The translations under genes were made by a program, and so were the position numbers. From the NCBI GenBank assembly GCA_009377645.1, contig WHTQ01000009.1:27442-91441 (forward strand): a stretch of DNA of 64,000 nt. Reading direction: 5' to 3'. Position 1 is the first letter of the stretch; each line of letters begins with the position of its first letter. The notes beneath the pieces are model-generated. The model was not told the DNA's origin. It saw only the letters and a list, made by a program, of their open reading frames with translations, and ran no database searches. Positions 1 through 64,000 of this stretch are shown here, piece after piece. The DNA is from Micromonosporaceae bacterium. GTDB lineage: Bacteria; Actinomycetota; Actinomycetes; Mycobacteriales; Micromonosporaceae.

Positions 1-1071
1 CGGTGGCGGCTCCGCCGGGGGCGGCGCGGCCGCCGCGTACAGGTTCGTCGCGAGCCACCGGAACGTCTCGAACTGCCGCCGGAACCGGCGGTCGTACTCC
101 CGGCCGAGCCCGCCGGCCGCCTCCGGCCGCTCCAGCCCGGCGTGCACGATCCGGCCGGCCAGCGCTCCGGACTCGACCGCCAGCTGTACGCCCGGAGTAA
201 GCAACGGATCCACGAACCCGGCTGCGTCGCCGACCAGCGTCCAGTTGGGACCGCACAGCTGGCCGGCGGTCTGCGCCCGGGCGGCCGTCCACCGCACCGG
301 TCCGACCTGCTCCGCGCCCGCCAGCAGCTCCCGGAGCAGCGGCACCCTGGCCAGCGCCGCCAAGTAGGCGGTCGCAGGGTCGGTGACGGGGGCGAGCCCG
401 GCGCCGATCATGCCAACCCCGATCAGGTCCTCGTCGCCGCCGACCGGCAGGTACCACCACACCGGGTCGCCGCCGACCAGCAGGGTGTTGCCGGTCGCCC
501 GCCCGGGCAGCCGGCGGCCACCGCGCCAGTAGGCCCAAACCGCGCGCTGGTCGAGGTCCGGCTCATCGTGCAGCAGCCCGCGCTCGCGCGCCAGCAGCCC
601 GTCCCGGCCGGTCGCGTCGACCAGCCACCGGGGGGCCGCCTCGGCGGCGTCGTCGTCGGCCGTCACCCAGGACACGCCACCGACCCGGTCACCGTCGAAC
701 CGCACCCGCTCCACCCGCGCGCCGGTCTGCACCCGGGCACCGGCGGCCCGGGCCCGGTCGAGCAGCCGCGCGTCCAGCTCGTCCCGCCGGACCTGCCAGG
801 CGGACGAGCCCGGATAGTAGGTGCTGAAGGTGCCGTGCTCACCCCAGACCAGGGTGGCTCCGGTCTTGGCCACGAACCCGGCCGACGCCAGGTCCACACC
901 GTAACCGGACAGGGCGGCGCAGGCGGACGGCGACAGGGACTCGCCGACCCGGTATCGGGGCGGGTGCTCGGCATCCAGCAGCAGCACCCGGCGTCCCCGC
1001 CGGGACAGCTCGATCGCGCACACCGCACCGGCCGGCCCGCCGCCGGCCACCACCACGTCCCATTCGGTCAT
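1..1071 (-). CDS. Flavin-dependent halogenase-like FAD oxidoreductase (C-terminus cut by window edge)
   Basis: The protein begins with a dinucleotide-binding GGGPAG motif at residues 10-15 and a RVGESLSP motif near residue 45, as in FAD-dependent halogenases and related monooxygenases. A WWYLPVGG segment sits where halogenases carry WxWxIP, and a GDAAGFVDPLLTPGV segment matches the second FAD-contact motif. The first Trp of WxWxIP is replaced by Val, so halogenation is uncertain and hydroxylation or another flavin oxidation is possible. Its ATG overlaps the stop of the preceding small ORF (ATGA), so it is the last visible gene of an operon running cupin, methyltransferase, 50-residue peptide, this enzyme. 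It would act as a tailoring enzyme for the adjacent type II polyketide. The frame is open to base 1. Confidence 0.8.
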   Translation of the reverse strand, partial: MTEWDVVVAGGGPAGAVCAIELSRRGRRVLLLDAEHPPRYRVGESLSPSACAALSGYGVDLASAGFVAKTGATLVWGEHGTFSTYYPGSSAWQVRRDELDARLLDRARAAGARVQTGARVERVRFDGDRVGGVSWVTADDDAAEAAPRWLVDATGRDGLLARERGLLHDEPDLDQRAVWAYWRGGRRLPGRATGNTLLVGGDPVWWYLPVGGDEDLIGVGMIGAGLAPVTDPATAYLAALARVPLLRELLAGAEQVGPVRWTAARAQTAGQLCGPNWTLVGDAAGFVDPLLTPGVQLAVESGALAGRIVHAGLERPEAAGGLGREYDRRFRRQFETFRWLATNLYAAAAPPPAEPPP

Positions 1072-1220
1072 TGGCTGTCTCCGGTCGGCTCGCTCGATTC
1101 CCGGCCGGCCGCCGGCGGTGGCTGGTCGGACAGGACCAGGTGCGGCCGCCCGTCATCGTCCAGCAGCACCAGCTCCAGCTCCGGACCGCCGGTCGCCGCA
1201 CCGCCCGCCGGAGCAGTCAT
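1068..1220 (-). CDS. Small hypothetical protein, 50 residues, translationally coupled
   Basis: I do not recognise this 50-residue ORF. Its ATG overlaps the stop of the upstream methyltransferase (ATGA), and its own TGA overlaps the ATG of the halogenase-like gene in the same way, which argues that it is really translated. The product has a Gly/Ala/Pro-rich start, a central block with ELELVLLDDDGRPHLVLSD and an acidic Ser/Pro-rich tail. There is no Cys, no obvious signal peptide and no membrane segment. It could be a small partner of one of its neighbours, a regulator, or a peptide substrate. No function is assigned. Confidence 0.6.
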   Translation of the reverse strand: MTAPAGGAATGGPELELVLLDDDGRPHLVLSDQPPPAAGRESSEPTGDSQ

Positions 1221-2230
1221 TTCGTGGCCGCCAGCGCCGCCGAGATCGGGGACACCCGGGCGACCGTCACGTCCGTGAAGCCGACCTCCCGCAGCCAACC
1301 CTCGGTCGTGGCCTGGCTGTGCGGCTCACCGCCCTGGTTGTTGTTCAACAGCAGGATCAACCCGAACTGGTACGGGAACGGCTGGCTGGCCTGCTCCGGC
1401 AGGTGACTGTGGATGATCAGCCGACCGCCGGCCGGCATCCAGCTGTGGACGTGGGACAGCAGGTTCCGGGCCCGCTCCCGGCTGAACCCCTGGATCACGT
1501 GGGACAGCAGCACCACGTCGCAGTCGGGGAAGGTCTCCGCGAAGATGTCCGCCCCCCGCACCTCGATCCGTTCGGACATACCCGCCTCGGTCACGAACTC
1601 GGCCGCCACCTCCGCCACCGCCGGCTGGTCGACGGCGGTCACGGCCAGGTCCGGGTAATGCTTCGCGAACGCGATCGAGTACCCCGCCGAGGCGCACCCC
1701 AGGTCCACCAGGCGGTGCCGGCCGGTCAGCGCAGCCTGTGTGGCGAGATCCTCGGCCACCAGCTGCGAGCTGCTCCGGAACACCTCCGCCCAGCGGCGCG
1801 CCCACGCCTGAGGTCCACCCTGGAACTCACCGGTGTACTGCGCTTCCAGCTGCACCGGCGCATCGTCGCGCAGGGCCGTCTCAAGCTCCATCAGCTTCGC
1901 GAAGTGGCTCTCCTGATGGGTGGCGAGCGGCCCGAGGTAGCGCGGGCCGCCGCTGGTCAGGTAGGTCTCCGCGATCGGGGCGTTGCCATACTTGTCACCG
2001 GTGCGGGTCACCAGCTGCTCACCCTCCACCGCCAGCAGCAGCACCCGGGCCGACCGCTCCGGCAGACCGATCTTCGACGCCACCTCCTCAGCGGTCGCCG
2101 GGCCGGCGCGCAGCGCGTCGAACACGCCCAGCCGGATCGCCGCGAACAGCGCCTTGGACGACAGGTAGCCCATCATCAACCGGTGCAGCCGCATCGACTC
2201 GGCGGTGGCACCGGTGTCCGTGGTGGTCAT
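1217..2230 (-). CDS. SAM-dependent methyltransferase (COMT-like O-methyltransferase fold)
   Basis: This 337-residue protein has an N-terminal winged-helix dimerisation domain (residues about 15-90) and a C-terminal Rossmann domain with the SAM-binding motif VDLGCASAGYS followed by the acidic AVDQP strand end. It matches the plant-type/TcmN-DnrK group that methylates hydroxyls on aromatic polyketides. The ATG overlaps the cupin stop (ATGA) and its own stop overlaps the 50-residue ORF, so the three are co-translated. It probably acts on the polyketide made by the neighbouring KS/CLF/ACP. The acceptor position cannot be read from the sequence. Confidence 0.85.
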   Translation of the reverse strand: MTTTDTGATAESMRLHRLMMGYLSSKALFAAIRLGVFDALRAGPATAEEVASKIGLPERSARVLLLAVEGEQLVTRTGDKYGNAPIAETYLTSGGPRYLGPLATHQESHFAKLMELETALRDDAPVQLEAQYTGEFQGGPQAWARRWAEVFRSSSQLVAEDLATQAALTGRHRLVDLGCASAGYSIAFAKHYPDLAVTAVDQPAVAEVAAEFVTEAGMSERIEVRGADIFAETFPDCDVVLLSHVIQGFSRERARNLLSHVHSWMPAGGRLIIHSHLPEQASQPFPYQFGLILLLNNNQGGEPHSQATTEGWLREVGFTDVTVARVSPISAALAATK

Positions 2231-2646
2231 CGTTCCGCCCCGGATGGGGCGCTGTCGTGCTGAGGCGCCTCGTCGGAGAGGAAGAAGCTGTTGACCGGTG
2301 GCCGCTCGGCCGGTGCGACCAGCAGCAGCCGGCAGTGCTCGTCCGGGCCGGTCACCAACCCGTGCGGCTCGCCCCGCGGGATGAACGCCACGTCCCCCTG
2401 CCGGAGCGGGTGCTCGTGACCCTCGACCGGCTGCGTGATCCGCAGCGACCCCGACAGGACGTAGAGCTCGTGCTCCCAGTCGTGATAGTGCGGGGGCGTG
2501 GCCCCGTTCGGCTCCATCTCGAACATGCTCATCACGAACCGGTCCGGCCCATCGGGCGTGTCGATCAGCCGCCGGAGGGTCACGTTCTTCGCGCCCGGCT
2601 CCCGGACGATCACCGGCGAGACGTCGTCTGTGTGCCTGATCTTCAT
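2227..2646 (-). CDS. Cupin-domain protein
   Basis: A single cupin domain of 139 residues carries the metal-binding motif PPHYHDWEHELYVLSG (two His, Glu) and, further on, a GEPHGLV second cupin motif. Small cupins of this kind occur in aromatic polyketide clusters as cyclases or oxygenases, so a role in ring formation is plausible but not proven. The start at MKIRHTDD is chosen because an AGAGAGGGCAGG ribosome site lies just upstream; a start 12 codons earlier lacks this. It is the first gene of the leftward operon and faces the plus-strand methyltransferase across a 118-base divergent promoter region. Confidence 0.8.
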   Translation of the reverse strand: MKIRHTDDVSPVIVREPGAKNVTLRRLIDTPDGPDRFVMSMFEMEPNGATPPHYHDWEHELYVLSGSLRITQPVEGHEHPLRQGDVAFIPRGEPHGLVTGPDEHCRLLLVAPAERPPVNSFFLSDEAPQHDSAPSGAER

Positions 2647-2764
2647 GGTGCCTGCCCTCTCTGGACGGTCGGGGGACACCACGGATGGTAGGGTGCGCCG
2701 GTCGCCGGGACACCCGGAGAAACCCTAGTCCGCCCAGGGTGCCGGGGCCACTAGCCTGTCGCCC
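2647..2764. promoter_or_regulatory. Divergent promoter region of polyketide tailoring operons
   Basis: This 118-base gap separates the leftward cupin operon from the rightward O-methyltransferase gene. On the plus strand TAGCCT (2752-2757) fits an actinobacterial TANNNT -10 box ending 7 bases before the ATG at 2765, which suggests a leaderless transcript. On the minus strand TACCAT (2684-2689 complement) is a -10 candidate for the cupin operon. Both are inferences from pattern only. Confidence 0.4.
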
Positions 2765-3820
2765 ATGGAGGCTTCCAGCAGCGTGCCGAGTCCGTGGACG
2801 GCGCCGGACACCCCGGTGCGGCAGGTCCTCAAGATGGCGATCGGATACCAGGTCTCGGCGGTGGTGTCGGCGGTCGCCCAGCTGACCATCCCGGATCTGC
2901 TCGCCGGTGGCGCCAAGCGCGCCGCCGAGCTGGCCGAGGCGGTCGACGCCCACCCCGACACGGTCCTGCGGCTGATGCGGGTGGCGGTGAGCCTGGGCCT
3001 GTTCGAGCAGGTCGGTCCCGGCACGTTCGCCATCAACCCACTGTCCCAGTGCCTTCGCTCGGACGTCCACTCGGTACGCGGGGTGGCGCTGGCCAGTGGC
3101 CGGATCGCACACGTCCGGCCGGTCGAGCACATGGTGACCGCGATCCGGGAGAACCGGTCGGTGGTCAAGGACACGCTCGGCATGGAGATCTGGGAGTACT
3201 GGGACCAGGACCCGGAGACCAAGGCGGCGATGACCGAGCACCTGGTCGAGGTGAACGCCGCCACCGGACCGGCGATCCAGCAACACTACGACCTGAGCCG
3301 GTTCCGCCGGATCGTCGACATCGGTGGCAACGAGGGGTTCTTCCTGGCCTATCTGCTCCAGGCCGCGCCGCAGGCCACCGGCGTGCTGTTCGACCGCCCG
3401 GAGGTGATGGACGAGGCGCGGGAGACGATGGCGGCCAAGGGCCTCGCCGACCGGGTCGAGTTCGTCGGCGGGGACTTTATGGACCACGTGCCGCCCGGCG
3501 GCGACCTGTATGTCCTGAAGGGAATCCTGCACGACTCCAACAACCAGGTGGCGGCCCGGATCCTGGCGAACTGCGAGGCGGCTGCCGCGCCCGGCAGCAC
3601 GCTGATCCTGGTGGAGGGGATGATGCCGGACCAGCCGCCGTACGACCCGATCGTGCAGCTGGTGGACATCAACATGCTGCTGATGGTGGACGGCCGCGAG
3701 CGCAACCTCGGCGAGTTCTCCGCCCTGCTCGACGCCGCCGGCTACGACGTCATCGGCACGACCGCGCTGCCGGAGACCGGCTACTTCCCGTTCCACGTCA
3801 TCGAGGCGCGGCACCGCTGA
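2765..3820 (+). CDS. Aromatic polyketide O-methyltransferase
   Basis: A 351-residue class I methyltransferase of the TcmN/DnrK (COMT-like) family. Residues about 20-100 form the winged-helix dimerisation domain. The SAM motif VDIGGNEGFFLAYLL is near residue 183, and the LKGILHDSNNQ segment carries the His that acts as general base in catalytic members of this family. It is the first gene of the rightward transcript and lies one base before the FAD monooxygenase start, so the two are probably cotranscribed. It likely methylates a phenol on the polyketide. It is distinct in sequence from the methyltransferase encoded on the opposite strand at 1217-2230. Confidence 0.88.
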   Translation: MEASSSVPSPWTAPDTPVRQVLKMAIGYQVSAVVSAVAQLTIPDLLAGGAKRAAELAEAVDAHPDTVLRLMRVAVSLGLFEQVGPGTFAINPLSQCLRSDVHSVRGVALASGRIAHVRPVEHMVTAIRENRSVVKDTLGMEIWEYWDQDPETKAAMTEHLVEVNAATGPAIQQHYDLSRFRRIVDIGGNEGFFLAYLLQAAPQATGVLFDRPEVMDEARETMAAKGLADRVEFVGGDFMDHVPPGGDLYVLKGILHDSNNQVAARILANCEAAAAPGSTLILVEGMMPDQPPYDPIVQLVDINMLLMVDGRERNLGEFSALLDAAGYDVIGTTALPETGYFPFHVIEARHR

Positions 3821-3821
3821 C

Positions 3822-4964
3822 GTGGCCGAGCAGACGACGGTGGTGATCGGGGCCGGCCCGGCTGGCCTGGCGGTCGCGGCGACCCTGCACGCCCGCCGGA
3901 TCGACCCGATCGTGCTCGAGCAGGGCGACGCGGTCGGCACCAGCTGGCGGCGGCGCTACGATGGCTTGCGGCTGAACACGGTCCGCTGGCTGTCCAACCT
4001 GCCCGGACTGCGGATGCCCCGCCAGGCGGGCCGATGGGTCGGCCGGGACGAGTACGTCGCCTACCTCGAGCGGTACGCGGCGCACCACCGGCTCCGAACC
4101 CGGCTGGGGGTACGAGTGGAGCGGATCGATCCCGGCCCGGACGAGACCCGCCGCTGGCTGGTGTCGACCGACCAGGAACCGATCCACGCCAGCTCCGTGG
4201 TGGTGGCCACCGGCGCTTTCGCCACGCCGGTCATCCCCGGCTGGCCCGGCCGGTCACGGTTTGCGGGCGAGCTCCACCACGCCGACAGCTACCGCAACCC
4301 GGCCCGGTACGCAGGCCGGAGCGTGCTGGTGGTCGGGGGCGGCGCCAGCGGGCTGGAGATCGCGCTGCTGCTCGCCGGCGGCGGCGCCGGACCGGTGCTG
4401 CTGTCGGTGCGCTCCTGCCAGAACCTGTTCGTCCGGCAGTGGCGCGGGATCCCGCTCACCCCACCGCCGGCGGCCCAGCGGCTGCCCACCGCGGTGCTGG
4501 ACGCCGGTGGCGCGATGACCCGCCGGCTGCTCGGCACCGGTTGGCCCAGCCCGCTTCCGGGCGCTCCCGCCGGGCTCGGCACGGCACTGCGCCGCGACGA
4601 ACGGGAGCCGACGGTCGCCGACGGGGTGGTCGAGGCGCTGCGGGACGGCCGGATCCGGCTGGTCGCGGCGGTCGCCGAGCTCCGCGAGCAGGAGGTGGTG
4701 CTCGCCGACGGTGAGGTCGTGCGGCCGGACGCGGTGATCGCCGCCACCGGATACACGGACGGTCTGGACACACTGGTCGGTCATCTGGGCGTCACCGGAC
4801 CGGGCGGGCGGCTGGTCGCCCCGGCCGGACAGCCGATCGCGCACGCACCGGGCCTGGCGTTCGTGGGCTTCACGCCGACCGTCACCGGCCGGCTGCTGCG
4901 GCTGCACAGCCAGGCCCGCACGGCCGCCCGTACCATCACTGCCCCGGGGAAACCCCAGCCCTGA
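3822..4964 (+). CDS. FAD-dependent monooxygenase, FMO/Baeyer-Villiger-like
   Basis: This 380-residue flavoprotein has an N-terminal GAGPAGLAV FAD motif (residues 10-18) and a second Rossmann motif VVGGGASGLEIALLLAGGG near residue 170 for NADPH, the two-site layout of flavin-containing and Baeyer-Villiger monooxygenases. An ATGYTDG segment near the end resembles the FMO ATGY motif. GTG at 3822 is used as start, one base after the methyltransferase stop, which implies coupling. A role as an oxidative tailoring step on the polyketide is inferred from position. Hydroxylation, epoxidation or oxygen insertion cannot be told apart here. Confidence 0.85.
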   Translation: MAEQTTVVIGAGPAGLAVAATLHARRIDPIVLEQGDAVGTSWRRRYDGLRLNTVRWLSNLPGLRMPRQAGRWVGRDEYVAYLERYAAHHRLRTRLGVRVERIDPGPDETRRWLVSTDQEPIHASSVVVATGAFATPVIPGWPGRSRFAGELHHADSYRNPARYAGRSVLVVGGGASGLEIALLLAGGGAGPVLLSVRSCQNLFVRQWRGIPLTPPPAAQRLPTAVLDAGGAMTRRLLGTGWPSPLPGAPAGLGTALRRDEREPTVADGVVEALRDGRIRLVAAVAELREQEVVLADGEVVRPDAVIAATGYTDGLDTLVGHLGVTGPGGRLVAPAGQPIAHAPGLAFVGFTPTVTGRLLRLHSQARTAARTITAPGKPQP

Positions 4965-5022
4965 ATCGACCCCTCCCGTCTACGCTCGTGGCATGTGCGA
5001 AGGCTGAAGGGAGAAACCATCG

Positions 5023-6291
5023 ATGAGCCGTCGGGTGGCGATAACCGGGATCGGGGTGGTAGCTCCTGGAGCCGTTGGCACCAAACAGTTCTGGGAGCTG
5101 CTGATGGCCGGTCGCCCGGTCACCCGCACGATCACGTCGTTCGACCCCGGCCGGTTCCGGTCCCAGCTGGCGGCGGAGTGCGACTTCTACCCCGAGCAGC
5201 ACGGCTTGTCCCCGGAACAGTGCGCGCGGCTGGACCGGGTGACCCAGTTCGCGCTGGTCGCCGCCAGGGAGGCGATGCTCGACAGCCGGATTGCATCCAC
5301 CGGCGAGGCGGCGCACCGGGTGGGGGTGAGCATCGGCACCGCGGTCGGCTGCACCCAACAGCTCGAGCAGCAGTACCGGGCCGTGAGTGACCATCACGAA
5401 CACTGGTGGGTCGACCATTCCCGGGCCAGCCCGTTCTTCTACGACTACTTCGTCCCCAGCTCGATCGCCGCGGAGCTGGCGTGGCTGGTGGGCGCCGAGG
5501 GGCCGTCGACCGTGGTGTCCACCGGCTGCACGTCGGGGATCGACGCGATCGGGTACGGCTGCGAGCTGATCCGGGAGGGCAGTGTGGACGTCGTCGTGGC
5601 CGGCGGCAGCGACGCGCCGATCGCCCCGATCACCGTCGCCTGTTTCGACGCCATCAAGGCGACCTCGTCCCGCAACGATGACCCGGAGACCGCCTGCCGC
5701 CCGTTCGACCGGACCCGAAACGGGTTCGTGCTGGGCGAGGGGGCGGCAGTGCTGGTGCTGGAGCGGCTGGAGCTGGCCCGGGCCCGGGGAGCCCGAATCT
5801 ACGGAGAGGTCGCCGGGTTCGCCTCGCGCAGCAACGGCTACCACATGACCGGCCTGCGGGCGGACGGCCGGGAGATGGCGGCGGCGGTGACCGCGGCGCT
5901 GGATGAGGCCCGGCTGCCGGCCACCGCGGTGGACTACGTGAATGCCCACGGGACGGCCACGAAACAGAACGACCGGCACGAGACGGCCGCGCTCAAGCAC
6001 AGCCTGCGCGAGCACGCGTACCGGGTGCCGGTCAGCTCGATCAAGTCGATGATCGGGCACTCGCTCGGGGCGATCGGGGCGATCGAGGTAGCGACCTGCG
6101 CGCTGAGCCTGGAAAACGGGGCGGTGCCGCCGACCGCGAACCTGCACGAGCCGGAGCCGGAGCTGGACCTCGACTACGTGCCGCTGGTCGCGCGGGAGAT
6201 GCCGGTCGAGGTGGCGCTGACGGTCGGCAGCGGGTTCGGCGGTTTCCAGAGCGCGATGGTGCTGGCCCGCGATCTTGGGCCGCTGGCGTGA
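5023..6291 (+). CDS. Type II polyketide synthase ketosynthase alpha subunit (KS-alpha)
   Basis: A 422-residue beta-ketoacyl synthase. The nucleophile is Cys169 in VVSTGCTSGIDAIGYG, and the catalytic His residues are His309 (NAHGTATKQND) and His346 (SMIGHSLGAIGAIE). The TGCTSGIDA context is that of actinobacterial aromatic KS-alpha rather than fatty acid FabF. It forms a heterodimer with the chain length factor encoded next, condensing malonyl units carried by the ACP. A GAAGGGAGAAA ribosome site precedes the ATG, and a TACGCT box at 4981-4986 could be its own -10. Its stop overlaps the next start (GTGA), giving the 1:1 coupling usual for KS/CLF pairs. Confidence 0.95.
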   Translation: MSRRVAITGIGVVAPGAVGTKQFWELLMAGRPVTRTITSFDPGRFRSQLAAECDFYPEQHGLSPEQCARLDRVTQFALVAAREAMLDSRIASTGEAAHRVGVSIGTAVGCTQQLEQQYRAVSDHHEHWWVDHSRASPFFYDYFVPSSIAAELAWLVGAEGPSTVVSTGCTSGIDAIGYGCELIREGSVDVVVAGGSDAPIAPITVACFDAIKATSSRNDDPETACRPFDRTRNGFVLGEGAAVLVLERLELARARGARIYGEVAGFASRSNGYHMTGLRADGREMAAAVTAALDEARLPATAVDYVNAHGTATKQNDRHETAALKHSLREHAYRVPVSSIKSMIGHSLGAIGAIEVATCALSLENGAVPPTANLHEPEPELDLDYVPLVAREMPVEVALTVGSGFGGFQSAMVLARDLGPLA

Positions 6292-7502
6292 CCACGGCGG
6301 CGGTGACCGGGATCGGGGTGGTGGCGCCCAACGGCCTGGGCGTGGCCGACTACTGGTCGGCGGTGCTGCGCGGGCAGCCCGCGATCGGGCCGATCCCCGA
6401 CTCCACATATCCGGTGCGGTTCGCGGGGCAGGTGGTCGGCTTCGAGCCGGACCGGCACCTGCCCGGCCGGCTGGTGCCGCAGACCGACCGGATGACCCAG
6501 TTCGCGATCGCCGCGGCGGACTGGGCGGTCCAGGACGCCAAACTGGACCTGTCCGGCTTCGACCCGCTGGACGTCGGGGTGGTCACCGCCGGGACCTCCG
6601 GCGGTTTCTCCTTCGGACAGCGGGAGCTGGCGAACCTGTGCCACCGCGGCCCGGAACACGTCAGCGCGTACATGTCGTTCGCCTGGTTCTACGCGGTGAA
6701 CAGCGGTCAGATTTCGATCCGGCACGACCTTCGCGGCCCCACCGGGGTGCTGGTCGCCGACCAGGCGGGCGGCCTGGACGCGCTGGCGCAGGCCCGCCGG
6801 AAGGTGCGCCAGGGAACCCGGCTGGTGCTCACCGGCGGCCTAGACTGTCCACTGTGCCCGTACAGTCTGACCGCGCAGCTGGCCGGCGGGCGGCTCAGCG
6901 ACCGGGACGACCCGGCCACCGCGTACCTCCCCTTCGACGTCCGGGCCGGCGGCCACGTACCCGGCGAGGGCGGGGCGATCCTGGTGCTGGAGGACCGCGC
7001 CCAGGCCGGGGCGCGCGGCGCGGCGGTCTACGGCGAGATCGCCGGGTACGGCGCCACCACCGATCCGCACCCGGACTCCGGCCGGCCACCGAACCTGCGC
7101 CGGGCGATCGAGCTCGCGCTGGCCGACGCCGGCCTGCACCCGGCCGACGTGGCCGTGGTGTTCGCCGACGCGGCGGCGGTGCCGGAGCTGGACCAGGCGG
7201 AGGCCCGGGCGCTGGCGGAGGTGTTCGGCCCGCACGGGGTTCCGGTGACCGCGCCGAAGACGGCGATCGGCCGGATCTACGCGGGCGGTGGCCCGCTGGA
7301 CGTGGTGGCCGCGTTGCTGGCGCTGCGCGAGCGGGTGATCCCGCCGACCGTGAACGTCGCGCGGCGTACGGTCGACCGCGCGGTCGACCTGGTCGAGGCG
7401 CCGAGGCCGTTGACCGGGTCGGCTGCGCTGGTGCTGGCCCGCGGCGTCGGCGGCTTCAACAGCGCCCTGGTCGTGTCGACCCGCGACATCGTTGATCGGT
7501 AG
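6288..7502 (+). CDS. Type II polyketide synthase chain length factor (KS-beta)
   Basis: A 404-residue homologue of KS-alpha in which the active Cys is replaced by Gln159 (VLVADQAGGLDALA), the hallmark of chain length factors. The catalytic His positions are also lost. It pairs with KS-alpha, decarboxylates the malonyl starter and sets polyketide chain length. It starts at GTG 6288 overlapping the KS stop. Just after its stop there is a threefold direct repeat (TAGGAGTCGG, TAGGAGTCGG, TAGGAGGAGG, 7500-7529) that supplies the ACP ribosome site. Chain length cannot be predicted by eye. Confidence 0.93.
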   Translation: MTTAAVTGIGVVAPNGLGVADYWSAVLRGQPAIGPIPDSTYPVRFAGQVVGFEPDRHLPGRLVPQTDRMTQFAIAAADWAVQDAKLDLSGFDPLDVGVVTAGTSGGFSFGQRELANLCHRGPEHVSAYMSFAWFYAVNSGQISIRHDLRGPTGVLVADQAGGLDALAQARRKVRQGTRLVLTGGLDCPLCPYSLTAQLAGGRLSDRDDPATAYLPFDVRAGGHVPGEGGAILVLEDRAQAGARGAAVYGEIAGYGATTDPHPDSGRPPNLRRAIELALADAGLHPADVAVVFADAAAVPELDQAEARALAEVFGPHGVPVTAPKTAIGRIYAGGGPLDVVAALLALRERVIPPTVNVARRTVDRAVDLVEAPRPLTGSAALVLARGVGGFNSALVVSTRDIVDR

Positions 7503-7529
7503 GAGTCGGTAGGAGTCGGTAGGAGGAGG
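7500..7529 (+). repeat. Threefold 10-base direct repeat containing the ACP ribosome binding site
   Basis: TAGGAGTCGG is present twice and then as TAGGAGGAGG, in tandem between the CLF stop and the ACP start. Each copy has an AGGAG core, so three stacked ribosome sites precede the ACP ATG at 7535. This could raise ACP translation over KS/CLF, which would suit ACP's higher stoichiometry. It may equally be replication slippage. Confidence 0.7.
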
Positions 7530-7534
7530 AAGCG

Positions 7535-7801
7535 ATGGACGCGTTCACCCTGGCGGAGCTGATCCGGATCATGCGCGAGTGTGCCGGGGAAGACGACCAG
7601 GTGGACCTGGACGGCGACGTGGCCGAAGTGGACTTCGCCGAGCTGGGCTACGACTCGCTCGCCCTGCTGGAGACCGCCGGCCGGCTGGCCCGCGAGTGGG
7701 GCGTGTCGCTGCCCGAGGAGGAGCTGACCCAGGTGCGCACCCCGGCCGGGTATGTCGCCCTGGTGAACCGGGAGCTGGCCCAGTCCGGGGCCGGCGGCTA
7801 G
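7535..7801 (+). CDS. Acyl carrier protein of the type II polyketide synthase
   Basis: An acidic 88-residue carrier protein. Ser42-region motif LGYDSLALLETAG contains the DSL phosphopantetheine attachment site. Length and composition are typical of aromatic PKS ACPs. It completes the KS-CLF-ACP minimal set and carries the growing poly-beta-ketone. It lies 32 bases after CLF behind three tandem AGGAG repeats, and ends 4 bases before the convergent reductase gene. Confidence 0.93.
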   Translation: MDAFTLAELIRIMRECAGEDDQVDLDGDVAEVDFAELGYDSLALLETAGRLAREWGVSLPEEELTQVRTPAGYVALVNRELAQSGAGG

Positions 7802-7805
7802 TACT

Positions 7806-8180
7806 CTACTGTGGCGTCCGGACGTCGGCTATCACGACTTCGTCGGCGAACCGGCAGGAGAACCGGCCAAGCGGTGACAACCGGCCCACCTGGCCGGTCG
7901 GGACCACCCGCGGTGCCACCATCGGCTGCCGCCGGGCGAACCGGATCAGGCCGCCACCCCCGTTGTTCAGCAGGTTCCGCAGCCAGTCCGACCGGCCGTA
8001 GCTGAGGACGATCACCACCTCGCCGGGGCGGCGGAACGCGAACACCGGCGTCCGGTACCGGCGGCCAGTGACCCGACCGTGGTGCTCGACCACCGCCATC
8101 GGCGGCAGCAGGTGGGCGAGCGGGCGCAGCACCGGGTTCAGAAACCGGCGGTTGACGTACGCGAGCCTGCGCGGGAACAT
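7806..8180 (-). CDS. Deazaflavin(F420)-dependent nitroreductase-family protein
   Basis: This 124-residue protein matches the small split-barrel DDN family: an HHGRVTGRRYRTPVFAFRRPGE segment followed by VVLSYGRSDWLRNLLNNGGG, the usual coenzyme-contacting stretch. Family members use F420H2 or hold lipophilic substrates, and some act as reductases in antibiotic pathways. It lies 12 bases after the cyclase-family gene and probably belongs to the leftward PadR-controlled operon. Its role in polyketide reduction is inferred from position. Confidence 0.75.
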   Translation of the reverse strand: MFPRRLAYVNRRFLNPVLRPLAHLLPPMAVVEHHGRVTGRRYRTPVFAFRRPGEVVIVLSYGRSDWLRNLLNNGGGGLIRFARRQPMVAPRVVPTGQVGRLSPLGRFSCRFADEVVIADVRTPQ

Positions 8181-8192
8181 CCGGAACCTCCG

Positions 8193-9038
8193 CTACTCGG
8201 CCTGGTCGGGATAGACGGCCACTACCCGGGACCAGGCGCCGCTGGCATGGCTCACCTTCACCGGCAGGGCCAGCACCGTGAAGCCGTACGGTGCCGGCAG
8301 CTGGTCGAGGTTGCATAGCATCTCGATCTGGCCGAACTCCTTCTCCCGGCCGAGCAGGTGCGACTCCCACAGCTGGGCGCGGTCACCGGCCTTCGCCTCC
8401 GGGATCATCACGTCGAACGGCCGGTCGATGCCCCAGGCGTCGATCCCGATCAGGCGGACTCCTTGGTCGACGAGGAACTCGGTCGCGTCGCGGCGCAGCC
8501 CCGGGTGCAGCTGGTCGTACCCGGGGGTCTCGAAGTGGGCGCTGGTGCCGGTCCAGATCAGCGGGATGTCGTACGGCTTGATGGTTTGCCCCAACCGCTT
8601 CAGCTCCGCGACCAGGTCGTCCCGCCAGATGCTCTCGCCGGCCTGCTTGTGCCGCAGGTCCAGCAGCAGCCCGTCCCCCATGCACCAGCGCAACGGCAGC
8701 TCGTCCACGGTGCGGCCGCGCCCGCCGCCGGCCCGGGGGCCGTAGTGGTGCGGCGCGTCCAGGTGGGTCCCGGAGTGGGTGGACAGGTCGGCCCGCTCCA
8801 TGCAGTAGCCCTGCCCGTCCGGCCAGTAGTCCGGGCCGAGGCCGAACAGCCGGCCGGTCATCTCGACCGTCTGGTCGGGTGTCAGATACTCGATCTGGTG
8901 CTTGTTCGGCTGGAACCCGCCGGTGTCGTTGCTCAACGTCTGCGACAGGTCGTAGACCCGGACCGTCCGCCCGAACAGCGACATCACCTCAGGCACCGCT
9001 GACTCCTTATCGGACTCGTCGGACTCGATCTGGCTCAT
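8193..9038 (-). CDS. Cyclase-family hydrolase (kynurenine formamidase-like)
   Basis: A 281-residue member of the PF04199 family. It shows the metal-binding signature HSGTHLDAPHHYG and a later GIDAWGIDRP segment. The family covers metal-dependent kynurenine formamidases and proteins annotated as polyketide cyclases in antibiotic clusters. Here the setting favours a polyketide role. Its ATG overlaps the stop of the membrane protein gene upstream (ATGA). The N-terminus is an acidic Ser/Asp-rich stretch without a signal peptide. Confidence 0.8.
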   Translation of the reverse strand: MSQIESDESDKESAVPEVMSLFGRTVRVYDLSQTLSNDTGGFQPNKHQIEYLTPDQTVEMTGRLFGLGPDYWPDGQGYCMERADLSTHSGTHLDAPHHYGPRAGGGRGRTVDELPLRWCMGDGLLLDLRHKQAGESIWRDDLVAELKRLGQTIKPYDIPLIWTGTSAHFETPGYDQLHPGLRRDATEFLVDQGVRLIGIDAWGIDRPFDVMIPEAKAGDRAQLWESHLLGREKEFGQIEMLCNLDQLPAPYGFTVLALPVKVSHASGAWSRVVAVYPDQAE

Positions 9039-9763
9039 CGGGCGGCCGTCAGGGTGGCCAGCCCGCGTTGCGCGCCGAGCAGCCGGCCGGCGGCGAGCCC
9101 GATGAACGCCAACCGGCCAAGGCTGGCGGCGACCGCCACGGCCAGCAGCGACGAGGGCGGCCCGACCGGCGCCAGCAACAGCAGCGCACTGCCGCCGAGC
9201 AGCACCGCATCGCCGGCGGCGGCGGTGACGGTCGCGACCGTGCCGCTGGCGGCCGCGGCGGACGGGCTGATCCAGCGCGCCAGCCGGCCGGTCGACACCA
9301 CCGTGAGCACCACCGCCGGGGCACCGATCAGCAGCAGCGGAGCGGCCAAGACAGGGAGCAGGTGCCAGGGCGGCGCGGCGTCGCTCAGGACCAGCGCCAG
9401 CACCCAGCAGGCGCCGACCAGCGGGCCGGTCGCCAGCAGGGTCAGCCCGAGCCGCCGCACCACCCGGCTGGCCAGCTCCGGCCGCAGCGACTCGGCCACC
9501 ATCGCCGGGTCGCCGAACTCAGCCACCGCCACTCGCGCCGCGGTGGCCTGGTCCGGCGAACGCGGCAGCCGCGCGAGCGTCGCGTCCTGCAGGTCGTCCC
9601 GCAGCTCGGCGGTGACCTTCGCGTCGATCGGGGCGTACCCGGGCAGCCTGGCCGCCAGCTGGTCGAGATACCCATCGATCACCGCGGCGGCGGGCGGGTC
9701 CAGCTCGGCCAGCCCGGCGCCCGGGTCACCACCGCGCGGGCGGGTCAGGTGGTCGTGGACCAT
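9035..9763 (-). CDS. Permease-prefix (HAAS) domain membrane protein, PadR partner
   Basis: This 242-residue protein starts with a soluble helical domain (residues about 20-95) with the pattern YLDQLAARLPGYAP...ELRDDLQDA and a VAEFGDP motif, as in HAAS or permease-prefix domains. About five hydrophobic segments follow. Such genes nearly always follow a PadR regulator, as here: the start lies 19 bases inside the padR gene. The pair probably acts as a regulatory or sensory unit. ATG 9763 (MVHDHL) is chosen since the longer frame reads through the PadR gene. Confidence 0.75.
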   Translation of the reverse strand: MVHDHLTRPRGGDPGAGLAELDPPAAAVIDGYLDQLAARLPGYAPIDAKVTAELRDDLQDATLARLPRSPDQATAARVAVAEFGDPAMVAESLRPELASRVVRRLGLTLLATGPLVGACWVLALVLSDAAPPWHLLPVLAAPLLLIGAPAVVLTVVSTGRLARWISPSAAAASGTVATVTAAAGDAVLLGGSALLLLAPVGPPSSLLAVAVAASLGRLAFIGLAAGRLLGAQRGLATLTAAR

Positions 9764-10089
9764 GTTCGCTCCTGCAGCAGCACAGAGGACACCGCGGTCG
9801 AAAACTTGCTCCACGAGGCGCGCTGAGCCACCAGCGCCCGCCGGCCGGCCGGGGTCAGCCGATAGCACCGGCGCCGCCGCCGCACCCCGACCTTGGTCCA
9901 CTGGCCGACGATCAGCCCGCCCCGCTCCAGCCGATACAGCGCCGGGTAGATGGTGCCGGTCGGCAGGTCGAACTCGCCCCCGCTCTCGGTGCGGAGCACC
10001 TCCCGGATGGCGTAGCCATACTCAGCTCCGCCATCCACCGTGGCGAGCAGCAGGGCGTCCAGGTGGCCCTTCAGAGCCTCTGCCTTCAT
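9745..10089 (-). CDS. PadR-family transcriptional regulator
   Basis: A 114-residue winged-helix protein beginning MKAEALKGHLDALLLATV, with the family-typical YGYAIREVLR recognition region, PTGTIYPALYRLERGGLI and a basic wing GVRRRRRCYRLTPAGRRAL. PadR proteins are ligand-responsive repressors, often of drug exporters and of their own gene. It is divergent from the DUF1772-drrAB genes across an 80-base region holding repeats that fit operators. It probably senses the cluster product or a toxic intermediate and controls export. Confidence 0.88.
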   Translation of the reverse strand: MKAEALKGHLDALLLATVDGGAEYGYAIREVLRTESGGEFDLPTGTIYPALYRLERGGLIVGQWTKVGVRRRRRCYRLTPAGRRALVAQRASWSKFSTAVSSVLLQERTWSTTT

Positions 10090-10090
10090 G

Positions 10091-10145
10091 GGTAGCAACT
10101 CTACCCTTTGTCGGCCCGATCCGCTAGCATGGTTATGGCTAGCAT
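10091..10145. promoter_or_regulatory. Operator-like repeats in the padR / exporter divergent promoter
   Basis: The intergenic region carries an inverted repeat GGTAG-N5-CTACC (10091-10105) directly upstream of the padR ATG, and a direct repeat of GCTAGCAT (10123-10130 and 10138-10145) whose copies are 15 bases apart. The second copy runs into ATTGCTAC. PadR autoregulation through such sites would be expected. A related TTGCTAGCTAC element lies in the 13.4 kb divergent region. Confidence 0.45.
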
Positions 10146-10169
10146 TGCTACTCATAGGCGGGAGGCGGC

Positions 10170-10652
10170 ATGGAGATCGGCTTGACCGTGGGGTTGCTGG
10201 TCGCCGTCGTGGCGGCGAACGGGTTGCTCAGCGGCGCCAGCGCCGACCAGTCGATCAAACAGCTACCGGCCCGGCGCCGGATCGGGGTGCTCGCGTACTC
10301 CGACTACAGCCGGGCGGGCGACCTCGGCAACGGCATCGCCTGGTACGCCACGGTGGGGGTCGGGGCGGCGGTGCTCAGCACGATCGTGGCGATCATGGTG
10401 CTGAGCCAGGACCCGACCGGCTCGCAGACCGCGGCAGCGGTGACCCTGCTCGCCACCAGCGTGATCCACATGGCCATCACCGCGCGGGCGGCGCCGACCA
10501 ACATCTCGCAGCGCCGGCACGTCGGCGACGAGCAGGCACTCACCCAGCTGTTCAACCGGTTCGAGCGGCTGCAGACCGCGCGCGTGCTGTTCAACCTGGC
10601 GGCGTTGGGCAGCGCGATCTGGACCCTCATGACCACTCTGGATGCGTCATGA
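10170..10652 (+). CDS. DUF1772 (anthrone oxygenase-like) integral membrane protein
   Basis: A 160-residue protein with four hydrophobic segments (about 5-22, 52-75, 86-105, 138-158). The first contains ANGLLSGASADQSIKQLPAR, and a TNISQRR motif follows helix 3. This layout is that of DUF1772, a family that includes cofactor-free anthrone oxygenases of aromatic polyketide pathways. A quinone-forming oxidation on the polyketide is plausible. The stop overlaps the exporter ATPase start (ATGA). A paralogue lies at 12436-12948 on the other side of the exporter. Confidence 0.75.
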   Translation: MEIGLTVGLLVAVVAANGLLSGASADQSIKQLPARRRIGVLAYSDYSRAGDLGNGIAWYATVGVGAAVLSTIVAIMVLSQDPTGSQTAAAVTLLATSVIHMAITARAAPTNISQRRHVGDEQALTQLFNRFERLQTARVLFNLAALGSAIWTLMTTLDAS

Positions 10653-11620
10653 GTGACCAGCCGGCGATCGAGGTTGCCGGCCTCCGCAAGGCGTACCGGA
10701 AGGTGCGGGCGCTGGACGGGGTCGACCTCGCCGTCCCGACCGGGAGCGTGCTCGGCCTGCTGGGCCCGAACGGCGCCGGGAAGACCACCGTGGTGCGGAT
10801 CCTGGCCACGCTGCTGGCCCCGGACGGCGGCACCGCCCGGGTGGACGGGTACGACGTGGTCGGCCAGGCTCCGCAGGTGCGGTTGCGGATCGGCCTGACC
10901 GGGCAGTACGCGGCGGTCGACCGGTTCGCCACCGGCCGCGAGAACCTTGAGCAGGCGGGCCGGCTGCACCGGCTCGGGCGGGCCCGGTCCGCCCGTCGGG
11001 CGGCCGAGCTGCTCGACCTGCTGGACTTGGTGGAGGCCGCCGACCGGCGGGTCGAGACCTACTCCGGCGGGATGCGCCGCCGGCTGGACCTGGCGACCAG
11101 CCTGGTCAGCCGCCCGTCGGTGCTGTTCCTGGACGAGCCGACCACCGGGCTCGACCCGCGGGCCCGGCTGGCGGTCTGGGACGTGACCCGCGAGCTGGCG
11201 GCGGGCGGCACCACCGTCCTGCTGACCACGCAGTATCTCGACGAGGCCGACTACCTGTCGGCGCGGATCGCCCTGCTCGACCGCGGCCGGGTGGTCGCCG
11301 AGGGCACCCCGAGCGAGCTGAAGGCACGGCTCGGCGGGGCGCGCCTGACCATCCGTCCGGTCGACGTGGCCGACGGTCAGCGGGTAGCCGCGGCGATCAC
11401 CGAATGGAGCCGGGGCGCGCCCCGGATCGACCAGACCAACGGCGAGGTGGTGGTCGCGGTGGACCCGGACCCGGGTGCCCTCGCCGACGCGCTGCACCGG
11501 GTGGCGGCGCTGGACCTGCCGGTCGCCGACGTCGAGGTCGGCCGCCCAGCACTCGACGACGTCTTCTTCTCGCTGACCGGTCCGGCGGGCAGCGGGTACG
11601 CCTCCGGAGGTGCCGCATGA
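10649..11620 (+). CDS. ABC exporter ATP-binding protein, daunorubicin-resistance type
   Basis: A 323-residue ATPase with Walker A GPNGAGKTT, signature YSGGMRRRLDLA and Walker [21 protein letters not shown], and the extended C-terminal domain of the DrrA group. The ELAAGGTTVLLTTQYLDEAD switch region is characteristic of this group. With the permease encoded next it would pump the polyketide product out of the cell and give self-resistance. It is coupled by ATGA overlaps to genes on both sides. Confidence 0.92.
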   Translation: MSDQPAIEVAGLRKAYRKVRALDGVDLAVPTGSVLGLLGPNGAGKTTVVRILATLLAPDGGTARVDGYDVVGQAPQVRLRIGLTGQYAAVDRFATGRENLEQAGRLHRLGRARSARRAAELLDLLDLVEAADRRVETYSGGMRRRLDLATSLVSRPSVLFLDEPTTGLDPRARLAVWDVTRELAAGGTTVLLTTQYLDEADYLSARIALLDRGRVVAEGTPSELKARLGGARLTIRPVDVADGQRVAAAITEWSRGAPRIDQTNGEVVVAVDPDPGALADALHRVAALDLPVADVEVGRPALDDVFFSLTGPAGSGYASGGAA

Positions 11621-12411
11621 GCCGGGACGCCGCGCCGGCAGTCGGTGGGATCAGCGCACTGGTTTCCGACACGTGGGTGATGACCCGCCGGAACATCCGG
11701 CGACACGTACGGGTTCCGGCGCAGCTGATCTACTCGACCGCCCTGCCGGTGATGTGGGTGCTGCTGTTCCTGTACGTCTTCGGTGGCTCGATCCAGGTGC
11801 CGGAGGTGGACTATGTCCTGTTCCTGCTGCCGGGGATCCTGGTCCTGGCGACCGCGTTCGGGATGGCGAACACCGCGCTCGGGGTGGCCGAGGACCTCGC
11901 CGACAACGTGCTCGACCGGTTCCGGTCGCAGCCGGTCAGCCGGCCGGCGCTGCTGCTCGGGCGGGCGCTGTTCGACACCGCCCGGAACGGCTCGGCGCTG
12001 CTGGTCGCGATCGGGGTCGGGTTCCTGGTCGGGTTCCGGTTCCATGGTGGACCACTCGCGGCGGTCGGCGCCTTCGCGCTGATCGTCGGGTTCGGGTTCG
12101 GGTTCTCCTGGCTGGGGGTGCTGCTCGGGTTGTGGGTCCGGGACCCGGAGGCGGCGCAGACCGCCGGGCTGCTGTTCGCGATTCCGGCGATGTTCGCCAG
12201 CTCGACGTTCGTGCCGGTCAGCTCGATGCCCGGCTGGCTGCAGGCGGTGGCCAACAACAGCCCGGTCACCCACGCGGTCGACGCCGCCCGCGCGCTGACC
12301 CTCGGCGAGCCGGCGGGCCGGCCGGTGACGGCGGCCCTGCTCTGGACCGCCGGAATCCTGGTCCTCGCGGTTCCGCTGGCGGTCGCCCGCTACCAGCGGA
12401 TCGGACACTAA
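11617..12411 (+). CDS. ABC-2 type exporter permease, DrrB-like
   Basis: A 264-residue membrane protein with about six hydrophobic segments and the ABC-2 pattern: an N-terminal TRRNIRRHVRVP stretch before the first helix and a conserved SSTFVPVSSMPGWLQAVANNSPVTHAVD loop near the C-terminus. This loop is typical of DrrB and polyketide/antibiotic exporters. ATG 11617 overlaps the ATPase stop. It forms the membrane channel for the DrrA-like ATPase. Confidence 0.9.
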   Translation: MSRDAAPAVGGISALVSDTWVMTRRNIRRHVRVPAQLIYSTALPVMWVLLFLYVFGGSIQVPEVDYVLFLLPGILVLATAFGMANTALGVAEDLADNVLDRFRSQPVSRPALLLGRALFDTARNGSALLVAIGVGFLVGFRFHGGPLAAVGAFALIVGFGFGFSWLGVLLGLWVRDPEAAQTAGLLFAIPAMFASSTFVPVSSMPGWLQAVANNSPVTHAVDAARALTLGEPAGRPVTAALLWTAGILVLAVPLAVARYQRIGH

Positions 12412-12435
12412 GTAGACACTCGAGCAAAGGAGTTC

Positions 12436-12948
12436 GTGTTGAGAACCGATCGGTTAATGCTTGGTCTGGCGGTCGCCGCCAACGGCATCCTCTCCGGTGC
12501 CACCCTGGACCAGGCGATCAAGCAGCTGCCGGCGCGGGATGAGCTCGGCGCCGAGGCGTTCTCGGCCTACAGCCAGGCATCCGACCTGTCCCAGGGAGTG
12601 CCGTGGTACGCGTCGATCGGCATCGGCACCGGGGTGCTCACCGTGCTGACCGTGGTGGCTGGCATCCGGGCACACCGGCCGGTCCGGGTGCGGCGGTCGC
12701 TGTGGGTGGCGCTGGTCGGCACCATCGGCCACCTGGCGGTGACCGCGATCGCGGCACCGGTCAACTTCTCCCAGCGTGACGCCGCCACCGTTACCGAACT
12801 CGTCGACATCCAGGACACGTTCGCGCAGCTCAACGTGGCGCGCACCGGGCTGGTCGTGATCGTGCTGCTCGCGTTGCTGGTGGCGGTGCTGGAGCAGCTC
12901 TGCGAACCGGCTAGCGAGGTTCGGTCCGCCGATGCCGCTGCTCGATGA
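12436..12948 (+). CDS. Second DUF1772 (anthrone oxygenase-like) membrane protein
   Basis: A 170-residue paralogue of the 10170-10652 product: both share ANGxLSGAxxDQxIKQLPAR, a YSxAxDLxxGxxWYA segment and xNxSQR. Four hydrophobic segments are visible. An AAAGGAG site lies at 12425-12431. GTG 12436 or TTG 12439 could start translation, and the TTG has the better spacing. The gene follows the exporter by 24 bases and its end overlaps the convergent SRPBCC gene by 38 bases. Two non-identical copies in one cluster suggest two oxidations or a heteromeric enzyme. Confidence 0.72.
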   Translation: MLRTDRLMLGLAVAANGILSGATLDQAIKQLPARDELGAEAFSAYSQASDLSQGVPWYASIGIGTGVLTVLTVVAGIRAHRPVRVRRSLWVALVGTIGHLAVTAIAAPVNFSQRDAATVTELVDIQDTFAQLNVARTGLVVIVLLALLVAVLEQLCEPASEVRSADAAAR

Positions 12949-13363
12949 CCTTCGCGAGATCGGCGAACGCGGGGGCGAGCCGTCGCTGCAGCCGCCGCCG
13001 CAGCGCGGGCTCGGCCAGCCGGACCGGACCCCGGGGATGCATGGTGACGCCGATGACCAACCGGATGCCGGTGGGCTCGGGCGTGAACCGGTAGTGCGAC
13101 TCCACCCGGAGCAGCCGCGGCCCACCGCGCACCGTGAACTCGTCCATCGGTTGCCAGTCGACCAGCTCACCCTCCGCCACCATCACCGTCCCCATGAACC
13201 GGTGCGCCTCGACCACCCGCCGCCCGGTCGGGAACGGGCCGTCCGGATAGTGGACAGCCACCAGGCCAGCCTGCCAGTCCGGGGCATTCCGGAAGTCGGC
13301 CACGTAGTCGAAGACCTCGGATTGGGGAAGATTGAGCACACCGGCCACCTCGACAGTGAACAT
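12911..13363 (-). CDS. SRPBCC (START-like) domain protein, possible polyketide cyclase
   Basis: A 150-residue protein of the helix-grip fold: it opens MFTVEVAGVLNLPQSEVFDYVADFRNAPDW, the usual ligand-pocket entry of SRPBCC proteins, and continues with alternating strands and a C-terminal helix rich in Arg. Aromatase/cyclases of type II PKS clusters share this fold, but so do unrelated lipid- or hormone-binding proteins. Its location at the edge of the cluster supports a cyclisation role. It is transcribed leftward from the divergent promoter near 13.4 kb. Confidence 0.7.
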   Translation of the reverse strand: MFTVEVAGVLNLPQSEVFDYVADFRNAPDWQAGLVAVHYPDGPFPTGRRVVEAHRFMGTVMVAEGELVDWQPMDEFTVRGGPRLLRVESHYRFTPEPTGIRLVIGVTMHPRGPVRLAEPALRRRLQRRLAPAFADLAKVIEQRHRRTEPR

Positions 13364-13430
13364 AACCGGCTCCCAGTCACATAGGTAGTAAGATAAGACT
13401 ATAGCGTAGCTAGCAAGGACGGACAAACCA
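13364..13430. promoter_or_regulatory. AT-rich divergent promoter between SRPBCC gene and DUF2306 gene
   Basis: This 67-base gap is much richer in A/T than its surroundings. On the minus strand TTGTCC and TATAGT are 17 bases apart and suit a sigma-70-like promoter for the SRPBCC gene. A TTGCTAGCTAC element (minus strand, around 13407-13417) resembles the repeats at the padR promoter, hinting at shared control. Confidence 0.4.
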
Positions 13431-13994
13431 ATGCTCGCGATCGAGATTCTCGGCTTCACCACGCCGGACGAGCGCCCGCTGTTCGTCGCCGCGCTCCTGC
13501 TCCACATCGCCGCCGGACTCACCGCCACCGTCGCCGGCGCGCTGGCCGCGCTCTCCCGCAAACGGCGGGGACGGCATCCGCACGCCGGCACCGTCTTCCT
13601 GGCCGGCGTCAGCGTCGTGGCGCTGACGGCGACCGTCATGGCGGTCATGCGGTGGTCGCACAGCTGGCACCTGTTCCTGGTCGCGACGGTCACCGTGAGC
13701 CTCGCCTGGTTCGGCTGGCTGGCCCGGCACCGGGGCTGGCACCGGTGGCGGACCTGGCACGGCAGTGCCATGGGCATGTCGTACATCGGCTTGCTCACTG
13801 GCTTCTATGTGGACAATGGCGAGCGGCTTCCGATCTGGGACCGGTTGCCACCGCTGTCCTACTGGCTGATTCCGGCCGCGGTCGGCGTGCCGCTGATCCT
13901 GCTGGCGCTGGCTCGCAACCAGGCGCTGCCGGGCCGGCGCCGCCGGGCCGGTGATTACCCTCGGGTCCGGGGCCTGGAAAATCGAGAAGGATAG
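13431..13994 (+). CDS. DUF2306 integral membrane protein
   Basis: A 187-residue membrane protein with five or so hydrophobic segments. It has the DUF2306-like pattern LHIAAGLTATVAGALAAL, RKRRGRHPHAGTVFL, a HSWHLF segment and WHRWRTWHGSAMGMSYI. Members are uncharacterised; several His residues near the membrane face could bind metal or heme. It ends four bases before the substrate-binding lipoprotein gene, so it is probably the first gene of the importer operon. Confidence 0.7.
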   Translation: MLAIEILGFTTPDERPLFVAALLLHIAAGLTATVAGALAALSRKRRGRHPHAGTVFLAGVSVVALTATVMAVMRWSHSWHLFLVATVTVSLAWFGWLARHRGWHRWRTWHGSAMGMSYIGLLTGFYVDNGERLPIWDRLPPLSYWLIPAAVGVPLILLALARNQALPGRRRRAGDYPRVRGLENREG

Positions 13995-13998
13995 GTTC

Positions 13999-14919
13999 GT
14001 GAGCCCTTCGGTGTACCGCCGTACCCCCGCCGCGCTGGTGGCGTTGATGGTCGTGCTGGTGGGCTGCGGCTCACCGGCCGACTCCGGCGGTCGCACCGTG
14101 GAGGGTGTGCCGGAGACATTGCGGGTGGGTCTGGTCCCGAACATCGCCCCAGAGCAGCAGCAGGCCCGATACCAGCCATTCGCCGACTACCTGGAGGGTG
14201 ACCTCGGCGTCACCGTCGAGCTGTTCGTGGCCGCCGACTATGCCGGTGTGGTGGCGGCGTTGGCCAGCGGCCGGATCGACCTGGCTTACCTCGGCGGACT
14301 GACCTACGTGCAGGCCGAGGCGCAGGTCTCGCTGACCCCATTGGTCAGCGAGGTGGATCAGGACACCGGGACGACCAAGTACCTCTCGGCAGTGGTGGTC
14401 CGCGACGAAGCGCCCTACACCGAGCTGACGGACGTCATCCAGGATGGCGCCACGTTTGCCTTCGGCGATGTCAGCTCCACCTCCGGCAGCCTCTACCCGC
14501 GGATGATGCTGGTCGAGGCGGGAGCGCAGTGTCATCCGCGCGACATCGACCAGTGCCCGCCACTGGGTCGGGTCTACTTCACCGGCGGCCATGACGCCGC
14601 GGCGCTCGCGGTGCTCGGTGGCAGCGCCGATGCGGCCGGGCTGGAGCTGCGGATCCTGCGGCGGCTGGAGCGCGACGGCGACGTCCCGGAAGGCGCCCTG
14701 CGGGTGATCGCACAGCGGGAGGTCGAAGGGTACCCCTGGGTGATGCGTACCGCCCTGGGGCCAGCGGCCACCCAGCGGCTCACCGCCGCCTTCACCGCCA
14801 TCGACGATCCCGCCCTGCTCGACCTGCTGCGCGCCCAGACCTACCAGCCGGTTGATGCCGGCGACTACGACGAGATCCGGCGGTTCGGCACGGAACTGGG
14901 TCTGGTGGAGGCGGGGTAG
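13999..14919 (+). CDS. PhnD-like substrate-binding lipoprotein of an ABC importer
   Basis: A 306-residue periplasmic-binding-type protein. The N-terminus has a lipobox LMVVLVGC, giving a lipid-anchored Cys after residue 19. The mature part starts with a [25 protein letters not shown] segment and has a [14 protein letters not shown] strand, a [19 protein letters not shown] stretch and [21 protein letters not shown], the standard PhnD/phosphonate-binding layout. The ligand may be a phosphonate, phosphite or another small anion. GTG 13999 follows a GAGAAGGA site. The ATPase and permease follow. Confidence 0.85.
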
Positions 14920-14921
14920 CC

Positions 14922-15650
14922 ATCGACATCACGGTACGGGACCTGTCGGTCGAGTTCCGCCAGCCAGGGATCCGGGCGCTTCACCAGGTCAGCATCGAGG
15001 TCGAAGCCGGGGAACGGATCGGACTGCTCGGGCCTTCCGGCGCGGGCAAGTCCACCCTGCTGCGCGCGCTGCTCGGGGCGGTCCCGGCCACCGGTACGGT
15101 GCTGGTGGGCGGACACAACCCGTACGGCCGCGCCCGCCGGGAGGTACGCCTGGGCACCGGATTCCTCGGGCAAGGCGACGACCTGATCACGGGGATGTCG
15201 GCCCGGTTCAACGCCCTGCTCGGCACCGTGCCGCGGTGGCGGCCGTCCGACTGGTGCCGGGTCCTGTTCGCCGGCTTCCCCCGGGGATGGATCGACCGGC
15301 TGGCCGACCTGGCCGAGCAGCATGGGGTGACCGAGTGCCTGCCCACGCAGGTCAGCCGGCTGTCGGGCGGCCAGCGCCAGCGAATCGCGTTGATCCGGGC
15401 GTTGCTGCCCGGGCCGCGGCTGTTGCTGGCCGACGAGCCGACCACCGGCCTGGACCCGGTCACGTCGGCGGAGGCGGTACGGGCGCTGCACGGCGCCGGC
15501 GCGACGGTGGTCGCGGCCACCCACGACTCGGCGGTGGCGGCCACCTTCAGCAGGGTGGTGGCGCTGCGCGCGGGGCGGCTGGTCTACGACGGGCCCCCGC
15601 TCGACCCGGCCGGCGTGGCGCACCTCTACCGGCAGGGCGCAGCGCCGTGA
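14922..15650 (+). CDS. PhnC-like ABC importer ATPase with no canonical start codon
   Basis: About 242 residues with Walker [10 protein letters not shown], signature [16 protein letters not shown] and Walker [14 protein letters not shown], as in phosphonate importer ATPases. In this frame no ATG, GTG or TTG occurs between the upstream in-frame stop at 14853 and GTG 15099, which lies downstream of Walker A. The homologous N-terminus ([11 protein letters not shown]) begins at an ATC codon at 14922, directly after GGAGGCGGGG. Initiation at ATC, or a sequencing error in ATG, are the options. It lies between the PhnD-like and PhnE-like genes. Confidence 0.8.
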
Positions 15651-16495
15651 CCTCGACACCGCCGCAGGTTGCGGCGCCGAACCGACCACCCGGGCCGCGC
15701 TCGCCGCGGAAGCTGGCCCCCCGGCGCTCCCGGCCGGTGCGATGGGGAGCCACGGCCGGCGCGGTGGCCGTGGTGGTGTGGGCAGTGCAGGGCACCGAAC
15801 TGCGACCGCAGGACCTCCTCGAGGGTGGTGCGGGAGCCAGCGCCCTGCTGCGCGGGCTGCTCTCCCCGAACCTGTCGGGCGAGTTCCTCGACGTGGTCTG
15901 GCGGGGCGTCCAGCAGACCGCGCAGATCTCGATCGCCGGGCTCCTGCTCGCCGCCACCGTAGGGATGCCGCTGGCGCTACTGCTGGCGCGCAACGTGGCG
16001 GCCCCAGCGGCGGTCCGGGCGGCGGTACGGGTCAGCACGGCCTTCCTGCGCGGCGTACCTGATCTGCTCTGGGCGCTGCTGTTCGTCGCGATGCTCGGCC
16101 CCGGGCCAGCGGCCGGTACCTTGGCGCTGGCGGTGCACGGCGCCGGGATGCTGGCGAAGCTGGGCGCCGAGCAGCTGGAGGCGGTCAAGCCCGCTCCGGT
16201 CGAGGGGGTTCGCCTGACGGGCGCGAGCCGGACCGCGGTGGCCGTTCTGGCGGTGGTGCCGGAGGCCCGGGCGAACCTCGCGTCCGTGCTGCTCTACCAG
16301 TGGGAGTGCAACGTGCGCACGTCGGCGGTGCTGGGCTTCGTCGGCGCCGGCGGGATCGGGCAGGAGCTCGCGGTGTCGCTGCGGCTGTTCCGGTACGAGG
16401 ACCTGTCCACACTGGTGCTGGCAGTGCTCGTCCTCATCCTGGGCGTTGACCTGCTCTCACGGGTGGTCCGCCGGCGGCTGGGAGCAGCCGCCTAG
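15647..16495 (+). CDS. PhnE-like ABC importer permease
   Basis: A 282-residue inner membrane protein with about six hydrophobic segments. It carries the EAA-type cytoplasmic loop [20 protein letters not shown], which docks onto the ATPase, and the PhnE-typical [28 protein letters not shown] near the C-terminus. It starts at GTG 15647 overlapping the ATPase stop (GTGA), which confirms the operon. It ends convergently with selB, overlapping by 4 bases. Confidence 0.88.
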
Positions 16496-18315
16496 GGCCG
16501 GCACCGCCGGTGGGTGCCGTCCACCCGTTCCGTGTAGCCGTGCCGGTCCAGGTGCTCCAGCAGCGGGATCAGCACCCGGCGGGTGGTGTCCAGCGCCTGC
16601 CGGGCGGCGCTGGCGGTGAACGGCTGCGGCAGCTCGCGCAGGACCTGCGCCGCCTGCGCGTCGGCTCCGGGCAGCAGCACCACCCCGTCGGCGATCCGCA
16701 CCAGCATCCCGGCCCGCTCGGCGGCGGCCAGCGCCCGCCGGTCCAGCCCGGCCGCCGCCAGCCGCTCCTGCTCCGGCGGGTGGAACGGGCGGGCCACCAG
16801 CTCCTGCCGGAGCTGCGCCACCGCGGCCGCCGGGCCGGGCGGCAGCGTACGGTCGGCCCGGCTGTCCTGGATCCCGCCGTCGACCACCGCCAGCGGCGGC
16901 TCCACCAGTGCCTCCACCAGCCGCCGGTCCGGCAGCGCCAGCGCCTGCCGGGCGGCGTCGGTCGGCATCGCCGGCGCCAGCGGATCGGCCGCCTGGTGCG
17001 CGCGCACCACCTCCCGTAGCCGCTCCCGCAACCGCTCCACGTGGTCCGGGTCCACCAGCCAGTCGCCCGCCAGCGGCTCGGCCGTCCCGGCCCCGCCGTT
17101 CCCGTCGCCGGCGAGTCCCATCGGCGCCAGGTCGGCCCGGCGGAGCAGGCCGCGCTGGGCCAGCATCGCGCGCGCGTCCGGGACCTCCGGCAGCCCGGTC
17201 AGGACAGCGCCCCGGCGGGCGGCCGCGCCGCGCCGGCGCAGCGGCGGCGGGCTCACGTCCAGCACCGTCACCCGGCCCAGGATCCGGGCGCCGCGGACCC
17301 GCCCCTCGTCGCACAGCAGCGCCCGGTCGCCGACGTGCAGCGGCAGCGGGGCGGCCAGCGACAGCCGCACCGGGAACCGGGTCCCGTGCGGCGTCCCCAG
17401 CACCCGCAGCCGCGCCGGCACCCGGGCCGACCCGATGTGCAGCATCGCCTCGCCACCGGGCGGCTCGGCCGGCCCGTCGGCCGGTTGCCGCGGCGCGGAC
17501 AGGTCCAGCCACGCGTCCAGCCGGTCGGTGAGCCACCACCGCCCCGGAGTGAGCAGCGCGGTGCCGCGCCGCAGCTCGTCCCGGCCGGTCCGGCGCGCGT
17601 TCACCGCTACCCGGGCCACTCCGGACACCCGGTCGACCGGCTGCCCGAGCGCCTGCAGCCCGCGTACCCGGACCCGTTGCCCGGAGCTGGTCTGCAGCTC
17701 GTCGCCGACCCGGATAGTGCCGGCGCCGAGCGTGCCGGTGACCACGGTGCCGCTGCCCGCGACCGAGAACACCCGGTCGACCCACAGCCGCACCGGCGCC
17801 GCCGGCTCCGGCGGCGGCAGCGCGTGGACCATCCGGTCCAGCGCACCCCACAGCTCGGCCAGCCCGGCCCCGGTCACCGGGCTCACCGCCACCGCCGCGA
17901 TCCCGGCCAGGCTGGTCCCGCGCAGGTAGTCCCGCGCCTCGGCGATCGCCAGCGGTGCGTCGCCGAGATCGGCCCGGGTGACCGCCAGCAGTCCGTGCCG
18001 CACGCCGAGCGCGTCCAGCGCCGCCAGGTGCTCGCCGGACTGCGGCATCCACCCCTCGTCGGCCGCGACCACGAACAGCACCGCCGGCACCGGGCCGACC
18101 CCGGCCAGCATGTTGCCGAGGAACCGTTCGTGGCCGGGCACGTCCACGAACGCCACCGCGCCGCCGGAAGGCAGCTTGCCCCACACGTACCCGAGGTCGA
18201 TGGTCATCCCCCGGTCGCGCTCGGCCGCCCACCGGTCCGGCTCCATCCCGGTCAGCGCCCGCAGCAGCGTCGACTTGCCGTGGTCGACGTGGCCGGCGGT
18301 GGCGATCACGTGCAC
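16492..18315 (-). CDS. selB: Selenocysteine-specific translation elongation factor SelB
   Basis: A 607-residue GTPase. The N-terminus [20 protein letters not shown] carries the P-loop, with a DRGMTIDLGY switch I region, FVDVPGHERFLGNML (G3) and TRADLG where other factors have NKxD. EF-Tu-like beta-barrel domains follow. The C-terminal third has winged-helix segments that in SelB bind the mRNA SECIS hairpin. GTG 18315 is the start, overlapping selA by 10 bases. It would deliver Sec-tRNA to in-frame UGA codons such as the one at 22792 in the same operon. Confidence 0.95.
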   Translation of the reverse strand: MHVIATAGHVDHGKSTLLRALTGMEPDRWAAERDRGMTIDLGYVWGKLPSGGAVAFVDVPGHERFLGNMLAGVGPVPAVLFVVAADEGWMPQSGEHLAALDALGVRHGLLAVTRADLGDAPLAIAEARDYLRGTSLAGIAAVAVSPVTGAGLAELWGALDRMVHALPPPEPAAPVRLWVDRVFSVAGSGTVVTGTLGAGTIRVGDELQTSSGQRVRVRGLQALGQPVDRVSGVARVAVNARRTGRDELRRGTALLTPGRWWLTDRLDAWLDLSAPRQPADGPAEPPGGEAMLHIGSARVPARLRVLGTPHGTRFPVRLSLAAPLPLHVGDRALLCDEGRVRGARILGRVTVLDVSPPPLRRRGAAARRGAVLTGLPEVPDARAMLAQRGLLRRADLAPMGLAGDGNGGAGTAEPLAGDWLVDPDHVERLRERLREVVRAHQAADPLAPAMPTDAARQALALPDRRLVEALVEPPLAVVDGGIQDSRADRTLPPGPAAAVAQLRQELVARPFHPPEQERLAAAGLDRRALAAAERAGMLVRIADGVVLLPGADAQAAQVLRELPQPFTASAARQALDTTRRVLIPLLEHLDRHGYTERVDGTHRRCRP

Positions 18316-19652
18316 GGTCGGTCCTCCGCGGCCGCGCAGACCGCCGCGACCAGCGCGGCGTCCAGCTCGGCCGGGACCGCGCGCAGATCCAGCCACAGCC
18401 GGCCGGCCTCGATCCGGCCGACCACCGCCGGGTCCTGCCGGCGCAGCGGGAGCGCGTACCCGGCCGGCAGGCTGACCGCGTAGCTGGCCAGCGTCACCCC
18501 CGGCGCACCGCCGCCGCCGACCGCCGCCCGGCTCGGCACCGGCACCGCGTCCACTCCCCGCTCCCGGACCCGGGCGGCGACCTCGCCGGCCCGGCGGCGC
18601 AGCCGCTCCGGCGCCGCGTGCAGGGCGGCGGTGACCGGCGGCGGCGGCCCCTGCAGGGTGGCCTCCAGGGCGGCCAGGGTCAGCTTGTCCACCCGCAGCG
18701 CCCGGGCCATCGGGTGCCGCCGCAGCCGGTCCACCAGCCCGGCCTCGCCCAGCAGCAGCCCGGCCTGCGGGCCGCCCAGCAGCTTGTCGCCGCTCGCGGT
18801 CACCAGCGACGCACCCTGCCGCAGCGCCGTGTCGGCATCCGGCTCGTCCGGCAGCAGCGGCTCCCGGGCCAGCAGCCCGGAACCGATGTCGACCACCACC
18901 GGCACTCCCAGGTCGGCCAGCGGGGCGAGGTCGGCACCGGCGGTGAACCCGCTGATCCGGAAGTTGGACGGGTGCACCTTGAGGATGAAACCGCAGTCCG
19001 GACCGACCGCGTCGGCGTAGTCGGCCACTGTGGTCCGGTTGGTCGTGCCCACCTCCCGCAGCCGCGCGCCGGTGCAGGCGAGCAGGTCCGGCAGCCGGAA
19101 GCCGTCGCCGATCTCGACGAACTCACCCCGGCTGAGCAGGATCTCCCGCCCCTGTGCGAGTGCGGTCGCGACCAACAGCAGCGCGGCCGCGTTGTTGTTG
19201 ACCACGTGCACCGCACCGGCCGCCGGGACCGCGGCCTGCAGCGCGGCCAGCGTGCCCCGGCCCCGCCGCGCCCGGGCTCCGGTGGCGAGGTCGAACTCGA
19301 CATCGGTGCTACCGGCGGCGGTCTGCATGGCGCGCACCGCCGCGCCGGACAGCGGCGCCCGGCCGAGGTTGGTGTGCAGCAGCACTCCGGTCGCGTTGAT
19401 GACCGGGCGGAGCGAAGTCGGCCGGGCCGGCAGCGCCGCGACCGCCGCATCCGCCACCTGCTCGGGGGCGATCCGGCCCTCCCGGGCACCCCGCTGGGCC
19501 GCCCGGACCGCTCCGGTGACCGCCGCCGCCCCGTACCGGTCCAGCACGCCGGCCAGCCGCGGGTCGGCCAGCAACCCGTCGGTACGCGGGATCCGGCGCC
19601 GCGGGTCGTCGCCGCCGGCGGACCCACTGCCGTTCGACCCACTGCCGGTCAT
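18306..19652 (-). CDS. selA: L-seryl-tRNA(Sec) selenium transferase SelA
   Basis: A 448-residue PLP enzyme that converts seryl-tRNA(Sec) to selenocysteyl-tRNA(Sec) with selenophosphate. Visible family features are RPVINATGVLLHTNLGRAPL, HVVNNNAAALLLVA, the ILSRGEFVEIGDGFR block, VVVDIGSGLL and the PLP lysine in TASGDKLLGGPQAGLLLG. The length fits bacterial SelA. Its ATG overlaps the stop of the LuxR-type HTH gene (ATGA) and its stop overlaps selB. It needs selenophosphate from SelD and tRNA-Sec, neither of which is encoded in this window. Confidence 0.95.
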   Translation of the reverse strand: MTGSGSNGSGSAGGDDPRRRIPRTDGLLADPRLAGVLDRYGAAAVTGAVRAAQRGAREGRIAPEQVADAAVAALPARPTSLRPVINATGVLLHTNLGRAPLSGAAVRAMQTAAGSTDVEFDLATGARARRGRGTLAALQAAVPAAGAVHVVNNNAAALLLVATALAQGREILLSRGEFVEIGDGFRLPDLLACTGARLREVGTTNRTTVADYADAVGPDCGFILKVHPSNFRISGFTAGADLAPLADLGVPVVVDIGSGLLAREPLLPDEPDADTALRQGASLVTASGDKLLGGPQAGLLLGEAGLVDRLRRHPMARALRVDKLTLAALEATLQGPPPPVTAALHAAPERLRRRAGEVAARVRERGVDAVPVPSRAAVGGGGAPGVTLASYAVSLPAGYALPLRRQDPAVVGRIEAGRLWLDLRAVPAELDAALVAAVCAAAEDRPCT

Positions 19653-19906
19653 GATGCCGCCAGCTGCAGCATGCCCGCCTGCCAGGCCCGGACCACCGCC
19701 TCGGTACGCGACTGGGCGCACAACTTCCCGAACGCGTTGTTGAGGTGGAACTCCACGGTCTTGACGGAGATCCGCAGCAGCTCGGCGATCTCCCGGTTCC
19801 GGCGGCCGGCCGCCACCAGCTGCAGCACCTCCAGCTCCCGGTCGGTGAGCTGCTCGAGCAGCAGCTCCTTGCCCGGCAACGATGTGATCTGTCCGTGTGC
19901 GGTCAT
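19649..19906 (-). CDS. Stand-alone LuxR-type helix-turn-helix protein
   Basis: An 85-residue protein that is almost only a GerE/LuxR DNA-binding domain: LTDRELEVLQLVAAGRRNREIAELL and SVKTVEFHLNNAFGKL are the scaffold and recognition helices. There is no receiver or ligand domain upstream, so activity may depend on dimerisation or abundance, as for other single-domain LuxR proteins. ATG 19906 overlaps the permease stop and the TGA overlaps the selA ATG. It probably regulates this selenium operon. A start a few codons earlier is possible. Confidence 0.85.
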   Translation of the reverse strand: MTAHGQITSLPGKELLLEQLTDRELEVLQLVAAGRRNREIAELLRISVKTVEFHLNNAFGKLCAQSRTEAVVRAWQAGMLQLAAS

Positions 19907-21456
19907 CGTGCTCTCGCCTCCCATGCGCCGGTCCCCGCTGGCTGCCCATGCCTTCCGGGACCGGCGCCGGGGTGCGCCCCCGGCCTCGCCGTCCCGCCCG
20001 CCGATCCCGCCGATCCCGCCGATCCCGCCGTCCTGCTTGCTCCCGCCGATGCTGTCGCCACTGGTCTGATCGCCACCGGCGCCCAGCACGCAGGCAGCGA
20101 TGGGGGCGGCTGCGGGCCGGGCGACGACCGTCCGGTCCGCCAGTGGGCCAGCCCGACCACCCCGGCCAGCACCGCAGCACCGACCAGCAGGTTGCGCCAA
20201 CCCCAGGCGTGGCCGGCCGCCGCGAGCAGCACCACCTGGAACCCGATCAGCAGTGGGGCGAGCCGGGCCAGCCCCGGTCGCAGCGTGATCAGCCGGCGGG
20301 CCGGCCCGCTGCGATGGTTCGACCACGCGGCGGCCAGCGCCAGGCACATGCTCACGAAGTAGCCCACATTGGCCGCCGCGAGCAACGCGATCGGCACCGT
20401 CGACACGTCCCCGCCGGTGATCGCGGTGACCACCCCGACCAGCCCGAGGTTGACGACCAGGTCGAACCGGAGCGCGTTGGCGGGCGACCCGTGCCGGTTG
20501 AGCCGGCCCAGCCGCGCCCAGGCGTCGCCGTTGCGCGCCATCTGGTGCAGCGTCCAGGACGACGCGATCGCGATCAGGTTCAGGCCCAGCAGCAGCGCCA
20601 GCATCAGCAGCACCAGCACCGCGGCGGTCGCGCCACCCACCGCCTGGCGGCTGAGCGCGTCGAAGGCGACCACCGGGTCTTCCGTGACCCGGTCGATCCC
20701 GACCGTCGCCACCAGCAGGAACGGCACCACCGCGAACGCGAGCACGCTCGCCCCGGCCACCGCCACCAGCACCCGCACCGCGTCCCGGACACCGTGCCGG
20801 TACCGGGCGGAGTAGGTCAGCGCCAGCTCGGCCGCGTAGGCGCTCCAGCCCGCGATGAACAGGCCACCGGCCAGCGCCAGCCACCCGCCCGCCGAGGTCC
20901 AGCCGCCCGGCGGAGCGAACGGATGCAGGTTGCCCAGCCGCGGTCCGCCCCCGCGCAGCAGCGCGCCCGCGAACAGCACCGCCACCGCCCCCACCACGCA
21001 ACAGATCAGCAGCAGCTGGAGCCGCCCGCCGGCCCGCAGCCCGAGCCGGTTCACGGCGACACTCGCCACCAGGATCGCACCCGCCAGCAGCACCACTGTC
21101 CACGACGGAGCATCCGGGACCAGCAGCTGCCGCGCGTACCCGGCGATCACCAGGCCGTTGATCGCCGGCGCCGGGCACCAGCCGAACCAGTAGCTCCACT
21201 GGCCGGCCCGGGCCAGGAACCGGCTGCGGCCACCCAGCACCCGGGCGGACAGTGGCGCGACTCCCCCGTTCACCTGCGGGTAGGTGCCCGCCAGCTCCGC
21301 GAACAGCAACGCCATCAGGAACCCGACCGCTGCTGAGACCACCCAGACGGCGACCGAGGCGGTCCCGGTGAGCGCGGCCACCGGCCCCATCGACACCAGC
21401 ACCAGGACCGGTACGCCCGCGGCGACCGCCCCTCCCAGCCGGATGGTGATGCCCAT
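19903..21456 (-). CDS. APC-superfamily amino acid/amine permease
   Basis: A 517-residue membrane transporter with about 12 hydrophobic segments. The first unit has VSMGPVAALTGTASV and FAELAGTYPQVNGGVAPLSA, matching the APC motif around helices 1-2. The substrate is unknown. The last 80 residues are soluble and Pro/Gly/Ser-rich, including AGSAGSAGSAGG encoded by a 9-base tandem repeat. It starts 12 bases after the reductase gene and its stop overlaps the HTH gene. In context it could import an amino acid, amine or selenium/sulfur compound used by the operon. Confidence 0.85.
   Translation of the reverse strand: MGITIRLGGAVAAGVPVLVLVSMGPVAALTGTASVAVWVVSAAVGFLMALLFAELAGTYPQVNGGVAPLSARVLGGRSRFLARAGQWSYWFGWCPAPAINGLVIAGYARQLLVPDAPSWTVVLLAGAILVASVAVNRLGLRAGGRLQLLLICCVVGAVAVLFAGALLRGGGPRLGNLHPFAPPGGWTSAGGWLALAGGLFIAGWSAYAAELALTYSARYRHGVRDAVRVLVAVAGASVLAFAVVPFLLVATVGIDRVTEDPVVAFDALSRQAVGGATAAVLVLLMLALLLGLNLIAIASSWTLHQMARNGDAWARLGRLNRHGSPANALRFDLVVNLGLVGVVTAITGGDVSTVPIALLAAANVGYFVSMCLALAAAWSNHRSGPARRLITLRPGLARLAPLLIGFQVVLLAAAGHAWGWRNLLVGAAVLAGVVGLAHWRTGRSSPGPQPPPSLPACWAPVAIRPVATASAGASRTAGSAGSAGSAGGTARPGAHPGAGPGRHGQPAGTGAWEARAR
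20006..20035 (+). repeat. 9-base tandem repeat in the permease C-terminal coding region
   Basis: A GATCCCGCC-type 9-base unit is repeated in tandem three to four times within the permease gene. On the coding strand it gives the Ala-Gly-Ser repeats of the soluble tail. It is likely a slippage-generated linker. Confidence 0.6.
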
Positions 21457-21468
21457 CGCCGCCGCCGT

Positions 21469-22500
21469 TCAGCGGGCCAGCGAGGCGGGCTGCAGGCCCA
21501 GCGGCCGGTTCCGGATCCCGTACCAGGCGGCGATCTCGGCCAGCTCCAGCGCCCGCGGCACGCTCGCCTGCCCGACCGAGTGCACGGTGATCCCGGCCTT
21601 CGCGAACAGGTAGGTCTCAGTCAGGCACGCCAGCGCGCTGTTCCGGCCCGGCAGCCGCATCTCCAGTGCGCAGCGGTAGCCGGGGATGTCCACCAGGCCG
21701 CCCTGCGCCACCTGCACGCCCCGGGTGGCGAACGCCTGGTACTGGGACTGCGGGATGTTCACCGGATGCGCGAGGTCGAGCACCACCGCCCCCGGCTTGG
21801 GCAGCTCCGGCGGGATGTGCGCGCTCGGGTCCCCGGTCAGCAACAGCACCACGTCCGCGCCGGCGGCGTCGGCCACCGTGCCGGACACGGTCGCCCGGGA
21901 CAGCAGGTCGGCCAGCTCCTTGCGGACCCGGGTGACGCTACGTCCGATCAGGACCAGCCGGTAGCCCAGCTGGTCGAGCAGGCGGGAGGCCGCGACGCCG
22001 ACCGAGCCGGTGCAGCCCACGACGGCGACCACGGCGTCCGGGCCGAGGCCGACGGTCTCGCTCGCCTCCACCACGTTGGCGCGTGCCACGGCGGCGGTCA
22101 GCGCATTGCCGGTGGTGATGGTCACGCCCGCGGGTACCTTCGGGACGAGCGTCAGGCCGCCCCGGGTGGCCGGCGCGGTCAACGCGCCGAGGCCGATCAC
22201 CGAGGTACCGCGGGCGACCGCGATCTGCACCGCCTTGTCGATCTCCGCCCGGCCGCCCGAGAACATGATCTGCTCCGGCATCCGGAACACCACTAAGGTC
22301 TCCCCGCGGACCGGGTCGAACCCGAACGTGGCCTCGCCCCCGAAGGTCGGGGGCAGAGTCAGCATCTTCTCCTGGAACTCGTCCTCGTCGACGCTGTGTT
22401 CGCGGACCAGCCGGCCACCGGGGGAGTTCAGCAGATCGACCCGGTCGCGGGGGTGCACCAGAAAGACGAACGCCGGGGGATCGCTACGAAGGTACGGCAC
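21469..22500 (-). CDS. Long-chain acyl-ACP reductase (AAR)-like dehydrogenase
   Basis: A 343-residue protein resembling cyanobacterial aldehyde-forming acyl-ACP reductase. A FVFLVHPRD start, VIGLGALTAP (101-110), a TTGNALTAA segment, the NADPH-binding VGCTGSVG (161-168) and the candidate thioester-forming Cys292 in SALACLTETYLFA are all present in matching order. The enzyme would reduce a thioester-bound acyl group to an aldehyde; the acyl substrate is unknown. GTG 22500 is chosen because CAGGAG stands 8 bases upstream. It lies between the selenoprotein and permease genes. Distant dehydrogenase relatives remain an alternative. Confidence 0.7.
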   Translation of the reverse strand: MPYLRSDPPAFVFLVHPRDRVDLLNSPGGRLVREHSVDEDEFQEKMLTLPPTFGGEATFGFDPVRGETLVVFRMPEQIMFSGGRAEIDKAVQIAVARGTSVIGLGALTAPATRGGLTLVPKVPAGVTITTGNALTAAVARANVVEASETVGLGPDAVVAVVGCTGSVGVAASRLLDQLGYRLVLIGRSVTRVRKELADLLSRATVSGTVADAAGADVVLLLTGDPSAHIPPELPKPGAVVLDLAHPVNIPQSQYQAFATRGVQVAQGGLVDIPGYRCALEMRLPGRNSALACLTETYLFAKAGITVHSVGQASVPRALELAEIAAWYGIRNRPLGLQPASLAR

Positions 22501-22611
22501 GGTGCACGCTCCTGGCCAATGTGGTGGTACGGGGTACGTGCGGTGGAACCAAGACCGCGGGCAGGGCCGGTCGGGCCCCACCCGCGGTCTGATCGGACGG
22601 AAGGCGGCAGG

Positions 22612-23274
22612 TCAGTGGCTGCCGAGCTCCGGGATCAGCACCATGGCACCTTCGAAGGAGAGGTTGACCGAACCTCCGCCGAGATGCCGGGGCCAGTTGA
22701 TCAGGAACGTGGTGTCGTAGGCGACGTGGACCGGACGGCCTTCCTTGAGGCCGAGCAACGTGTCCTCCAAACTGGAGGTGATGCGGCCGTCTCAACCACC
22801 GGATGCGCCGGACCACAAGGATCCGGGTAGGAAGTCCATGCATCCGAGGGCGCGCCAGCCGGTCAGCTCCTCGTTCACCGAGCACTCGTCGGTGGCGGTG
22901 GCGCGGACCGGCCCGAGCAGGCTCAGGTCGTGCTTGCCGGACATCACCAGCTGGTGGATGCCGGGGAAGACCGCGTGCACGCCGTACTTGACCCGCAGGT
23001 AGCGGCGCTCGAAGTCGATCAGCCCGACGTTGCCGGCGGCACCCGACTCCGGGTCCTGGGTCAGCGAGACCGGTCCGGACTCGATCGACTCGGTCTGGCT
23101 CACCGGGAACGGCACGCTCCCGGTCGACACGCCGTACAGCCCGGCGACCCGGAACACCACCCGGTCCGTGGGACTCTCCCGCACCCGGCGGGCGGCTATG
23201 TCCTCAGGGGTCACGGCCGGGACTTCGGCGCCCGGTTCGGTCGTGCCCGTGGTTGGTTCGGCGATCGCCGTCAT
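22612..23274 (-). CDS. Putative selenoprotein with in-frame UGA (Sec161), family not recognised
   Basis: The frame opens at ATG 23274 behind CAGGAGGTGG and runs 160 codons to TGA at 22794-22792, then continues in frame for 59 more codons to a second TGA. Codons after the first TGA keep the strong G/C third-position bias of the genome and encode an ordered stretch (VHVAYDTTFLINWPRHLGG, SVNLSFEGAMVLIPEL). A perfect SECIS-like hairpin starts 13 bases after the UGA. I therefore read a 220-residue protein with Sec161 in SGASGG-U-DGRI. Cys131 and Cys145 could partner Sec161. The body looks beta-rich with no signal peptide or membrane segment. I do not recognise the family. Neighbours are an ArsM-like methyltransferase upstream and an AAR-like reductase downstream, with selA-selB later in the operon. 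If UGA is a real stop, the product is a 160-residue protein. Confidence 0.8.
22764..22791 (-). promoter_or_regulatory. Bacterial SECIS-like element
   Basis: On the coding strand the UGA is followed by 13 bases, then CCUCC-AGUUU-GGAGG (22778 down to 22764): a perfect 5-bp stem closing a 5-base loop that contains GU, the apical feature SelB recognises in bacterial SECIS elements. Spacing from UGA to loop is 18 bases, within the known range. The spacer GACGGCCGCAUC resembles the post-UGA bases of E. coli fdhF. The stem forces the rare TTG codon in this GC-rich gene. Confidence 0.75.
22792..22794 (-). other. Recoded UGA (selenocysteine) codon
   Basis: This TGA interrupts a frame that stays coding on both sides. 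It follows codons GGT GGT and precedes GAC GGC CGC. Sec insertion is inferred from the hairpin just downstream and selA/selB in the same operon. Confidence 0.78.
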
Positions 23275-23335
23275 CGTGCTCCACCTCCTGTCATGAGTTC
23301 GGTTGGCTGGTTGGTGCCTGAGTCGCCGGTCCCGG

Positions 23336-24595
23336 TCAGTCGGACAGCGCCGCCGCCGGCACCCGCACCGCCGGGGGGTCGTCGACCAGCTCCGGCAGCG
23401 GCTTGCGCGCCCGGACGCTGGTGTTGGCGAACCCCAGCTCGAGTGCCTTACTGAGACCGGCCCGGGCCAGGACCGGCGTCAGCCCGGCGAGGTCGGCGTC
23501 CACGGCGGTGAACTCCCGATCCCGCGTGATCTCGATGTCGACGAACCCGGCGGCCGCCAGCTCCGCCCGGTACTCGTCCTCGGTGAGCGCACCGCCGACG
23601 CACGCCGCCCACGCCGACAGGTCGCCCTTGAGGTGCTCCGGCACCGGCCGGCGGGTGACGATGTCGGAGATCGACAACCGGCCCTCCGGTCGCAGCACCC
23701 GGTGCGCCTCGCGCAGCGCGCGTGCCTTGTCCGGCACCAGGTTGACCACGCAGTTGCTGATGATCACATCGACCGACCCGCGCGGGAGCGGCACCGACTC
23801 CATGTCGCCCTTCAGGAACGCCACGTTCGTGACCCCGGCGGCCGTGGCGTTGCGCTGCGCCAGCGCGAGCATGTCGTCCGACATGTCCAGGCCGAACACG
23901 TGCCCGTCCGGCCCCACCCGCTGGGAGGCCACCAGGGCGTCCATGCCACCGCCGGACCCCAGGTCGAGCACCACCTCACCGGGCTGCAGCGCGGCCCGGT
24001 CGAACGGGTTGCCGCAGCCGAGCGAGGCCTGGATGGCGTTGGCCGGGACGGCGGCCAGGTCCTGGGCCTGGTAGGACGGCACCGCGCTGACCTCGGCCGG
24101 CAGCAGCCCACCGGATGGAACGCCGGAGGGGTCGGTGCCGGACCCCTCCGGCACGCCGCGGGCCCGCTCGCCGTAGTACTCCCGGACCGCACCCCGGATC
24201 CGGTCGTCCGGACCGGACGCGGACAGCCGGATTCCGACATCGGTGGCGACCGGCAGACCGCCGACTGCCCCCGGAAGCCCACCGGCTCCCGGCTGGTCCG
24301 CGTGGCAGCCACAGCCGCCACCGGCCGTCGCGAACGCCGGTGCGGATCCGCGCCGCCAGAGCCGTCGCGGGTCGAGCCGGGCGAGCATCCGGGCAGAGGC
24401 GCTGCGGGACCAGCAGCTCACCGCGTACCGGAAGTCACGCCAGCGACCGGGGCGGGCGTCCCCCGTGGTCACCGGCGTCTGGTAGCCCTGCTCCCGCCAC
24501 TCGTCGGCCATCGTGTGGCAGCCGGGACAGTTGACCTGGCACGCATCGGTGCAGTCGGGTGCGCACACCATGCGCCAAAACCATTTCATCGCCAT
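23336..24595 (-). CDS. Arsenite methyltransferase-like protein with Cys-rich N-terminal extension
   Basis: A 419-residue protein. Residues about 135-400 match ArsM: SLGCGNP (191-197), SAM motif DLGSGGGMDA (211-220), SNCVVNL with Cys282 and WAACVGGAL with Cys332, the Cys pair that binds As(III) in characterised ArsM. Residues 1-30 form an unusual CxxxCxxxCxxxCxxC cluster (Cys11, 15, 19, 23, 26), and GGGCGCH adds Cys95 and Cys97. These suggest metal or Fe-S binding, or a trapping domain. It is the first gene of the selenium operon behind a good promoter. The substrate may be arsenic, selenium or another thiophilic element; that is inference. Confidence 0.75.
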   Translation of the reverse strand: MAMKWFWRMVCAPDCTDACQVNCPGCHTMADEWREQGYQTPVTTGDARPGRWRDFRYAVSCWSRSASARMLARLDPRRLWRRGSAPAFATAGGGCGCHADQPGAGGLPGAVGGLPVATDVGIRLSASGPDDRIRGAVREYYGERARGVPEGSGTDPSGVPSGGLLPAEVSAVPSYQAQDLAAVPANAIQASLGCGNPFDRAALQPGEVVLDLGSGGGMDALVASQRVGPDGHVFGLDMSDDMLALAQRNATAAGVTNVAFLKGDMESVPLPRGSVDVIISNCVVNLVPDKARALREAHRVLRPEGRLSISDIVTRRPVPEHLKGDLSAWAACVGGALTEDEYRAELAAAGFVDIEITRDREFTAVDADLAGLTPVLARAGLSKALELGFANTSVRARKPLPELVDDPPAVRVPAAALSD

Positions 24596-24916
24596 GGGAT
24601 ATCCTCGCTCACGTTTTCCGGCTCCGACGTGATGCCATCACTTCTACCGTAGAAAGCAGCCACTGTCAACATAGACAGCTCTTGATAAGTGCCGACCGAT
24701 GAGAGTCATAACTGACTACTGAACAATCGACTGTGGAGCGGATAACCGCTGGTCGGGGCGCGGTTCCCGAGCATCGTCAAGATCGCCGGAAAACGAACGC
24801 GGAATGTTCGCGAAAGGGCTACCAGGAATTCACGCCCGGCGATGGTAATTTCCGCCGGACCGGCCAGAATACACCGGTCAGGGCCACCGAGCGGGTGGCG
24901 ACTAGGCTGACTGGCT
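24596..24916. other. 321-base intergenic region, divergent promoters
   Basis: This non-coding stretch is clearly lower in GC than the rest of the window. The left part holds the promoter and palindromes for the selenium operon (24641-24678). The right end has TAGGCT (24903-24908), a TANNNT -10 candidate 8 bases before the ATG at 24917; no Shine-Dalgarno is visible there, so a leaderless mRNA is likely. I see no tRNA, including no tRNA-Sec, in the middle. Confidence 0.6.
24641..24678 (-). promoter_or_regulatory. Promoter with two operator-like palindromes for the selenium operon
   Basis: On the minus strand TTGACA (24669-24664) and TAGAAG (24646-24641) are exactly 17 bases apart, a near-consensus sigma-70 promoter about 40 bases before the ATG at 24595. 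Two inverted repeats overlap it: TTCTAC-N-GTAGAA (24642-24654) across the -10 and CTGTC-N6-GACAG (24663-24678) across the -35. Repressor control is implied; the regulator is unknown. Confidence 0.65.
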
Positions 24917-26512
24917 ATGGCTGCCGAACTTCCTACCCGGGCGGACGTGGCGATCATCGGAGCCGGCCACAACGGGCTGGTCGCGGCGGTGCTGCTGGCC
25001 CGGGCCGGGCTGGCTGTGGTGGTGCTGGAGGCCGCCGACGTGATCGGCGGCGCGACCCGCACCGAGCGACCGTTCCCGAAGGTGCCCGGCCTGCGCCAGT
25101 CGACCGGCTCCTACCTGCTCGGCCTGATGCCGCCGGAGCTGCTGCGCACCCTCGACATCGAGCTGCCGGTCCGGCGCCGCGAGCCGCACTACTTCCTGCC
25201 GACCCCCGGGCCGGTCGGCTCGCCGTACCTGCTGTGCGGTGCCGACCCGGCCGCCACCCGGGCGCAGCTGGCCGAGCGGTTCTCCCCCGCCGACGCCGCG
25301 GCCGACGACGCGCTGGCGGCCGAGCTCGCCGCGCTGCGGGAGGACCTGGCTCCGGCCTGGCTGGCCGAGCCGCTGCCGGCCGAGGAGACCGCCGCGCGGT
25401 ACGTGCGGCCGGCGCTGCGACGGGTGTTCGTGGACCTGGTGCGGGGTTCGGTGGCCGAGTACCTGGACCGGTTCGGGTTCCGCAGCGAGCTGATGATCGC
25501 CATGTACGCGGTCACCGACGGCCTGTCCGGGCTGCACGCCGGCCCGGACGACCCGGGCACCGGGCACAACTTCCTGGTTCACAACATGTGCCGGCTACCC
25601 GGCGCCGGCGGCACCTGGATGATCGTCGAGGGCGGGATGGGCACGGTCTCGGGTACCCTCGCCGAGGCCGCCTGGGCGGCCGGCGCGACCGTCCACACCG
25701 GCGCGCCGGTCACGGCGGTCCGGCTGGCCAGCGGCGCGGCGGTCGGCGTGGGCTTGGCCGACGGGCGGGAGCTGGCAGCCAAGGTGGTGCTCGGCGCCTG
25801 CGACCCGTACCGGCTGATCGACCTGACCCCGGCGGGCGCGCTGCCGGACGCGCTGGTCAACGCGATGCGCGGGGTCCAACGAACGGGCACCACCCTGAAG
25901 GTGAACCTGGCGCTGCGGGACCTGCCCCGGTTCTCGTGCCTGCCCGACAGCGCCCCGAGCCCGTTCGGCTCCACCATCCATCTGCTACCCGGCTCGGCCG
26001 GGCTAGCCGGCTCTACCGCTCCGATGGCCGCGCTGCGCCAGATGTGGGCCGACGTGCAGGCCGGCCGGCTGCCGGTCGAGCCGACCATCGAGTGGTACGT
26101 GCACACCACCGTGGACCCGTCGCTGCGGGACCAGGCCGGGCACCACTCCTCGGCCCTGTTCGTGCAGTCGGTCCCGTACGCGGTCGCCGGCTCCTCCTGG
26201 ACCGCCGAGCTCGACTCCTACGTGGCGCGGCTGCTGGCGATCTGCGACCGGTACGCACCCGGCACCTCGGAGCTGGTCGTGGACACGATGCCGCTGCCGC
26301 CGACCGGGATCGAGTCGCACTTCGGGATCACCGGCGGGCACATCCACCACGTCGACAACACGGTGTCGTTCACCGACCGGATGCCGTACGCCACCGGCGT
26401 GGACGGGTTGTACGCGGGCTCGGCTGGCTGCCATCCGGCCGGCAGCGTGATCGGTGCCGCCGGCCACAACGCTGCCCGCCGGATCCTCTCCGACCTCGGT
26501 CTTCCCCGGTAA
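24917..26512 (+). CDS. Phytoene dehydrogenase-like FAD oxidoreductase (PYROXD2-like)
   Basis: A 531-residue flavoprotein. It opens with ADVAIIGAGHNGLVAAVLLA and VVVLEAADVIGGATRTE, the amine oxidase/phytoene desaturase FAD-binding signature. A middle GGTWMIVEGGMGTVSGTLAE segment and a C-terminal GLYAGSAGCHPAGSVIGAAGHNAA segment match the CrtI-like family. No carotenoid genes lie nearby, so the substrate is unknown. It is divergent from the selenium operon. It may be leaderless, as a TAGGCT -10 box lies 8 bases before the ATG. Confidence 0.82.
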   Translation: MAAELPTRADVAIIGAGHNGLVAAVLLARAGLAVVVLEAADVIGGATRTERPFPKVPGLRQSTGSYLLGLMPPELLRTLDIELPVRRREPHYFLPTPGPVGSPYLLCGADPAATRAQLAERFSPADAAADDALAAELAALREDLAPAWLAEPLPAEETAARYVRPALRRVFVDLVRGSVAEYLDRFGFRSELMIAMYAVTDGLSGLHAGPDDPGTGHNFLVHNMCRLPGAGGTWMIVEGGMGTVSGTLAEAAWAAGATVHTGAPVTAVRLASGAAVGVGLADGRELAAKVVLGACDPYRLIDLTPAGALPDALVNAMRGVQRTGTTLKVNLALRDLPRFSCLPDSAPSPFGSTIHLLPGSAGLAGSTAPMAALRQMWADVQAGRLPVEPTIEWYVHTTVDPSLRDQAGHHSSALFVQSVPYAVAGSSWTAELDSYVARLLAICDRYAPGTSELVVDTMPLPPTGIESHFGITGGHIHHVDNTVSFTDRMPYATGVDGLYAGSAGCHPAGSVIGAAGHNAARRILSDLGLPR

Positions 26513-26650
26513 CGCCACGTTCCTGCCCTGTCCGGACGCTATGGGTGGCTTAGCGTCGCGTTAACCGAGCGGGTCACATGGTAGAGCCGTGGACGCCATC
26601 GACTTCGAACGTTGCCGTGACGTGCCCGCCGCCGCCGGTCGGGCCGGCCG

Positions 26651-28300
26651 GTGAGCCGGGTGATCGCCAGGCGCCTGCTCGGCACCGCCCTACCGACGGC
26701 GCTGGCCACTATCGCCCTCGGGGTTGCGCTGCTGACCCAGCACCGCCAGCTGGCGCTCCTGACCGCCGCCGCGGTCCTGGCGGTGATCCTGTGGCGGAGT
26801 CGCTCGCTGGCCACCGGTCCCAGCCTGGCCGTGCCTCGAACGGTCCTGGCGATCACGGTGGTGAGCGCGGACGCGACCGGTGCGTCCACGCTGGACTGGC
26901 CGCGGTTGCTCGCCGGGGTAGCGCTGGTGGGGATGCTGCAGCTGGAGCTCCCGCTGTTTCGGGCCGGCCGGCCGCTGTACCGAGTGGCGCACCTGCCGGC
27001 CCCAAGCAACCGGCTCGGGCGGCTGTTCCACCGCCGCGCGGCCTCGGCCGGCCATACCGTCCTGCTGGCTGCCGTGATCCTGTTCGCGCTGGCGAGCTGG
27101 CCAGGTTGGCCGCTGCTGGTGGCCACGGCCGGGGCGGCTGCGGTGACCGGCGGCACCGTACTGGCCGCGGTGCGGCTCCGGTTGATCGCGCGCGGGCGCA
27201 CGCTGGCGGGGCTGCGGCAGCAGGTCAGCGAGTACCGGCCGGTGTTCATGGTGTACTTCACCGCCCCGCCCGGCTCCACCTACCAGCTCACCATGTGGCT
27301 GCCACATCTCGAGCAGCTCGGTGAGCGGTTCGTGGTGGTGCTGCGCGAGCCGAACGCGTTCCGCGCGGTGGCGGCGGCTACCGGCGCGCCGGTGCTCTAC
27401 ACGCCGGCGATGGCGACCTTCGACGCCAGCGTCGTCGACAGCCTGAAGGCCGTGTTCTACGTCAACAACGGCGCCAAGAACACCCACTGTGTACGGTACG
27501 GCGGCCTGACGCACATCTTCCTCAACCACGGCGACAGCGACAAGGCCTCCAGCTTCAACCCGGTGACCGCGATGTATGACCGGGTGTTCGTGGCTGGGCA
27601 GGCAGGCGTCGACCGGTACCTCCACTATGGAGTGGACATCCCGCCGCACAAGTTCCGGATCGTCGGCCGGCCCCAGGTCGCCGCGGTGCGGCCGCCGGAG
27701 CTGCCGCTGGAGCAGGTGACGGAGCCGGTGGTGCTCTACGCTCCTACCTGGACCGGACACTACGCCGACGCCAACTACAGCTCGTTGCCGCTCGCCGCCG
27801 CCATCGTTCGGGCGCTGCTCGACCGGGGGGCCACGGTTATCCTGCGGCATCACCCGTACTCCCTGCGGAACCGGGCCGACGCGGCGCGGCTGGCGGCGGC
27901 GCACCGGCTGCTGGCCGCCGATGCCGTCAGCACCGGCCGCCGGCACCGCTGGGGCAGGGCCGCCACCGCCGAGCTGAGCCTGATCGACTGCTTCAACGCG
28001 TCCGACGCCCTGATCTGCGACGTCTCCAGCGTCGCATCCGACTACCTCTACTCAGACAAGCCGTTCGGGATCGTTGACATGGCCGGCCAGGGCGACGAGT
28101 TCGTCGAGACGTTCCCGCTGGCCCGGGTCGGCTATGTGATCGATCAGCGGGCGGCCAACCTGACCGACGTGCTGGACCGGCTGCTGAAGTCCGACCCGCA
28201 CCGGCCGGACCGGCTGCTCGCGAAGGTCCACTACCTCGGCGACCTCCCCCGCGACCGGTACGCCGAGGCGTTCGTAGCCGAGGCTCGCCGCCACCTGTAG
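26651..28300 (+). CDS. CDP-glycerol glycerophosphotransferase-family protein with N-terminal membrane domain
   Basis: A 549-residue protein. The first 190 residues hold several hydrophobic segments, anchoring it in the membrane. The remainder resembles the TagF/TagB fold: HIFLNHGDSDKASSFNPVTAMYDRVFVAGQAGVDRY, then RIVGRPQV, VVLYAPTWTGHY, ILRHHPYS and DALICDVSSVASDYLYSDKPFGIVD. The two HG/HP His and DVSS motifs are catalytic or CDP-glycerol-binding in the family. It probably polymerises a teichoic-acid-like wall polymer. GTG 26651 is the start. Confidence 0.82.
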   Translation: MSRVIARRLLGTALPTALATIALGVALLTQHRQLALLTAAAVLAVILWRSRSLATGPSLAVPRTVLAITVVSADATGASTLDWPRLLAGVALVGMLQLELPLFRAGRPLYRVAHLPAPSNRLGRLFHRRAASAGHTVLLAAVILFALASWPGWPLLVATAGAAAVTGGTVLAAVRLRLIARGRTLAGLRQQVSEYRPVFMVYFTAPPGSTYQLTMWLPHLEQLGERFVVVLREPNAFRAVAAATGAPVLYTPAMATFDASVVDSLKAVFYVNNGAKNTHCVRYGGLTHIFLNHGDSDKASSFNPVTAMYDRVFVAGQAGVDRYLHYGVDIPPHKFRIVGRPQVAAVRPPELPLEQVTEPVVLYAPTWTGHYADANYSSLPLAAAIVRALLDRGATVILRHHPYSLRNRADAARLAAAHRLLAADAVSTGRRHRWGRAATAELSLIDCFNASDALICDVSSVASDYLYSDKPFGIVDMAGQGDEFVETFPLARVGYVIDQRAANLTDVLDRLLKSDPHRPDRLLAKVHYLGDLPRDRYAEAFVAEARRHL

Positions 28301-28348
28301 CAGCGGATCGGTCTTGCAACCCGGCAACCGTTCCGGGATAGTCGACGG

Positions 28349-29005
28349 ATGGGACCGGCTGGTGGGGAAAGCCTGGAGGCGCTACTCGACGAGCAGGTCC
28401 GCTACTACCGGGCGGCTGCCGCCGAGTACGAGGACCTCGCTCTGCCTTTTCCCGGAGGCTCTGAGCTGGCCGAGGCGCTCGGTGCGTTCGGGCCGACTGG
28501 CAGCGTGCTCGAACTCGCCTGCGGTCCAGGCACCTGGACCACCCAGCTGCTGCGTCACGCCGCGGAGGTCACCGCCGTGGACGCATCCTCGGAGATGCTC
28601 GCCATCGCCTCGGCTCGGGTGGGCAAGGAGCGAGTACGCTTCGTGTCGGCCGACCTGTTCCACTGGCGGCCGGATCGTCGTTACGACGTCGTCTTCTTCG
28701 GGTTCTGGCTGTCGCACGTGCCGCCTGAGCACTTCGCGTCCTTCTGGTCGCTGGTAGCCGAGTGCCTGAAGCCGGATGGGCGGGTGTTCTTCGTCGACGA
28801 CGGGTACCGCACCGCTGCCGAGTTCATCGAGGGCGAGCGATCATCGATCATCCAACGCCGGCTCCCGGACGGGACCGCCTACCGGATCGTCAAAGTCCCG
28901 CACCAACCTGCGGACCTCGAACGGCAGCTCGAGCGGATCGGCTGGCGCATCCAGGTTCACTCGACGTCTGGGCCGTTCTTCTGGGGAACCGGAAGTCGGG
29001 CGTGA
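28349..29005 (+). CDS. Class I SAM-dependent methyltransferase
   Basis: A 218-residue methyltransferase with SAM motif VLELACGPGTWTTQLL, a VTAVDASSEMLAIA acidic strand and YDVVFFGFWLSHVPPEHFASF as motif IV. It belongs to the UbiE/Methyltransf_25-like group with no clear substrate. It sits 48 bases after the glycerophosphotransferase gene and may modify a wall polymer or small molecule. Confidence 0.82.
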   Translation: MGPAGGESLEALLDEQVRYYRAAAAEYEDLALPFPGGSELAEALGAFGPTGSVLELACGPGTWTTQLLRHAAEVTAVDASSEMLAIASARVGKERVRFVSADLFHWRPDRRYDVVFFGFWLSHVPPEHFASFWSLVAECLKPDGRVFFVDDGYRTAAEFIEGERSSIIQRRLPDGTAYRIVKVPHQPADLERQLERIGWRIQVHSTSGPFFWGTGSRA

Positions 29006-29018
29006 ACCGCCCCAGGTT

Positions 29019-30194
29019 TCACAGCAGCTCGGTGAACAGCTCCTCCCACCTCCGCCGCACGCTGGTGATCGAGTAGCGCTCAGCGCCCGCGCTCGCGGCC
29101 GCGCCCATGGCACGGCGCTTCGCCGGATTCTCGATCAGCTCACAGATGCCGGCCGCCAGCGCGGCGACATCCCGCTCCGGAACCAGCAGGCCGGACCTCT
29201 CGTGCGTGATGACCTGCGCCGGCCCGGTCGGGCAGTCGAAGGCCACCACCGGCAGTCCGGCGGTCATCGCTTCCAGCAGCACCATCGGCAGCCCTTCGAA
29301 GCGGGAGCTCAACACATAGATCGAGGCCGCCGCGAGCTGCTCGTCCAGCCGGTCGGTGGTCCGCTTCAGGTGGGCCCGACCGGTCAGCCCGAGACGTTCG
29401 ATCTTGGCGGACAGGGCATCCCGCTGCACGCCCCCACCGAAGATCCACAACTGCCAGTCCGGGTGCTTGGCGGTCACCGTCTGGAAGGCGTCCAGCAGCA
29501 GGTCGAAGCCCTTCTGATGAACTAGCCGGCCGGCCGCGACGAGCACCTTCGCGTCCAGCTTGGCGGCCCCGACCCGAGGCCGCGGCACGCCGTTCGGGAT
29601 GCACTCCACTCTGGTGGCCGACCCGGCAAGCGCCTGCCGATAGGCCGCGCGGTCCTCGTTCGTCAGCGTGACCACGGCGTCGAACCTCGGGTACGCCCGC
29701 ACGATCGCGTCCCGCAGGACGGGTTTGTACGTGGCCAGGTTCATGTGGTCCTGCGCCACCGTGACCACCCGCCGCGGCGCCAGCCGGGCCGACAGCAGGT
29801 TCACCCCCGGCCGGGTGGTCACCAGGATGCCGTCGTCCGCAGCCCAGAAGTACCGCAGCAGCCGGAGGTCGACCGGCGGGTGCCACCGGGGGAACCGCCA
29901 GTCGAGCTTGTGTGGCAGCGGGTTGGCGAAGCGGCGCACCATCCGCATCGGACGGGTCCACGAACCCTCCGGGTCGACCCGGCGCGACCCGTCGGAGCGA
30001 AGCTCGGTCAGCGGCACCAGCCGGACCCGGGGGTCGATGGCGAATCTCGGGGTGTCCCGATGCCGGTAGATGCTGGCGATCTCGACGTCGTGATCCACGC
30101 ACAGCGCGTTGGCTTGGTTGACCACTGACCGGGTAGTGCCGCCAGAGGCGTACGCGTTGAAGAGCACGTATCGGATCCTCATCACCTTGATCAT
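29019..30194 (-). CDS. Glycosyltransferase family 4
   Basis: A 391-residue GT-B glycosyltransferase. The N-terminal domain opens RIRYVLFNAYASGGTTRSVVNQANAL with the glycine-rich acceptor-side loop. The C-terminal domain has VECIPNGV, VAAGRLVHQKGFDLLLDAF, YVLSSRFEGLPMVLLEAMTAGLPVVAFDC with the GT4 E-x7-E nucleotide-sugar motif. Relatives glycosylate poly(glycerol phosphate) polymers, matching the glycerophosphotransferase gene nearby. ATG 30194 or 30182 could be the start; the second gives the more family-like MRIRYV beginning. Confidence 0.85.
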   Translation of the reverse strand: MIKVMRIRYVLFNAYASGGTTRSVVNQANALCVDHDVEIASIYRHRDTPRFAIDPRVRLVPLTELRSDGSRRVDPEGSWTRPMRMVRRFANPLPHKLDWRFPRWHPPVDLRLLRYFWAADDGILVTTRPGVNLLSARLAPRRVVTVAQDHMNLATYKPVLRDAIVRAYPRFDAVVTLTNEDRAAYRQALAGSATRVECIPNGVPRPRVGAAKLDAKVLVAAGRLVHQKGFDLLLDAFQTVTAKHPDWQLWIFGGGVQRDALSAKIERLGLTGRAHLKRTTDRLDEQLAAASIYVLSSRFEGLPMVLLEAMTAGLPVVAFDCPTGPAQVITHERSGLLVPERDVAALAAGICELIENPAKRRAMGAAASAGAERYSITSVRRRWEELFTELL

Positions 30195-30355
30195 AGTCGA
30201 TTACGGCCGAGGCGACCGGCCCGGACGGGGGCGGAGACGGAACGAACGGACGGTTACGCACCGCGCCTGCCAGGCGTTACCGTCCGGCAGTCCGCACAGC
30301 TCACGGGGGACGGATGCCCGGTCACATCGGCCGGGCAGTGAGGCGGGAGGAACTT

Positions 30356-31204
30356 GTGAGGATCACCAGATGGGCGGCGGTAGCGGCGCTCGGTGTGGCA
30401 GCCGGCGCGGTAGCGCTGGCCGGTCCAGCGCAGGCGGACCACAACATCCCGGACATCGGGATCAGTCAGTTCGGCGACTGCGGAGAGACCAGCATCAATA
30501 CCTTCTGGTCCGACGGCCCGCACATGGTGGGCGACACCGTACTGGTGCTGCAGGTCGACGGCGAACAGCACCTCAGGTTCATGGGGGAAAGCATCGTCAT
30601 CGGCCCGTTCACAGCGGACCCCACCATCCGCTGGCGGGTCTGGGGCGGCGGCGAGCGGAACTACGACGACCCGCCGCTGACCGACCTCGAGGCGCTGCTG
30701 GCGTACCTGGAGGAGAACCCGGACGGTGAGCTGGACCCGGACCCGCCCGGCGTCGCCTGGCACACCCTGGAGCTGGAAGGGTGCCCCGAGCCCGAGCCCT
30801 CTCCCAGCCCGGAGCCGGAGCCGACCGGGCCGGCGTGTGTAGACGTGAACACCGCGTCCGCCGAGGAACTGAAGCTGCTGAAGCACATCGACGATGACCG
30901 GGCAGCCCAGATTCTGGAGCTGCGGCCGTTCGCCAGTGTGGCCGATCTGGACCGGGTGGACGGCCTCCGTGCCGGCGGGCCGAACCTTGCCGAGCTGGTG
31001 GCCGGCGGAGACGGGTTCCTCCCGCTGTGCGATATCGCCGGGGCCCCGGGCGGGGGCGGCGGCGGAACCGGTGACGACGACAAAGGGCTGCCGGTGACCG
31101 GTACGCCGGCCGCGTTGATCGGTGCCGGTGGCGCCGGACTGCTCGCGCTCGGCGGCGGTGCGTACCTGCTGGCCCGCAAGCGCCGGGTGAGCTTCACCGC
31201 CTGA
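30356..31204 (+). CDS. LPXTG wall-anchored protein with helix-hairpin-helix domain
   Basis: A 282-residue exported protein. Residues 1-28 form a signal peptide ending GPAQA. The mature part has a beta-type domain (to about residue 140), a Pro/Glu spacer PEPEPSPSPEPEPTGP, a ComEA-like helix-hairpin-helix stretch (VNTASAEELKLLKHIDDDRAAQILELR), a Gly-rich linker, then a sortase motif LPVTG, a hydrophobic helix and the basic tail ARKRR. It is predicted to be covalently bound to the cell wall. A surface HHH domain could bind DNA. GTG 30356 follows GGGAGGAAC. Confidence 0.85.
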   Translation: MRITRWAAVAALGVAAGAVALAGPAQADHNIPDIGISQFGDCGETSINTFWSDGPHMVGDTVLVLQVDGEQHLRFMGESIVIGPFTADPTIRWRVWGGGERNYDDPPLTDLEALLAYLEENPDGELDPDPPGVAWHTLELEGCPEPEPSPSPEPEPTGPACVDVNTASAEELKLLKHIDDDRAAQILELRPFASVADLDRVDGLRAGGPNLAELVAGGDGFLPLCDIAGAPGGGGGGTGDDDKGLPVTGTPAALIGAGGAGLLALGGGAYLLARKRRVSFTA

Positions 31205-31243
31205 TCGGCGCGACTATTCAGGCTATTCAAGGGTACGAAGCTG

Positions 31244-31274
31244 GACCCGCCCTTCCTCGAACGGAGGGCGGGTC
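31244..31274. terminator. Bidirectional terminator-like hairpin
   Basis: GACCCGCCCT (31244-31253) and AGGGCGGGTC (31265-31274) are perfect inverted repeats around an 11-base loop, 40 bases after the LPXTG gene stop and before the convergent Rieske gene end. There is no T-run, as is common in actinobacteria. Confidence 0.65.
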
Positions 31275-31321
31275 GAGCGCCCGGTCGGCCAGCGGGTATG
31301 TGCCGACGTCTACATTCAGGT

Positions 31322-31349
31322 GGATGTAGGCCACATCCGCCTGGATGTG
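31322..31349. repeat. Triple GGATGT/ACATCC element
   Basis: GGATGT (31322-31327), CACATCC (31332-31338) and GGATGTG (31343-31349) alternate in orientation, so the middle copy can pair with either neighbour. It lies between two convergent genes. It may be a second terminator, a mutually exclusive hairpin or a protein site. Confidence 0.4.
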
Positions 31350-31419
31350 GACCGCACGACATACCCACCGCCCCGGACGCTGCCAGGGTTTCGGGCAACG
31401 GGCCCGTGGGAGATCGCGT

Positions 31420-32985
31420 TCATTGCCTGAGCCCAGCTGGCGGGGCGGGGCGGGCGCGCAGCTGCCGACCGACGCTGGTCAGGCACCGGCCGGTGGCGAG
31501 GTCGAACTTCCAGCCGTGCAGCTGGCAGGTCAGCGTGCCGTCCTCGATCACCCCGAACCGGGACAGGTCCGCCTTCAGGTGCGGGCACCGGCGCTGCACC
31601 AGCCAGTCCCCGAGCCGGACGTCCTCCGCGTCCACGCTGCGCTCGTGCTCGTCGTACCAACCCTCCGCGTACTGCAGCCGCTCCTCGGACAGGCACTTGA
31701 AGAACGAGTAGACGAACTCGTTGTACTGCCCGATCCGGGCCGCCGAGAACCGGCAGGACAGAAACAGCGAGTTCACCCAGTCGACCTCGCCGGTGTGCAG
31801 CAGGTGCTCGACCAGCGCCCGGGCGGTCTTGAACCGGTAGCGGCACTTCTCGTCCGCGTACCGCCGCACCTGACCGGCCGGGAAGTCGACCACCAGCGAG
31901 TCGGCCACCGCCCCGTCGACGCCGGTCAGGTCCAGCCGGACCGGGCCCCCGACGCCCTTGGCCAGGTAGATCGACTCGTCCAGCAGCGGCTCCACCCGGC
32001 GCGTCAGCTCGCCGAGGACATCCACCTCCGGCACCGGCCAGGACGCCTTCGCGGCCTCGATCACCGGGCGCTGGCGGTCCGCGTACCGCCGCAGGTGCTC
32101 CTCCTTGGCCGCGAAGAACCCCGCCACGTCCGTGACCGGGTGGGTGAGGTGGCAGGAGTCCGGAGTCAGCTCGGCGACCGTGCCCGGCAGCAGCAGCATC
32201 CCGTTGTCCCGACCCAGCCCCCGGTAGTGGTCCAGGAACATGTGCTGGTCCGGGAAGATGTTCCCCTCGTCGCCGCCCAGGTCATTGAGGTGCCACAGCT
32301 CATCGTCCAGGAAGCAGGGCGGGCCGGCGATCGGGAACACCCAGGACGCCTTGAGGTCGTCGATGTAGCGGACGGTCCGGTCCAGCTGCCGCTCCCGCTT
32401 CTGCTTGCCGAACGCGGTCTTGGCGGTGGCCGGCAGCTCGTAGACCATCGGGTACCAGATCGCGCCGGAGAACTGCAGCAGGTGCGCGTGCACGTGGCCC
32501 AGTCGGGCGAACTCGGTCAGCTCGGACGGGCGGGCGTCGTTCTGGTTGAGCAGCCGTACGCCGTCGTACTCCACCCACAGCGACGAGTCCCCGATCGGCC
32601 CGTCGGTCGGGGAGGTGAGCGCCTGGATCATGATGGTCAGGCCGCCGTCCAGGGTCACCGGCTGGTTGGTACGGGTCTCGACGAACCGGGTGAACCCGAG
32701 CTCGCGGAGCTGGTCGGCCAGCTCGGTGGTCGGGTACTCGGGGAGCAGCACCTGCGCCCGTTTCGAGACGAACCGGCGCAGGTGCTCGGCGTCGAAGTGG
32801 TCCCGGTGCAGGTGTGACACGTACAGGTAGTCGGTCTCGCCGAGGGCGGCCCAGTCCAGCCCGGAGTTGTCCGGGAACGGGAACCAGGAGGCGAAGTAGG
32901 CGGGGTTCACCCACGGGTCGCACAGGATGCTGCCGGCAGGTGTGTCGATCCGCATCCCGGCATGGCCGGTACCGGTGACCCGCAC
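31420..32985 (-). CDS. Metallo-beta-lactamase-fold / Rieske [2Fe-2S] fusion protein
   Basis: A 521-residue protein. The N-terminal half is a UlaG-like metallo-hydrolase: SHLHRDHFD (56-64) is the metal motif HxHxDH in the form HLHRDH, with GDSSLWVEYDG and an FPDQHMF segment further on. The C-terminal 80 residues form a Rieske domain: RRCPHLKADL and CQLHGWKFDL give the Cys-His pairs. The same order is found in CMP-Neu5Ac hydroxylase-like proteins and their bacterial relatives. The substrate is unknown. A single-electron-fed oxygenase activity is plausible. Confidence 0.8.
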   Translation of the reverse strand: MRVTGTGHAGMRIDTPAGSILCDPWVNPAYFASWFPFPDNSGLDWAALGETDYLYVSHLHRDHFDAEHLRRFVSKRAQVLLPEYPTTELADQLRELGFTRFVETRTNQPVTLDGGLTIMIQALTSPTDGPIGDSSLWVEYDGVRLLNQNDARPSELTEFARLGHVHAHLLQFSGAIWYPMVYELPATAKTAFGKQKRERQLDRTVRYIDDLKASWVFPIAGPPCFLDDELWHLNDLGGDEGNIFPDQHMFLDHYRGLGRDNGMLLLPGTVAELTPDSCHLTHPVTDVAGFFAAKEEHLRRYADRQRPVIEAAKASWPVPEVDVLGELTRRVEPLLDESIYLAKGVGGPVRLDLTGVDGAVADSLVVDFPAGQVRRYADEKCRYRFKTARALVEHLLHTGEVDWVNSLFLSCRFSAARIGQYNEFVYSFFKCLSEERLQYAEGWYDEHERSVDAEDVRLGDWLVQRRCPHLKADLSRFGVIEDGTLTCQLHGWKFDLATGRCLTSVGRQLRARPAPPAGLRQ

Positions 32986-33095
32986 GTGGGTGCTCCTTCG
33001 CTAGCTGGAACCGGGAGCTGACCGCCCGACGCTACCAACCGCCGGCCGGCGTGCCAGACTGTCCCCGGGAACCAGCTGACCAGGAGGAAACAGGC

Positions 33096-33320
33096 ATGGC
33101 CGACCAGCCGGTGTACGCGCCGGACCAGCTCAAACCATCCAACCGCGGGTGGGCGCGGGTGCTCGGGATCGCGTCGATCATTTCGCTGTTGGTGATGACC
33201 CGGCCTTTCAACAACCACGGTGGCTGGGTCGAGGACGTGTTCCTGCTGCTCATCGCCGGCCTGATCGCGGTGTTCCTGATCGGGGACGCAGTGCTGCACC
33301 GCAACGGCCTGCGGTCCTGA
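33096..33320 (+). CDS. DUF2631 small membrane protein
   Basis: A 74-residue actinobacterial protein with two hydrophobic segments (about 24-38 and 48-65) and a RPFNNHGGWVEDVFLL loop between them. DUF2631 proteins are found beside rlmN/cdsA-type genes in actinobacteria, as here. No function is known. The ATG at 33096 follows CAGGAGGAAA; a longer frame exists without such a site. Confidence 0.75.
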   Translation: MADQPVYAPDQLKPSNRGWARVLGIASIISLLVMTRPFNNHGGWVEDVFLLLIAGLIAVFLIGDAVLHRNGLRS

Positions 33321-33353
33321 CCCGCGGCCGCCGGCCACCCGGCGTACGCCGGC

Positions 33354-34472
33354 TCACTGGCGGCGGAGGATGTCCCGGAGCTCGTGCAGCGCCGCATCCA
33401 CCTCGGCCTCGAAGTAGCCGCCCGGGACCAGGTCGAACCGGCGCGGGTCGAGATCGCCCTCGCTGACCGGGATCGGCCCGTGCCCGGACATCCCGGCCAT
33501 CACGTCCTCGAACAGGCGGTCAACCTGGGTACGGTCGTAGCCGCTGCCGAACCGGCGCGGCTGGAAGGTGCGCCGCAGGTCGTCGAGGCGCTGCAGGTCA
33601 CCCGACCCGCCACCGTCGTACCCGCCGAACGGCGCGGCCTGGTGGCCGGACATCGGCGGTGGGGGCGGCGGCCCAGGCGGTGCCATCCCACCCGGTGGTA
33701 CGCCGGGTGGTGCCATCCCACGCGGTACGCCGGGCGGCGCCATCGCGGCCGGCGGGTAGCCGGGCGAGGCGACGCCCCGCGGTCCGGGCGGCCCCGGGTC
33801 GGGCGGGGCCGGTGGCTCGCCGAACCGCATCTCGCCGGTCCGGTCACTGAGCTGTTCGGCGCCGCGCCGGGCGGGCGGGCGACCGTCGTACCCGCCGTAG
33901 GTCGGCTCGTCGTAGGGGTAGGAGCCGTAGTCGGGCTCGGGCTCCTGGTATCCGGCCGGCGCCGACGCCGGCTGCCGGATCGGGAGTGGCGGGCGCTGCA
34001 TCGGACCGGGCTCCTGGTGCGGGACCGGACCGGGGCCAGGGTGGCCGCCGGGTGCCCGGCCGGGGTCGGGACCGGCGTGCCCGGCCCCGACCGGCGGACC
34101 CATCCGGTCGGGTGGGCCCATCCGGTCCGGCACACCCATCCGGTCGGGCGGGCCCATCCGGTCCGGCACACCCATCCGGTCCGGCGGACCCATCCGGTCC
34201 GGCGGCTCCGGGTGGCGGCCGAACGCCGGCGCGGGCGGGGCCTCGGCCAGCTGCCGCTCCACCCGGTCCAGGTGCAGGTCTACCTGCCACTCGTCGTAGC
34301 CGCCGAACCGGACCCGGAACACGACGTCGTGGACCTCCTGCGCGGTCACCGGAGCTTCGACCGGCTCCCCGGCCAGAGTCGACTCCACCCGGTCGAGGAA
34401 GGTGTCCACCTCGTCGACCTTGTACCCGCGACGCAGCGCCCGCCGCCGGAACCGTTGTCCGTGACTCGTCAC
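33354..34472 (-). CDS. DivIVA-domain-containing protein with Pro/Gly-rich repeat region
   Basis: A 372-residue protein. Residues 1-75 contain two short DivIVA-like units ([20 protein letters not shown] and [17 protein letters not shown]). A C-terminal unit ([20 protein letters not shown]) and [20 protein letters not shown] complete the set. The middle 200 residues are low-complexity, with a hexapeptide ([12 protein letters not shown]) repeated six times and Pro-rich stretches. DivIVA modules bind curved membrane and scaffold polar growth or septation. GTG 34472 overlaps the rlmN stop (GTGA). Confidence 0.8.
34093..34200 (-). repeat. Six tandem 18-base repeats in the DivIVA-domain gene
   Basis: Six consecutive 18-base units sharing the core CCCATCCGGTC encode the hexapeptide [PV]PDRMG. 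Units differ only at two or three bases. Such a repeat can change copy number by slippage without breaking the frame. Confidence 0.85.
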
Positions 34473-35659
34473 CTGCTCGACCTCTCTGCCGCCAGTTGCC
34501 CGCACGCTCCGTCGATCTCCCGACCACGGGTGTCCCGGACGGTGGTCGGGACGCCGGCCGCACGCAGCCGCCGGACGAACTCCCGCTGCACCGGCCCGCG
34601 GCTGGCCTGCCAGCTCCGCGGCTCGGCGGCGGGACCGCCGGGGGTCGGGTTCAGGGGGATCAGGTTGACGTGGGCGAGCCGGCCGGCCAGCAGCTCCCCG
34701 AGCCGGTCGGCCCGCCACGGCTGGTCGTTCACATCCCCGATCATCGCGTACTCGATCGAGAGGCGCCGGCCGGTCCGGGCCGCGTACTCCAGGCCAGCGC
34801 CCAGCACGTCGGCGACCTTCCAACGCCGGTTGACCGGGACGAGCTCGTCACGAAGCTCATCATCCGGGGCGTGCAGCGAGAGCGCAAGCGTCACCGCGAG
34901 CCCCTCACCGGCCAGCGCCTGCACGGCCGGCACCAGCCCGACCGTCGAAACCGTGATCCGGCGCGCGGACAGCCCGAGCCCCTCCGGCGGCGGCGCCGCC
35001 AGCCGGCGCACGGCCGCCACCACCCGCGGGTAGTTGGCCAGCGGCTCACCCATCCCCATGAACACCACGTGGGACAGCCGGCGGGACAGCTCCCGACCCG
35101 CCAGCGCGGCCAGGTAGACCGCCTGGTCGACGATCTCGGCGGTGGACAGGTTCCGGGTCAGGCCGGCCTGTCCGGTGGCACAGAACGGGCATCCGATCCC
35201 GCAGCCGGCCTGGCTGGACAGGCAGGCGGTGACCCGGTCTGAGTAGGCCATCAGCACGCTCTCCACCAGCGCCCCGTCGTGCAGCCGCCATAGCACCTTC
35301 CGGGTCTGGCCGCCGTCACAGCTCAGCTCCCGCACCGGCGTGAGCAGGGTGGGGAGCAGTGCCTCGGTGATCGGGCCACGGGCCGCGGCCGGCAGGTCGG
35401 TCATCGCCGCCGGGTCCCGGACCAGTCGGGCGAAGTAGTGCCGGGACACCTGCCCGGCCCGGTAGGCCGGCTCACCGAGCGCGGTCACCGTCGCCCGCCG
35501 GGCGGCCAGATCCAGGTCGGCCAGGTGCGTGGGCACCGACCGGCGGCCCACCGGCACGGCGGTAGTCGTGCGAATACCCGCAGCAGTGACCGGCCGCCGG
35601 CCCCCACCGGCCGGCGCGACAGCTACGGGAAGGGTCGTCATGACGCCATAGTCTCCCAT
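34469..35659 (-). CDS. rlmN: 23S rRNA (adenine(2503)-C(2))-methyltransferase / dual-specificity RNA methyltransferase RlmN
   Basis: A 396-residue radical SAM enzyme that methylates C2 of A2503 in 23S rRNA and A37 in some tRNAs. The Fe-S motif [19 protein letters not shown] is present (CxxxCxxC), with [13 protein letters not shown] before it in the SAM-binding region order, and GACGQLA near the end carrying the resolving Cys. ATG 35659 has GGGGGAG seven bases upstream; ATG 35641 is an alternative. It follows cdsA by 50 bases. Confidence 0.93.
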
Positions 35660-35709
35660 GCAGATGCTCCCCCGTCTGCTCCGGCCAGCACCCTGCGCGA
35701 ACCGCTCCC

Positions 35710-36591
35710 TCAGCCGGCCAGCACACTCAGCAGCAGGTACGCGGTCGGCGCGGCGAACAGAATCGAGTCCAGCCGGTCCATCAGACCGCCGTGGCCGGGC
35801 AGCAGCCCGCTCATGTCCTTGACTCCGAGGTCCCGCTTGAGCAGTGACTCCGCCAGGTCCCCGAGCACCGCCGCGCCGGCGATCGCCAGCCCGAACCCGA
35901 TCCCCCACCACCAGGCCACCCCGAACAGCAGCGGCAGCCCGACCGCGCCCCCGGCGCCGGCGGCCAGCAACGACCCGGCCAGGCCCTCCCAGGACTTCTT
36001 CGGGCTGACCGTCGGCGCCAGCTGGTGGCGGCCGAGGAACACCCCCGCCACGTACCCGCCGGTGTCGGTCAGCACCACCACCGCGAGCATCAGCAGCACG
36101 CGCCGGTGCCCGTCGTCCGGGGCGGCCAGCAGCGCCGCGAACCCGGCCAGGAACGGCACGTACACCGCGATCAGGGTGGCGGCGCTGAGGTCTTGCTGGT
36201 AGCCGTCCGGGCCGTCGCCCAACCGCCACACCACGACCGCGAGTACGGTCGCGAGCAGGGTCAGGCTCAGCGCCTCCGGACCCCAGAACCAGGCCACCAC
36301 CGCCATCGCCGCCCCGCCGGCGAGCAGTGGTACGAGCGGCGGGTGCACCCCGGTCGCCCGTACCGTCCGGACCATCTCCCAGGTCGCGACGCCGACCGCC
36401 GCCACGATCACCGCCAGGAACGCTGGCCGCCACAGCAGCAGGGACGCGAGCACGACGACGGCCAGCCCGCCGCCCACGGCGAACGCGGCCGGGAGGTTCC
36501 GGCCAGCCCGGTCCCGGGCCGGTTCCTGGTCCCGGTTCGGCGCACCCGGGCGCCGGGCGGGTGGCGGCCCGGGCTCGCCGAGGTTGGCCAT
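35710..36591 (-). CDS. cdsA: Phosphatidate cytidylyltransferase (CDP-diglyceride synthase)
   Basis: A 293-residue membrane enzyme making CDP-diacylglycerol from CTP and phosphatidate. After a Pro/Arg-rich cytosolic start there are about eight hydrophobic segments. The family signature is complete: [19 protein letters not shown] followed by [14 protein letters not shown]. The SPKKSWEG segment is also typical. Its ATG overlaps the frr stop by one base, the usual frr-cdsA arrangement. Confidence 0.94.
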
Positions 36592-37148
36592 CAGACCTCG
36601 AGCAGCTCGTCTTCCTTGTGCTTGAGGATCTCGTCGACGTGTGCCACGTTCCGGTGGGTGAGCTCGTCGAGCTCGCGCTCGGCCCGCCGCCCCTCGTCCT
36701 CGCCGGTCTCGCCGTCCTTGACGATCCGGTCCAGCTCCTCCTTCGCCTTGCGGCGCACGTTCCGGATGGCGATCTTGGCGTCCTCCGCCTTGTGCCGGGC
36801 CAGCTTGATCATGTCGCGCCGGCGCTCCTCGGTCATCTGGGGCAGGATGATCCGGATCTGGGTACCCTCGTTGTTCGGGTTCACCCCCAGATCCGAGTCG
36901 CGGATCGCCTTCTCCATCGCGCCGATCTGCGACACGTCGTACGGCTTGATGATCGCCATCCGAGCCTCCGGCGTGCCGATCGACGCGAGCTGTGGCAGCG
37001 GCGTCGGCGTGCCGTAGTAGTCAACCATGATCTTGGCGAAGATGGCGGCGCTGGCGCGACCCGTCCGGATCACCCCGAACTCCTCCCGGGCGTGCGCGAT
37101 GGCGCGCTCCATCTTCTCCTCGGCCTCGAGCAGCGTCTCGTCGATCAC
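36591..37148 (-). CDS. frr: Ribosome recycling factor
   Basis: A 185-residue protein, the standard length. It splits post-termination ribosomes together with EF-G. Family motifs are [34 protein letters not shown] and [27 protein letters not shown] 37148 (VIDETLLE) follows GGAGAGAAC. It lies 110 bases after pyrH and overlaps cdsA by one base. Confidence 0.96.
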
Positions 37149-37258
37149 GTTCTCTCCTTCGTGCTGCGGCGCAGCCTGCCACATCGCGGTGCGGGGATGG
37201 TGGTCACCGTTCCTACGATAGGTCCGCCGGCCTCACCGTGGGGTCACCCGCCGTGGCA

Positions 37259-38032
37259 CTAGCCCGCCGTGAGCAGGGTCCCGGTCCGGTGTGCACCGCT
37301 GACCGCGTCGATGATCGTGTCGGGTCCCTCCGCGCCGAAGACCAGCATCGGCAGGCCGTTCTCCATGCACAGGCTGAACGCGGCCGCGTCCGCCACCCGC
37401 AGCCCCTGCCGCAGCGCCTCGGCGAAGGTGATGGTGTCGAGCTTGCGGGCGGTCGGGTCCAGGCGCGGATCGGCGGTGTAGACCCCGTCCACTCCGTTCT
37501 TGCTCATCAGCACCACGTCGGCATGGATCTCCAGCGCCCGCTGGGCGGCGACCGTGTCGGTGGTGAAGTAGGGCATGCCGGCTCCCCCACCGAAGATCAC
37601 TACCCGGCCCTTCTCCAGGTGCCGGATCGCCCGGCGCGGGATGTAGGGCTCGGCGACCTGCGCCATCGTGATCGCCGACTGGACCCGGGTGTCGATCCCC
37701 TGCCGCTCCAGGAAGTCCTGCAGCGCCAGCGCGTTCATCACCGTGCCGAGAATCCCCATGTAGTCGGCCCGCGGTCGGTCCATGCCCCGCTGCTGCAGCT
37801 CTTCGCCGCGGAAGAAGTTCCCGCCGCCGACCACCACCGCGACCTGCACCCCGCTGCGCACGACCGTGGCGATCTGCTGGGCGACCGACTGGACGACCTC
37901 GGGGTCCACCCCGATCGCCCCGCCGCCGAACACCTCCCCGGACAGCTTCAGCACCACCCGGCGGAACCGGGGAGCCGGGCCGGGTCCGCCCTCGGCACCG
38001 TCCGTCTGCTGCTCGGCCACCGCCTGGCTCAT
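37259..38032 (-). CDS. pyrH: UMP kinase
   Basis: A 257-residue amino-acid-kinase-fold enzyme that phosphorylates UMP to UDP. Visible motifs: [54 protein letters not shown] and [19 protein letters not shown] 38032 follows GGAGGTGGG; a GTG five codons upstream is less likely. It lies between tsf and frr as in most actinobacteria. Confidence 0.95.
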
Positions 38033-38061
38033 CCGACCCACCTCCACCGCCGCCTACCGGC

Positions 38062-38952
38062 TCAGGACCGACCCACCTCGAACCGGATGAACCCGGTCAG
38101 GGTCAGGCCCGCCTCGGCGGTCACCTGCGCCACCGACTTCTTCGGCTCCACCACCGAGGCCTGCTCCAGCAGTACCGAGTCCTTGAAGAACGCGTTGACC
38201 CGGCCCTCGACGATCTTCGGCACCGCGGCCTCCGGCTTGCCCTCCTCGCGAGCGGTCTGCTCGGCGATCCGCCGCTCCGACTCGACCTCCTCGGAGGGCA
38301 CCTCGTCCCGGCTGAGGTAGCGCGGCCGCATGGCGGCGACCTGCATCGCCACTCCGCGGGCGTCCGCCTCGGCGGCCTCATCGCCAGGCCCGGCCGCTTG
38401 ACCGCGGGCTCCGCTGGCGCTACGCCCGCTGGCGGCCGGGTCGCTACCGCCCGCGTACCCGACCAGCACCCCCACCTGGGGCGGCAGGTCCGGGCTCTTG
38501 CGGTGCAGGTACGCGGCGACCTGGCCCTCGAGCACCTGGAACCGGCTCAGCACCAGCTTCTCGCCGATCTTGGCGGACTGGTCGGCGACCGTCTCGGCCA
38601 CCGTCCGGTCGCCGTCCAGCGTCGACTCCAGCAGCGCCGACACGTCGGCCGGGCGGGCGGTGGCGGCGTGTTCGACCAGCCGCTGCCCTAGCGCGATGAA
38701 CTCCGGGGTCTTGGCCACGAAGTCGGTCTCGCAGTTCAGCTCCAGCAGCGCGTTGCCGCTGTGGGCGACCAGCCCGTTCGCGGCGGTCCGGCCGGCCCGC
38801 TTCCCGACATCCTTGGCACCCTTGATCCGCAGGATCTCGATTGCGCGCTCGACGTCGCCGTCCGCCTCGGTCAGCGCGTTCCGGCAGTTCAGAATGCCGG
38901 CGCCGGTGAGGTCGCGGAGCTGCTTGACATCCGTGGCGGTGAACTCTGCCAT
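38062..38952 (-). CDS. tsf: Translation elongation factor Ts
   Basis: A 296-residue nucleotide exchange factor for EF-Tu. The N-terminal motif [19 protein letters not shown] and the [13 protein letters not shown] segment are diagnostic. A region after residue 175 ([19 protein letters not shown]) is an apparent low-complexity insertion that makes it about 20 residues longer than usual. It follows rpsB by 32 bases. Confidence 0.95.
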
Positions 38953-38984
38953 TGCTCTCTCTTCGCTCGTACCTTCGGTGGACT

Positions 38985-40097
38985 TCAGTCGGCGCTGCCG
39001 GCGGACCCGGCCGGTTGCGCTGTCGGCCCGGTGGCTGCGCCGGCCGACTCCGCCGCCGCGCTCGGCTCCGGGACGGCAACCGGCTCGGCGGCCGCGGCCG
39101 GCTCGGTAGCGACGACCGGCTCGGTAGCCGCGGCCGGCTCGGTAGCGACGACCGGCTCGGTGGCGGCGGCCTCGATAGCCGCGCCCGGCTCCGGGGCGGC
39201 GGTCGGCTGCGGGGCGGCGGTCGGCTGCGCCCCGGACGGCGGCTGGGCCGCGGTGACCGGTGACTCGGTGGCCGATGACTCGGTGGCCGCCGCCGGCTGC
39301 GCCGGCGTGGCCTGCGGGCCGACCAGCAGCTCGTGCTCCCACTCGGCCAGCGGCTCGTCCGCACCGACCACGCCCGGCTGCGGCTTCTCCTCGCCACCGC
39401 GGGCCGCGCCGGCCCGGGCGATCACGCCGTCCGCGACCGCGCTCGCTACGATCTTCGTGAGCAGTTCCGCCGACCGGATCGCGTCGTCGTTGCCCGGGAT
39501 CGGGAAGTCGACCTCGTCCGGGTCGCAGTTGGTGTCCAGGATGGCGATCACCGGGATGCCAAGCTTACGCGCCTCGTCGACGGCGATGTGCTCCTTCTTG
39601 GTGTCCACCACCCAGACCGCGGCCGGCAGCCGCTGCATGTCCCGCAGCCCGCCGAGGGTACGGGACAGCTTGGCCTTCTCCCGGGCGAGCTGGAGGGTCT
39701 CCTTCTTGGTGTACCCCTCGGCCGTCCCGGACAGGTCCAGCGACTCCAGCTCCTTCATCCGCACCAGCCGCTTGTGGACGGTCTGGAAGTTGGTCAGCAT
39801 GCCGCCGAGCCAGCGGTGGTTGACGTAGGGCATGCCCACCCGGGCCGCCTGCTCGGCCACCGCCTCCTGGGCCTGCTTCTTGGTGCCGACGAACAGGATG
39901 CTGCCGCCCTCGGCGACCGTGTTCTTGATGTAGTCGTACGCCTTGTTGATGTAGTCAACGGTCTGCCGGAGGTCGATAATGTAGATGCCGTTGCGCTCGG
40001 TGAAGATGAACCGCTTCATCTTCGGGTTCCACCGGCGGGTCTGGTGCCCGAAGTGGACACCGCTCTCCAGCAGCTGTCGCATGGTCACTACGGCCAT
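38985..40097 (-). CDS. rpsB: 30S ribosomal protein S2 with long repetitive C-terminal tail
   Basis: Residues 1-250 are a normal S2 ([60 protein letters not shown]). The protein then runs on to 370 residues through an acidic Ala/Pro/Thr/Glu tail containing hexapeptide repeats ATEPVV and ATEPAA. S2 is usually 250-300 residues, so the tail is unusually long. The start is ATG 40097 with GAGGAGAACC upstream. It heads the rpsB-tsf-pyrH-frr block. Confidence 0.95.
39084..39161 (-). repeat. 18-base repeats in the S2 tail region
   Basis: Alternating 18-base units with the core GGCTCGGTAGC encode ATEPVV and ATEPAA in the S2 tail. Four units are nearly perfect and flanked by degenerate copies. Confidence 0.75.
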
Positions 40098-40292
40098 GGT
40101 GGTTCTCCTCGGTCCCTGGTTCTCGTCCTGGCGTCCGGTCGCCGGCCGGGCGGACCCGACCGGGGTCGGGACCAGGGCGGCCGCCGCCGCACGGCACCAT
40201 CGGGCCGCACGGAGGACGCGCGAAGTCGACCGCATGCGCGGTCGCGCCGCTCAGTCTACGCCCCGCGGCCGCCGGGACGGGCAGCGGGCGGC
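40098..40292 (-). promoter_or_regulatory. rpsB upstream leader with hairpins
   Basis: This 195-base region holds a perfect hairpin CCCGAC-CGGG-GTCGGG (40155-40170) and a 16-base palindrome GACCGC-ATGC-GCGGTC (40228-40243). S2 operons are often autoregulated through their 5' leader, so these may be leader structures; the palindrome may instead terminate the upstream gene. No motif proves either. Confidence 0.35.
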
Positions 40293-40934
40293 TCAGCCGG
40301 CCAGGCCGGCCGCCACGAACAGGATCAATGCCACGGACAGGTACGCGACCGGCGGGCGCAACCAGGCCTGGCCGCTGTTCGGGCCGGCCGCCCGGACCGC
40401 GCCGGTGGCCACCGCGTACAGCCCGATCGCCAGCAGCGGCAGCGCCAGCACCAGGCAGGCCGCCGCGACCACGCCGGACGGCGACGTCGGGTCGGCGAAC
40501 ACGGCGTCCCACAGCAACCCCAGCGCCGGCAGCTCCAGCAACCCGGCGGCGGCACCGAGCAGGATCGCGGTGGCCGGCCGCTTGCTGCGGTACACCCCGT
40601 CGCCGCCCGGGCCGGGCGAGCCGGGTGCGGCCAGCGGCCGGCGCGGGACCGGCGGGGGCGGCTCCTCCCCGGACCAGCCGCCCTGGCCCGGGACCGGGGC
40701 GGACCCGGGAAGGTGCCCCGGCGCGGGTGCCGGGCCGGGGGCGGGCCGGGGGCCGGGGCTGGGGGCAGCCGTCCGGTGACCTAGCCCTGGGTCGAGCGGC
40801 CGGGTGGCTGGCTGCGGGTCGCCGTACCGCTCGGGCTCCCGATACCACCCCTGGTCCTCCGGGTAGTCCGGATCCGGCGGGTGGCCTTCCTGGTAGCGGG
40901 CCCGGTCGTCCGGGTAGCTGCGATATCCCTCCAC
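40293..40934 (-). CDS. Pro-rich membrane protein, unknown function
   Basis: A 213-residue protein. The first 115 residues are soluble, Tyr/Asp/Arg-rich at the start and then Pro/Gly-rich. The last 95 contain three hydrophobic segments (about 120-140, 150-175, 193-211). This is a common actinobacterial design with no known function. It lies between xerC and rpsB on the same strand. Confidence 0.65.
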   Translation of the reverse strand: MEGYRSYPDDRARYQEGHPPDPDYPEDQGWYREPERYGDPQPATRPLDPGLGHRTAAPSPGPRPAPGPAPAPGHLPGSAPVPGQGGWSGEEPPPPVPRRPLAAPGSPGPGGDGVYRSKRPATAILLGAAAGLLELPALGLLWDAVFADPTSPSGVVAAACLVLALPLLAIGLYAVATGAVRAAGPNSGQAWLRPPVAYLSVALILFVAAGLAG

Positions 40935-41014
40935 AGACCGCCACGGTATGCCAGCCCGGCGGGTGCCGCCACCCCGGGTGCGCGGTCGCCGGCCGGTTCA
41001 CTCGCCGGGGCCGG

Positions 41015-42061
41015 TCAGGCGCGTGGATGAGCCTGCCGGTAGGCGGCCCGGAGCCGGTCCACGGACACGTGGGTGTAGAGCTGGGTGCTGCCCAGCGAGG
41101 AGTGCCCGAGCAGCTCCTGCACGCTGCGCAGGTCGGCGCCGCCCTCCAGCAGATGGGTGGCGGCGGAGTGCCGCAGGCCGTGCGGGGTGGTCGCCGGCAG
41201 GCCGGCCACCCGGGCGTAGCGCGCCACCAGCCGCCGCACCACGGTCGGGTTCAGCCGCCCCCCGCGCGCGCCGAGCAACAGCGCCTCCCCGCTCGCCGGG
41301 GTGGCCAGGCTGGGACGCCCCAGCCGCAGCCAGTCCGCGACCGCCTGCTCGGCCGGCACGCCGTACGGCACCGACCGCTCCCGGGCGCCCTTGCCGAGCA
41401 CCCGCACCACCCGGCGTGCCCGGTCCAGGTCGGCGCGGTCCAGCCCGCACAGCTCGCTGACCCGGATCCCGGTGGCGTAGAGCAGCTCCAGGACCGCCCG
41501 GTCCCGCAGCATTGCCGGTGACGCTGGGTGCGCTCGGGTCCCGGCCGCCTGACCGCGGGCTTCCTGACCGCGGGCTTCGCCCCGCTCCGCCCGCTGGCGG
41601 CCGACGTCGCCGGGCGCGGTGACGATCGCGGCGGCCTGGTCGGCACGCAGCACCGCCGGCAGCTCCCGGTGCGCCTTCGGGCTGGCCAGCGCCGCCGCCG
41701 GATCTTGCGGAAGCCGCCCGGTCTGGTGTGCCCAGGTGCCGAAGGTGCGTGCGGCGGCGGCGCGCCGGGCCAGGGACGCCCGGGCGGCACCGGCCGTCCG
41801 CAGCCGGGCCAGCCAGCTGCGCAGCACGGCCAGGTCCAGCTCGGCCGGCTCGGTCCGGCCCATCCGAGCGGCGTGGTCGAACAGCGAGACGAGGTCGGCG
41901 ACGTATCCCCGGACCGTGTGGGCGGAGCGGCCGGCGACACTGGCCAGGTGCCGGGCGAACTCGTCGACCGCCTCCCGCAGGGCCGGCGGGAGCGCGGCGT
42001 GCATCGCCTCGGTGCTCGGCCTCACGCTCCGACGCTGCGCGGGTGTCGGGCGCCATGTCAA
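41015..42061 (-). CDS. xerC: Tyrosine recombinase XerC-like
   Basis: A 348-residue integrase. An N-terminal SAM-like core-binding domain has [20 protein letters not shown]. The catalytic domain has Arg in [13 protein letters not shown], the [19 protein letters not shown] box with His-x-x-Arg, [15 protein letters not shown] with the His and nucleophile Tyr. XerC resolves chromosome dimers. An extra Arg/Glu/Gly-rich insert near residues 150-180 ([14 protein letters not shown]) separates the domains. TTG 42061 overlaps the dprA stop (TTGA); GTG 42025 or ATG 42004 are alternatives. Confidence 0.88.
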
Positions 42062-43275
42062 GCCGGCGCGCCGGCTGGCGCCGCCCCCGGTGCCCGGCCG
42101 GCCTCGTCCGCGGACGGCTCCCGGACGATGACGAACCCGTGCCCGCTGCGCCGGGCGAAGCCGCGGACCACGAGACTGGGCAGGATCCGCATCGCCTCGC
42201 CGGCCGGCACCCCAGCCCGGACCGCCGCCGCCTCCGAGGACAGCGGCTTGCGGATCAGCAACGCCTCGAGCAGGCGTCGCTCGGCAGGCTCCAACCCGTC
42301 CCGCGGGTGCACCGGGCCGCGGACCACCGGAGCCAGGTCGTGGCTCAGCTTGCCCACCTCCTCCAAGATGTGCGGTGCCCCGGTGACCAGCCGCACCTCC
42401 GGGTCCCGGAGCTGCTCATGGCAGCCGACCGACATCGCGGAGGTGATCGGCCCGGGCATCACCATCCGGCACCGGCCGAGCTCTCCGGCCCGTCGCAGAG
42501 TCTGCAGGGCACCGCTGCGCGCCCCCGCCTCGACGACCACCGTCCCACTGGTGGCGGCCGCGATCACCCGGTTGCGGATCAGGAACCGGTGCCGGAACGG
42601 CTCGGCACCGGGCGGCCACTCGCTGACCAGCAGGCCGTCCTCGGAGACCCGCTCGAACAGGTTGGCGTGGCTGGTCGGATATGCCCGGTCCACCCCGCAC
42701 GCGAGCACCACCACGGTCAGCCCGCCGGCCGCGAGCGCACCCCGATGGGCGTGCGCGTCCACCCCGTACGCGCCGCCGGACACCACGGTCCAGCCCCGGT
42801 CGGCCAGCTCATATCCGACCTGCCGGGCGGCGTGGGCACCGTAGCCGGTGGCGGCCCGGGCACCGACCACCGCCACCGACCGGCGCAGCACCTCATCCAG
42901 CCGACCCGGTCCCCGGACCCACAGGCACAGCGGCGGCGCGGCGTCCCGGTCGATCGGATCCCGGCCGTCCCGGCAGATCGTCACCAGCTGGTCGAGCTGG
43001 CCGGGCCACTCGTCGTCTTCCGGGATCACCACCCGGGCACCGAGCCGGCGGGTGCGGGCCAGCGTCGCCGCCGCGGCCGCCCGCGGGTCGGTCGTGTCGA
43101 GCCGGGCCCCCACCGCCCGGCGCAGCAGGTGGTCGCGACCGGTGGCCAGCAGGCCGTCGAGCACCCGGGCCGGGCCGTGCTCGGCGACTCGCAGCCACAG
43201 CGCCCGGCTGCCGGGCTCGACCAGCCAGCTCAGCGCCACCCGCGCCAGCCGGGCCGCTTCGACCTCCGGGTTCAC
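42058..43275 (-). CDS. dprA: DNA-processing protein DprA
   Basis: A 405-residue Rossmann-fold protein. [83 protein letters not shown] and [15 protein letters not shown] form the complete DprA core, followed by a C-terminal winged helix. DprA loads RecA on single-stranded DNA in transformation and is widespread in non-competent actinobacteria. GTG 43275 overlaps the comM stop (GTGA). Confidence 0.93.
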
Positions 43276-44792
43276 CGCACCTCTCCCCTGCGCAGCTCGG
43301 TCGCCTCGCACACGTCGCCCTCGTTGGGCCGGGACCGCCCGGCCAGGTCGCTGATCGTCCAGGCCACCCGCAGCACCCGGTCATACCCGCGGGCCGACAG
43401 CTGGCCGCGTTCCAGCAGCTGCCGCACCGAGCCGAGCGTCCGCCGGGGCAGCCGCCAAGCCGGGGCACGTAGCACCGCACCCGGCACCTCGGCGTTGCTG
43501 CGCCACCCGTGACCGGCCCAGCGAGCGGCCGCCGCCGCCCGCGCCGTCGCCACCCGGTCGGCCACCACCGACGACGGCTCGCTGGCGGCGTGCTCGTCGA
43601 GCAGCGTGGCGGCAGTCAGCGGTTCCAGCCGGACCTGGATGTCGACCCGGTCCAGCAGCGGGCCGGACAGCCGACCCAGGTAGCGCCGCCGCGCCAGCGG
43701 GCTGCACTCACATGCCAAGTCGCCGGCCGGCTTCGCGCACGCACAAGGGTTGGCCGCCAGCACCAGCTGGATCCGGGCCGGAAACGAGGTTTCGCCGTTG
43801 GTGCGGCGCAGGTTGACCGTGCCCTCCTCCAGCGGCTGACGCATCGCCTCCAACGCCCGCGGGCTGAGCTCCGGCGCCTCATCCAGGAACAAGACCCCCC
43901 GGTGCGCCAGGCTCACCGCACCCGGGCGGGCCAGCCCCGAGCCACCCCCCACCAGTGCCGGCACGCTGGCGGTATGGTGCGGCGACTGCAGCGGTGGCCG
44001 GCGCAGCAGTGGCGCGCCCGGCGGCAGCGCGCCGGCGATCGAGTGCAGGGCGGTCACCTCCAGCGCGGCCGCGTCGTCCAGGTCCGGCAGGATCGACGGC
44101 AGCCGCCGCGCCAGCATGGTCTTGCCGGCACCGGGCGGCCCCAGCATCGCCAGATGGTGGCTGCCGGCGGCCGCCACCTCCACGGCCCGCCGCCCGGCCT
44201 CCTGGCCCACCACGTCACACAGGTCCGGCCCGCGGTCCAGCTCCGGCGGCGGCTCATCCGGCGGGTCGAGCAGCGGCCCGCCGCCGCGCACGAAGCTGAC
44301 CAGCCGGTGCAGCGTGTCGGTGGCCCGGACGGTCAGACCCGGGATCAGCGCCGCCTCGGCGGCGTTCGCCAGCGGCACCACCACCCGCCGGATGCCGGCC
44401 TGCGCCGCCGCGAGCACCATCGGCAGCACCCCGCGCACCGGTTGGACGCTGCCGTCCAGGCCCAGCTCGCCGATCACCACCACGTCCTGCAGGGCGGCCA
44501 GCGGCAGCTCGCCGGCGCCGGCCAGCACCGCGCACGCGACCGCGAGATCGAAACCGGAACCCGACTTCGGCAGGGCCGCCGGCAGCAGGTTGACCGTGAT
44601 CCGGCGGTTCGGCCAGTGCTGGCCGGAGTTGACGATGGCGGCCCGCACCCAGTCCCGGGCCTCGTGCAGCGCGGTGTCCGGCAGGCCGGAGAGGATCACG
44701 AGCGGCAGCCCGTTCGCGACGTCCGCCTCCACCTCGACCAGGTGGCCGCGGACCCCGACCAGGCCGACCGAGCGCAGCTTGGCGTAGCTCAT
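43272..44792 (-). CDS. YifB/ComM-family Mg chelatase-like AAA ATPase
   Basis: A 506-residue protein. A Lon-like N-terminal domain (VEVEADVANGLPLVILSGLPD, PKSGSGFDLAVACAVL) is followed by an AAA+ core with Walker A GPPGAGKTMLA and Walker B GVLFLDEAPELSPRALEAMRQPLE, and the NPCACAKPAG Cys-rich loop. ComM is a branch-migration helicase aiding integration of transforming DNA. The ATG overlaps the yraN stop by one base. Confidence 0.92.
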   Translation of the reverse strand: MSYAKLRSVGLVGVRGHLVEVEADVANGLPLVILSGLPDTALHEARDWVRAAIVNSGQHWPNRRITVNLLPAALPKSGSGFDLAVACAVLAGAGELPLAALQDVVVIGELGLDGSVQPVRGVLPMVLAAAQAGIRRVVVPLANAAEAALIPGLTVRATDTLHRLVSFVRGGGPLLDPPDEPPPELDRGPDLCDVVGQEAGRRAVEVAAAGSHHLAMLGPPGAGKTMLARRLPSILPDLDDAAALEVTALHSIAGALPPGAPLLRRPPLQSPHHTASVPALVGGGSGLARPGAVSLAHRGVLFLDEAPELSPRALEAMRQPLEEGTVNLRRTNGETSFPARIQLVLAANPCACAKPAGDLACECSPLARRRYLGRLSGPLLDRVDIQVRLEPLTAATLLDEHAASEPSSVVADRVATARAAAAARWAGHGWRSNAEVPGAVLRAPAWRLPRRTLGSVRQLLERGQLSARGYDRVLRVAWTISDLAGRSRPNEGDVCEATELRRGEVR

Positions 44793-45151
44793 CAGAACGC
44801 CCCTCGCATGTGCACCACCCGCGGGGCACCCCGCCGCGGGGAGAACACCTCGACCACGTCGAACCGCACCTCCCGGGGGCGCACCCCGGTCTCGGCCAGC
44901 CACTCGGCGGCGAGCCGGCGCAGCCGAGCCGCCTTGCGCCGGGTGACCGCCTCGATCGGCGCGCCGAACACCGCGCTCCGGCGGGTCTTGACCTCGCAGA
45001 GCACCAGCGTGTCCCCCTCCCGCGCGACGATGTCGATCTCTCCGGTCGCCGAGCGCCAGTTGCGGTCGAGCAGCACCAGGCCGGCCTCCATCAGGTGCCG
45101 GGCGGCCAGCCGCTCGCCGTACGCTCCGGTCGCCTGTCTCGCGTTCGTCAT
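44792..45151 (-). CDS. UPF0102 (YraN) nuclease-fold protein
   Basis: A 119-residue PD-(D/E)XK-like protein. It has TGAYGERLAARHLMEAG, LLDRNWRSATGEIDIVAREGDTLVLCEVKTRR and a VTRRKAARLRRLAAEWL helix, the usual UPF0102 pattern with E-x-D...E-V-K acidic residues. It precedes comM-dprA, as in many bacteria. The biochemical role is not established. Confidence 0.88.
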   Translation of the reverse strand: MTNARQATGAYGERLAARHLMEAGLVLLDRNWRSATGEIDIVAREGDTLVLCEVKTRRSAVFGAPIEAVTRRKAARLRRLAAEWLAETGVRPREVRFDVVEVFSPRRGAPRVVHMRGAF

Positions 45152-45263
45152 GGCGGACAGGCTGGCAGCCGGACCCGACCGGGACCAGCTCGCATGCTCC
45201 AACTGTGGACAACTCCGACCCCTGTGGACAACAACCTGATCATGCGCTGATGTGGTAAGGGAG

Positions 45264-45824
45264 TCAGGGACGCGGGAGCAGCCGGACCCGACCGAACCCG
45301 AGCAGCGCCAGTGGATCGAGGTAGTGCTCGCCCCGGCGCAGTCCCCAGTGCAGGCAGGCCGCGACGGGGCAGCCAGCGTGCCCGGCCTCGAGGATGCCGA
45401 TCGGGTCGCCGGCGGCCACCACGTCACCGGCCGACACGGTCGGGGTCAGCGGCTGGTAGGTGGTGCGGAGCCGGTCCCGGTGGGCGACGCTCACCACCCC
45501 CCGTCCGGCGACCGGGCCGGCGAAGAACACCACCCCGGCCGCGGCCGCCCGGATCACCGTGCCGGGCGGCACGCCGAGATCGACCCCCCGGTGCCCGGGC
45601 AGCCAGCGCTGGACCGGCGGGTCGAACGGCCGGGTGACGGTGGGCTGTCCGTCCACCGGCCACCGGTAGCCGCCATCGCCCGGGCCGGCCTGGACCGCAC
45701 CGGCCCAGGCCGGCTCGACGCCGGTCCCGGCCGGCGGGAGCGGCGGTTGCGGCAGGAGAGTCGGGAGCAGCAGGAGCAGAAGCAGGAGGTACGCGCGCCG
45801 CGCGGCGCTCTGACGGAGATCCAT
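45264..45824 (-). CDS. M23-family (LytM) peptidase, exported
   Basis: A 186-residue protein with a signal peptide (LLLLLLLLPTLLPQPPLPPAG). The catalytic domain has GHRGVDLGVPPGT (first zinc His and Asp), a VSVAHRDRLRTTYQPL segment and CLHWGLRRGEHYLDPL with the second His-x-x region. It should cut peptidoglycan cross-links outside the cell. The active site appears intact. It lies 112 bases upstream of yraN on the same strand. Confidence 0.85.
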   Translation of the reverse strand: MDLRQSAARRAYLLLLLLLLPTLLPQPPLPPAGTGVEPAWAGAVQAGPGDGGYRWPVDGQPTVTRPFDPPVQRWLPGHRGVDLGVPPGTVIRAAAAGVVFFAGPVAGRGVVSVAHRDRLRTTYQPLTPTVSAGDVVAAGDPIGILEAGHAGCPVAACLHWGLRRGEHYLDPLALLGFGRVRLLPRP

Positions 45825-46046
45825 GCGCGGCAGCCTGGCTCCGGCGCGGGCTGACCGGCAACCCGGGATCCGGCCGGCTGTGGACGGAACCGGCGCTGTG
45901 GACGGCCTCCCAGTCGCGCGGCCGGTGTGGTAGAGAACCCTGATTCAACCCTGATCCGGCCGCCAACGCTCGCACCGGGCGAGATCCGGTGGCAGCATGG
46001 AAGTCAGGCCCCGGGCTCGGGGCCTGGCGCGGAACGAGGAGACGTG

Positions 46047-46274
46047 ATGGCGCAGCAGGGTGGCGGGTTCGGCAAGGTCGTGCTGTGGGTGGTGCTGGGG
46101 ATAGTCGGCATCATCGTCGCCGGCAACATCATCGGCTGGGTGCTGGGCGCCCTGTGGAACATCCTGCTGGCCACGCTGATCATCGGGGCCATCGGCGGGG
46201 TGGCGTTCCTGCTGGTCAGGGCCGCGCGGCGGTCGGTCTCGGGCGGCAGCAACCGGCCGCGGCTCCGGCGCTGA
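46047..46274 (+). CDS. Small membrane protein, unknown function
   Basis: A 75-residue protein with two hydrophobic segments (KVVLWVVLGIVGIIVAGNII and ILLATLIIGAIGGVAFLLV) and a basic tail. ATG 46047 is preceded by GAGGAGACGTG. Similar small proteins occur in actinobacteria next to this chromosomal block. A start further upstream exists but lacks a ribosome site. Confidence 0.65.
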   Translation: MAQQGGGFGKVVLWVVLGIVGIIVAGNIIGWVLGALWNILLATLIIGAIGGVAFLLVRAARRSVSGGSNRPRLRR

Positions 46275-46325
46275 GCTGAGCCCGGGCTGCCGTGCTGAGC
46301 CGACCCCGCCGGGCGGCGGGACGGC

Positions 46326-46649
46326 TCAGGCGCCGAACCCGGAGTCGGAGGGCAGCGAGATGTCCGGCTTCTCCAGCTCCTCCACGTTCACATCCTTGAA
46401 GGTCATTACGCGGACGTTCTTAACGAACCGGGCAGGACGGTACATATCCCACACCCAGGCGTCCTGCATCTCGACCTCGAAGTACACCTCCCCGTCCGAG
46501 TTGCGGACATGCAGGTCCACCTGGTTGGCCAGGTAGAACCGGCGCTCGGTCTCGACCACGTACGAGAACTGGCGGACGATGTCCCGGTACTCCCGGTAGA
46601 GCTGCAGCTCCATGTCGGTCTCGTACTTCTCGAGATCTTCCGCGCTCAT
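46326..46649 (-). CDS. DUF2469 protein
   Basis: A 107-residue acidic protein, nearly identical in pattern to the conserved actinobacterial DUF2469 family: SAEDLEKYETDMELQLYREY, FSYVVETERRFYLANQVDL, EVEMQDAWVWDMYRPARFVK. The function is unknown. It is consistently beside rnhB in actinobacteria, as here. Confidence 0.9.
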   Translation of the reverse strand: MSAEDLEKYETDMELQLYREYRDIVRQFSYVVETERRFYLANQVDLHVRNSDGEVYFEVEMQDAWVWDMYRPARFVKNVRVMTFKDVNVEELEKPDISLPSDSGFGA

Positions 46650-46736
46650 CGCACTCCCCCTCCGGCTGTCCGCTAGCCACCATCATTTCCCACGCCCGGG
46701 TGCCTCCGGGCCAGCTCACCGGATGCCACGCCGAGG

Positions 46737-47456
46737 TTACTCCGCACCCCCGACTCCGCGGACACCCGCGCCGGCCGCCTGCCCCGGGACGTCCAGCTCC
46801 GGATCCTCCCCGAGCCGGTCGGACGACACGTTCGCGTACGAGAACCGGTGGATCGCGCACGGCCCGTACCGCTCCAGCGCCGCGCTGTGCTCGGGCGTCG
46901 CGTACCCCTTGTGCTCGGCGAAGCCGTACCCCGGGTACTCCTCGGCCAGCTCCACCATGATCCGGTCCCGGGTGACCTTGGCGAGCACGCTGGCCGCCGC
47001 CACGCAGGCCGCCACCTGGTCCCCCTTCCAGATCGCCAGCCCGGGCACGTCCAGCCCGTCCACCGGGAACCCGTCGGTGAGCACGTAGTCCGGCCTGGCC
47101 GGCAGCCCGGCCAGCGCCCGCCGCATCGCCGCCAGGTTGCTCACGTGCAGCCCCCGCGCGTCCACCTCGGCGGGCGGGATCGCCACCACCACGTACCCGG
47201 TCGCCCGCGCCACCACCTGCGCGTACACCCGCTCCCGGGCGGCCGGGGTGAGCAGCTTCGAGTCGGCCAGCTCCTCGATCTCACCGCGCCGGCCCGGCGG
47301 CAGCATCGCCGCCGCGGCCACCAGCGGCCCCGCGCAGGCCCCGCGGCCGGCCTCGTCCGCGCCGGCCACCTGGGCGAACCCGCGCCGGCGCAGCGCGCGC
47401 TCCAGCGCGTACAGCCCGCCTTCGGCGCGCACGACGGTACGCGGTGGCGGCAGCAT
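46737..47456 (-). CDS. rnhB: Ribonuclease HII
   Basis: A 239-residue enzyme that removes RNA from RNA/DNA hybrids and single ribonucleotides. The active-site motif VAGADEAGRGACAGPLVAAA carries the DEAGRG acid pair, followed by DSKLLTPAARE, a VLTDGFPVDG strand (third Asp), KGDQVAACVAAASVLAKVTRD (fourth Asp at the end). A Gly-rich tail of 20 residues follows. It lies between lepB and the DUF2469 gene. Confidence 0.94.
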   Translation of the reverse strand: MLPPPRTVVRAEGGLYALERALRRRGFAQVAGADEAGRGACAGPLVAAAAMLPPGRRGEIEELADSKLLTPAARERVYAQVVARATGYVVVAIPPAEVDARGLHVSNLAAMRRALAGLPARPDYVLTDGFPVDGLDVPGLAIWKGDQVAACVAAASVLAKVTRDRIMVELAEEYPGYGFAEHKGYATPEHSAALERYGPCAIHRFSYANVSSDRLGEDPELDVPGQAAGAGVRGVGGAE

Positions 47457-47501
47457 CGCACCTCCTGGATCAGGTCCCTGAGTCGGACCGGGCCGGTCGG
47501 G

Positions 47502-48218
47502 TCAGTTACCGGGCTGCGCGGGGACCGGCGGCTCCCGTTCCGGCGGCCCGTCCGGCACCGCGTCGAAGCTGCCCGGCACCGACAGCCAGGTCATCCGGCT
47601 GGGTGGCCAGAACAGCACGAACGCCCGCCCGATCACCGCATCCTTATCGACGGTAGCCTCCTGCAGGTCGCCGCCGGAGCGCTGGTAGTGGTCCATCGAG
47701 TCGCCGGACGAGCTGCGGTGGTCGCCCAGCAGCCAGAGCCGCCCGTCCGGCACTGTCACCTCGAACGGCGCGGCGGCGGCCGCGTCGCTGACCGCGCCGT
47801 CGGAGTAGAGATAGGGCTCGTCGAGCGGCTGACCGTTGATGATCAACCGTTGCTCCGGGTCACAGCACTCGATCCGGTCACCGCTCACCCCGATCACCCG
47901 CTTGATGAAGTCCTTGTCGGCGGTGTTGCTGCGCCACTCCGGCGGCGCCTCGAAGACGATGACCTCCCCCCGGGCCGGGTCCCGGAAGTGATAGACGACC
48001 TTGTTGACCAGCACTCGGTCGTTGATCTCGAGGGTGTGCTGCATCGACACGGACGGGATGTAGAAGGTCTGCAGCACGAACGCCCGGACCAGGATCGCCA
48101 CGACGATCGCCACTCCCAGCAGGATCGGTAGCTCACGCCAGAACGAGCCCCGGCGCGCTGCTGGCTCCCCGCTCGGCTGGTCTCCGGTCGACTCGTCGGT
48201 CGGCTGCTCGTCTATCAC
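47502..48218 (-). CDS. lepB: Signal peptidase I (second copy)
   Basis: A 238-residue type I signal peptidase with one N-terminal membrane segment (LPILLGVAIVVAILVRAFVL). The nucleophile Ser is in YIPSVSMQHTLEINDRVLVNKV and the general-base Lys in KDFIKRVIGVSGDRIECC. GDHRSSSGDSMDH is the late conserved motif. It overlaps the longer copy just upstream (4 bases). Twin lepB genes are common in actinobacteria. Confidence 0.93.
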   Translation of the reverse strand: MIDEQPTDESTGDQPSGEPAARRGSFWRELPILLGVAIVVAILVRAFVLQTFYIPSVSMQHTLEINDRVLVNKVVYHFRDPARGEVIVFEAPPEWRSNTADKDFIKRVIGVSGDRIECCDPEQRLIINGQPLDEPYLYSDGAVSDAAAAAPFEVTVPDGRLWLLGDHRSSSGDSMDHYQRSGGDLQEATVDKDAVIGRAFVLFWPPSRMTWLSVPGSFDAVPDGPPEREPPVPAQPGN

Positions 48219-49261
48219 TCCGCGAGCCTACGGCGTCGGTCGCGCCGGATGAGCCGGGAACGCGCCGAGTTGGCCCGAATAGTCCCGGCAACCGGCACCA
48301 GAATTGGTAGCCCGAAAGCCACCTGCGCCGCGATCGGCGCGGGCGCGGCCGGTGGCGGCGCGGGCGCCGGCGCCGCCACCACCACCGATGGGACAGTGTC
48401 GAACGTGTCCGGTGCCGGCAGGCTGTCCCACCGGCCGTACGGCCACACGATCAGGAACGCCCGGCCGATCACGTTGTCGATCGGCACCTGGCCCTGGCAG
48501 CGGGAGTCCTGCGACACCTGCCGGTGGTCGCCCATCACGAACAGTTCGCCCGGGTGCACCACAACTGGGGGGAACCGCCGGCTCCGGCAGTCCTGCGCGC
48601 TATCGCCATCGCCATCGCCGGACCCGTTGTCCAATGGGGAGTCACGGATCACGTAGCTCTCGGCCAGCGGCTGGCCGTTGACGAAGACCCGGCCTTCCAC
48701 GTCGCAGCAGGCCACGGTGTCGCCGGGCACGCCGATCACCCGCTTGATGAAGTCCTTCTCCCCGGGCCGGCTGATCCCGACCAGGTCGCCGAGCGCACGC
48801 CCGACCTTCGCGAACATCCCGATGTCGCTGTCCCCACCGCCCACCGGAGCCCACGCATCGGTCCCTCTAAACACCACGATCTCACCGCGCGCCGGGTCCC
48901 GGAAGTTGTAGATGACCTTGTTGACCAGCACCCGGTCGCCGGCGACCAGCGTGTCCTCCATGGAGCCGGAGGGGATGTAGAAGGCCTGCAGGAGGAACGT
49001 GCGCACCAGCACGGCCAGACAGAACGTGATGACCACCAGCAACGGCAGCTCCTGCCACAGTGGCAGGCCCTTCCGCTTGCGCCCGCCCCGGCTGGAGTGG
49101 CGACCGGCCAGCGCCCCGAACGGCGGTGGCGGAGGTGGAGCCGTCGGCTCGGCGGCAGCCGGCATCGCCTCACTGTCCCACCCGGAACCACCGTAGTAGG
49201 ACGGAGGATATGTCGGATAGTCGTGATCGTCGTCACGACCGCTGCGCTCGCCGGCTATCAC
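48215..49261 (-). CDS. lepB: Signal peptidase I (first copy)
   Basis: A 348-residue signal peptidase. A 70-residue acidic/Pro-rich cytosolic start precedes the membrane segment (PLLVVITFCLAVLVRTFLLQ). Ser is in YIPSGSMEDTLVAGDRVLVNKV, Lys in KDFIKRVIGVPGDTVACC and GDHRQVSQDSR follows. A loop between (TDAWAPVGGGDSDIGMFAKV) and a hydrophobic C-terminal segment lengthen it. It cleaves exported preproteins at the outer face. It follows rplS by 57 bases. Confidence 0.93.
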   Translation of the reverse strand: MIAGERSGRDDDHDYPTYPPSYYGGSGWDSEAMPAAAEPTAPPPPPPFGALAGRHSSRGGRKRKGLPLWQELPLLVVITFCLAVLVRTFLLQAFYIPSGSMEDTLVAGDRVLVNKVIYNFRDPARGEIVVFRGTDAWAPVGGGDSDIGMFAKVGRALGDLVGISRPGEKDFIKRVIGVPGDTVACCDVEGRVFVNGQPLAESYVIRDSPLDNGSGDGDGDSAQDCRSRRFPPVVVHPGELFVMGDHRQVSQDSRCQGQVPIDNVIGRAFLIVWPYGRWDSLPAPDTFDTVPSVVVAAPAPAPPPAAPAPIAAQVAFGLPILVPVAGTIRANSARSRLIRRDRRRRLAE

Positions 49262-49318
49262 CGGCGCAAGCTTAGCCGCCGGGCGATGCTTTCGGAACCT
49301 GCGTCGCCCCGGCGTCGC

Positions 49319-49675
49319 TCAGGCGGGCAGCCGCTCCCGCAGCTCCTTGATCTTCGCCTTCTTGCCGCGCAGTTCGCGCAGGTAGTAGAGCTTCGCCCGA
49401 CGCACGTCGCCACGGGTCACGACCTCAAGCCGGTCGATCACCGGGCTGTGCACCGGGTAGGTCCGCTCCACCCCCACCCCGAAGCTGATCTTGCGAACCG
49501 TGAAGGTCTCCCGGATCCCGTCCCCCTGGCGCCGGATCACGACTCCCTGGAAGACTTGGATCCGGGACCGGTTCCCCTCGATCACGCGAGCGTGCACCTT
49601 CAGCGTGTCACCGGCGCGGAAGTCCGGGAGGTCGGTCCGCCGCGACTGGGCGTCCAGCACGTCCAGCGTGTTCAT
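49319..49675 (-). CDS. rplS: 50S ribosomal protein L19
   Basis: A 118-residue L19 of normal length. Typical stretches are [47 protein letters not shown] and [22 protein letters not shown] 49675 is used; an ATG five codons earlier is less likely. It follows trmD by 97 bases. Confidence 0.96.
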
Positions 49676-49772
49676 CGCACGTGTCCTCAAGGCTCAGCGC
49701 ACGCCGCTCGGCGCGGTGCGCGGGATGGTCAAGGGCGGTAGGGCACTCGCCCAGCAAATGTCTGTCGGCTCT

Positions 49773-50549
49773 CTACTCTGCCACATCCTCCGGGGCCGGT
49801 GACAGCCCGGTCCCCGACTCGGCGAGGACCGCCCGGTCCCGCTCGTCCAGCGCTTCGGGCGGCAAGCCGGCCAGCAGGTCGGGCCGGCGGGCGGCGGTCC
49901 GTAGCAACGCCTGGTCCCGGCGCCATCGCGCGATCCGCTGGTGATCACCGGACCGGAGCACCTCCGGCACCTCGTACCCTCGCCAGCTCGCCGGCTTGGT
50001 GTAGAGCGGGGCCTCCAGCAGCCCGCTGGCGTGCGACTCCTCGACCAGCGAGTCGGCGTTGCCGAGCACCCCGGGCAGCAGCCGGACGACCGCCTCCAGG
50101 ATCGCCAGCACCGCCACCTCGCCGCCGAACAGCACGTAGTCGCCGAGCGACACCTCACTGACCGGCATCCGGCCGGCCGCCAGATCGATCACCCGCTGGT
50201 CGATCCCCTCGTACCGGCCGCACGCGAACAGCAGCCGCGGCTCGGCGGCCAGCTCCCGCGCGATCGGCTGTTGGAACGGCGCACCGGCCGGGGTGGGCAC
50301 GACCAGCCGGGGGGTGGCGGCGGGCGGGGCCAGGGCAGCCAGCGCCTCGCCCCACGGCTCCGGCCGCATCACCATCCCCGGCCCCCCGCCGTACGGCGAG
50401 TCGTCGACGGTCCGGTGCACGTCGTGGGTCCAGGTGCGCAGGTCGTGGACGGTGACCGTCAGCACGCCCGCCGCCCGCGCCCGGCCGACCAGCGACAGCT
50501 CCAGCGGAGCGAAGTAGTCCGGAAAGATCGTGACGATGTCCACGCGCAT
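49773..50549 (-). CDS. trmD: tRNA (guanine(37)-N(1))-methyltransferase
   Basis: A 258-residue SPOUT methyltransferase that methylates G37 of tRNAs. [13 protein letters not shown] opens the protein, with [31 protein letters not shown] and [18 protein letters not shown] forming the knotted SAM site, and a [23 protein letters not shown] region as [17 protein letters not shown]. It lies 13 bases after rimM. Confidence 0.96.
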
Positions 50550-50562
50550 GGCCGTGGCCACC

Positions 50563-51105
50563 TCACAGATCCAGCAGGCCGGGCGGCGGGTCGACCACCA
50601 CCCGGCCACCGGCCAGGTCGACTTCCGGCACGATCGCGGCCACGAACGGCACCAGCGCGGTACGCCCGTCCGGGCGCGCCACCACCAGCCGGTCCGCGGC
50701 CGATCCATGATCCACTCGGGTGACCTCCCCGAGCCGCTCGCCGGCCGGGCTGACCGCGGCCAGCCCGACTAGCTGCTGGTCGTGGAACTCGTCCGGATCG
50801 GTCGGTGGAGTGAGCGTGGCGCTGTCGACGTACAGCAGCAGCCCACGCAGCCGGTCGGCGGCGTCCCGGTCGGCCACGCCCTGGAACGTCACGATCAGCC
50901 GGCCCTGGTGCGGGCGCAGTGCCTCGATCGTCAACGACTCCGGAGGCGGCGGGTCCGGCGGCCGGCGCCGCCCCGCCGACGGCTCCCCGGCGACCAGGGT
51001 CGCACCGACCGCGTACCGCTGCTCCGGTTCGTCGGTGCTGATCTCGACCAGCACCTCACCGCGGACCCCGTGCGGCCGAACGATCCGGCCCACCGTGAGG
51101 AGCAT
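50563..51105 (-). CDS. rimM: Ribosome maturation factor RimM
   Basis: A 180-residue 16S rRNA processing factor that binds S19. [21 protein letters not shown] is diagnostic for the N-terminal beta barrel. The PRC-barrel region has [14 protein letters not shown] and [32 protein letters not shown] short Pro/Arg insert near residue 45 is atypical. Its ATG overlaps the KH-domain gene stop by one base. Confidence 0.94.
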
Positions 51106-51338
51106 CAGTACGCGTCGATGATGTCCACCCGCACCCCACGGCCACCGATGGACGTGACCACCTGCCGGAGCGCCTTGGCGGTCCGGCCGCCGCGCCCGAT
51201 CACGGTGCCGAGGTCGTCCGGGTGCACCCGGACCTCCATCCGCTTGCCCCGGCGGCTGTCGACCAGCCGCACCCGGACGTCATCCGGGTGATCCACGATG
51301 CCCTTGACCAGGTGCTCCAGGGCCGGCTTGAGAGCCAC
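51105..51338 (-). CDS. KH-domain RNA-binding protein (KhpA family)
   Basis: A 77-residue single KH domain, with the VIGRGGRTAKALRQVV loop (GxxG as GRGG) for RNA contacts. It matches the small KhpA/YlqC protein found between rpsP and rimM in Gram-positives. GTG 51338 begins one base after the rpsP stop. It is thought to act as an RNA chaperone in growth and division control. Confidence 0.93.
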   Translation of the reverse strand: MALKPALEHLVKGIVDHPDDVRVRLVDSRRGKRMEVRVHPDDLGTVIGRGGRTAKALRQVVTSIGGRGVRVDIIDAY

Positions 51339-51339
51339 C

Positions 51340-51921
51340 TCAGCCCTGCCCGCCGGAGTCCGCACCGGCCTGGCCGGTCCCGGTGCCGGCGGTCCCCTCG
51401 GCCGGCGCGGCCTCGGCCGCGGCGGCCGGCGCACCGGCATCCGGAGCACCGGCCTCCGGCTTACTGGCGTCCGGCGTACCGGCTGCCTTCTTGGCGGTCC
51501 GGCCGGCGGTCGCCTTCTTGGCCGCCTTCTTCGCCGGCGGCCTGTCCGCCTCTCCCTTGCCCTTCGGGTCGGCCAGCCCGGCCGCCGCCTTCGCCTCCGC
51601 CTGGTAGACCGCGTGCTGGTCCACCCGGGCCGCGGGTGTCTTCAACGCCTGCGGCGGCGGCGGCAGGCCCTTGAACTTCTGCCAGTCGCCGGTCTTACGC
51701 AGGATCGCCTGCACCGGCTCGCTCGGCTGGGCGCCGACCGACAACCAGTACTGCACCCGCTCGGAGTTGACCTCGATCCGCGAGGGCTCCTCTTTCGGGT
51801 GGTAGATGCCGAGGTTCTCGATCGCCCGGCCGTCTCGCTTCTTGCGCGAGTCGGCCACGACGATGCGGTACTGCGGGTTGCGGATCTTTCCCATCCGCAG
51901 AAGCCGGATTCGTACGGCCAC
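51340..51921 (-). CDS. rpsP: 30S ribosomal protein S16 with extended tail
   Basis: Residues 1-85 are S16 ([55 protein letters not shown]). The protein then continues to 193 residues with a Lys/Ala-rich then Ala/Gly/Glu-rich tail ([19 protein letters not shown]). Extended S16 tails are seen in actinobacteria. GTG 51921 heads the rpsP-KH-rimM-trmD-rplS run. Confidence 0.95.
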
Positions 51922-52192
51922 GTGTGTTCGCTCCTGTTGCGGGTCGTCACCGCCGCGTCGCCGCGGCCGGTGAGCGGGTGAGCCGCCGGCACCCACGTGG
52001 GGAGCAGGGTCCGGTGCTCGATGGACTGGTCACGCGCCCGGGGTAGAGGGCACCGCGCGCGAACCGGATACCAGCCGTTCATTCTGCCAGACGCCGGCGC
52101 GCGGTCGCCAGGCGGACCAGCCGGCGGCGTGCTACCGTCCCATCCGACCCCGCCGCCGACCCGCTCGCCCTCCGGCGGGGGATCGGGGGAGG

Positions 52193-53818
52193 ATGCCGAC
52201 CGCCATCATGATCCGCGACTGGGTCCGGCAACGCCTGGACCGGGTCAGATCTCTGGTGCCGGCCGGGTTCCAGGCGGGGTTCCCGCCGCCGACGAGCCCG
52301 ATCCGCGATCACGCGGTCGTGCTCGGCTGGTCGGAGCGGCTGCTCTCGATCATGCCGGTCCTGGTCGGCGGTGACCCGACCCGCGCGCCCAGCCGCGTCG
52401 CCGTGCTGGCCAACCAGGACCGGGCGGCGATGGCGGCCCGGCTGCGCCCGGCCGCCGGCCTGCCCCGGGACACCCGGGTGGTCTGCCACCGGGGCGACCC
52501 GGGCGACCCGGAGGCGCTTGCCCGGGTGAGCCCGCGGACGGCCCGGTCGGTGGTCGTCCTGTCCGCGGACGGCTCGCCCACCGATCGGGACGCGCAGCTG
52601 GTCCGGACCCTGCTCGCGCTCGAGGACCGGCGCGCCGGCCGGCCGGAGACCGGGCAGGTGCTCGCCTGCCTGAGCGATCCGGCCAACCTGCCCGCAGTAC
52701 GGCTGGCCGGTGCCGCCGGCACCCGGATCGTCGACGTCACCGACCTCGCCGCCCGGCTGCTGGTCCAGACCTGCCTGCAGCCCGGCCTGGCGGCGGTCTA
52801 CACGAACCTGCTCGGCATGGGCGGGGCGAAGCTGCACGTGCAGCCGGAGCCGGCGCTGGCCGGGCACACGTACGGGCAGGCGATGCACGCGTACCGGACC
52901 GCGTCGGTGATCGGGCTGCGGGCCGGGGACGGCCCGGTCGCTCTCAACCCGCACGGCCAGACACCGGTCCGGCCGGGCGACCGGGTCATCGCGCTGGCCG
53001 GCGACGGCGGCTCGGTCGAGCTCCACCCGGAGCCGCCGCAACCGGTGGGCCAACCCTCGATCACCGGCTACTCCGACCCGACTCCGGGCCGGTCCCGGGT
53101 GCTGGTGCTGGGCTGGAACCAGCGGGCCGGGGCGGTGCTGTTCCAGCTTGACCAGCAGCTCCCGCCCGGCTCCGAGGTGTCGGTGGTGACCCGCCACCCG
53201 GCCGCGGCGACGGTGCTCAGCCAGCTGGCCGGGCACCTGGACAACCTGGTGCTGACCTTCAAGGACGACGACGGTGCCGGACGGGTCGTCCTGGACTCGC
53301 TCGGGATCGAGGTGTACGACCGGGTTCTGGTGCTGTGCGAGGACGACGCCGCCGACCCCCGGACGCTGCTCACCCTGCTGCACCTGCGCAGCCTGCGGGA
53401 CCGGCTGCCAGCCGATGCCGGGTGGCCGTCGGTGGTCGCCGAGCTGGCCGACCCGTCCAACCGCCCGCTGGCCCGGGCCACCCGGGCCGATGACGTGGTC
53501 GTCACCGAGCTGCTGGTCGGGCTGCTGGTCGCCCGGATCGCCGGAGACCCGACCGGTGGACCGGTCTACGCGAGCCTGCTCGACCCGCACGGTGCCCGGA
53601 TCTGCCTGATCCCCGCCGAACGGTACGTCCGGCTGGGGGAGCCGGTTACCTTCCAGGCCGTGGTGGAGGCGGCCCGCTGGCGCTGGGAGACCGCGGTCGG
53701 CTACCGGGTGGCCGGCTCCGGTCCGCCCGGGCGGGCCGGGGTGGTGCTGCCCCCGGACAAGGCCGCGCCGCTCGTCCTGCACCCGGGGGACCAGGTGATC
53801 GTCCTCGCCGGGGCGTGA
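52193..53818 (+). CDS. CASTOR/POLLUX-like regulatory protein lacking channel helices
   Basis: A 541-residue protein with two tandem RCK-like Rossmann units: HAVVLGWSERLLSIMPVLVGG near residue 40 and RVLVLGWNQRAGAVLFQLDQQL near residue 302, plus ligand-domain segments (VRPGDRVIALAGDG, LHPGDQVIVLAGA). This matches bacterial CASTOR/POLLUX-like ion channel proteins, but the usual N-terminal membrane helices are missing and no hydrophobic frame lies upstream. It may be a soluble regulator. It is the only plus-strand gene in its neighbourhood. Confidence 0.75.
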   Translation: MPTAIMIRDWVRQRLDRVRSLVPAGFQAGFPPPTSPIRDHAVVLGWSERLLSIMPVLVGGDPTRAPSRVAVLANQDRAAMAARLRPAAGLPRDTRVVCHRGDPGDPEALARVSPRTARSVVVLSADGSPTDRDAQLVRTLLALEDRRAGRPETGQVLACLSDPANLPAVRLAGAAGTRIVDVTDLAARLLVQTCLQPGLAAVYTNLLGMGGAKLHVQPEPALAGHTYGQAMHAYRTASVIGLRAGDGPVALNPHGQTPVRPGDRVIALAGDGGSVELHPEPPQPVGQPSITGYSDPTPGRSRVLVLGWNQRAGAVLFQLDQQLPPGSEVSVVTRHPAAATVLSQLAGHLDNLVLTFKDDDGAGRVVLDSLGIEVYDRVLVLCEDDAADPRTLLTLLHLRSLRDRLPADAGWPSVVAELADPSNRPLARATRADDVVVTELLVGLLVARIAGDPTGGPVYASLLDPHGARICLIPAERYVRLGEPVTFQAVVEAARWRWETAVGYRVAGSGPPGRAGVVLPPDKAAPLVLHPGDQVIVLAGA

Positions 53819-53849
53819 CCCGGCCGGGCTGGGCGCGCGGCCCGCTCGT

Positions 53850-55256
53850 TTAGTAGGCCCGGCTGAGGATCGCGACCAGGCCGGGCTCGTCCTCGCGGTC
53901 CGGCACCGTGCCGTCTGGACGCACCAGGCACCGGACGGTCACCGCCTCCTGGCCGGCCCGGGCCTCGCCTTCCGGACCGACCGCCGCCCACGGGAGCCGC
54001 GCCCAACCGGTGCGGGCCGCCTCGATCGCCTCATCCAGTGTGGACACGTCAGTGGTGCGGGACTCCCGCAGCGCCAACGCCTCCTCGTACAGCCCCTGCT
54101 GGTCGGACTCCAGCGCGGACCGGACCGCGGCGACCACCGCGCCCAGCGGAGTCGGCTGCTTCGAGCCATCCCGGCGGCGCACCAGCACCGCGTTGCCGGC
54201 GGCCAGGTCCCGCGGCCCCACCTCGACCCGCACCGGGTAGCCCTTCAGCTCCGCGTCGACCGCCCGGCGCCCGAACGCGGTCTCCACCCGGTCGTCCAGC
54301 GCCGCCCGTACTCCGGCGTCGTGCAGCGCGTCCCGCACCTTGGCCGCCGCCTCGACCACCCCCTCGCCGGCCTTGACGGCCATGACCAGGGCCTGTACCG
54401 GGGCCAGCCGGGGCGGCACCCGCAACCCATGGTCGTCGCCGTGGCCCATGATCAGGCCGCCGACCATCCGGGTAGAGGTCCCCCACGAGGTGGTCCAGGC
54501 GTGCTCCTCGGTCCCGCCCCGGGAGGAGTACGTGATGGCGAAGGCCCGGGCGAAGTTCTGCCCCAGCTCGTGCGAGGTGCCCATCTGCAGCGCCTTGCCG
54601 TCGCCCATCATCGCTTCCAGGGTGAGCGTGTTGGTCGCCCCGGCGAACCGCTCCTGGGCGGTCTTCCGCCCGCACAGCACCGGCATCGCGAGCACGTTCA
54701 CCATGAAGTCCTCGTACGCCTCGTGCAGGATCTTGCGGGCGTAGCCGCGGGCGTCCGCCTCGGTGGCGTGCGCGGTGTGGCCCTCCTGCCACAGGAACTC
54801 GCTGGTGCGCAGGAACACCCGCGGCCGCAGCTCCCATCGCACCACATTGGACCACTGGTTCAACAGCAGCGGCAGGTCGCGGTACGAGTCGACCCACTTG
54901 GCCATGAACTCACCGATCACGGTCTCGCTGGTCGGCCGGACCACCACCGGCTCGGCCAGCTGCTTACCGCCGGCGTGGGTGACCACCGCCAGCTCCGGCG
55001 AGAAGCCCTCCACGTGCTGCGCCTCCCGGCGCAGGTGGGCCTCCGGGATGAACAACGGGAAGTACGCGTTCTGGGCGCCGGCGGCCTTGATCCGGGCGTC
55101 CATCTCGGCCTGCATCCGCTCCCAGATGGCGTACCCGGCCGGCCGGATCACCATGGTGCCCCGTACCGGCCCGTTCTCGGCCAGCTGGGCCTTCGCGACC
55201 ACGTCCTGATACCAGCGCGGGAAGTCTTCCGACCGGGGAGTGAGCACACGTGCCAT
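53850..55256 (-). CDS. proS: Prolyl-tRNA synthetase (short, archaeal/eukaryotic-type)
   Basis: A 468-residue class II synthetase. Motif 1 region GTMVIRPAGYAIWERMQAEMD, motif 2 NVVRWELRPRVFLRTSEFLWQEGHTAHAT and motif 3 GGLIMGHGDDHGLRVPPRLAP are present. It lacks the INS editing insert of the longer bacterial type, and its length fits the archaeal-type form. The anticodon-binding and C-terminal domains follow (LKGYPVRVEVGPRDL). It lies 15 bases after the amidohydrolase gene. Confidence 0.94.
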   Translation of the reverse strand: MARVLTPRSEDFPRWYQDVVAKAQLAENGPVRGTMVIRPAGYAIWERMQAEMDARIKAAGAQNAYFPLFIPEAHLRREAQHVEGFSPELAVVTHAGGKQLAEPVVVRPTSETVIGEFMAKWVDSYRDLPLLLNQWSNVVRWELRPRVFLRTSEFLWQEGHTAHATEADARGYARKILHEAYEDFMVNVLAMPVLCGRKTAQERFAGATNTLTLEAMMGDGKALQMGTSHELGQNFARAFAITYSSRGGTEEHAWTTSWGTSTRMVGGLIMGHGDDHGLRVPPRLAPVQALVMAVKAGEGVVEAAAKVRDALHDAGVRAALDDRVETAFGRRAVDAELKGYPVRVEVGPRDLAAGNAVLVRRRDGSKQPTPLGAVVAAVRSALESDQQGLYEEALALRESRTTDVSTLDEAIEAARTGWARLPWAAVGPEGEARAGQEAVTVRCLVRPDGTVPDREDEPGLVAILSRAY

Positions 55257-55271
55257 GACCGCACATCCTAG

Positions 55272-56351
55272 TCAATGCAGCACCCGACCGCGCAGCACGA
55301 TCCGGCGCGGCGCCCGCACCACCCGCAGGTCGGTGCGCGGGTCCGTGTCGTACGCGACCAGGTCGGCCAGGCCGCCGTGTGCCAGTCCCGGGAACCCCAG
55401 CCACTCCCGGGCCCCCCATGAACCGGCCCGCAGCACGTCGGCCGGCGCCATCCCGGCCTGTGTGTGCAGCCGCAGCATCTCCTCGGCGGCCAGCCCGTGC
55501 GCGATCCCACCGCCCGCGTCGGTGCCGACATAGACCGGCACTCCCGCCTCGACCGCGGCCCGCACCACCGACGGGAACCGGTCGGCCAGCGCCCGCATGT
55601 GGCCGGCGTAGGTCGGGAACCTTGCCTCCGCCCGATCCGCGATCTCCCCGAACGTGGCGACGTTGAGCATGGTCGGCACCAGCGCGGTGCCGCGCCGGGC
55701 CAGCTCGTCGATCAGGTCGGTCGACAGCCCGGTACCGTGCTCCACGCAGTCGATGCCGGCTCGGACGAGCGTGGCCACCGCCTCCTCGGCGAACGTGTGG
55801 GTGGTCATCCGGACCCCGGCGGCGTGCGCGGCGGTGACCGCTCCGGCCAGGGTGTCCGGGTCCCAGGCCGGGGCCAGGTCGCCGACGTCCCGGTCGATCC
55901 AGTCGCCGACCAGCTTTACCCAGCCGTTGCCGGCCGCCGCCTGCGCGGTGACGGTGGCGGCCACCTCGCCGGCCGGAACCTCGACGCCGATGTCCCGCAG
56001 GTAACGCTTGACCGGCGCGACGTGCCGGCCGGCGCGCGCCAGCCGGGGCACGTCCGGGTCGCCGTCCAGCTGCGGATAGGGGTACGGAGACCCGGCGTCC
56101 CGGATCGCCAGCACCCCGGCGTCCCGGTCGATCGCGGCCAGCCCCTTCGCCTCGGCCAGGCTGGTCACCGGGGCGCCGTCCGGGGTCATCCCGATGTGAC
56201 AGTGGGCGTCCACCAGCCCGGGCAGGATGAACCCGCCGTCGACGATCGTCTCGGCACCTGGCACCGGTTCCGTGCTGACCCGGTCGCCGACCAACCACAG
56301 GTCCCGGGTCTCGTCCTCGGGGAGCAGCACCCCGCGTACGTGCAGCACCAT
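55272..56351 (-). CDS. Amidohydrolase-family protein
   Basis: A 359-residue TIM-barrel metallohydrolase. GLVDAHCHIGM gives the HxH metal motif, GNGWVKLVGDW the likely carbamylated Lys, TTHTFAEEAV and VEHGTGLS the later His ligands, and YVGTDAGGGIAHG the catalytic Asp. All key residues are present, so it should be active on a cyclic amide or imide. ATG 56351 is the start. The substrate is unknown; the imidazolonepropionase/prolidase-like amidohydrolases are the nearest group. Confidence 0.85.
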   Translation of the reverse strand: MVLHVRGVLLPEDETRDLWLVGDRVSTEPVPGAETIVDGGFILPGLVDAHCHIGMTPDGAPVTSLAEAKGLAAIDRDAGVLAIRDAGSPYPYPQLDGDPDVPRLARAGRHVAPVKRYLRDIGVEVPAGEVAATVTAQAAAGNGWVKLVGDWIDRDVGDLAPAWDPDTLAGAVTAAHAAGVRMTTHTFAEEAVATLVRAGIDCVEHGTGLSTDLIDELARRGTALVPTMLNVATFGEIADRAEARFPTYAGHMRALADRFPSVVRAAVEAGVPVYVGTDAGGGIAHGLAAEEMLRLHTQAGMAPADVLRAGSWGAREWLGFPGLAHGGLADLVAYDTDPRTDLRVVRAPRRIVLRGRVLH

Positions 56352-56377
56352 GCCCGGCAGCTTACGGGTGCCGGCGG

Positions 56378-56956
56378 TCAGCCCACCTGCCCGTGCAGGG
56401 CCTCCCAGCGCTTGGTCAACGCGGACAGGTCCAGCGTCACCGGCCACGGGCGGTCGGTCTCGAACCGGTCGGTGGACAGGACCGGGTCGCGGTACCTCCC
56501 GGTGGCCGGGTCCAGCGTCAGCTCGGTGAGCGTGATCGGCCCGCGCCGCGGGTTGATCACCCAGTAGCAGGGGACGCCGGCCGAGGCGTACAGCTGCTGC
56601 TTCTCCTGGACCCATTTGAGGGTGTTCTCCGCCGAGAGGACCTCCACGACCAGCGCCGCGTCCTGGACCGGGACCGGGCTGCGGTCGATGTGATCCAGCC
56701 GCACGGCGGCCACGTCCGGGCGAGGCTGGTTGCGCCGGTCGACCAGCAGCGACAGCTCCACGAACGGCGCGACCCCTGGTGGGCAGTTGGCCTCGATCGC
56801 AAGCAGAACCCGGACGCTGAGATCCTGGTGGGGGCCGATGGGGGAGGTCACGACCAGCCTTCCGTTGATCAGCTCATACCGGCGGTCGCGCGGCAACCCG
56901 GCCAAGTCGTCGACCGTCCACTCCCGCCGGTCGGGCAGGCTCAGCGCCGCTGTCAT
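56378..56956 (-). CDS. Uma2-family (DUF820) restriction-endonuclease-fold protein
   Basis: A 192-residue protein with the Uma2 layout: WTVDDLAGLPRDRRYELINGRLVVTSP, NQPRPDVAAVRLDHIDR, ALVVEVLSAENTLKWVQEKQQLY and YASAGVPCYWVINPRRGPITL. The PD...E-x-V core of the PD-(D/E)XK fold is visible. These genes are abundant in Micromonosporaceae and cyanobacteria; their cellular role is not known. It lies between the amidohydrolase gene and ffh. Confidence 0.88.
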   Translation of the reverse strand: MTAALSLPDRREWTVDDLAGLPRDRRYELINGRLVVTSPIGPHQDLSVRVLLAIEANCPPGVAPFVELSLLVDRRNQPRPDVAAVRLDHIDRSPVPVQDAALVVEVLSAENTLKWVQEKQQLYASAGVPCYWVINPRRGPITLTELTLDPATGRYRDPVLSTDRFETDRPWPVTLDLSALTKRWEALHGQVG

Positions 56957-56990
56957 CGTGTCCTCCTCCCGGACGGATGCCGCGATCCTA

Positions 56991-58577
56991 TCAGCCGCTG
57001 TCCCCATCGGTGCGGCGCGCAAGCTTGCCGCTGTCCCCATCGCTTCGGCGCGCAAGCTTGCCGAAGTCGAGCTTCGGGGGTGCGAACCCGTCGCCGGGGG
57101 CGGCGCTCGGTTCGATCCCGGGCGGGAGCTGCGGAACGGCACCGGGGCGCCCGCCCGGCGTACGGGTGCGGGTTCCGCCACCGCTCTTCTTCTGCTTGCG
57201 CTTGTTCTTCGGCGACTTCGTCCCCTTGCGACGGCCGGCACCAGGTAGGCCCATCGCCCCGCCGACCTGCTTGAGCATCTTCTGCGCGTCGGCGAACCGG
57301 TTCAGCAGCTGGTTGACGTCCATGACGGTGTTGCCGGAACCGGTCGCGATCCGGGCCCGGCGGGAACCGTTGATAATCTTCGGGTTGCTCCGCTCGGCCG
57401 CGGTCATCGACCGGATGATCGCGGTCACCTTGTCCAGGTGGGCGTCGTCGACCTCGGCGATCTGGTCCTTCATCTGCGACATCCCCGGCATCATCCCGAG
57501 GATGTTCGCGATCGGACCCATCTTCCGCACCGCCAGCAGCTGCTCCAGGAAGTCATCCAGTGTGAACTGTTCGCCGCCGAGCAGCTTGGCGGTCATCCGC
57601 TCCTTCTGCTCATCCTCGAAGGCGGTCTCGGCCTTCTCGATGAGGGTCAGCTGATCACCCATGCCCAGGATCCGGCCGGCCAGCCGGTCCGGGTGGAAGA
57701 CATCGAAGTCGTCCAGCTTCTCGCCGGTGGAGGCGAACAGGATCGGCTGACCGGTCACGTGCCGCACCGACAGTGCCGCCCCGCCCCGGGCGTCACCGTC
57801 CAGCTTGGCCAGCACTACCCCGGTGATGCCGACCCCGTCCCGGAACGCCTCCGCCGTGGTGACCGCGTCCTGGCCGACCATCGCATCGATCACGAACAGG
57901 ATCTCGTCCGGGTCGGTGGCATCCCGGATCGCCGCCGCCTGCGCCATCATCTCGGTGTCCACACCGAGCCGTCCGGCCGTGTCCACGATCACGATGTCCC
58001 GCGCCTGCCGGCGGGCGTGCTCGACCGCGGCGCGGGCGACCTGCACCGGGTCGCCACTGCGCCCCGGCTCGGCGCCGGCGACGTTGCCCGGCTCCGGCGC
58101 GAACACCTCCACGCCGGCCTGATCCCCCAGCACCCGCAGCTGGTCGACCGCGTTCGGACGCTGCAGGTCGGCGGCGACCAGCAGTGGCTGGTGACCCTGC
58201 CCCTTCAGCCACCGCCCGAGCTTGCCGGCCAGGGTGGTCTTCCCGGAGCCTTGCAGGCCGGCGAGCAGGACCACGGTCGGCGGCTGCTTCGCGAACTGGA
58301 GCCGCCGGCTCTGGCCGCCGAGGATGCCGACCAGCTCCTCCTGGACGATCTTGATGACCTGCTGCGCCGGGTTCAGCGCCTGGGACACCTCGGCGCCGCG
58401 CGCCCGCTCCTTGATCGCGTTGATGAAGGTCCGGACCACCGGCAGCGCCACGTCGGCTTCCAGCAACGCCAGCCGGATCTCCCGGGCGGTGGCGTCGATG
58501 TCGGCGTCGGTGAGCCGGCCCTTGCCCCGCAGCTTGGTGAAGATCTCGGAGAGCCGGTCACTCAAGGTGGCAAACAC
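56991..58577 (-). CDS. ffh: Signal recognition particle protein Ffh
   Basis: A 528-residue SRP GTPase. The N domain is followed by the G domain with LLAGLQGSGKTTLAGKLG, VAADLQRPNAVDQL, VIVDTAGRLGVD, LAKLDGDARGGAALS. The Met-rich M domain (NILGMMPGMSQMKDQI, RIATGSGNTVMDVNQLL) binds 4.5S RNA and signal peptides. The C-terminus has a Lys-rich, then Gly/Pro-rich tail ending in an 11-residue duplication. GTG 58577 is the start. Confidence 0.95.
   Translation of the reverse strand: MFATLSDRLSEIFTKLRGKGRLTDADIDATAREIRLALLEADVALPVVRTFINAIKERARGAEVSQALNPAQQVIKIVQEELVGILGGQSRRLQFAKQPPTVVLLAGLQGSGKTTLAGKLGRWLKGQGHQPLLVAADLQRPNAVDQLRVLGDQAGVEVFAPEPGNVAGAEPGRSGDPVQVARAAVEHARRQARDIVIVDTAGRLGVDTEMMAQAAAIRDATDPDEILFVIDAMVGQDAVTTAEAFRDGVGITGVVLAKLDGDARGGAALSVRHVTGQPILFASTGEKLDDFDVFHPDRLAGRILGMGDQLTLIEKAETAFEDEQKERMTAKLLGGEQFTLDDFLEQLLAVRKMGPIANILGMMPGMSQMKDQIAEVDDAHLDKVTAIIRSMTAAERSNPKIINGSRRARIATGSGNTVMDVNQLLNRFADAQKMLKQVGGAMGLPGAGRRKGTKSPKNKRKQKKSGGGTRTRTPGGRPGAVPQLPPGIEPSAAPGDGFAPPKLDFGKLARRSDGDSGKLARRTDGDSG
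56997..57062 (-). repeat. 33-base tandem duplication in the ffh tail
   Basis: Two adjacent 33-base units (56997-57029 and 57030-57062) differ at only three bases and encode GKLARRSDGDS and GKLARRTDGDS. They form the last residues of Ffh and look like a recent in-frame duplication. Confidence 0.85.
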
Positions 58578-58674
58578 AGTGCAACTTCCCGTGGGTCAGG
58601 TCTGGCCGGACGCGTACGAGTCGAGCGGTCGCCCGACTCCGCAAGGGTAGCCGGCGGCCGGTCCGGGCGCCCGG

Positions 58675-59334
58675 TCAGGCGGCTTCCGGTGCCAGCTCGA
58701 CGCAGCAGGCACCGGGCCGGGGCACCAGCTCCGGGACCACGCCGGCCGCCAGCGTGTCCACCAGACCGGCGAGGAAGGCGTGGTTGAGCCCGCAGACCAG
58801 GGTGGTCTGCCGGGCGGCGAGGGCGTGGAACGGGCAGTTGTGCAGCCGCAGCCGGCCGGTGGAAGCCGGTCGGGGCTCGAACCCGAGCCCGGCCAGCACG
58901 GTCGGGAGGTCGGCCTCCCTGCCCTGCTCCTTGACGGCTGCCCCGAGGTCGCGCCCGCGCTGGTGGGCCTGCCGCCGGGCGGCCTCGGTGGCGTCGGCCG
59001 GCTCGCTGGCGACCGCGTCGGCGAGGATCTCGGCGATCAGCCGGTAGCGGCGCTCCGGAATCGTGATCGCCAGGCCGTCCGGCGCGGCCTGCTCGTACAC
59101 CTTCGGCGACCGCCCCCGCCCGCGCGGCCGGTCGGTCGGCGCCTGGTAGCGGGAGCGCAGCAGCCCGGCGTCGACCAGCTTGTCGAGGTGGAACGCGGCC
59201 AGGCCACGCGAGATGTGCTGGGCGTGGGCCGCCTCCTCCCGGGTCACCGGGTGATCCTGCTGCCGGACGTAGTCGTACAGCGCCCGCCGAGAGCTGTCGA
59301 CGAGTGCGGCCGCGGCGCTCCATCGGTCTTCCAC
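58675..59334 (-). CDS. SufR-like winged-helix regulator with conserved Cys residues
   Basis: A 219-residue regulator. Residues 20-75 form the winged helix (ALYDYVRQQDHPVTREEAA and GLAAFHLDKLVDAGLLRSRY). The C-terminal half has LHNCPFHALAA, VCGLNHAFLAGL and GACCVELAPEA, Cys/His residues in a layout like SufR/DeoR-type Fe-S regulators. No suf operon is beside it. It is divergent from DUF2231 with matching TTATCACCARCG sites at both promoters. Confidence 0.8.
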   Translation of the reverse strand: MEDRWSAAAALVDSSRRALYDYVRQQDHPVTREEAAHAQHISRGLAAFHLDKLVDAGLLRSRYQAPTDRPRGRGRSPKVYEQAAPDGLAITIPERRYRLIAEILADAVASEPADATEAARRQAHQRGRDLGAAVKEQGREADLPTVLAGLGFEPRPASTGRLRLHNCPFHALAARQTTLVCGLNHAFLAGLVDTLAAGVVPELVPRPGACCVELAPEAA

Positions 59335-59344
59335 TCCGGCCAGA

Positions 59345-59424
59345 TTATCACCAGCGAAGGTGCTTGAAATTCTGTCCCGGCTGGGGCAGGATGATCCATT
59401 AGAAACAACGTCCGTTGGTGATAA
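59345..59424. promoter_or_regulatory. Paired operator-like sites in a divergent promoter
   Basis: TTATCACCAGCG (plus strand from 59345) and TTATCACCAACG (minus strand, ending at 59424) are near-identical and in opposite orientation. One lies 10 bases upstream of the regulator ATG, the other about 21 bases upstream of the DUF2231 start. Placement at both promoters suggests one regulator, probably the neighbouring SufR-like protein, controls both. Confidence 0.6.
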
Positions 59425-59445
59425 CTGGCGCGGGAGGGTGCTGCG

Positions 59446-59970
59446 GTGCTACCGATGGAGCAGGCCAAGCGGCCAATCACGGGGATGGCCGGTCGGTACG
59501 GTCATCCGCTGCACCCGGCGCTGGTCGCCGTGCCAATCGGGGCCTGGGTCGCCAGCTTCGTCTTCGATCTCGCCTCGCAGGTGGTGTCCGACCCGGCGGC
59601 GCTGGCGACCGGCTCCCGGTGGCTGATCGCCGTCGGGGTGCTCGGCGCACTGGCGGCCGCCACCATCGGCCTGCTGGACCTGCTCGGCCTGCCGACCGGC
59701 ACCCGGGTCTTCCGCACCGCGATCGTGCACATGTCGCTGATGCTCACGGTGGTGACCGCGTACGCGGTCGGGTTCGCCCTGCGCGATCCGGACCCGACCG
59801 GGCCGGTCCCGGCCGGACTGCTGGCGCTGTCCGCCGCCGCACTGGCCACGCTTACCGCCGGGGCCTACCTCGGCGGCATGCTCGCCTACCGCTACGGCGT
59901 CCGGGTGGCCGACGAGACCACCCAGGCCGACGGATACCAACCCCTGTCCACTGACGTGAAGGAGTCCTGA
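59446..59970 (+). CDS. DUF2231 membrane protein
   Basis: A 174-residue protein with four hydrophobic segments and the DUF2231 hallmark GHPLHPALVAVPIGAW near the start, with a GLLDLLGLPTGTRVFRTAIVHM stretch containing further His residues. The His pattern could bind heme. It starts at GTG 59446 (or ATG 59455) and shares one base with the next gene. It is divergent from the SufR-like regulator. Confidence 0.85.
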   Translation: MLPMEQAKRPITGMAGRYGHPLHPALVAVPIGAWVASFVFDLASQVVSDPAALATGSRWLIAVGVLGALAAATIGLLDLLGLPTGTRVFRTAIVHMSLMLTVVTAYAVGFALRDPDPTGPVPAGLLALSAAALATLTAGAYLGGMLAYRYGVRVADETTQADGYQPLSTDVKES

Positions 59971-60359
59971 TGGGAGTCGCCGCACTGGTCACCTGGCTGG
60001 TCACCGCCGTAGGCGGGTTCGCCATGCTCGGCATCTGGCTGACCCGGGGCGGTCACCGCACCGGCGGCGACAGCCGCCTGGCGCCCGGCCTGCTGTTCAG
60101 CCACGCCGCCCTGGCCGCGGCCGGCCTGGTGGTCTGGATCGTCTACCTGATCGCGGGCGGCGATGCGCTGGCCTGGGTGGCGTTCGTGCTCCTGCTCCCG
60201 GTGGCCCTTCTGGGGTTCACGATGTTCGGGCGCTGGCTCTCGTCCCGCCACACCACTGCCGTCGAGAGCCGGTTCCCGGTCACGATCGTGCTCGGCCACG
60301 GCGTGCTCGCGGCCACCACCCTGGTCCTGGTGCTGCTCACCGCCGCCGGCGTCGGCTGA
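59970..60359 (+). CDS. Small four-helix membrane protein
   Basis: A 129-residue protein with four hydrophobic segments and conserved-looking His residues (FSHAALAAAGLVVW, VLGHGVLAATTLVLV). It starts on the last base of the DUF2231 stop (TGATG), so the two are co-translated and may form one membrane complex. Function is unknown. Confidence 0.7.
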   Translation: MGVAALVTWLVTAVGGFAMLGIWLTRGGHRTGGDSRLAPGLLFSHAALAAAGLVVWIVYLIAGGDALAWVAFVLLLPVALLGFTMFGRWLSSRHTTAVESRFPVTIVLGHGVLAATTLVLVLLTAAGVG

Positions 60360-60418
60360 TCTGGCGCCGAACGCCCCGTTGATCCACACGATCATCCGGA
60401 CACGGTAGTCGTCCGGGC

Positions 60419-62596
60419 CTACCCGGCGGCGGCGAGCACGGCGGCCTCGACCCGTTCCCGCTCGGCCGGGTCCGACCACTTGCCGACCAGGTAGAACGCG
60501 TCCACCACATCCGCCCCGAGGGTGGAGATCCGGGCCGCCCGCACCTGCGCCCCGGCCCGGTCGAGCGCGGTCGCCACCCGGAACAGCAGGCCGGGCGCAT
60601 CCGCGGCGCGCAGCTCCAGCACCACCGCGTCGGTGGCCGCGTCCCCGTGCCAGACCACCCGCGGCGGCGCGCCGGAGCCAGGCGACTGGCCCGGCTGCCG
60701 CAGCACCGACCCATTTCCGGTGGCGGCCCGCCGCAGGTCGGCGGCGAGCGCCGTCGGGTCCACCCCGATCCCGTACCGCGGCTGTACCACGAACTCCACC
60801 AGCGCCCGCCCGTCCACCACGGCGGCGTCCGCGCTGACTACGTCCAGCCGGTGTGCCGCCAGGCTGCCGGCCACGGCGGCCAGCAGCCCGCGCTGGCCGG
60901 CCGCCGCCACCGCCACCCGATCCCCCGCCACCCGCACCGCCGGCAGCGGGCCGGCGACCAGCCCCGGGTCCGGCGTCACCGGAGTCGGCAGCTCCCCGTC
61001 GCGCAGCGCCCGCCGGACCCGGCCGACCAGCTCGGCCACCAGCCGTCCCTTCCAGTCCGACCAGGCGGCCGGGCCGGTCGCCGCCGCGTCCGCCCGGGCC
61101 AGTGCGTGCAGCAGGTCCAGCGTGCCCGGGTCCCCGACCAGGTCGGCCACCCTGGCGATGGTCACCGGGTCGGACAGGTCCCGCCGGGTGGCGGTGTCCG
61201 GCAGCAGCAGGTGCCACCGGACCAGCCGGGACACCACCGCCACGTCGGCCGGGCGGAGCCCGATCCGGCGCGCGACCGCCGCCGCCACCGGCACACCGGC
61301 CTGGCAGTGATCACCCGGCAGGCCCTTGCCCACGTCATGCAGCAGCGCGCCGAGCAGCAGCAGATCCGGCCGCGGCACCTCCCGGGTGAACCGGGCCGCC
61401 TCGGCCGCCGCCTGCACCAGGTGCCGGTCCAGCGTGAACCGGTGCACCGGGTGGTGTTGGGGCGCGCCCCGCAGCCGCCGCCACTCCGGCAGCCAGCCGA
61501 CCACCAGCCCGTACCGGTCGCAGGTCTCCCAGGTCGGCACCAGCGCCGGGCCCGATCCGAGCAGGCTCAGGAACGCGTCCCGGGCCGCGCCCGGCCATGG
61601 CTGCGGCAGCGGCGGGCAGTAGCTGGCCAGCCATTCGCAGGTGGCGCGGGCGATCGGCAGGCCGGCGGAGGCGGCCGCCGCGGCCACCCGCAGCGGCAGG
61701 GTCGGGTCCGGCCGGGGCCCGATCGCGGCCCGGGCCAGCACCGCCTCCCCCTCGTACGCCACCACGTCCCGGGCCACCGGCCGGCGCTGCGGGCGGCGTT
61801 CCGGCCCGGGACCGCGACCGGCCGGCCAGCGGCGCACCGCCCGCCAGGCGTCGTCCAGCGCATGGGCGACGGTACGCGCGTCGGTGGAAACCCGGCGCAG
61901 CAGGGCATCCCGGTCGGCCAGCCCCAGCCGCGCCGCCACCGCACCGGCCTCGGCCGCGTACAGCCGGTCCACCCGCCGCCCCGCGGCCAGGTGCAGCGCG
62001 TCCCGCACGTCCAGCAGCCGGGTGTACGCGGCCCGGACCGCCGGACGGAACGAGTCAGCCACTCCCGCGTACCCGATCCCGCGCAGCACCCCGACATCGC
62101 GCAACCCGCCGGCGGCCTGCTTGAGGTCGCCCTCCAGCAGGAAGGCCAGCTCCCCGTGCCGGCGGTGGCGCTGCCGGGTCGCCTCCCGCAGCCGGGGCAG
62201 CGCCCGCCCGGCGACCCGCCGCCACTGCTCCCGCGCGGCCGCCGCCAGCTCCCCAGCCAGTTTCGCGTCGCCGGCGACCAGCCGGGCATCCAGCAGCCCG
62301 AGCCCGACCGCCGGGTCGTCCCGCGCCACCGACAGCGACTCGGCCACCGTCCGCACCGCGTGATCCAGTCTCAGCCCGGCATCCCAGATCGGGTACCAGA
62401 TCCGGGACGCCAGCTCCCCGACCCCGGCCACCTCCGCGTGCACCAGCACCAGGTCCAGGTCACCCGCCGGCGCGCACTCCCGCCGCCCCAGCCCACCGAC
62501 CGCGACCAGCGCCACCCCCTCCGGCAGTCCGGTCGCGAGCCCGGCCAGGAACCGGTCGAGCGCCGCCGCCCGCGCAGCCCGGGCGGCGGCGCCCAC
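60419..62596 (-). CDS. glnD: [Protein-PII] uridylyltransferase GlnD
   Basis: A 725-residue sensor of nitrogen state that modifies GlnB. The nucleotidyltransferase motif VAVGGLGRRECAPAGDLDLVLVH is at residue 30, then GDLKQAAGGLRDV, an HD domain with LLGALLHDVGKGLPGDH, and two C-terminal ACT domains (RGLLAAVAGSLAAHRLDVVSADA and APGLLFRVATALDRAG). It is shorter at the N-terminus than enterobacterial GlnD. GTG 62596 is taken as start; glnB ends 17 bases before. Confidence 0.92.
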   Translation of the reverse strand: MGAAARAARAAALDRFLAGLATGLPEGVALVAVGGLGRRECAPAGDLDLVLVHAEVAGVGELASRIWYPIWDAGLRLDHAVRTVAESLSVARDDPAVGLGLLDARLVAGDAKLAGELAAAAREQWRRVAGRALPRLREATRQRHRRHGELAFLLEGDLKQAAGGLRDVGVLRGIGYAGVADSFRPAVRAAYTRLLDVRDALHLAAGRRVDRLYAAEAGAVAARLGLADRDALLRRVSTDARTVAHALDDAWRAVRRWPAGRGPGPERRPQRRPVARDVVAYEGEAVLARAAIGPRPDPTLPLRVAAAAASAGLPIARATCEWLASYCPPLPQPWPGAARDAFLSLLGSGPALVPTWETCDRYGLVVGWLPEWRRLRGAPQHHPVHRFTLDRHLVQAAAEAARFTREVPRPDLLLLGALLHDVGKGLPGDHCQAGVPVAAAVARRIGLRPADVAVVSRLVRWHLLLPDTATRRDLSDPVTIARVADLVGDPGTLDLLHALARADAAATGPAAWSDWKGRLVAELVGRVRRALRDGELPTPVTPDPGLVAGPLPAVRVAGDRVAVAAAGQRGLLAAVAGSLAAHRLDVVSADAAVVDGRALVEFVVQPRYGIGVDPTALAADLRRAATGNGSVLRQPGQSPGSGAPPRVVWHGDAATDAVVLELRAADAPGLLFRVATALDRAGAQVRAARISTLGADVVDAFYLVGKWSDPAERERVEAAVLAAAG

Positions 62597-62613
62597 CCCC
62601 TCACTGGGCGGGA

Positions 62614-64000
<1,387 letters not shown>

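Follow-up and report, generated by a model that had tools for sequence, protein, structure and literature searches.

The window analysed in this study is a 64,000-nt stretch of DNA from a bacterium of the Micromonosporaceae. On its minus strand lies a gene, here named SelX, the frame of which begins with an ATG at 23274 preceded by an AGGAGG ribosome site, runs through 160 sense codons to a TGA (22794-22792), and continues for 59 more codons to a second TGA (22614-22612). GC3 was 0.91 ahead of the internal TGA and 0.86 behind it. The TGA is followed by a spacer (22791-22779) and then by CCTCC (22778-22774), AGTTT (22773-22769) and GGAGG (22768-22764). Frame, unchanged codon bias and the 13 bases leading to the hairpin had been given in a preliminary description of this DNA, and were found to be exact on re-reading. 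The genes and features concerned are as follows.

2765..4964 (+), O-methyltransferase and flavin-dependent oxidoreductase (both have counterparts in the cluster of Virgisporangium)
5023..7801 (+), ketosynthase pair and acyl carrier protein, type II PKS-like cluster
16492..18396 (-), selB (ORF limits; TIGR00475 at 240.6 bits, cut-off 242.25; C-terminal SelB-wing_3)
18306..20180 (-), selA (ORF limits; TIGR00474 match from residue 195, 399 bits, cut-off 267.9)
19649..19900, approximate (-), LuxR-type helix-turn-helix protein (from translation; the counterpart in Virgisporangium matches GerE)
19903..21456 (-), amino acid permease family protein
21469..22500 (-), acyl-ACP-reductase (AAR)/PigE-N-like oxidoreductase, adjacent or close to SelX in 7 of 7 genomes
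22612..23274 (-), SelX, predicted selenoprotein gene of 220 codons with UGA (Sec) at 161 and terminal TGA
22764..22778 (-), predicted bacterial SECIS (bSECIS) hairpin CCUCC-AGUUU-GGAGG, 13 nt after the UGA
22792..22794 (-), in-frame TGA, proposed Sec161 (TGA in all seven genomes; the terminal stop is TGA in six of them and TAG in the seventh)
23336..24595 (-), ArsM-like methyltransferase with a Cys-rich N-terminal module, VCxPxCxxxCxxNCPGC (NF008823 at 288.6 bits, cut-off 263)

SelX was found in seven genomes of two phyla, six actinobacterial and one of Eremiobacterota. A contig scan, which finds loci sharing exact peptide stretches with the query, yielded Virgisporangium ochraceum (L004; 81% in the best segment, query residues 19-219), a Nocardiopsaceae MAG (L005; 74%, residues 16-220), and an Eremiobacterota MAG (L006; 52%, residues 21-219). 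Whole-genome searches added G779, G855, and G958, which were taken as actinobacterial as they were found within the order of the Nocardiopsaceae genome or the family of the window. In all seven genomes, codon 161 is TGA, followed by DGRI and by a C-terminus kept up to the final stop. Values of pN/pS (Nei-Gojobori) after the UGA were 0.11-0.54 over the 21 pairs and, judged from these comparisons, the C-terminus is under purifying selection. Between the window and Virgisporangium, the post-UGA protein gave a BLOSUM62 local score of 288, and the controls, read in frame past the stops of the AAR-like, ArsM-like, and SelB genes, gave 20, 17, and 18, respectively. A fourth control, past the second TGA of SelX, scored 95, which we attribute to the next gene starting in the same frame in both genomes. 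If the UGA were an ordinary stop, the 160-residue form would be functional and the rest a decayed or chance frame. A C-terminus kept across two phyla with pN/pS below 1, and three control stops without such conservation behind them, speak against this explanation.

The group searches for SelX mostly sampled the larger groups, and those of the class, the order of the Nocardiopsaceae genome, the family of G779, and the family of the window scored at most 8-10 candidates per genome. SelX was detected in 1 of 61 relatives (the 60 others searched gave no further member), 1 of 394 genomes in the class, and 1 of 149 genomes belonging to the phylum of the Eremiobacterota MAG. The order of the Nocardiopsaceae genome gave 3 of 297, the family of G779 gave 2 of 298, and that of the window gave 4 of 300 (one being a chance match and one the Virgisporangium genome again). 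G939, which is the Virgisporangium genome, and the recurring G062 and G779 were each counted once. These tallies indicate that SelX is rare but widespread. No relative of SelX was found in the viral contigs and plasmids searched. A match in G1150 (L036; 22.9 bits, with a TAG inside) was dismissed as a chance match after reading the three forward frames. Fusion of SelX and the reductase into one protein by a second read-through was also considered and rejected: the spacer between them is in frame in the window, Virgisporangium, and Eremiobacterota but out of frame in the Nocardiopsaceae genome, the gene order is reversed in the L028 and L029 loci, and SelX of the L037 locus stops with TAG.

As given in PMC13188914, the bSECIS model has a loop of 3-9 nt with a G in the first two loop positions and a stem of 4-16 bp, lies 16-37 nt from the UGA, and has a minimum free energy (MFE) at or below -7.5. 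Folded in isolation as 20-nt pieces, the SelX hairpins of all seven genomes fell within these limits, with 6-7 bp, a loop of GUU, GUC, or GUCU beginning 18-19 nt past the UGA, and an MFE of -8.4 to -8.7 kcal/mol; the distance suited to SelB that had been claimed for the hairpin thus agrees with the model as published there. Upon folding of 57-nt pieces, the same apical hairpin appeared in all five members folded. The folds of Virgisporangium (z -2.69) and Eremiobacterota (z -2.57) were clearly better than shuffles, whereas those of the window (z -1.42), the Nocardiopsaceae genome (-0.52), and L037 (-0.64) were not clearly so; in L037, a different stem, just as long, ranks level with the hairpin. 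The hairpin arms of Eremiobacterota differ (UUGUCUCCG/UGGAGACAG) yet pair, with the 3′ arm shifted by one base. Six of the seven hairpins are nearly invariant, and covariation is therefore seen in this genome only.

Within the hairpin (codons +5 to +9), 15 of 87 same-residue pairs used different codons, as against 329 of 652 downstream and 181 of 410 upstream. Synonymous change is thus suppressed inside the hairpin, indicating a constraint at the RNA level on top of that on the protein. In the window genome, the 8-mer CAGTTTGG of the SelX loop recurs in FdhA, equally far behind the UGA of that gene; codons +7/+8 of both genes are AGT TTG inside this 8-mer, and in a 13-gene sample of the window 2.1% of the Ser codons were AGT and 2.8% of the Leu codons were TTG. 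The Eremiobacterota genome has GGTCT at that loop site in both SelX and FdhA, and in the Virgisporangium and Nocardiopsaceae genomes the loops differ (AGTTT and AGTCT in SelX, respectively, and GGTCT in FdhA).

Database searching gave 233 proteins matching SelX, and the 120 listed were 145-165 residues long. All 120 have Cys131 and Cys145 and end in GG ahead of the UGA position (119 were placed by their distance from LPGS, and one, without LPGS, ends in GG). The closest among them, from a Natronosporangium sp. MAG, was 97% identical. Their readable names are hypothetical protein, as foreseen in the preliminary description, according to which standard tools would annotate a truncated hypothetical protein of 160 residues. 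That the 120 listed relatives all end at this position would fit an ordinary stop, as would two C-terminal searches, with the proteins of the window and of Eremiobacterota, in which no database protein with the C-terminal part was found among 5.8 billion proteins (these searches reach relatives sharing five-residue words). Homologues that all end at residue 160, or a lack of constraint downstream, had been named beforehand as outcomes speaking against selenocysteine; the listed relatives do end there, and the sequence behind the UGA is a conserved protein in all seven genomes read. We regard an ordinary stop as extremely improbable.

Since the C-terminal searches were empty, no cysteine form of SelX is known within the sensitivity of five-residue words, and without a Cys homologue the usual Sec/Cys column test cannot be applied. 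Homologues with Cys at position 161, for which the preliminary description had hoped, were found neither among the database relatives listed nor in the C-terminal searches; the support comes instead from the second kind of homologue it had proposed, with the UGA and a conserved downstream hairpin, which all seven genomes contain.

The genes selA and selB are three genes on from SelX, on the same strand and in the same run of genes, with the reductase-like, permease, and LuxR-type genes in between. This run of genes may be the operon named in the preliminary description. The SelB of the window is just under its curated cut-off, and the window genome (G000) has a second selB, above cut-off, on contig C37, which also carries FdhA and selD. 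Its tRNA-Sec (77.9 bits) is located on C212, the contig of the window, 4.5 kb to the left of the window; within the window itself, Rfam at gathering scores gave no match and ARAGORN no tRNA. Both tRNA-Sec and selD were above cut-off in 4 of 4 genomes tested, with the tRNA-Sec of Eremiobacterota being marginal (47.7 bits, cut-off 47), compared with 5 of 14 control genomes for tRNA-Sec and 2 of 14 for selD. All four genomes tested have an FdhA with an in-frame TGA. Six of the seven genomes have one or more sel genes (selA, selB, selD, or tRNA-Sec) on the SelX contig, and none was found on the 15-kb stretch around SelX in G779.

Reading of the UGA by another route, such as Trp, Cys, or near-cognate misreading, would yield short and long products without selenium. 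This possibility is compatible with the sequence, in which read-through itself is what can be seen, but it is opposed by a SECIS-type hairpin sharing loop letters and offset with FdhA of the same genome, by selA and selB three genes downstream, and by the tRNA-Sec on the same contig; we consider it very unlikely. As UGA, hairpin, and downstream protein are conserved in seven genomes of two phyla, the UGA is predicted to insert Sec. The selenoprotein reading of the preliminary description is supported overall by the conserved UGA, hairpin, and C-terminus and by the Sec machinery, and on these sequence data we assign a probability of about 0.95 to SelX being a selenoprotein gene of a new family with Sec at UGA 161. 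The UGA would be decoded as selenocysteine via the hairpin directly behind it, and the cluster would supply its own SelA and SelB for SelX.

In the SelB tree, G000 and G061 have their second copies in one group (96/94), separate from another group (92/93) made up of the copies of the window, Virgisporangium, and the Nocardiopsaceae genome. One shared origin of all cluster-linked SelB was rejected, as the copy of L037 groups with that of L044 (100/100) and the label was not clustered overall (213 of 500 shuffles were as low). Duplicate Sec machinery is unusual. G061 (C24 and C82) and G062 (C302 and C741) were each observed to have two tRNA-Sec above cut-off, one on the SelX contig (C82 and C302, respectively) and the other elsewhere. 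To the left of the window on C212, an 80-residue frame (L031:6131-6373) resembles the C-terminal end of the Virgisporangium SelD (75% over 52 aa). Searching C212 for selD gave no full gene, the full copy being on C37, and this frame is likely a selD remnant in the cluster.

In keeping with the earlier statement that the family is not recognised, no match was found in Pfam at E 10 (SelX of the window, Virgisporangium, Nocardiopsaceae, and Eremiobacterota), in NCBIfam at E 0.1 for the window or at E 0.01 for Virgisporangium, Eremiobacterota, and L037, or in a PDB sequence search at E 10 with a four-member profile. The UGA, the bSECIS, and the Sec machinery are what SelX has in common with the known bacterial selenoproteins, 119 families and subfamilies in Table 1 of PMC13188914; the families identified in that table only by cd, by PTHR, or by no identifier were compared with SelX by name and motif alone. 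Unlike known families, SelX has the motif GGUDG without a UxxC or CxxU partner, as had been described, and no cysteine form was found. Hypothetical protein DG (NF049953) has the motif GUxG, which GGUDG fits too; NF049953 did not match SelX in the NCBIfam scan at E 0.1, and protein DG has cysteine homologues according to PMC12013277. According to PMC13188914, the majority of characterised selenoproteins have a thioredoxin-like fold, in contrast to the barrel modelled for SelX. Selenobacteriocin (TIGR04081) is, by the table and a reference title of the same article, a RiPP natural product with two Sec, so that a link between Sec and specialised metabolism, which SelX may share, has a precedent, the closest one in that article; SelX differs in being a folded 220-residue protein, and TIGR04081 gave no match to it in the NCBIfam scan. 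No such case was found in searches of open-licence full-text papers, which exclude most subscription papers and all preprints, or in the table of PMC13188914 as far as accessible.

Models of two SelX members 54% identical to each other had pLDDT values of 82.2 and 82.4 and the same order of elements. The predicted fold is an up-and-down β-barrel, one strand of which contains Sec161, and the models predict that the barrel is completed only by strands at or after the UGA; a truncated form would miss its last strands, a further point against an ordinary stop. In the models, Sec161 appears to face Cys145 on the next strand; L028 and L029 have Thr in place of this proposed partner. SelX is probably cytosolic, with no hydrophobic N-terminus seen. 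Foldseek with the SelX model gave no match at E 0.001. The 8-stranded barrels of OmpW/OmpA, the YceI-like BcnB, and the polyketide cyclases AbyU/PloI4 were considered for comparison and may have a similar fold; barrel matches of this kind do not indicate a function.

The AAR-like neighbour has a Cys aligned at the FACFAE site of AAR, the Cys of which we take to be catalytic in that enzyme. It aligns with the solved PigE and AAR structures (phmmer E 4.7e-11 for 4ppm and 1.1e-9 for 6jzq). Against the NCBIfam equivalog cut-offs, it reached 39.6 of 449.7 bits for AAR (TIGR04058) and 75.5 of 850 for another; being far below the TIGR04058 cut-off, it is called AAR-like only. On the other side of SelX, the ArsM-like methyltransferase is present in three of the seven genomes and its Cys-rich N-terminal module in five. 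Next to SelX, this module (W[FL]WRxVCxPxCxxxCxx[NY]CPGC) is fused to the ArsM-like protein in three genomes, including the window (23336-24595), and stands alone in two (L028:10120-10494 and L029:8955-9341). The stand-alone module of L029 had no NCBIfam match. A second selenoprotein in the modules of L028 and L029 was considered and rejected, because the frame simply ends.

The window contains two ketoacyl-synt proteins, a PP-binding protein, and a PF04199 cyclase, and the surroundings of SelX are assigned to a type II polyketide-like cluster on this basis. On the left side of the window, a B12 radical SAM methyltransferase of the KedN5 family (965 bits, cut-off 700) was found together with a Polyketide_cyc2 protein and an acyl-CoA dehydrogenase. 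The Virgisporangium locus has in common with this region the ketosynthases, the methyltransferase, the flavin enzyme, the radical SAM protein, a Polyketide_cyc2-type cyclase, the ArsM-like protein, SelX, the reductase, the permease, and selB, and its selA was identified by Pfam. In these two genomes, SelX belongs to a common cluster that also contains selA and selB, and tRNA-Sec is carried by the same contig. Matches to the ketosynthases were 45% and 37% in Virgisporangium, only 33% in L028 and L029, and none in the stretches examined of the Nocardiopsaceae genome, Eremiobacterota, and L037. From this pattern, the window genome and Virgisporangium are the only two for which a common cluster is established.

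These surroundings bear on the function of SelX, for which the Sec reading of a new family together with a likely enzymatic role is highly probable. The product would be a selenoenzyme, cytosolic and built as a β-barrel, in a pathway of specialised metabolism, with the selenolate of Sec161 as the reactive group. Chances are about even that SelX works as an enzyme of the cluster in which its selenolate and the reductase-like neighbour act on a common substrate. That substrate would be the same acyl or polyketide compound on which the acyl-thioester-reductase-like neighbour acts, and SelX would most likely serve as a reductant or as a nucleophile in the step that precedes or follows the formation of the aldehyde. 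The main rival explanation is that SelX is a selenoprotein for redox defence, carrying, or binding, with the polyketide genes being incidental. The AAR-like neighbour kept in all seven genomes, and the ketosynthases, O-methyltransferase, flavin enzyme, KedN5-type radical SAM protein, and ArsM-like protein common to the Virgisporangium locus, argue against this role, which we consider rather unlikely. Returning to SelX as an enzyme of the cluster, we tentatively propose, at slightly under even odds, that a transferable polyketide-type cluster with its own selA/selB/tRNA-Sec set makes one Sec-obligate β-barrel enzyme, acting with an acyl-thioester reductase toward an aldehyde-derived product. 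With the same reservation, SelX might be a catalyst for which evolution never settled on cysteine, and a case of Sec catalysis inside specialised metabolism.

According to PMC12013277, cysteine homologues are numerous for nearly all known selenoproteins and current discovery leans on them; deep-Sep, the method of that article, may by its own account miss selenoproteins without them. The SelX family, with 233 matches of which the 120 listed all end at the UGA, would mean that selenoproteins without Cys homologues exist in numbers, and groups of proteins that share one end residue and are followed by conserved DNA offer a search route for more. If SelX is an enzyme of a polyketide pathway, selenium catalysis would enter natural-product chemistry.

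Two further neighbourhoods were observed. A trio of genes to the left of the window (L031:575-4117), with counterparts in L037 and Eremiobacterota, is conserved in these three genomes. It comprises an acyl-CoA dehydrogenase, an SBP-like protein, and a protein of about 435 aa that is unclassified and matches TusA below threshold; the best model for the SBP-like protein was the Rv1680 family, followed by a selenate-binding model, both below cut-off. In Eremiobacterota (L006:4380-7808), the neighbours of SelX are selD, a rhodanese gene with two matched stretches, and the shell gene of a family 2A encapsulin, a neighbourhood that may mark sulfur or selenium storage.
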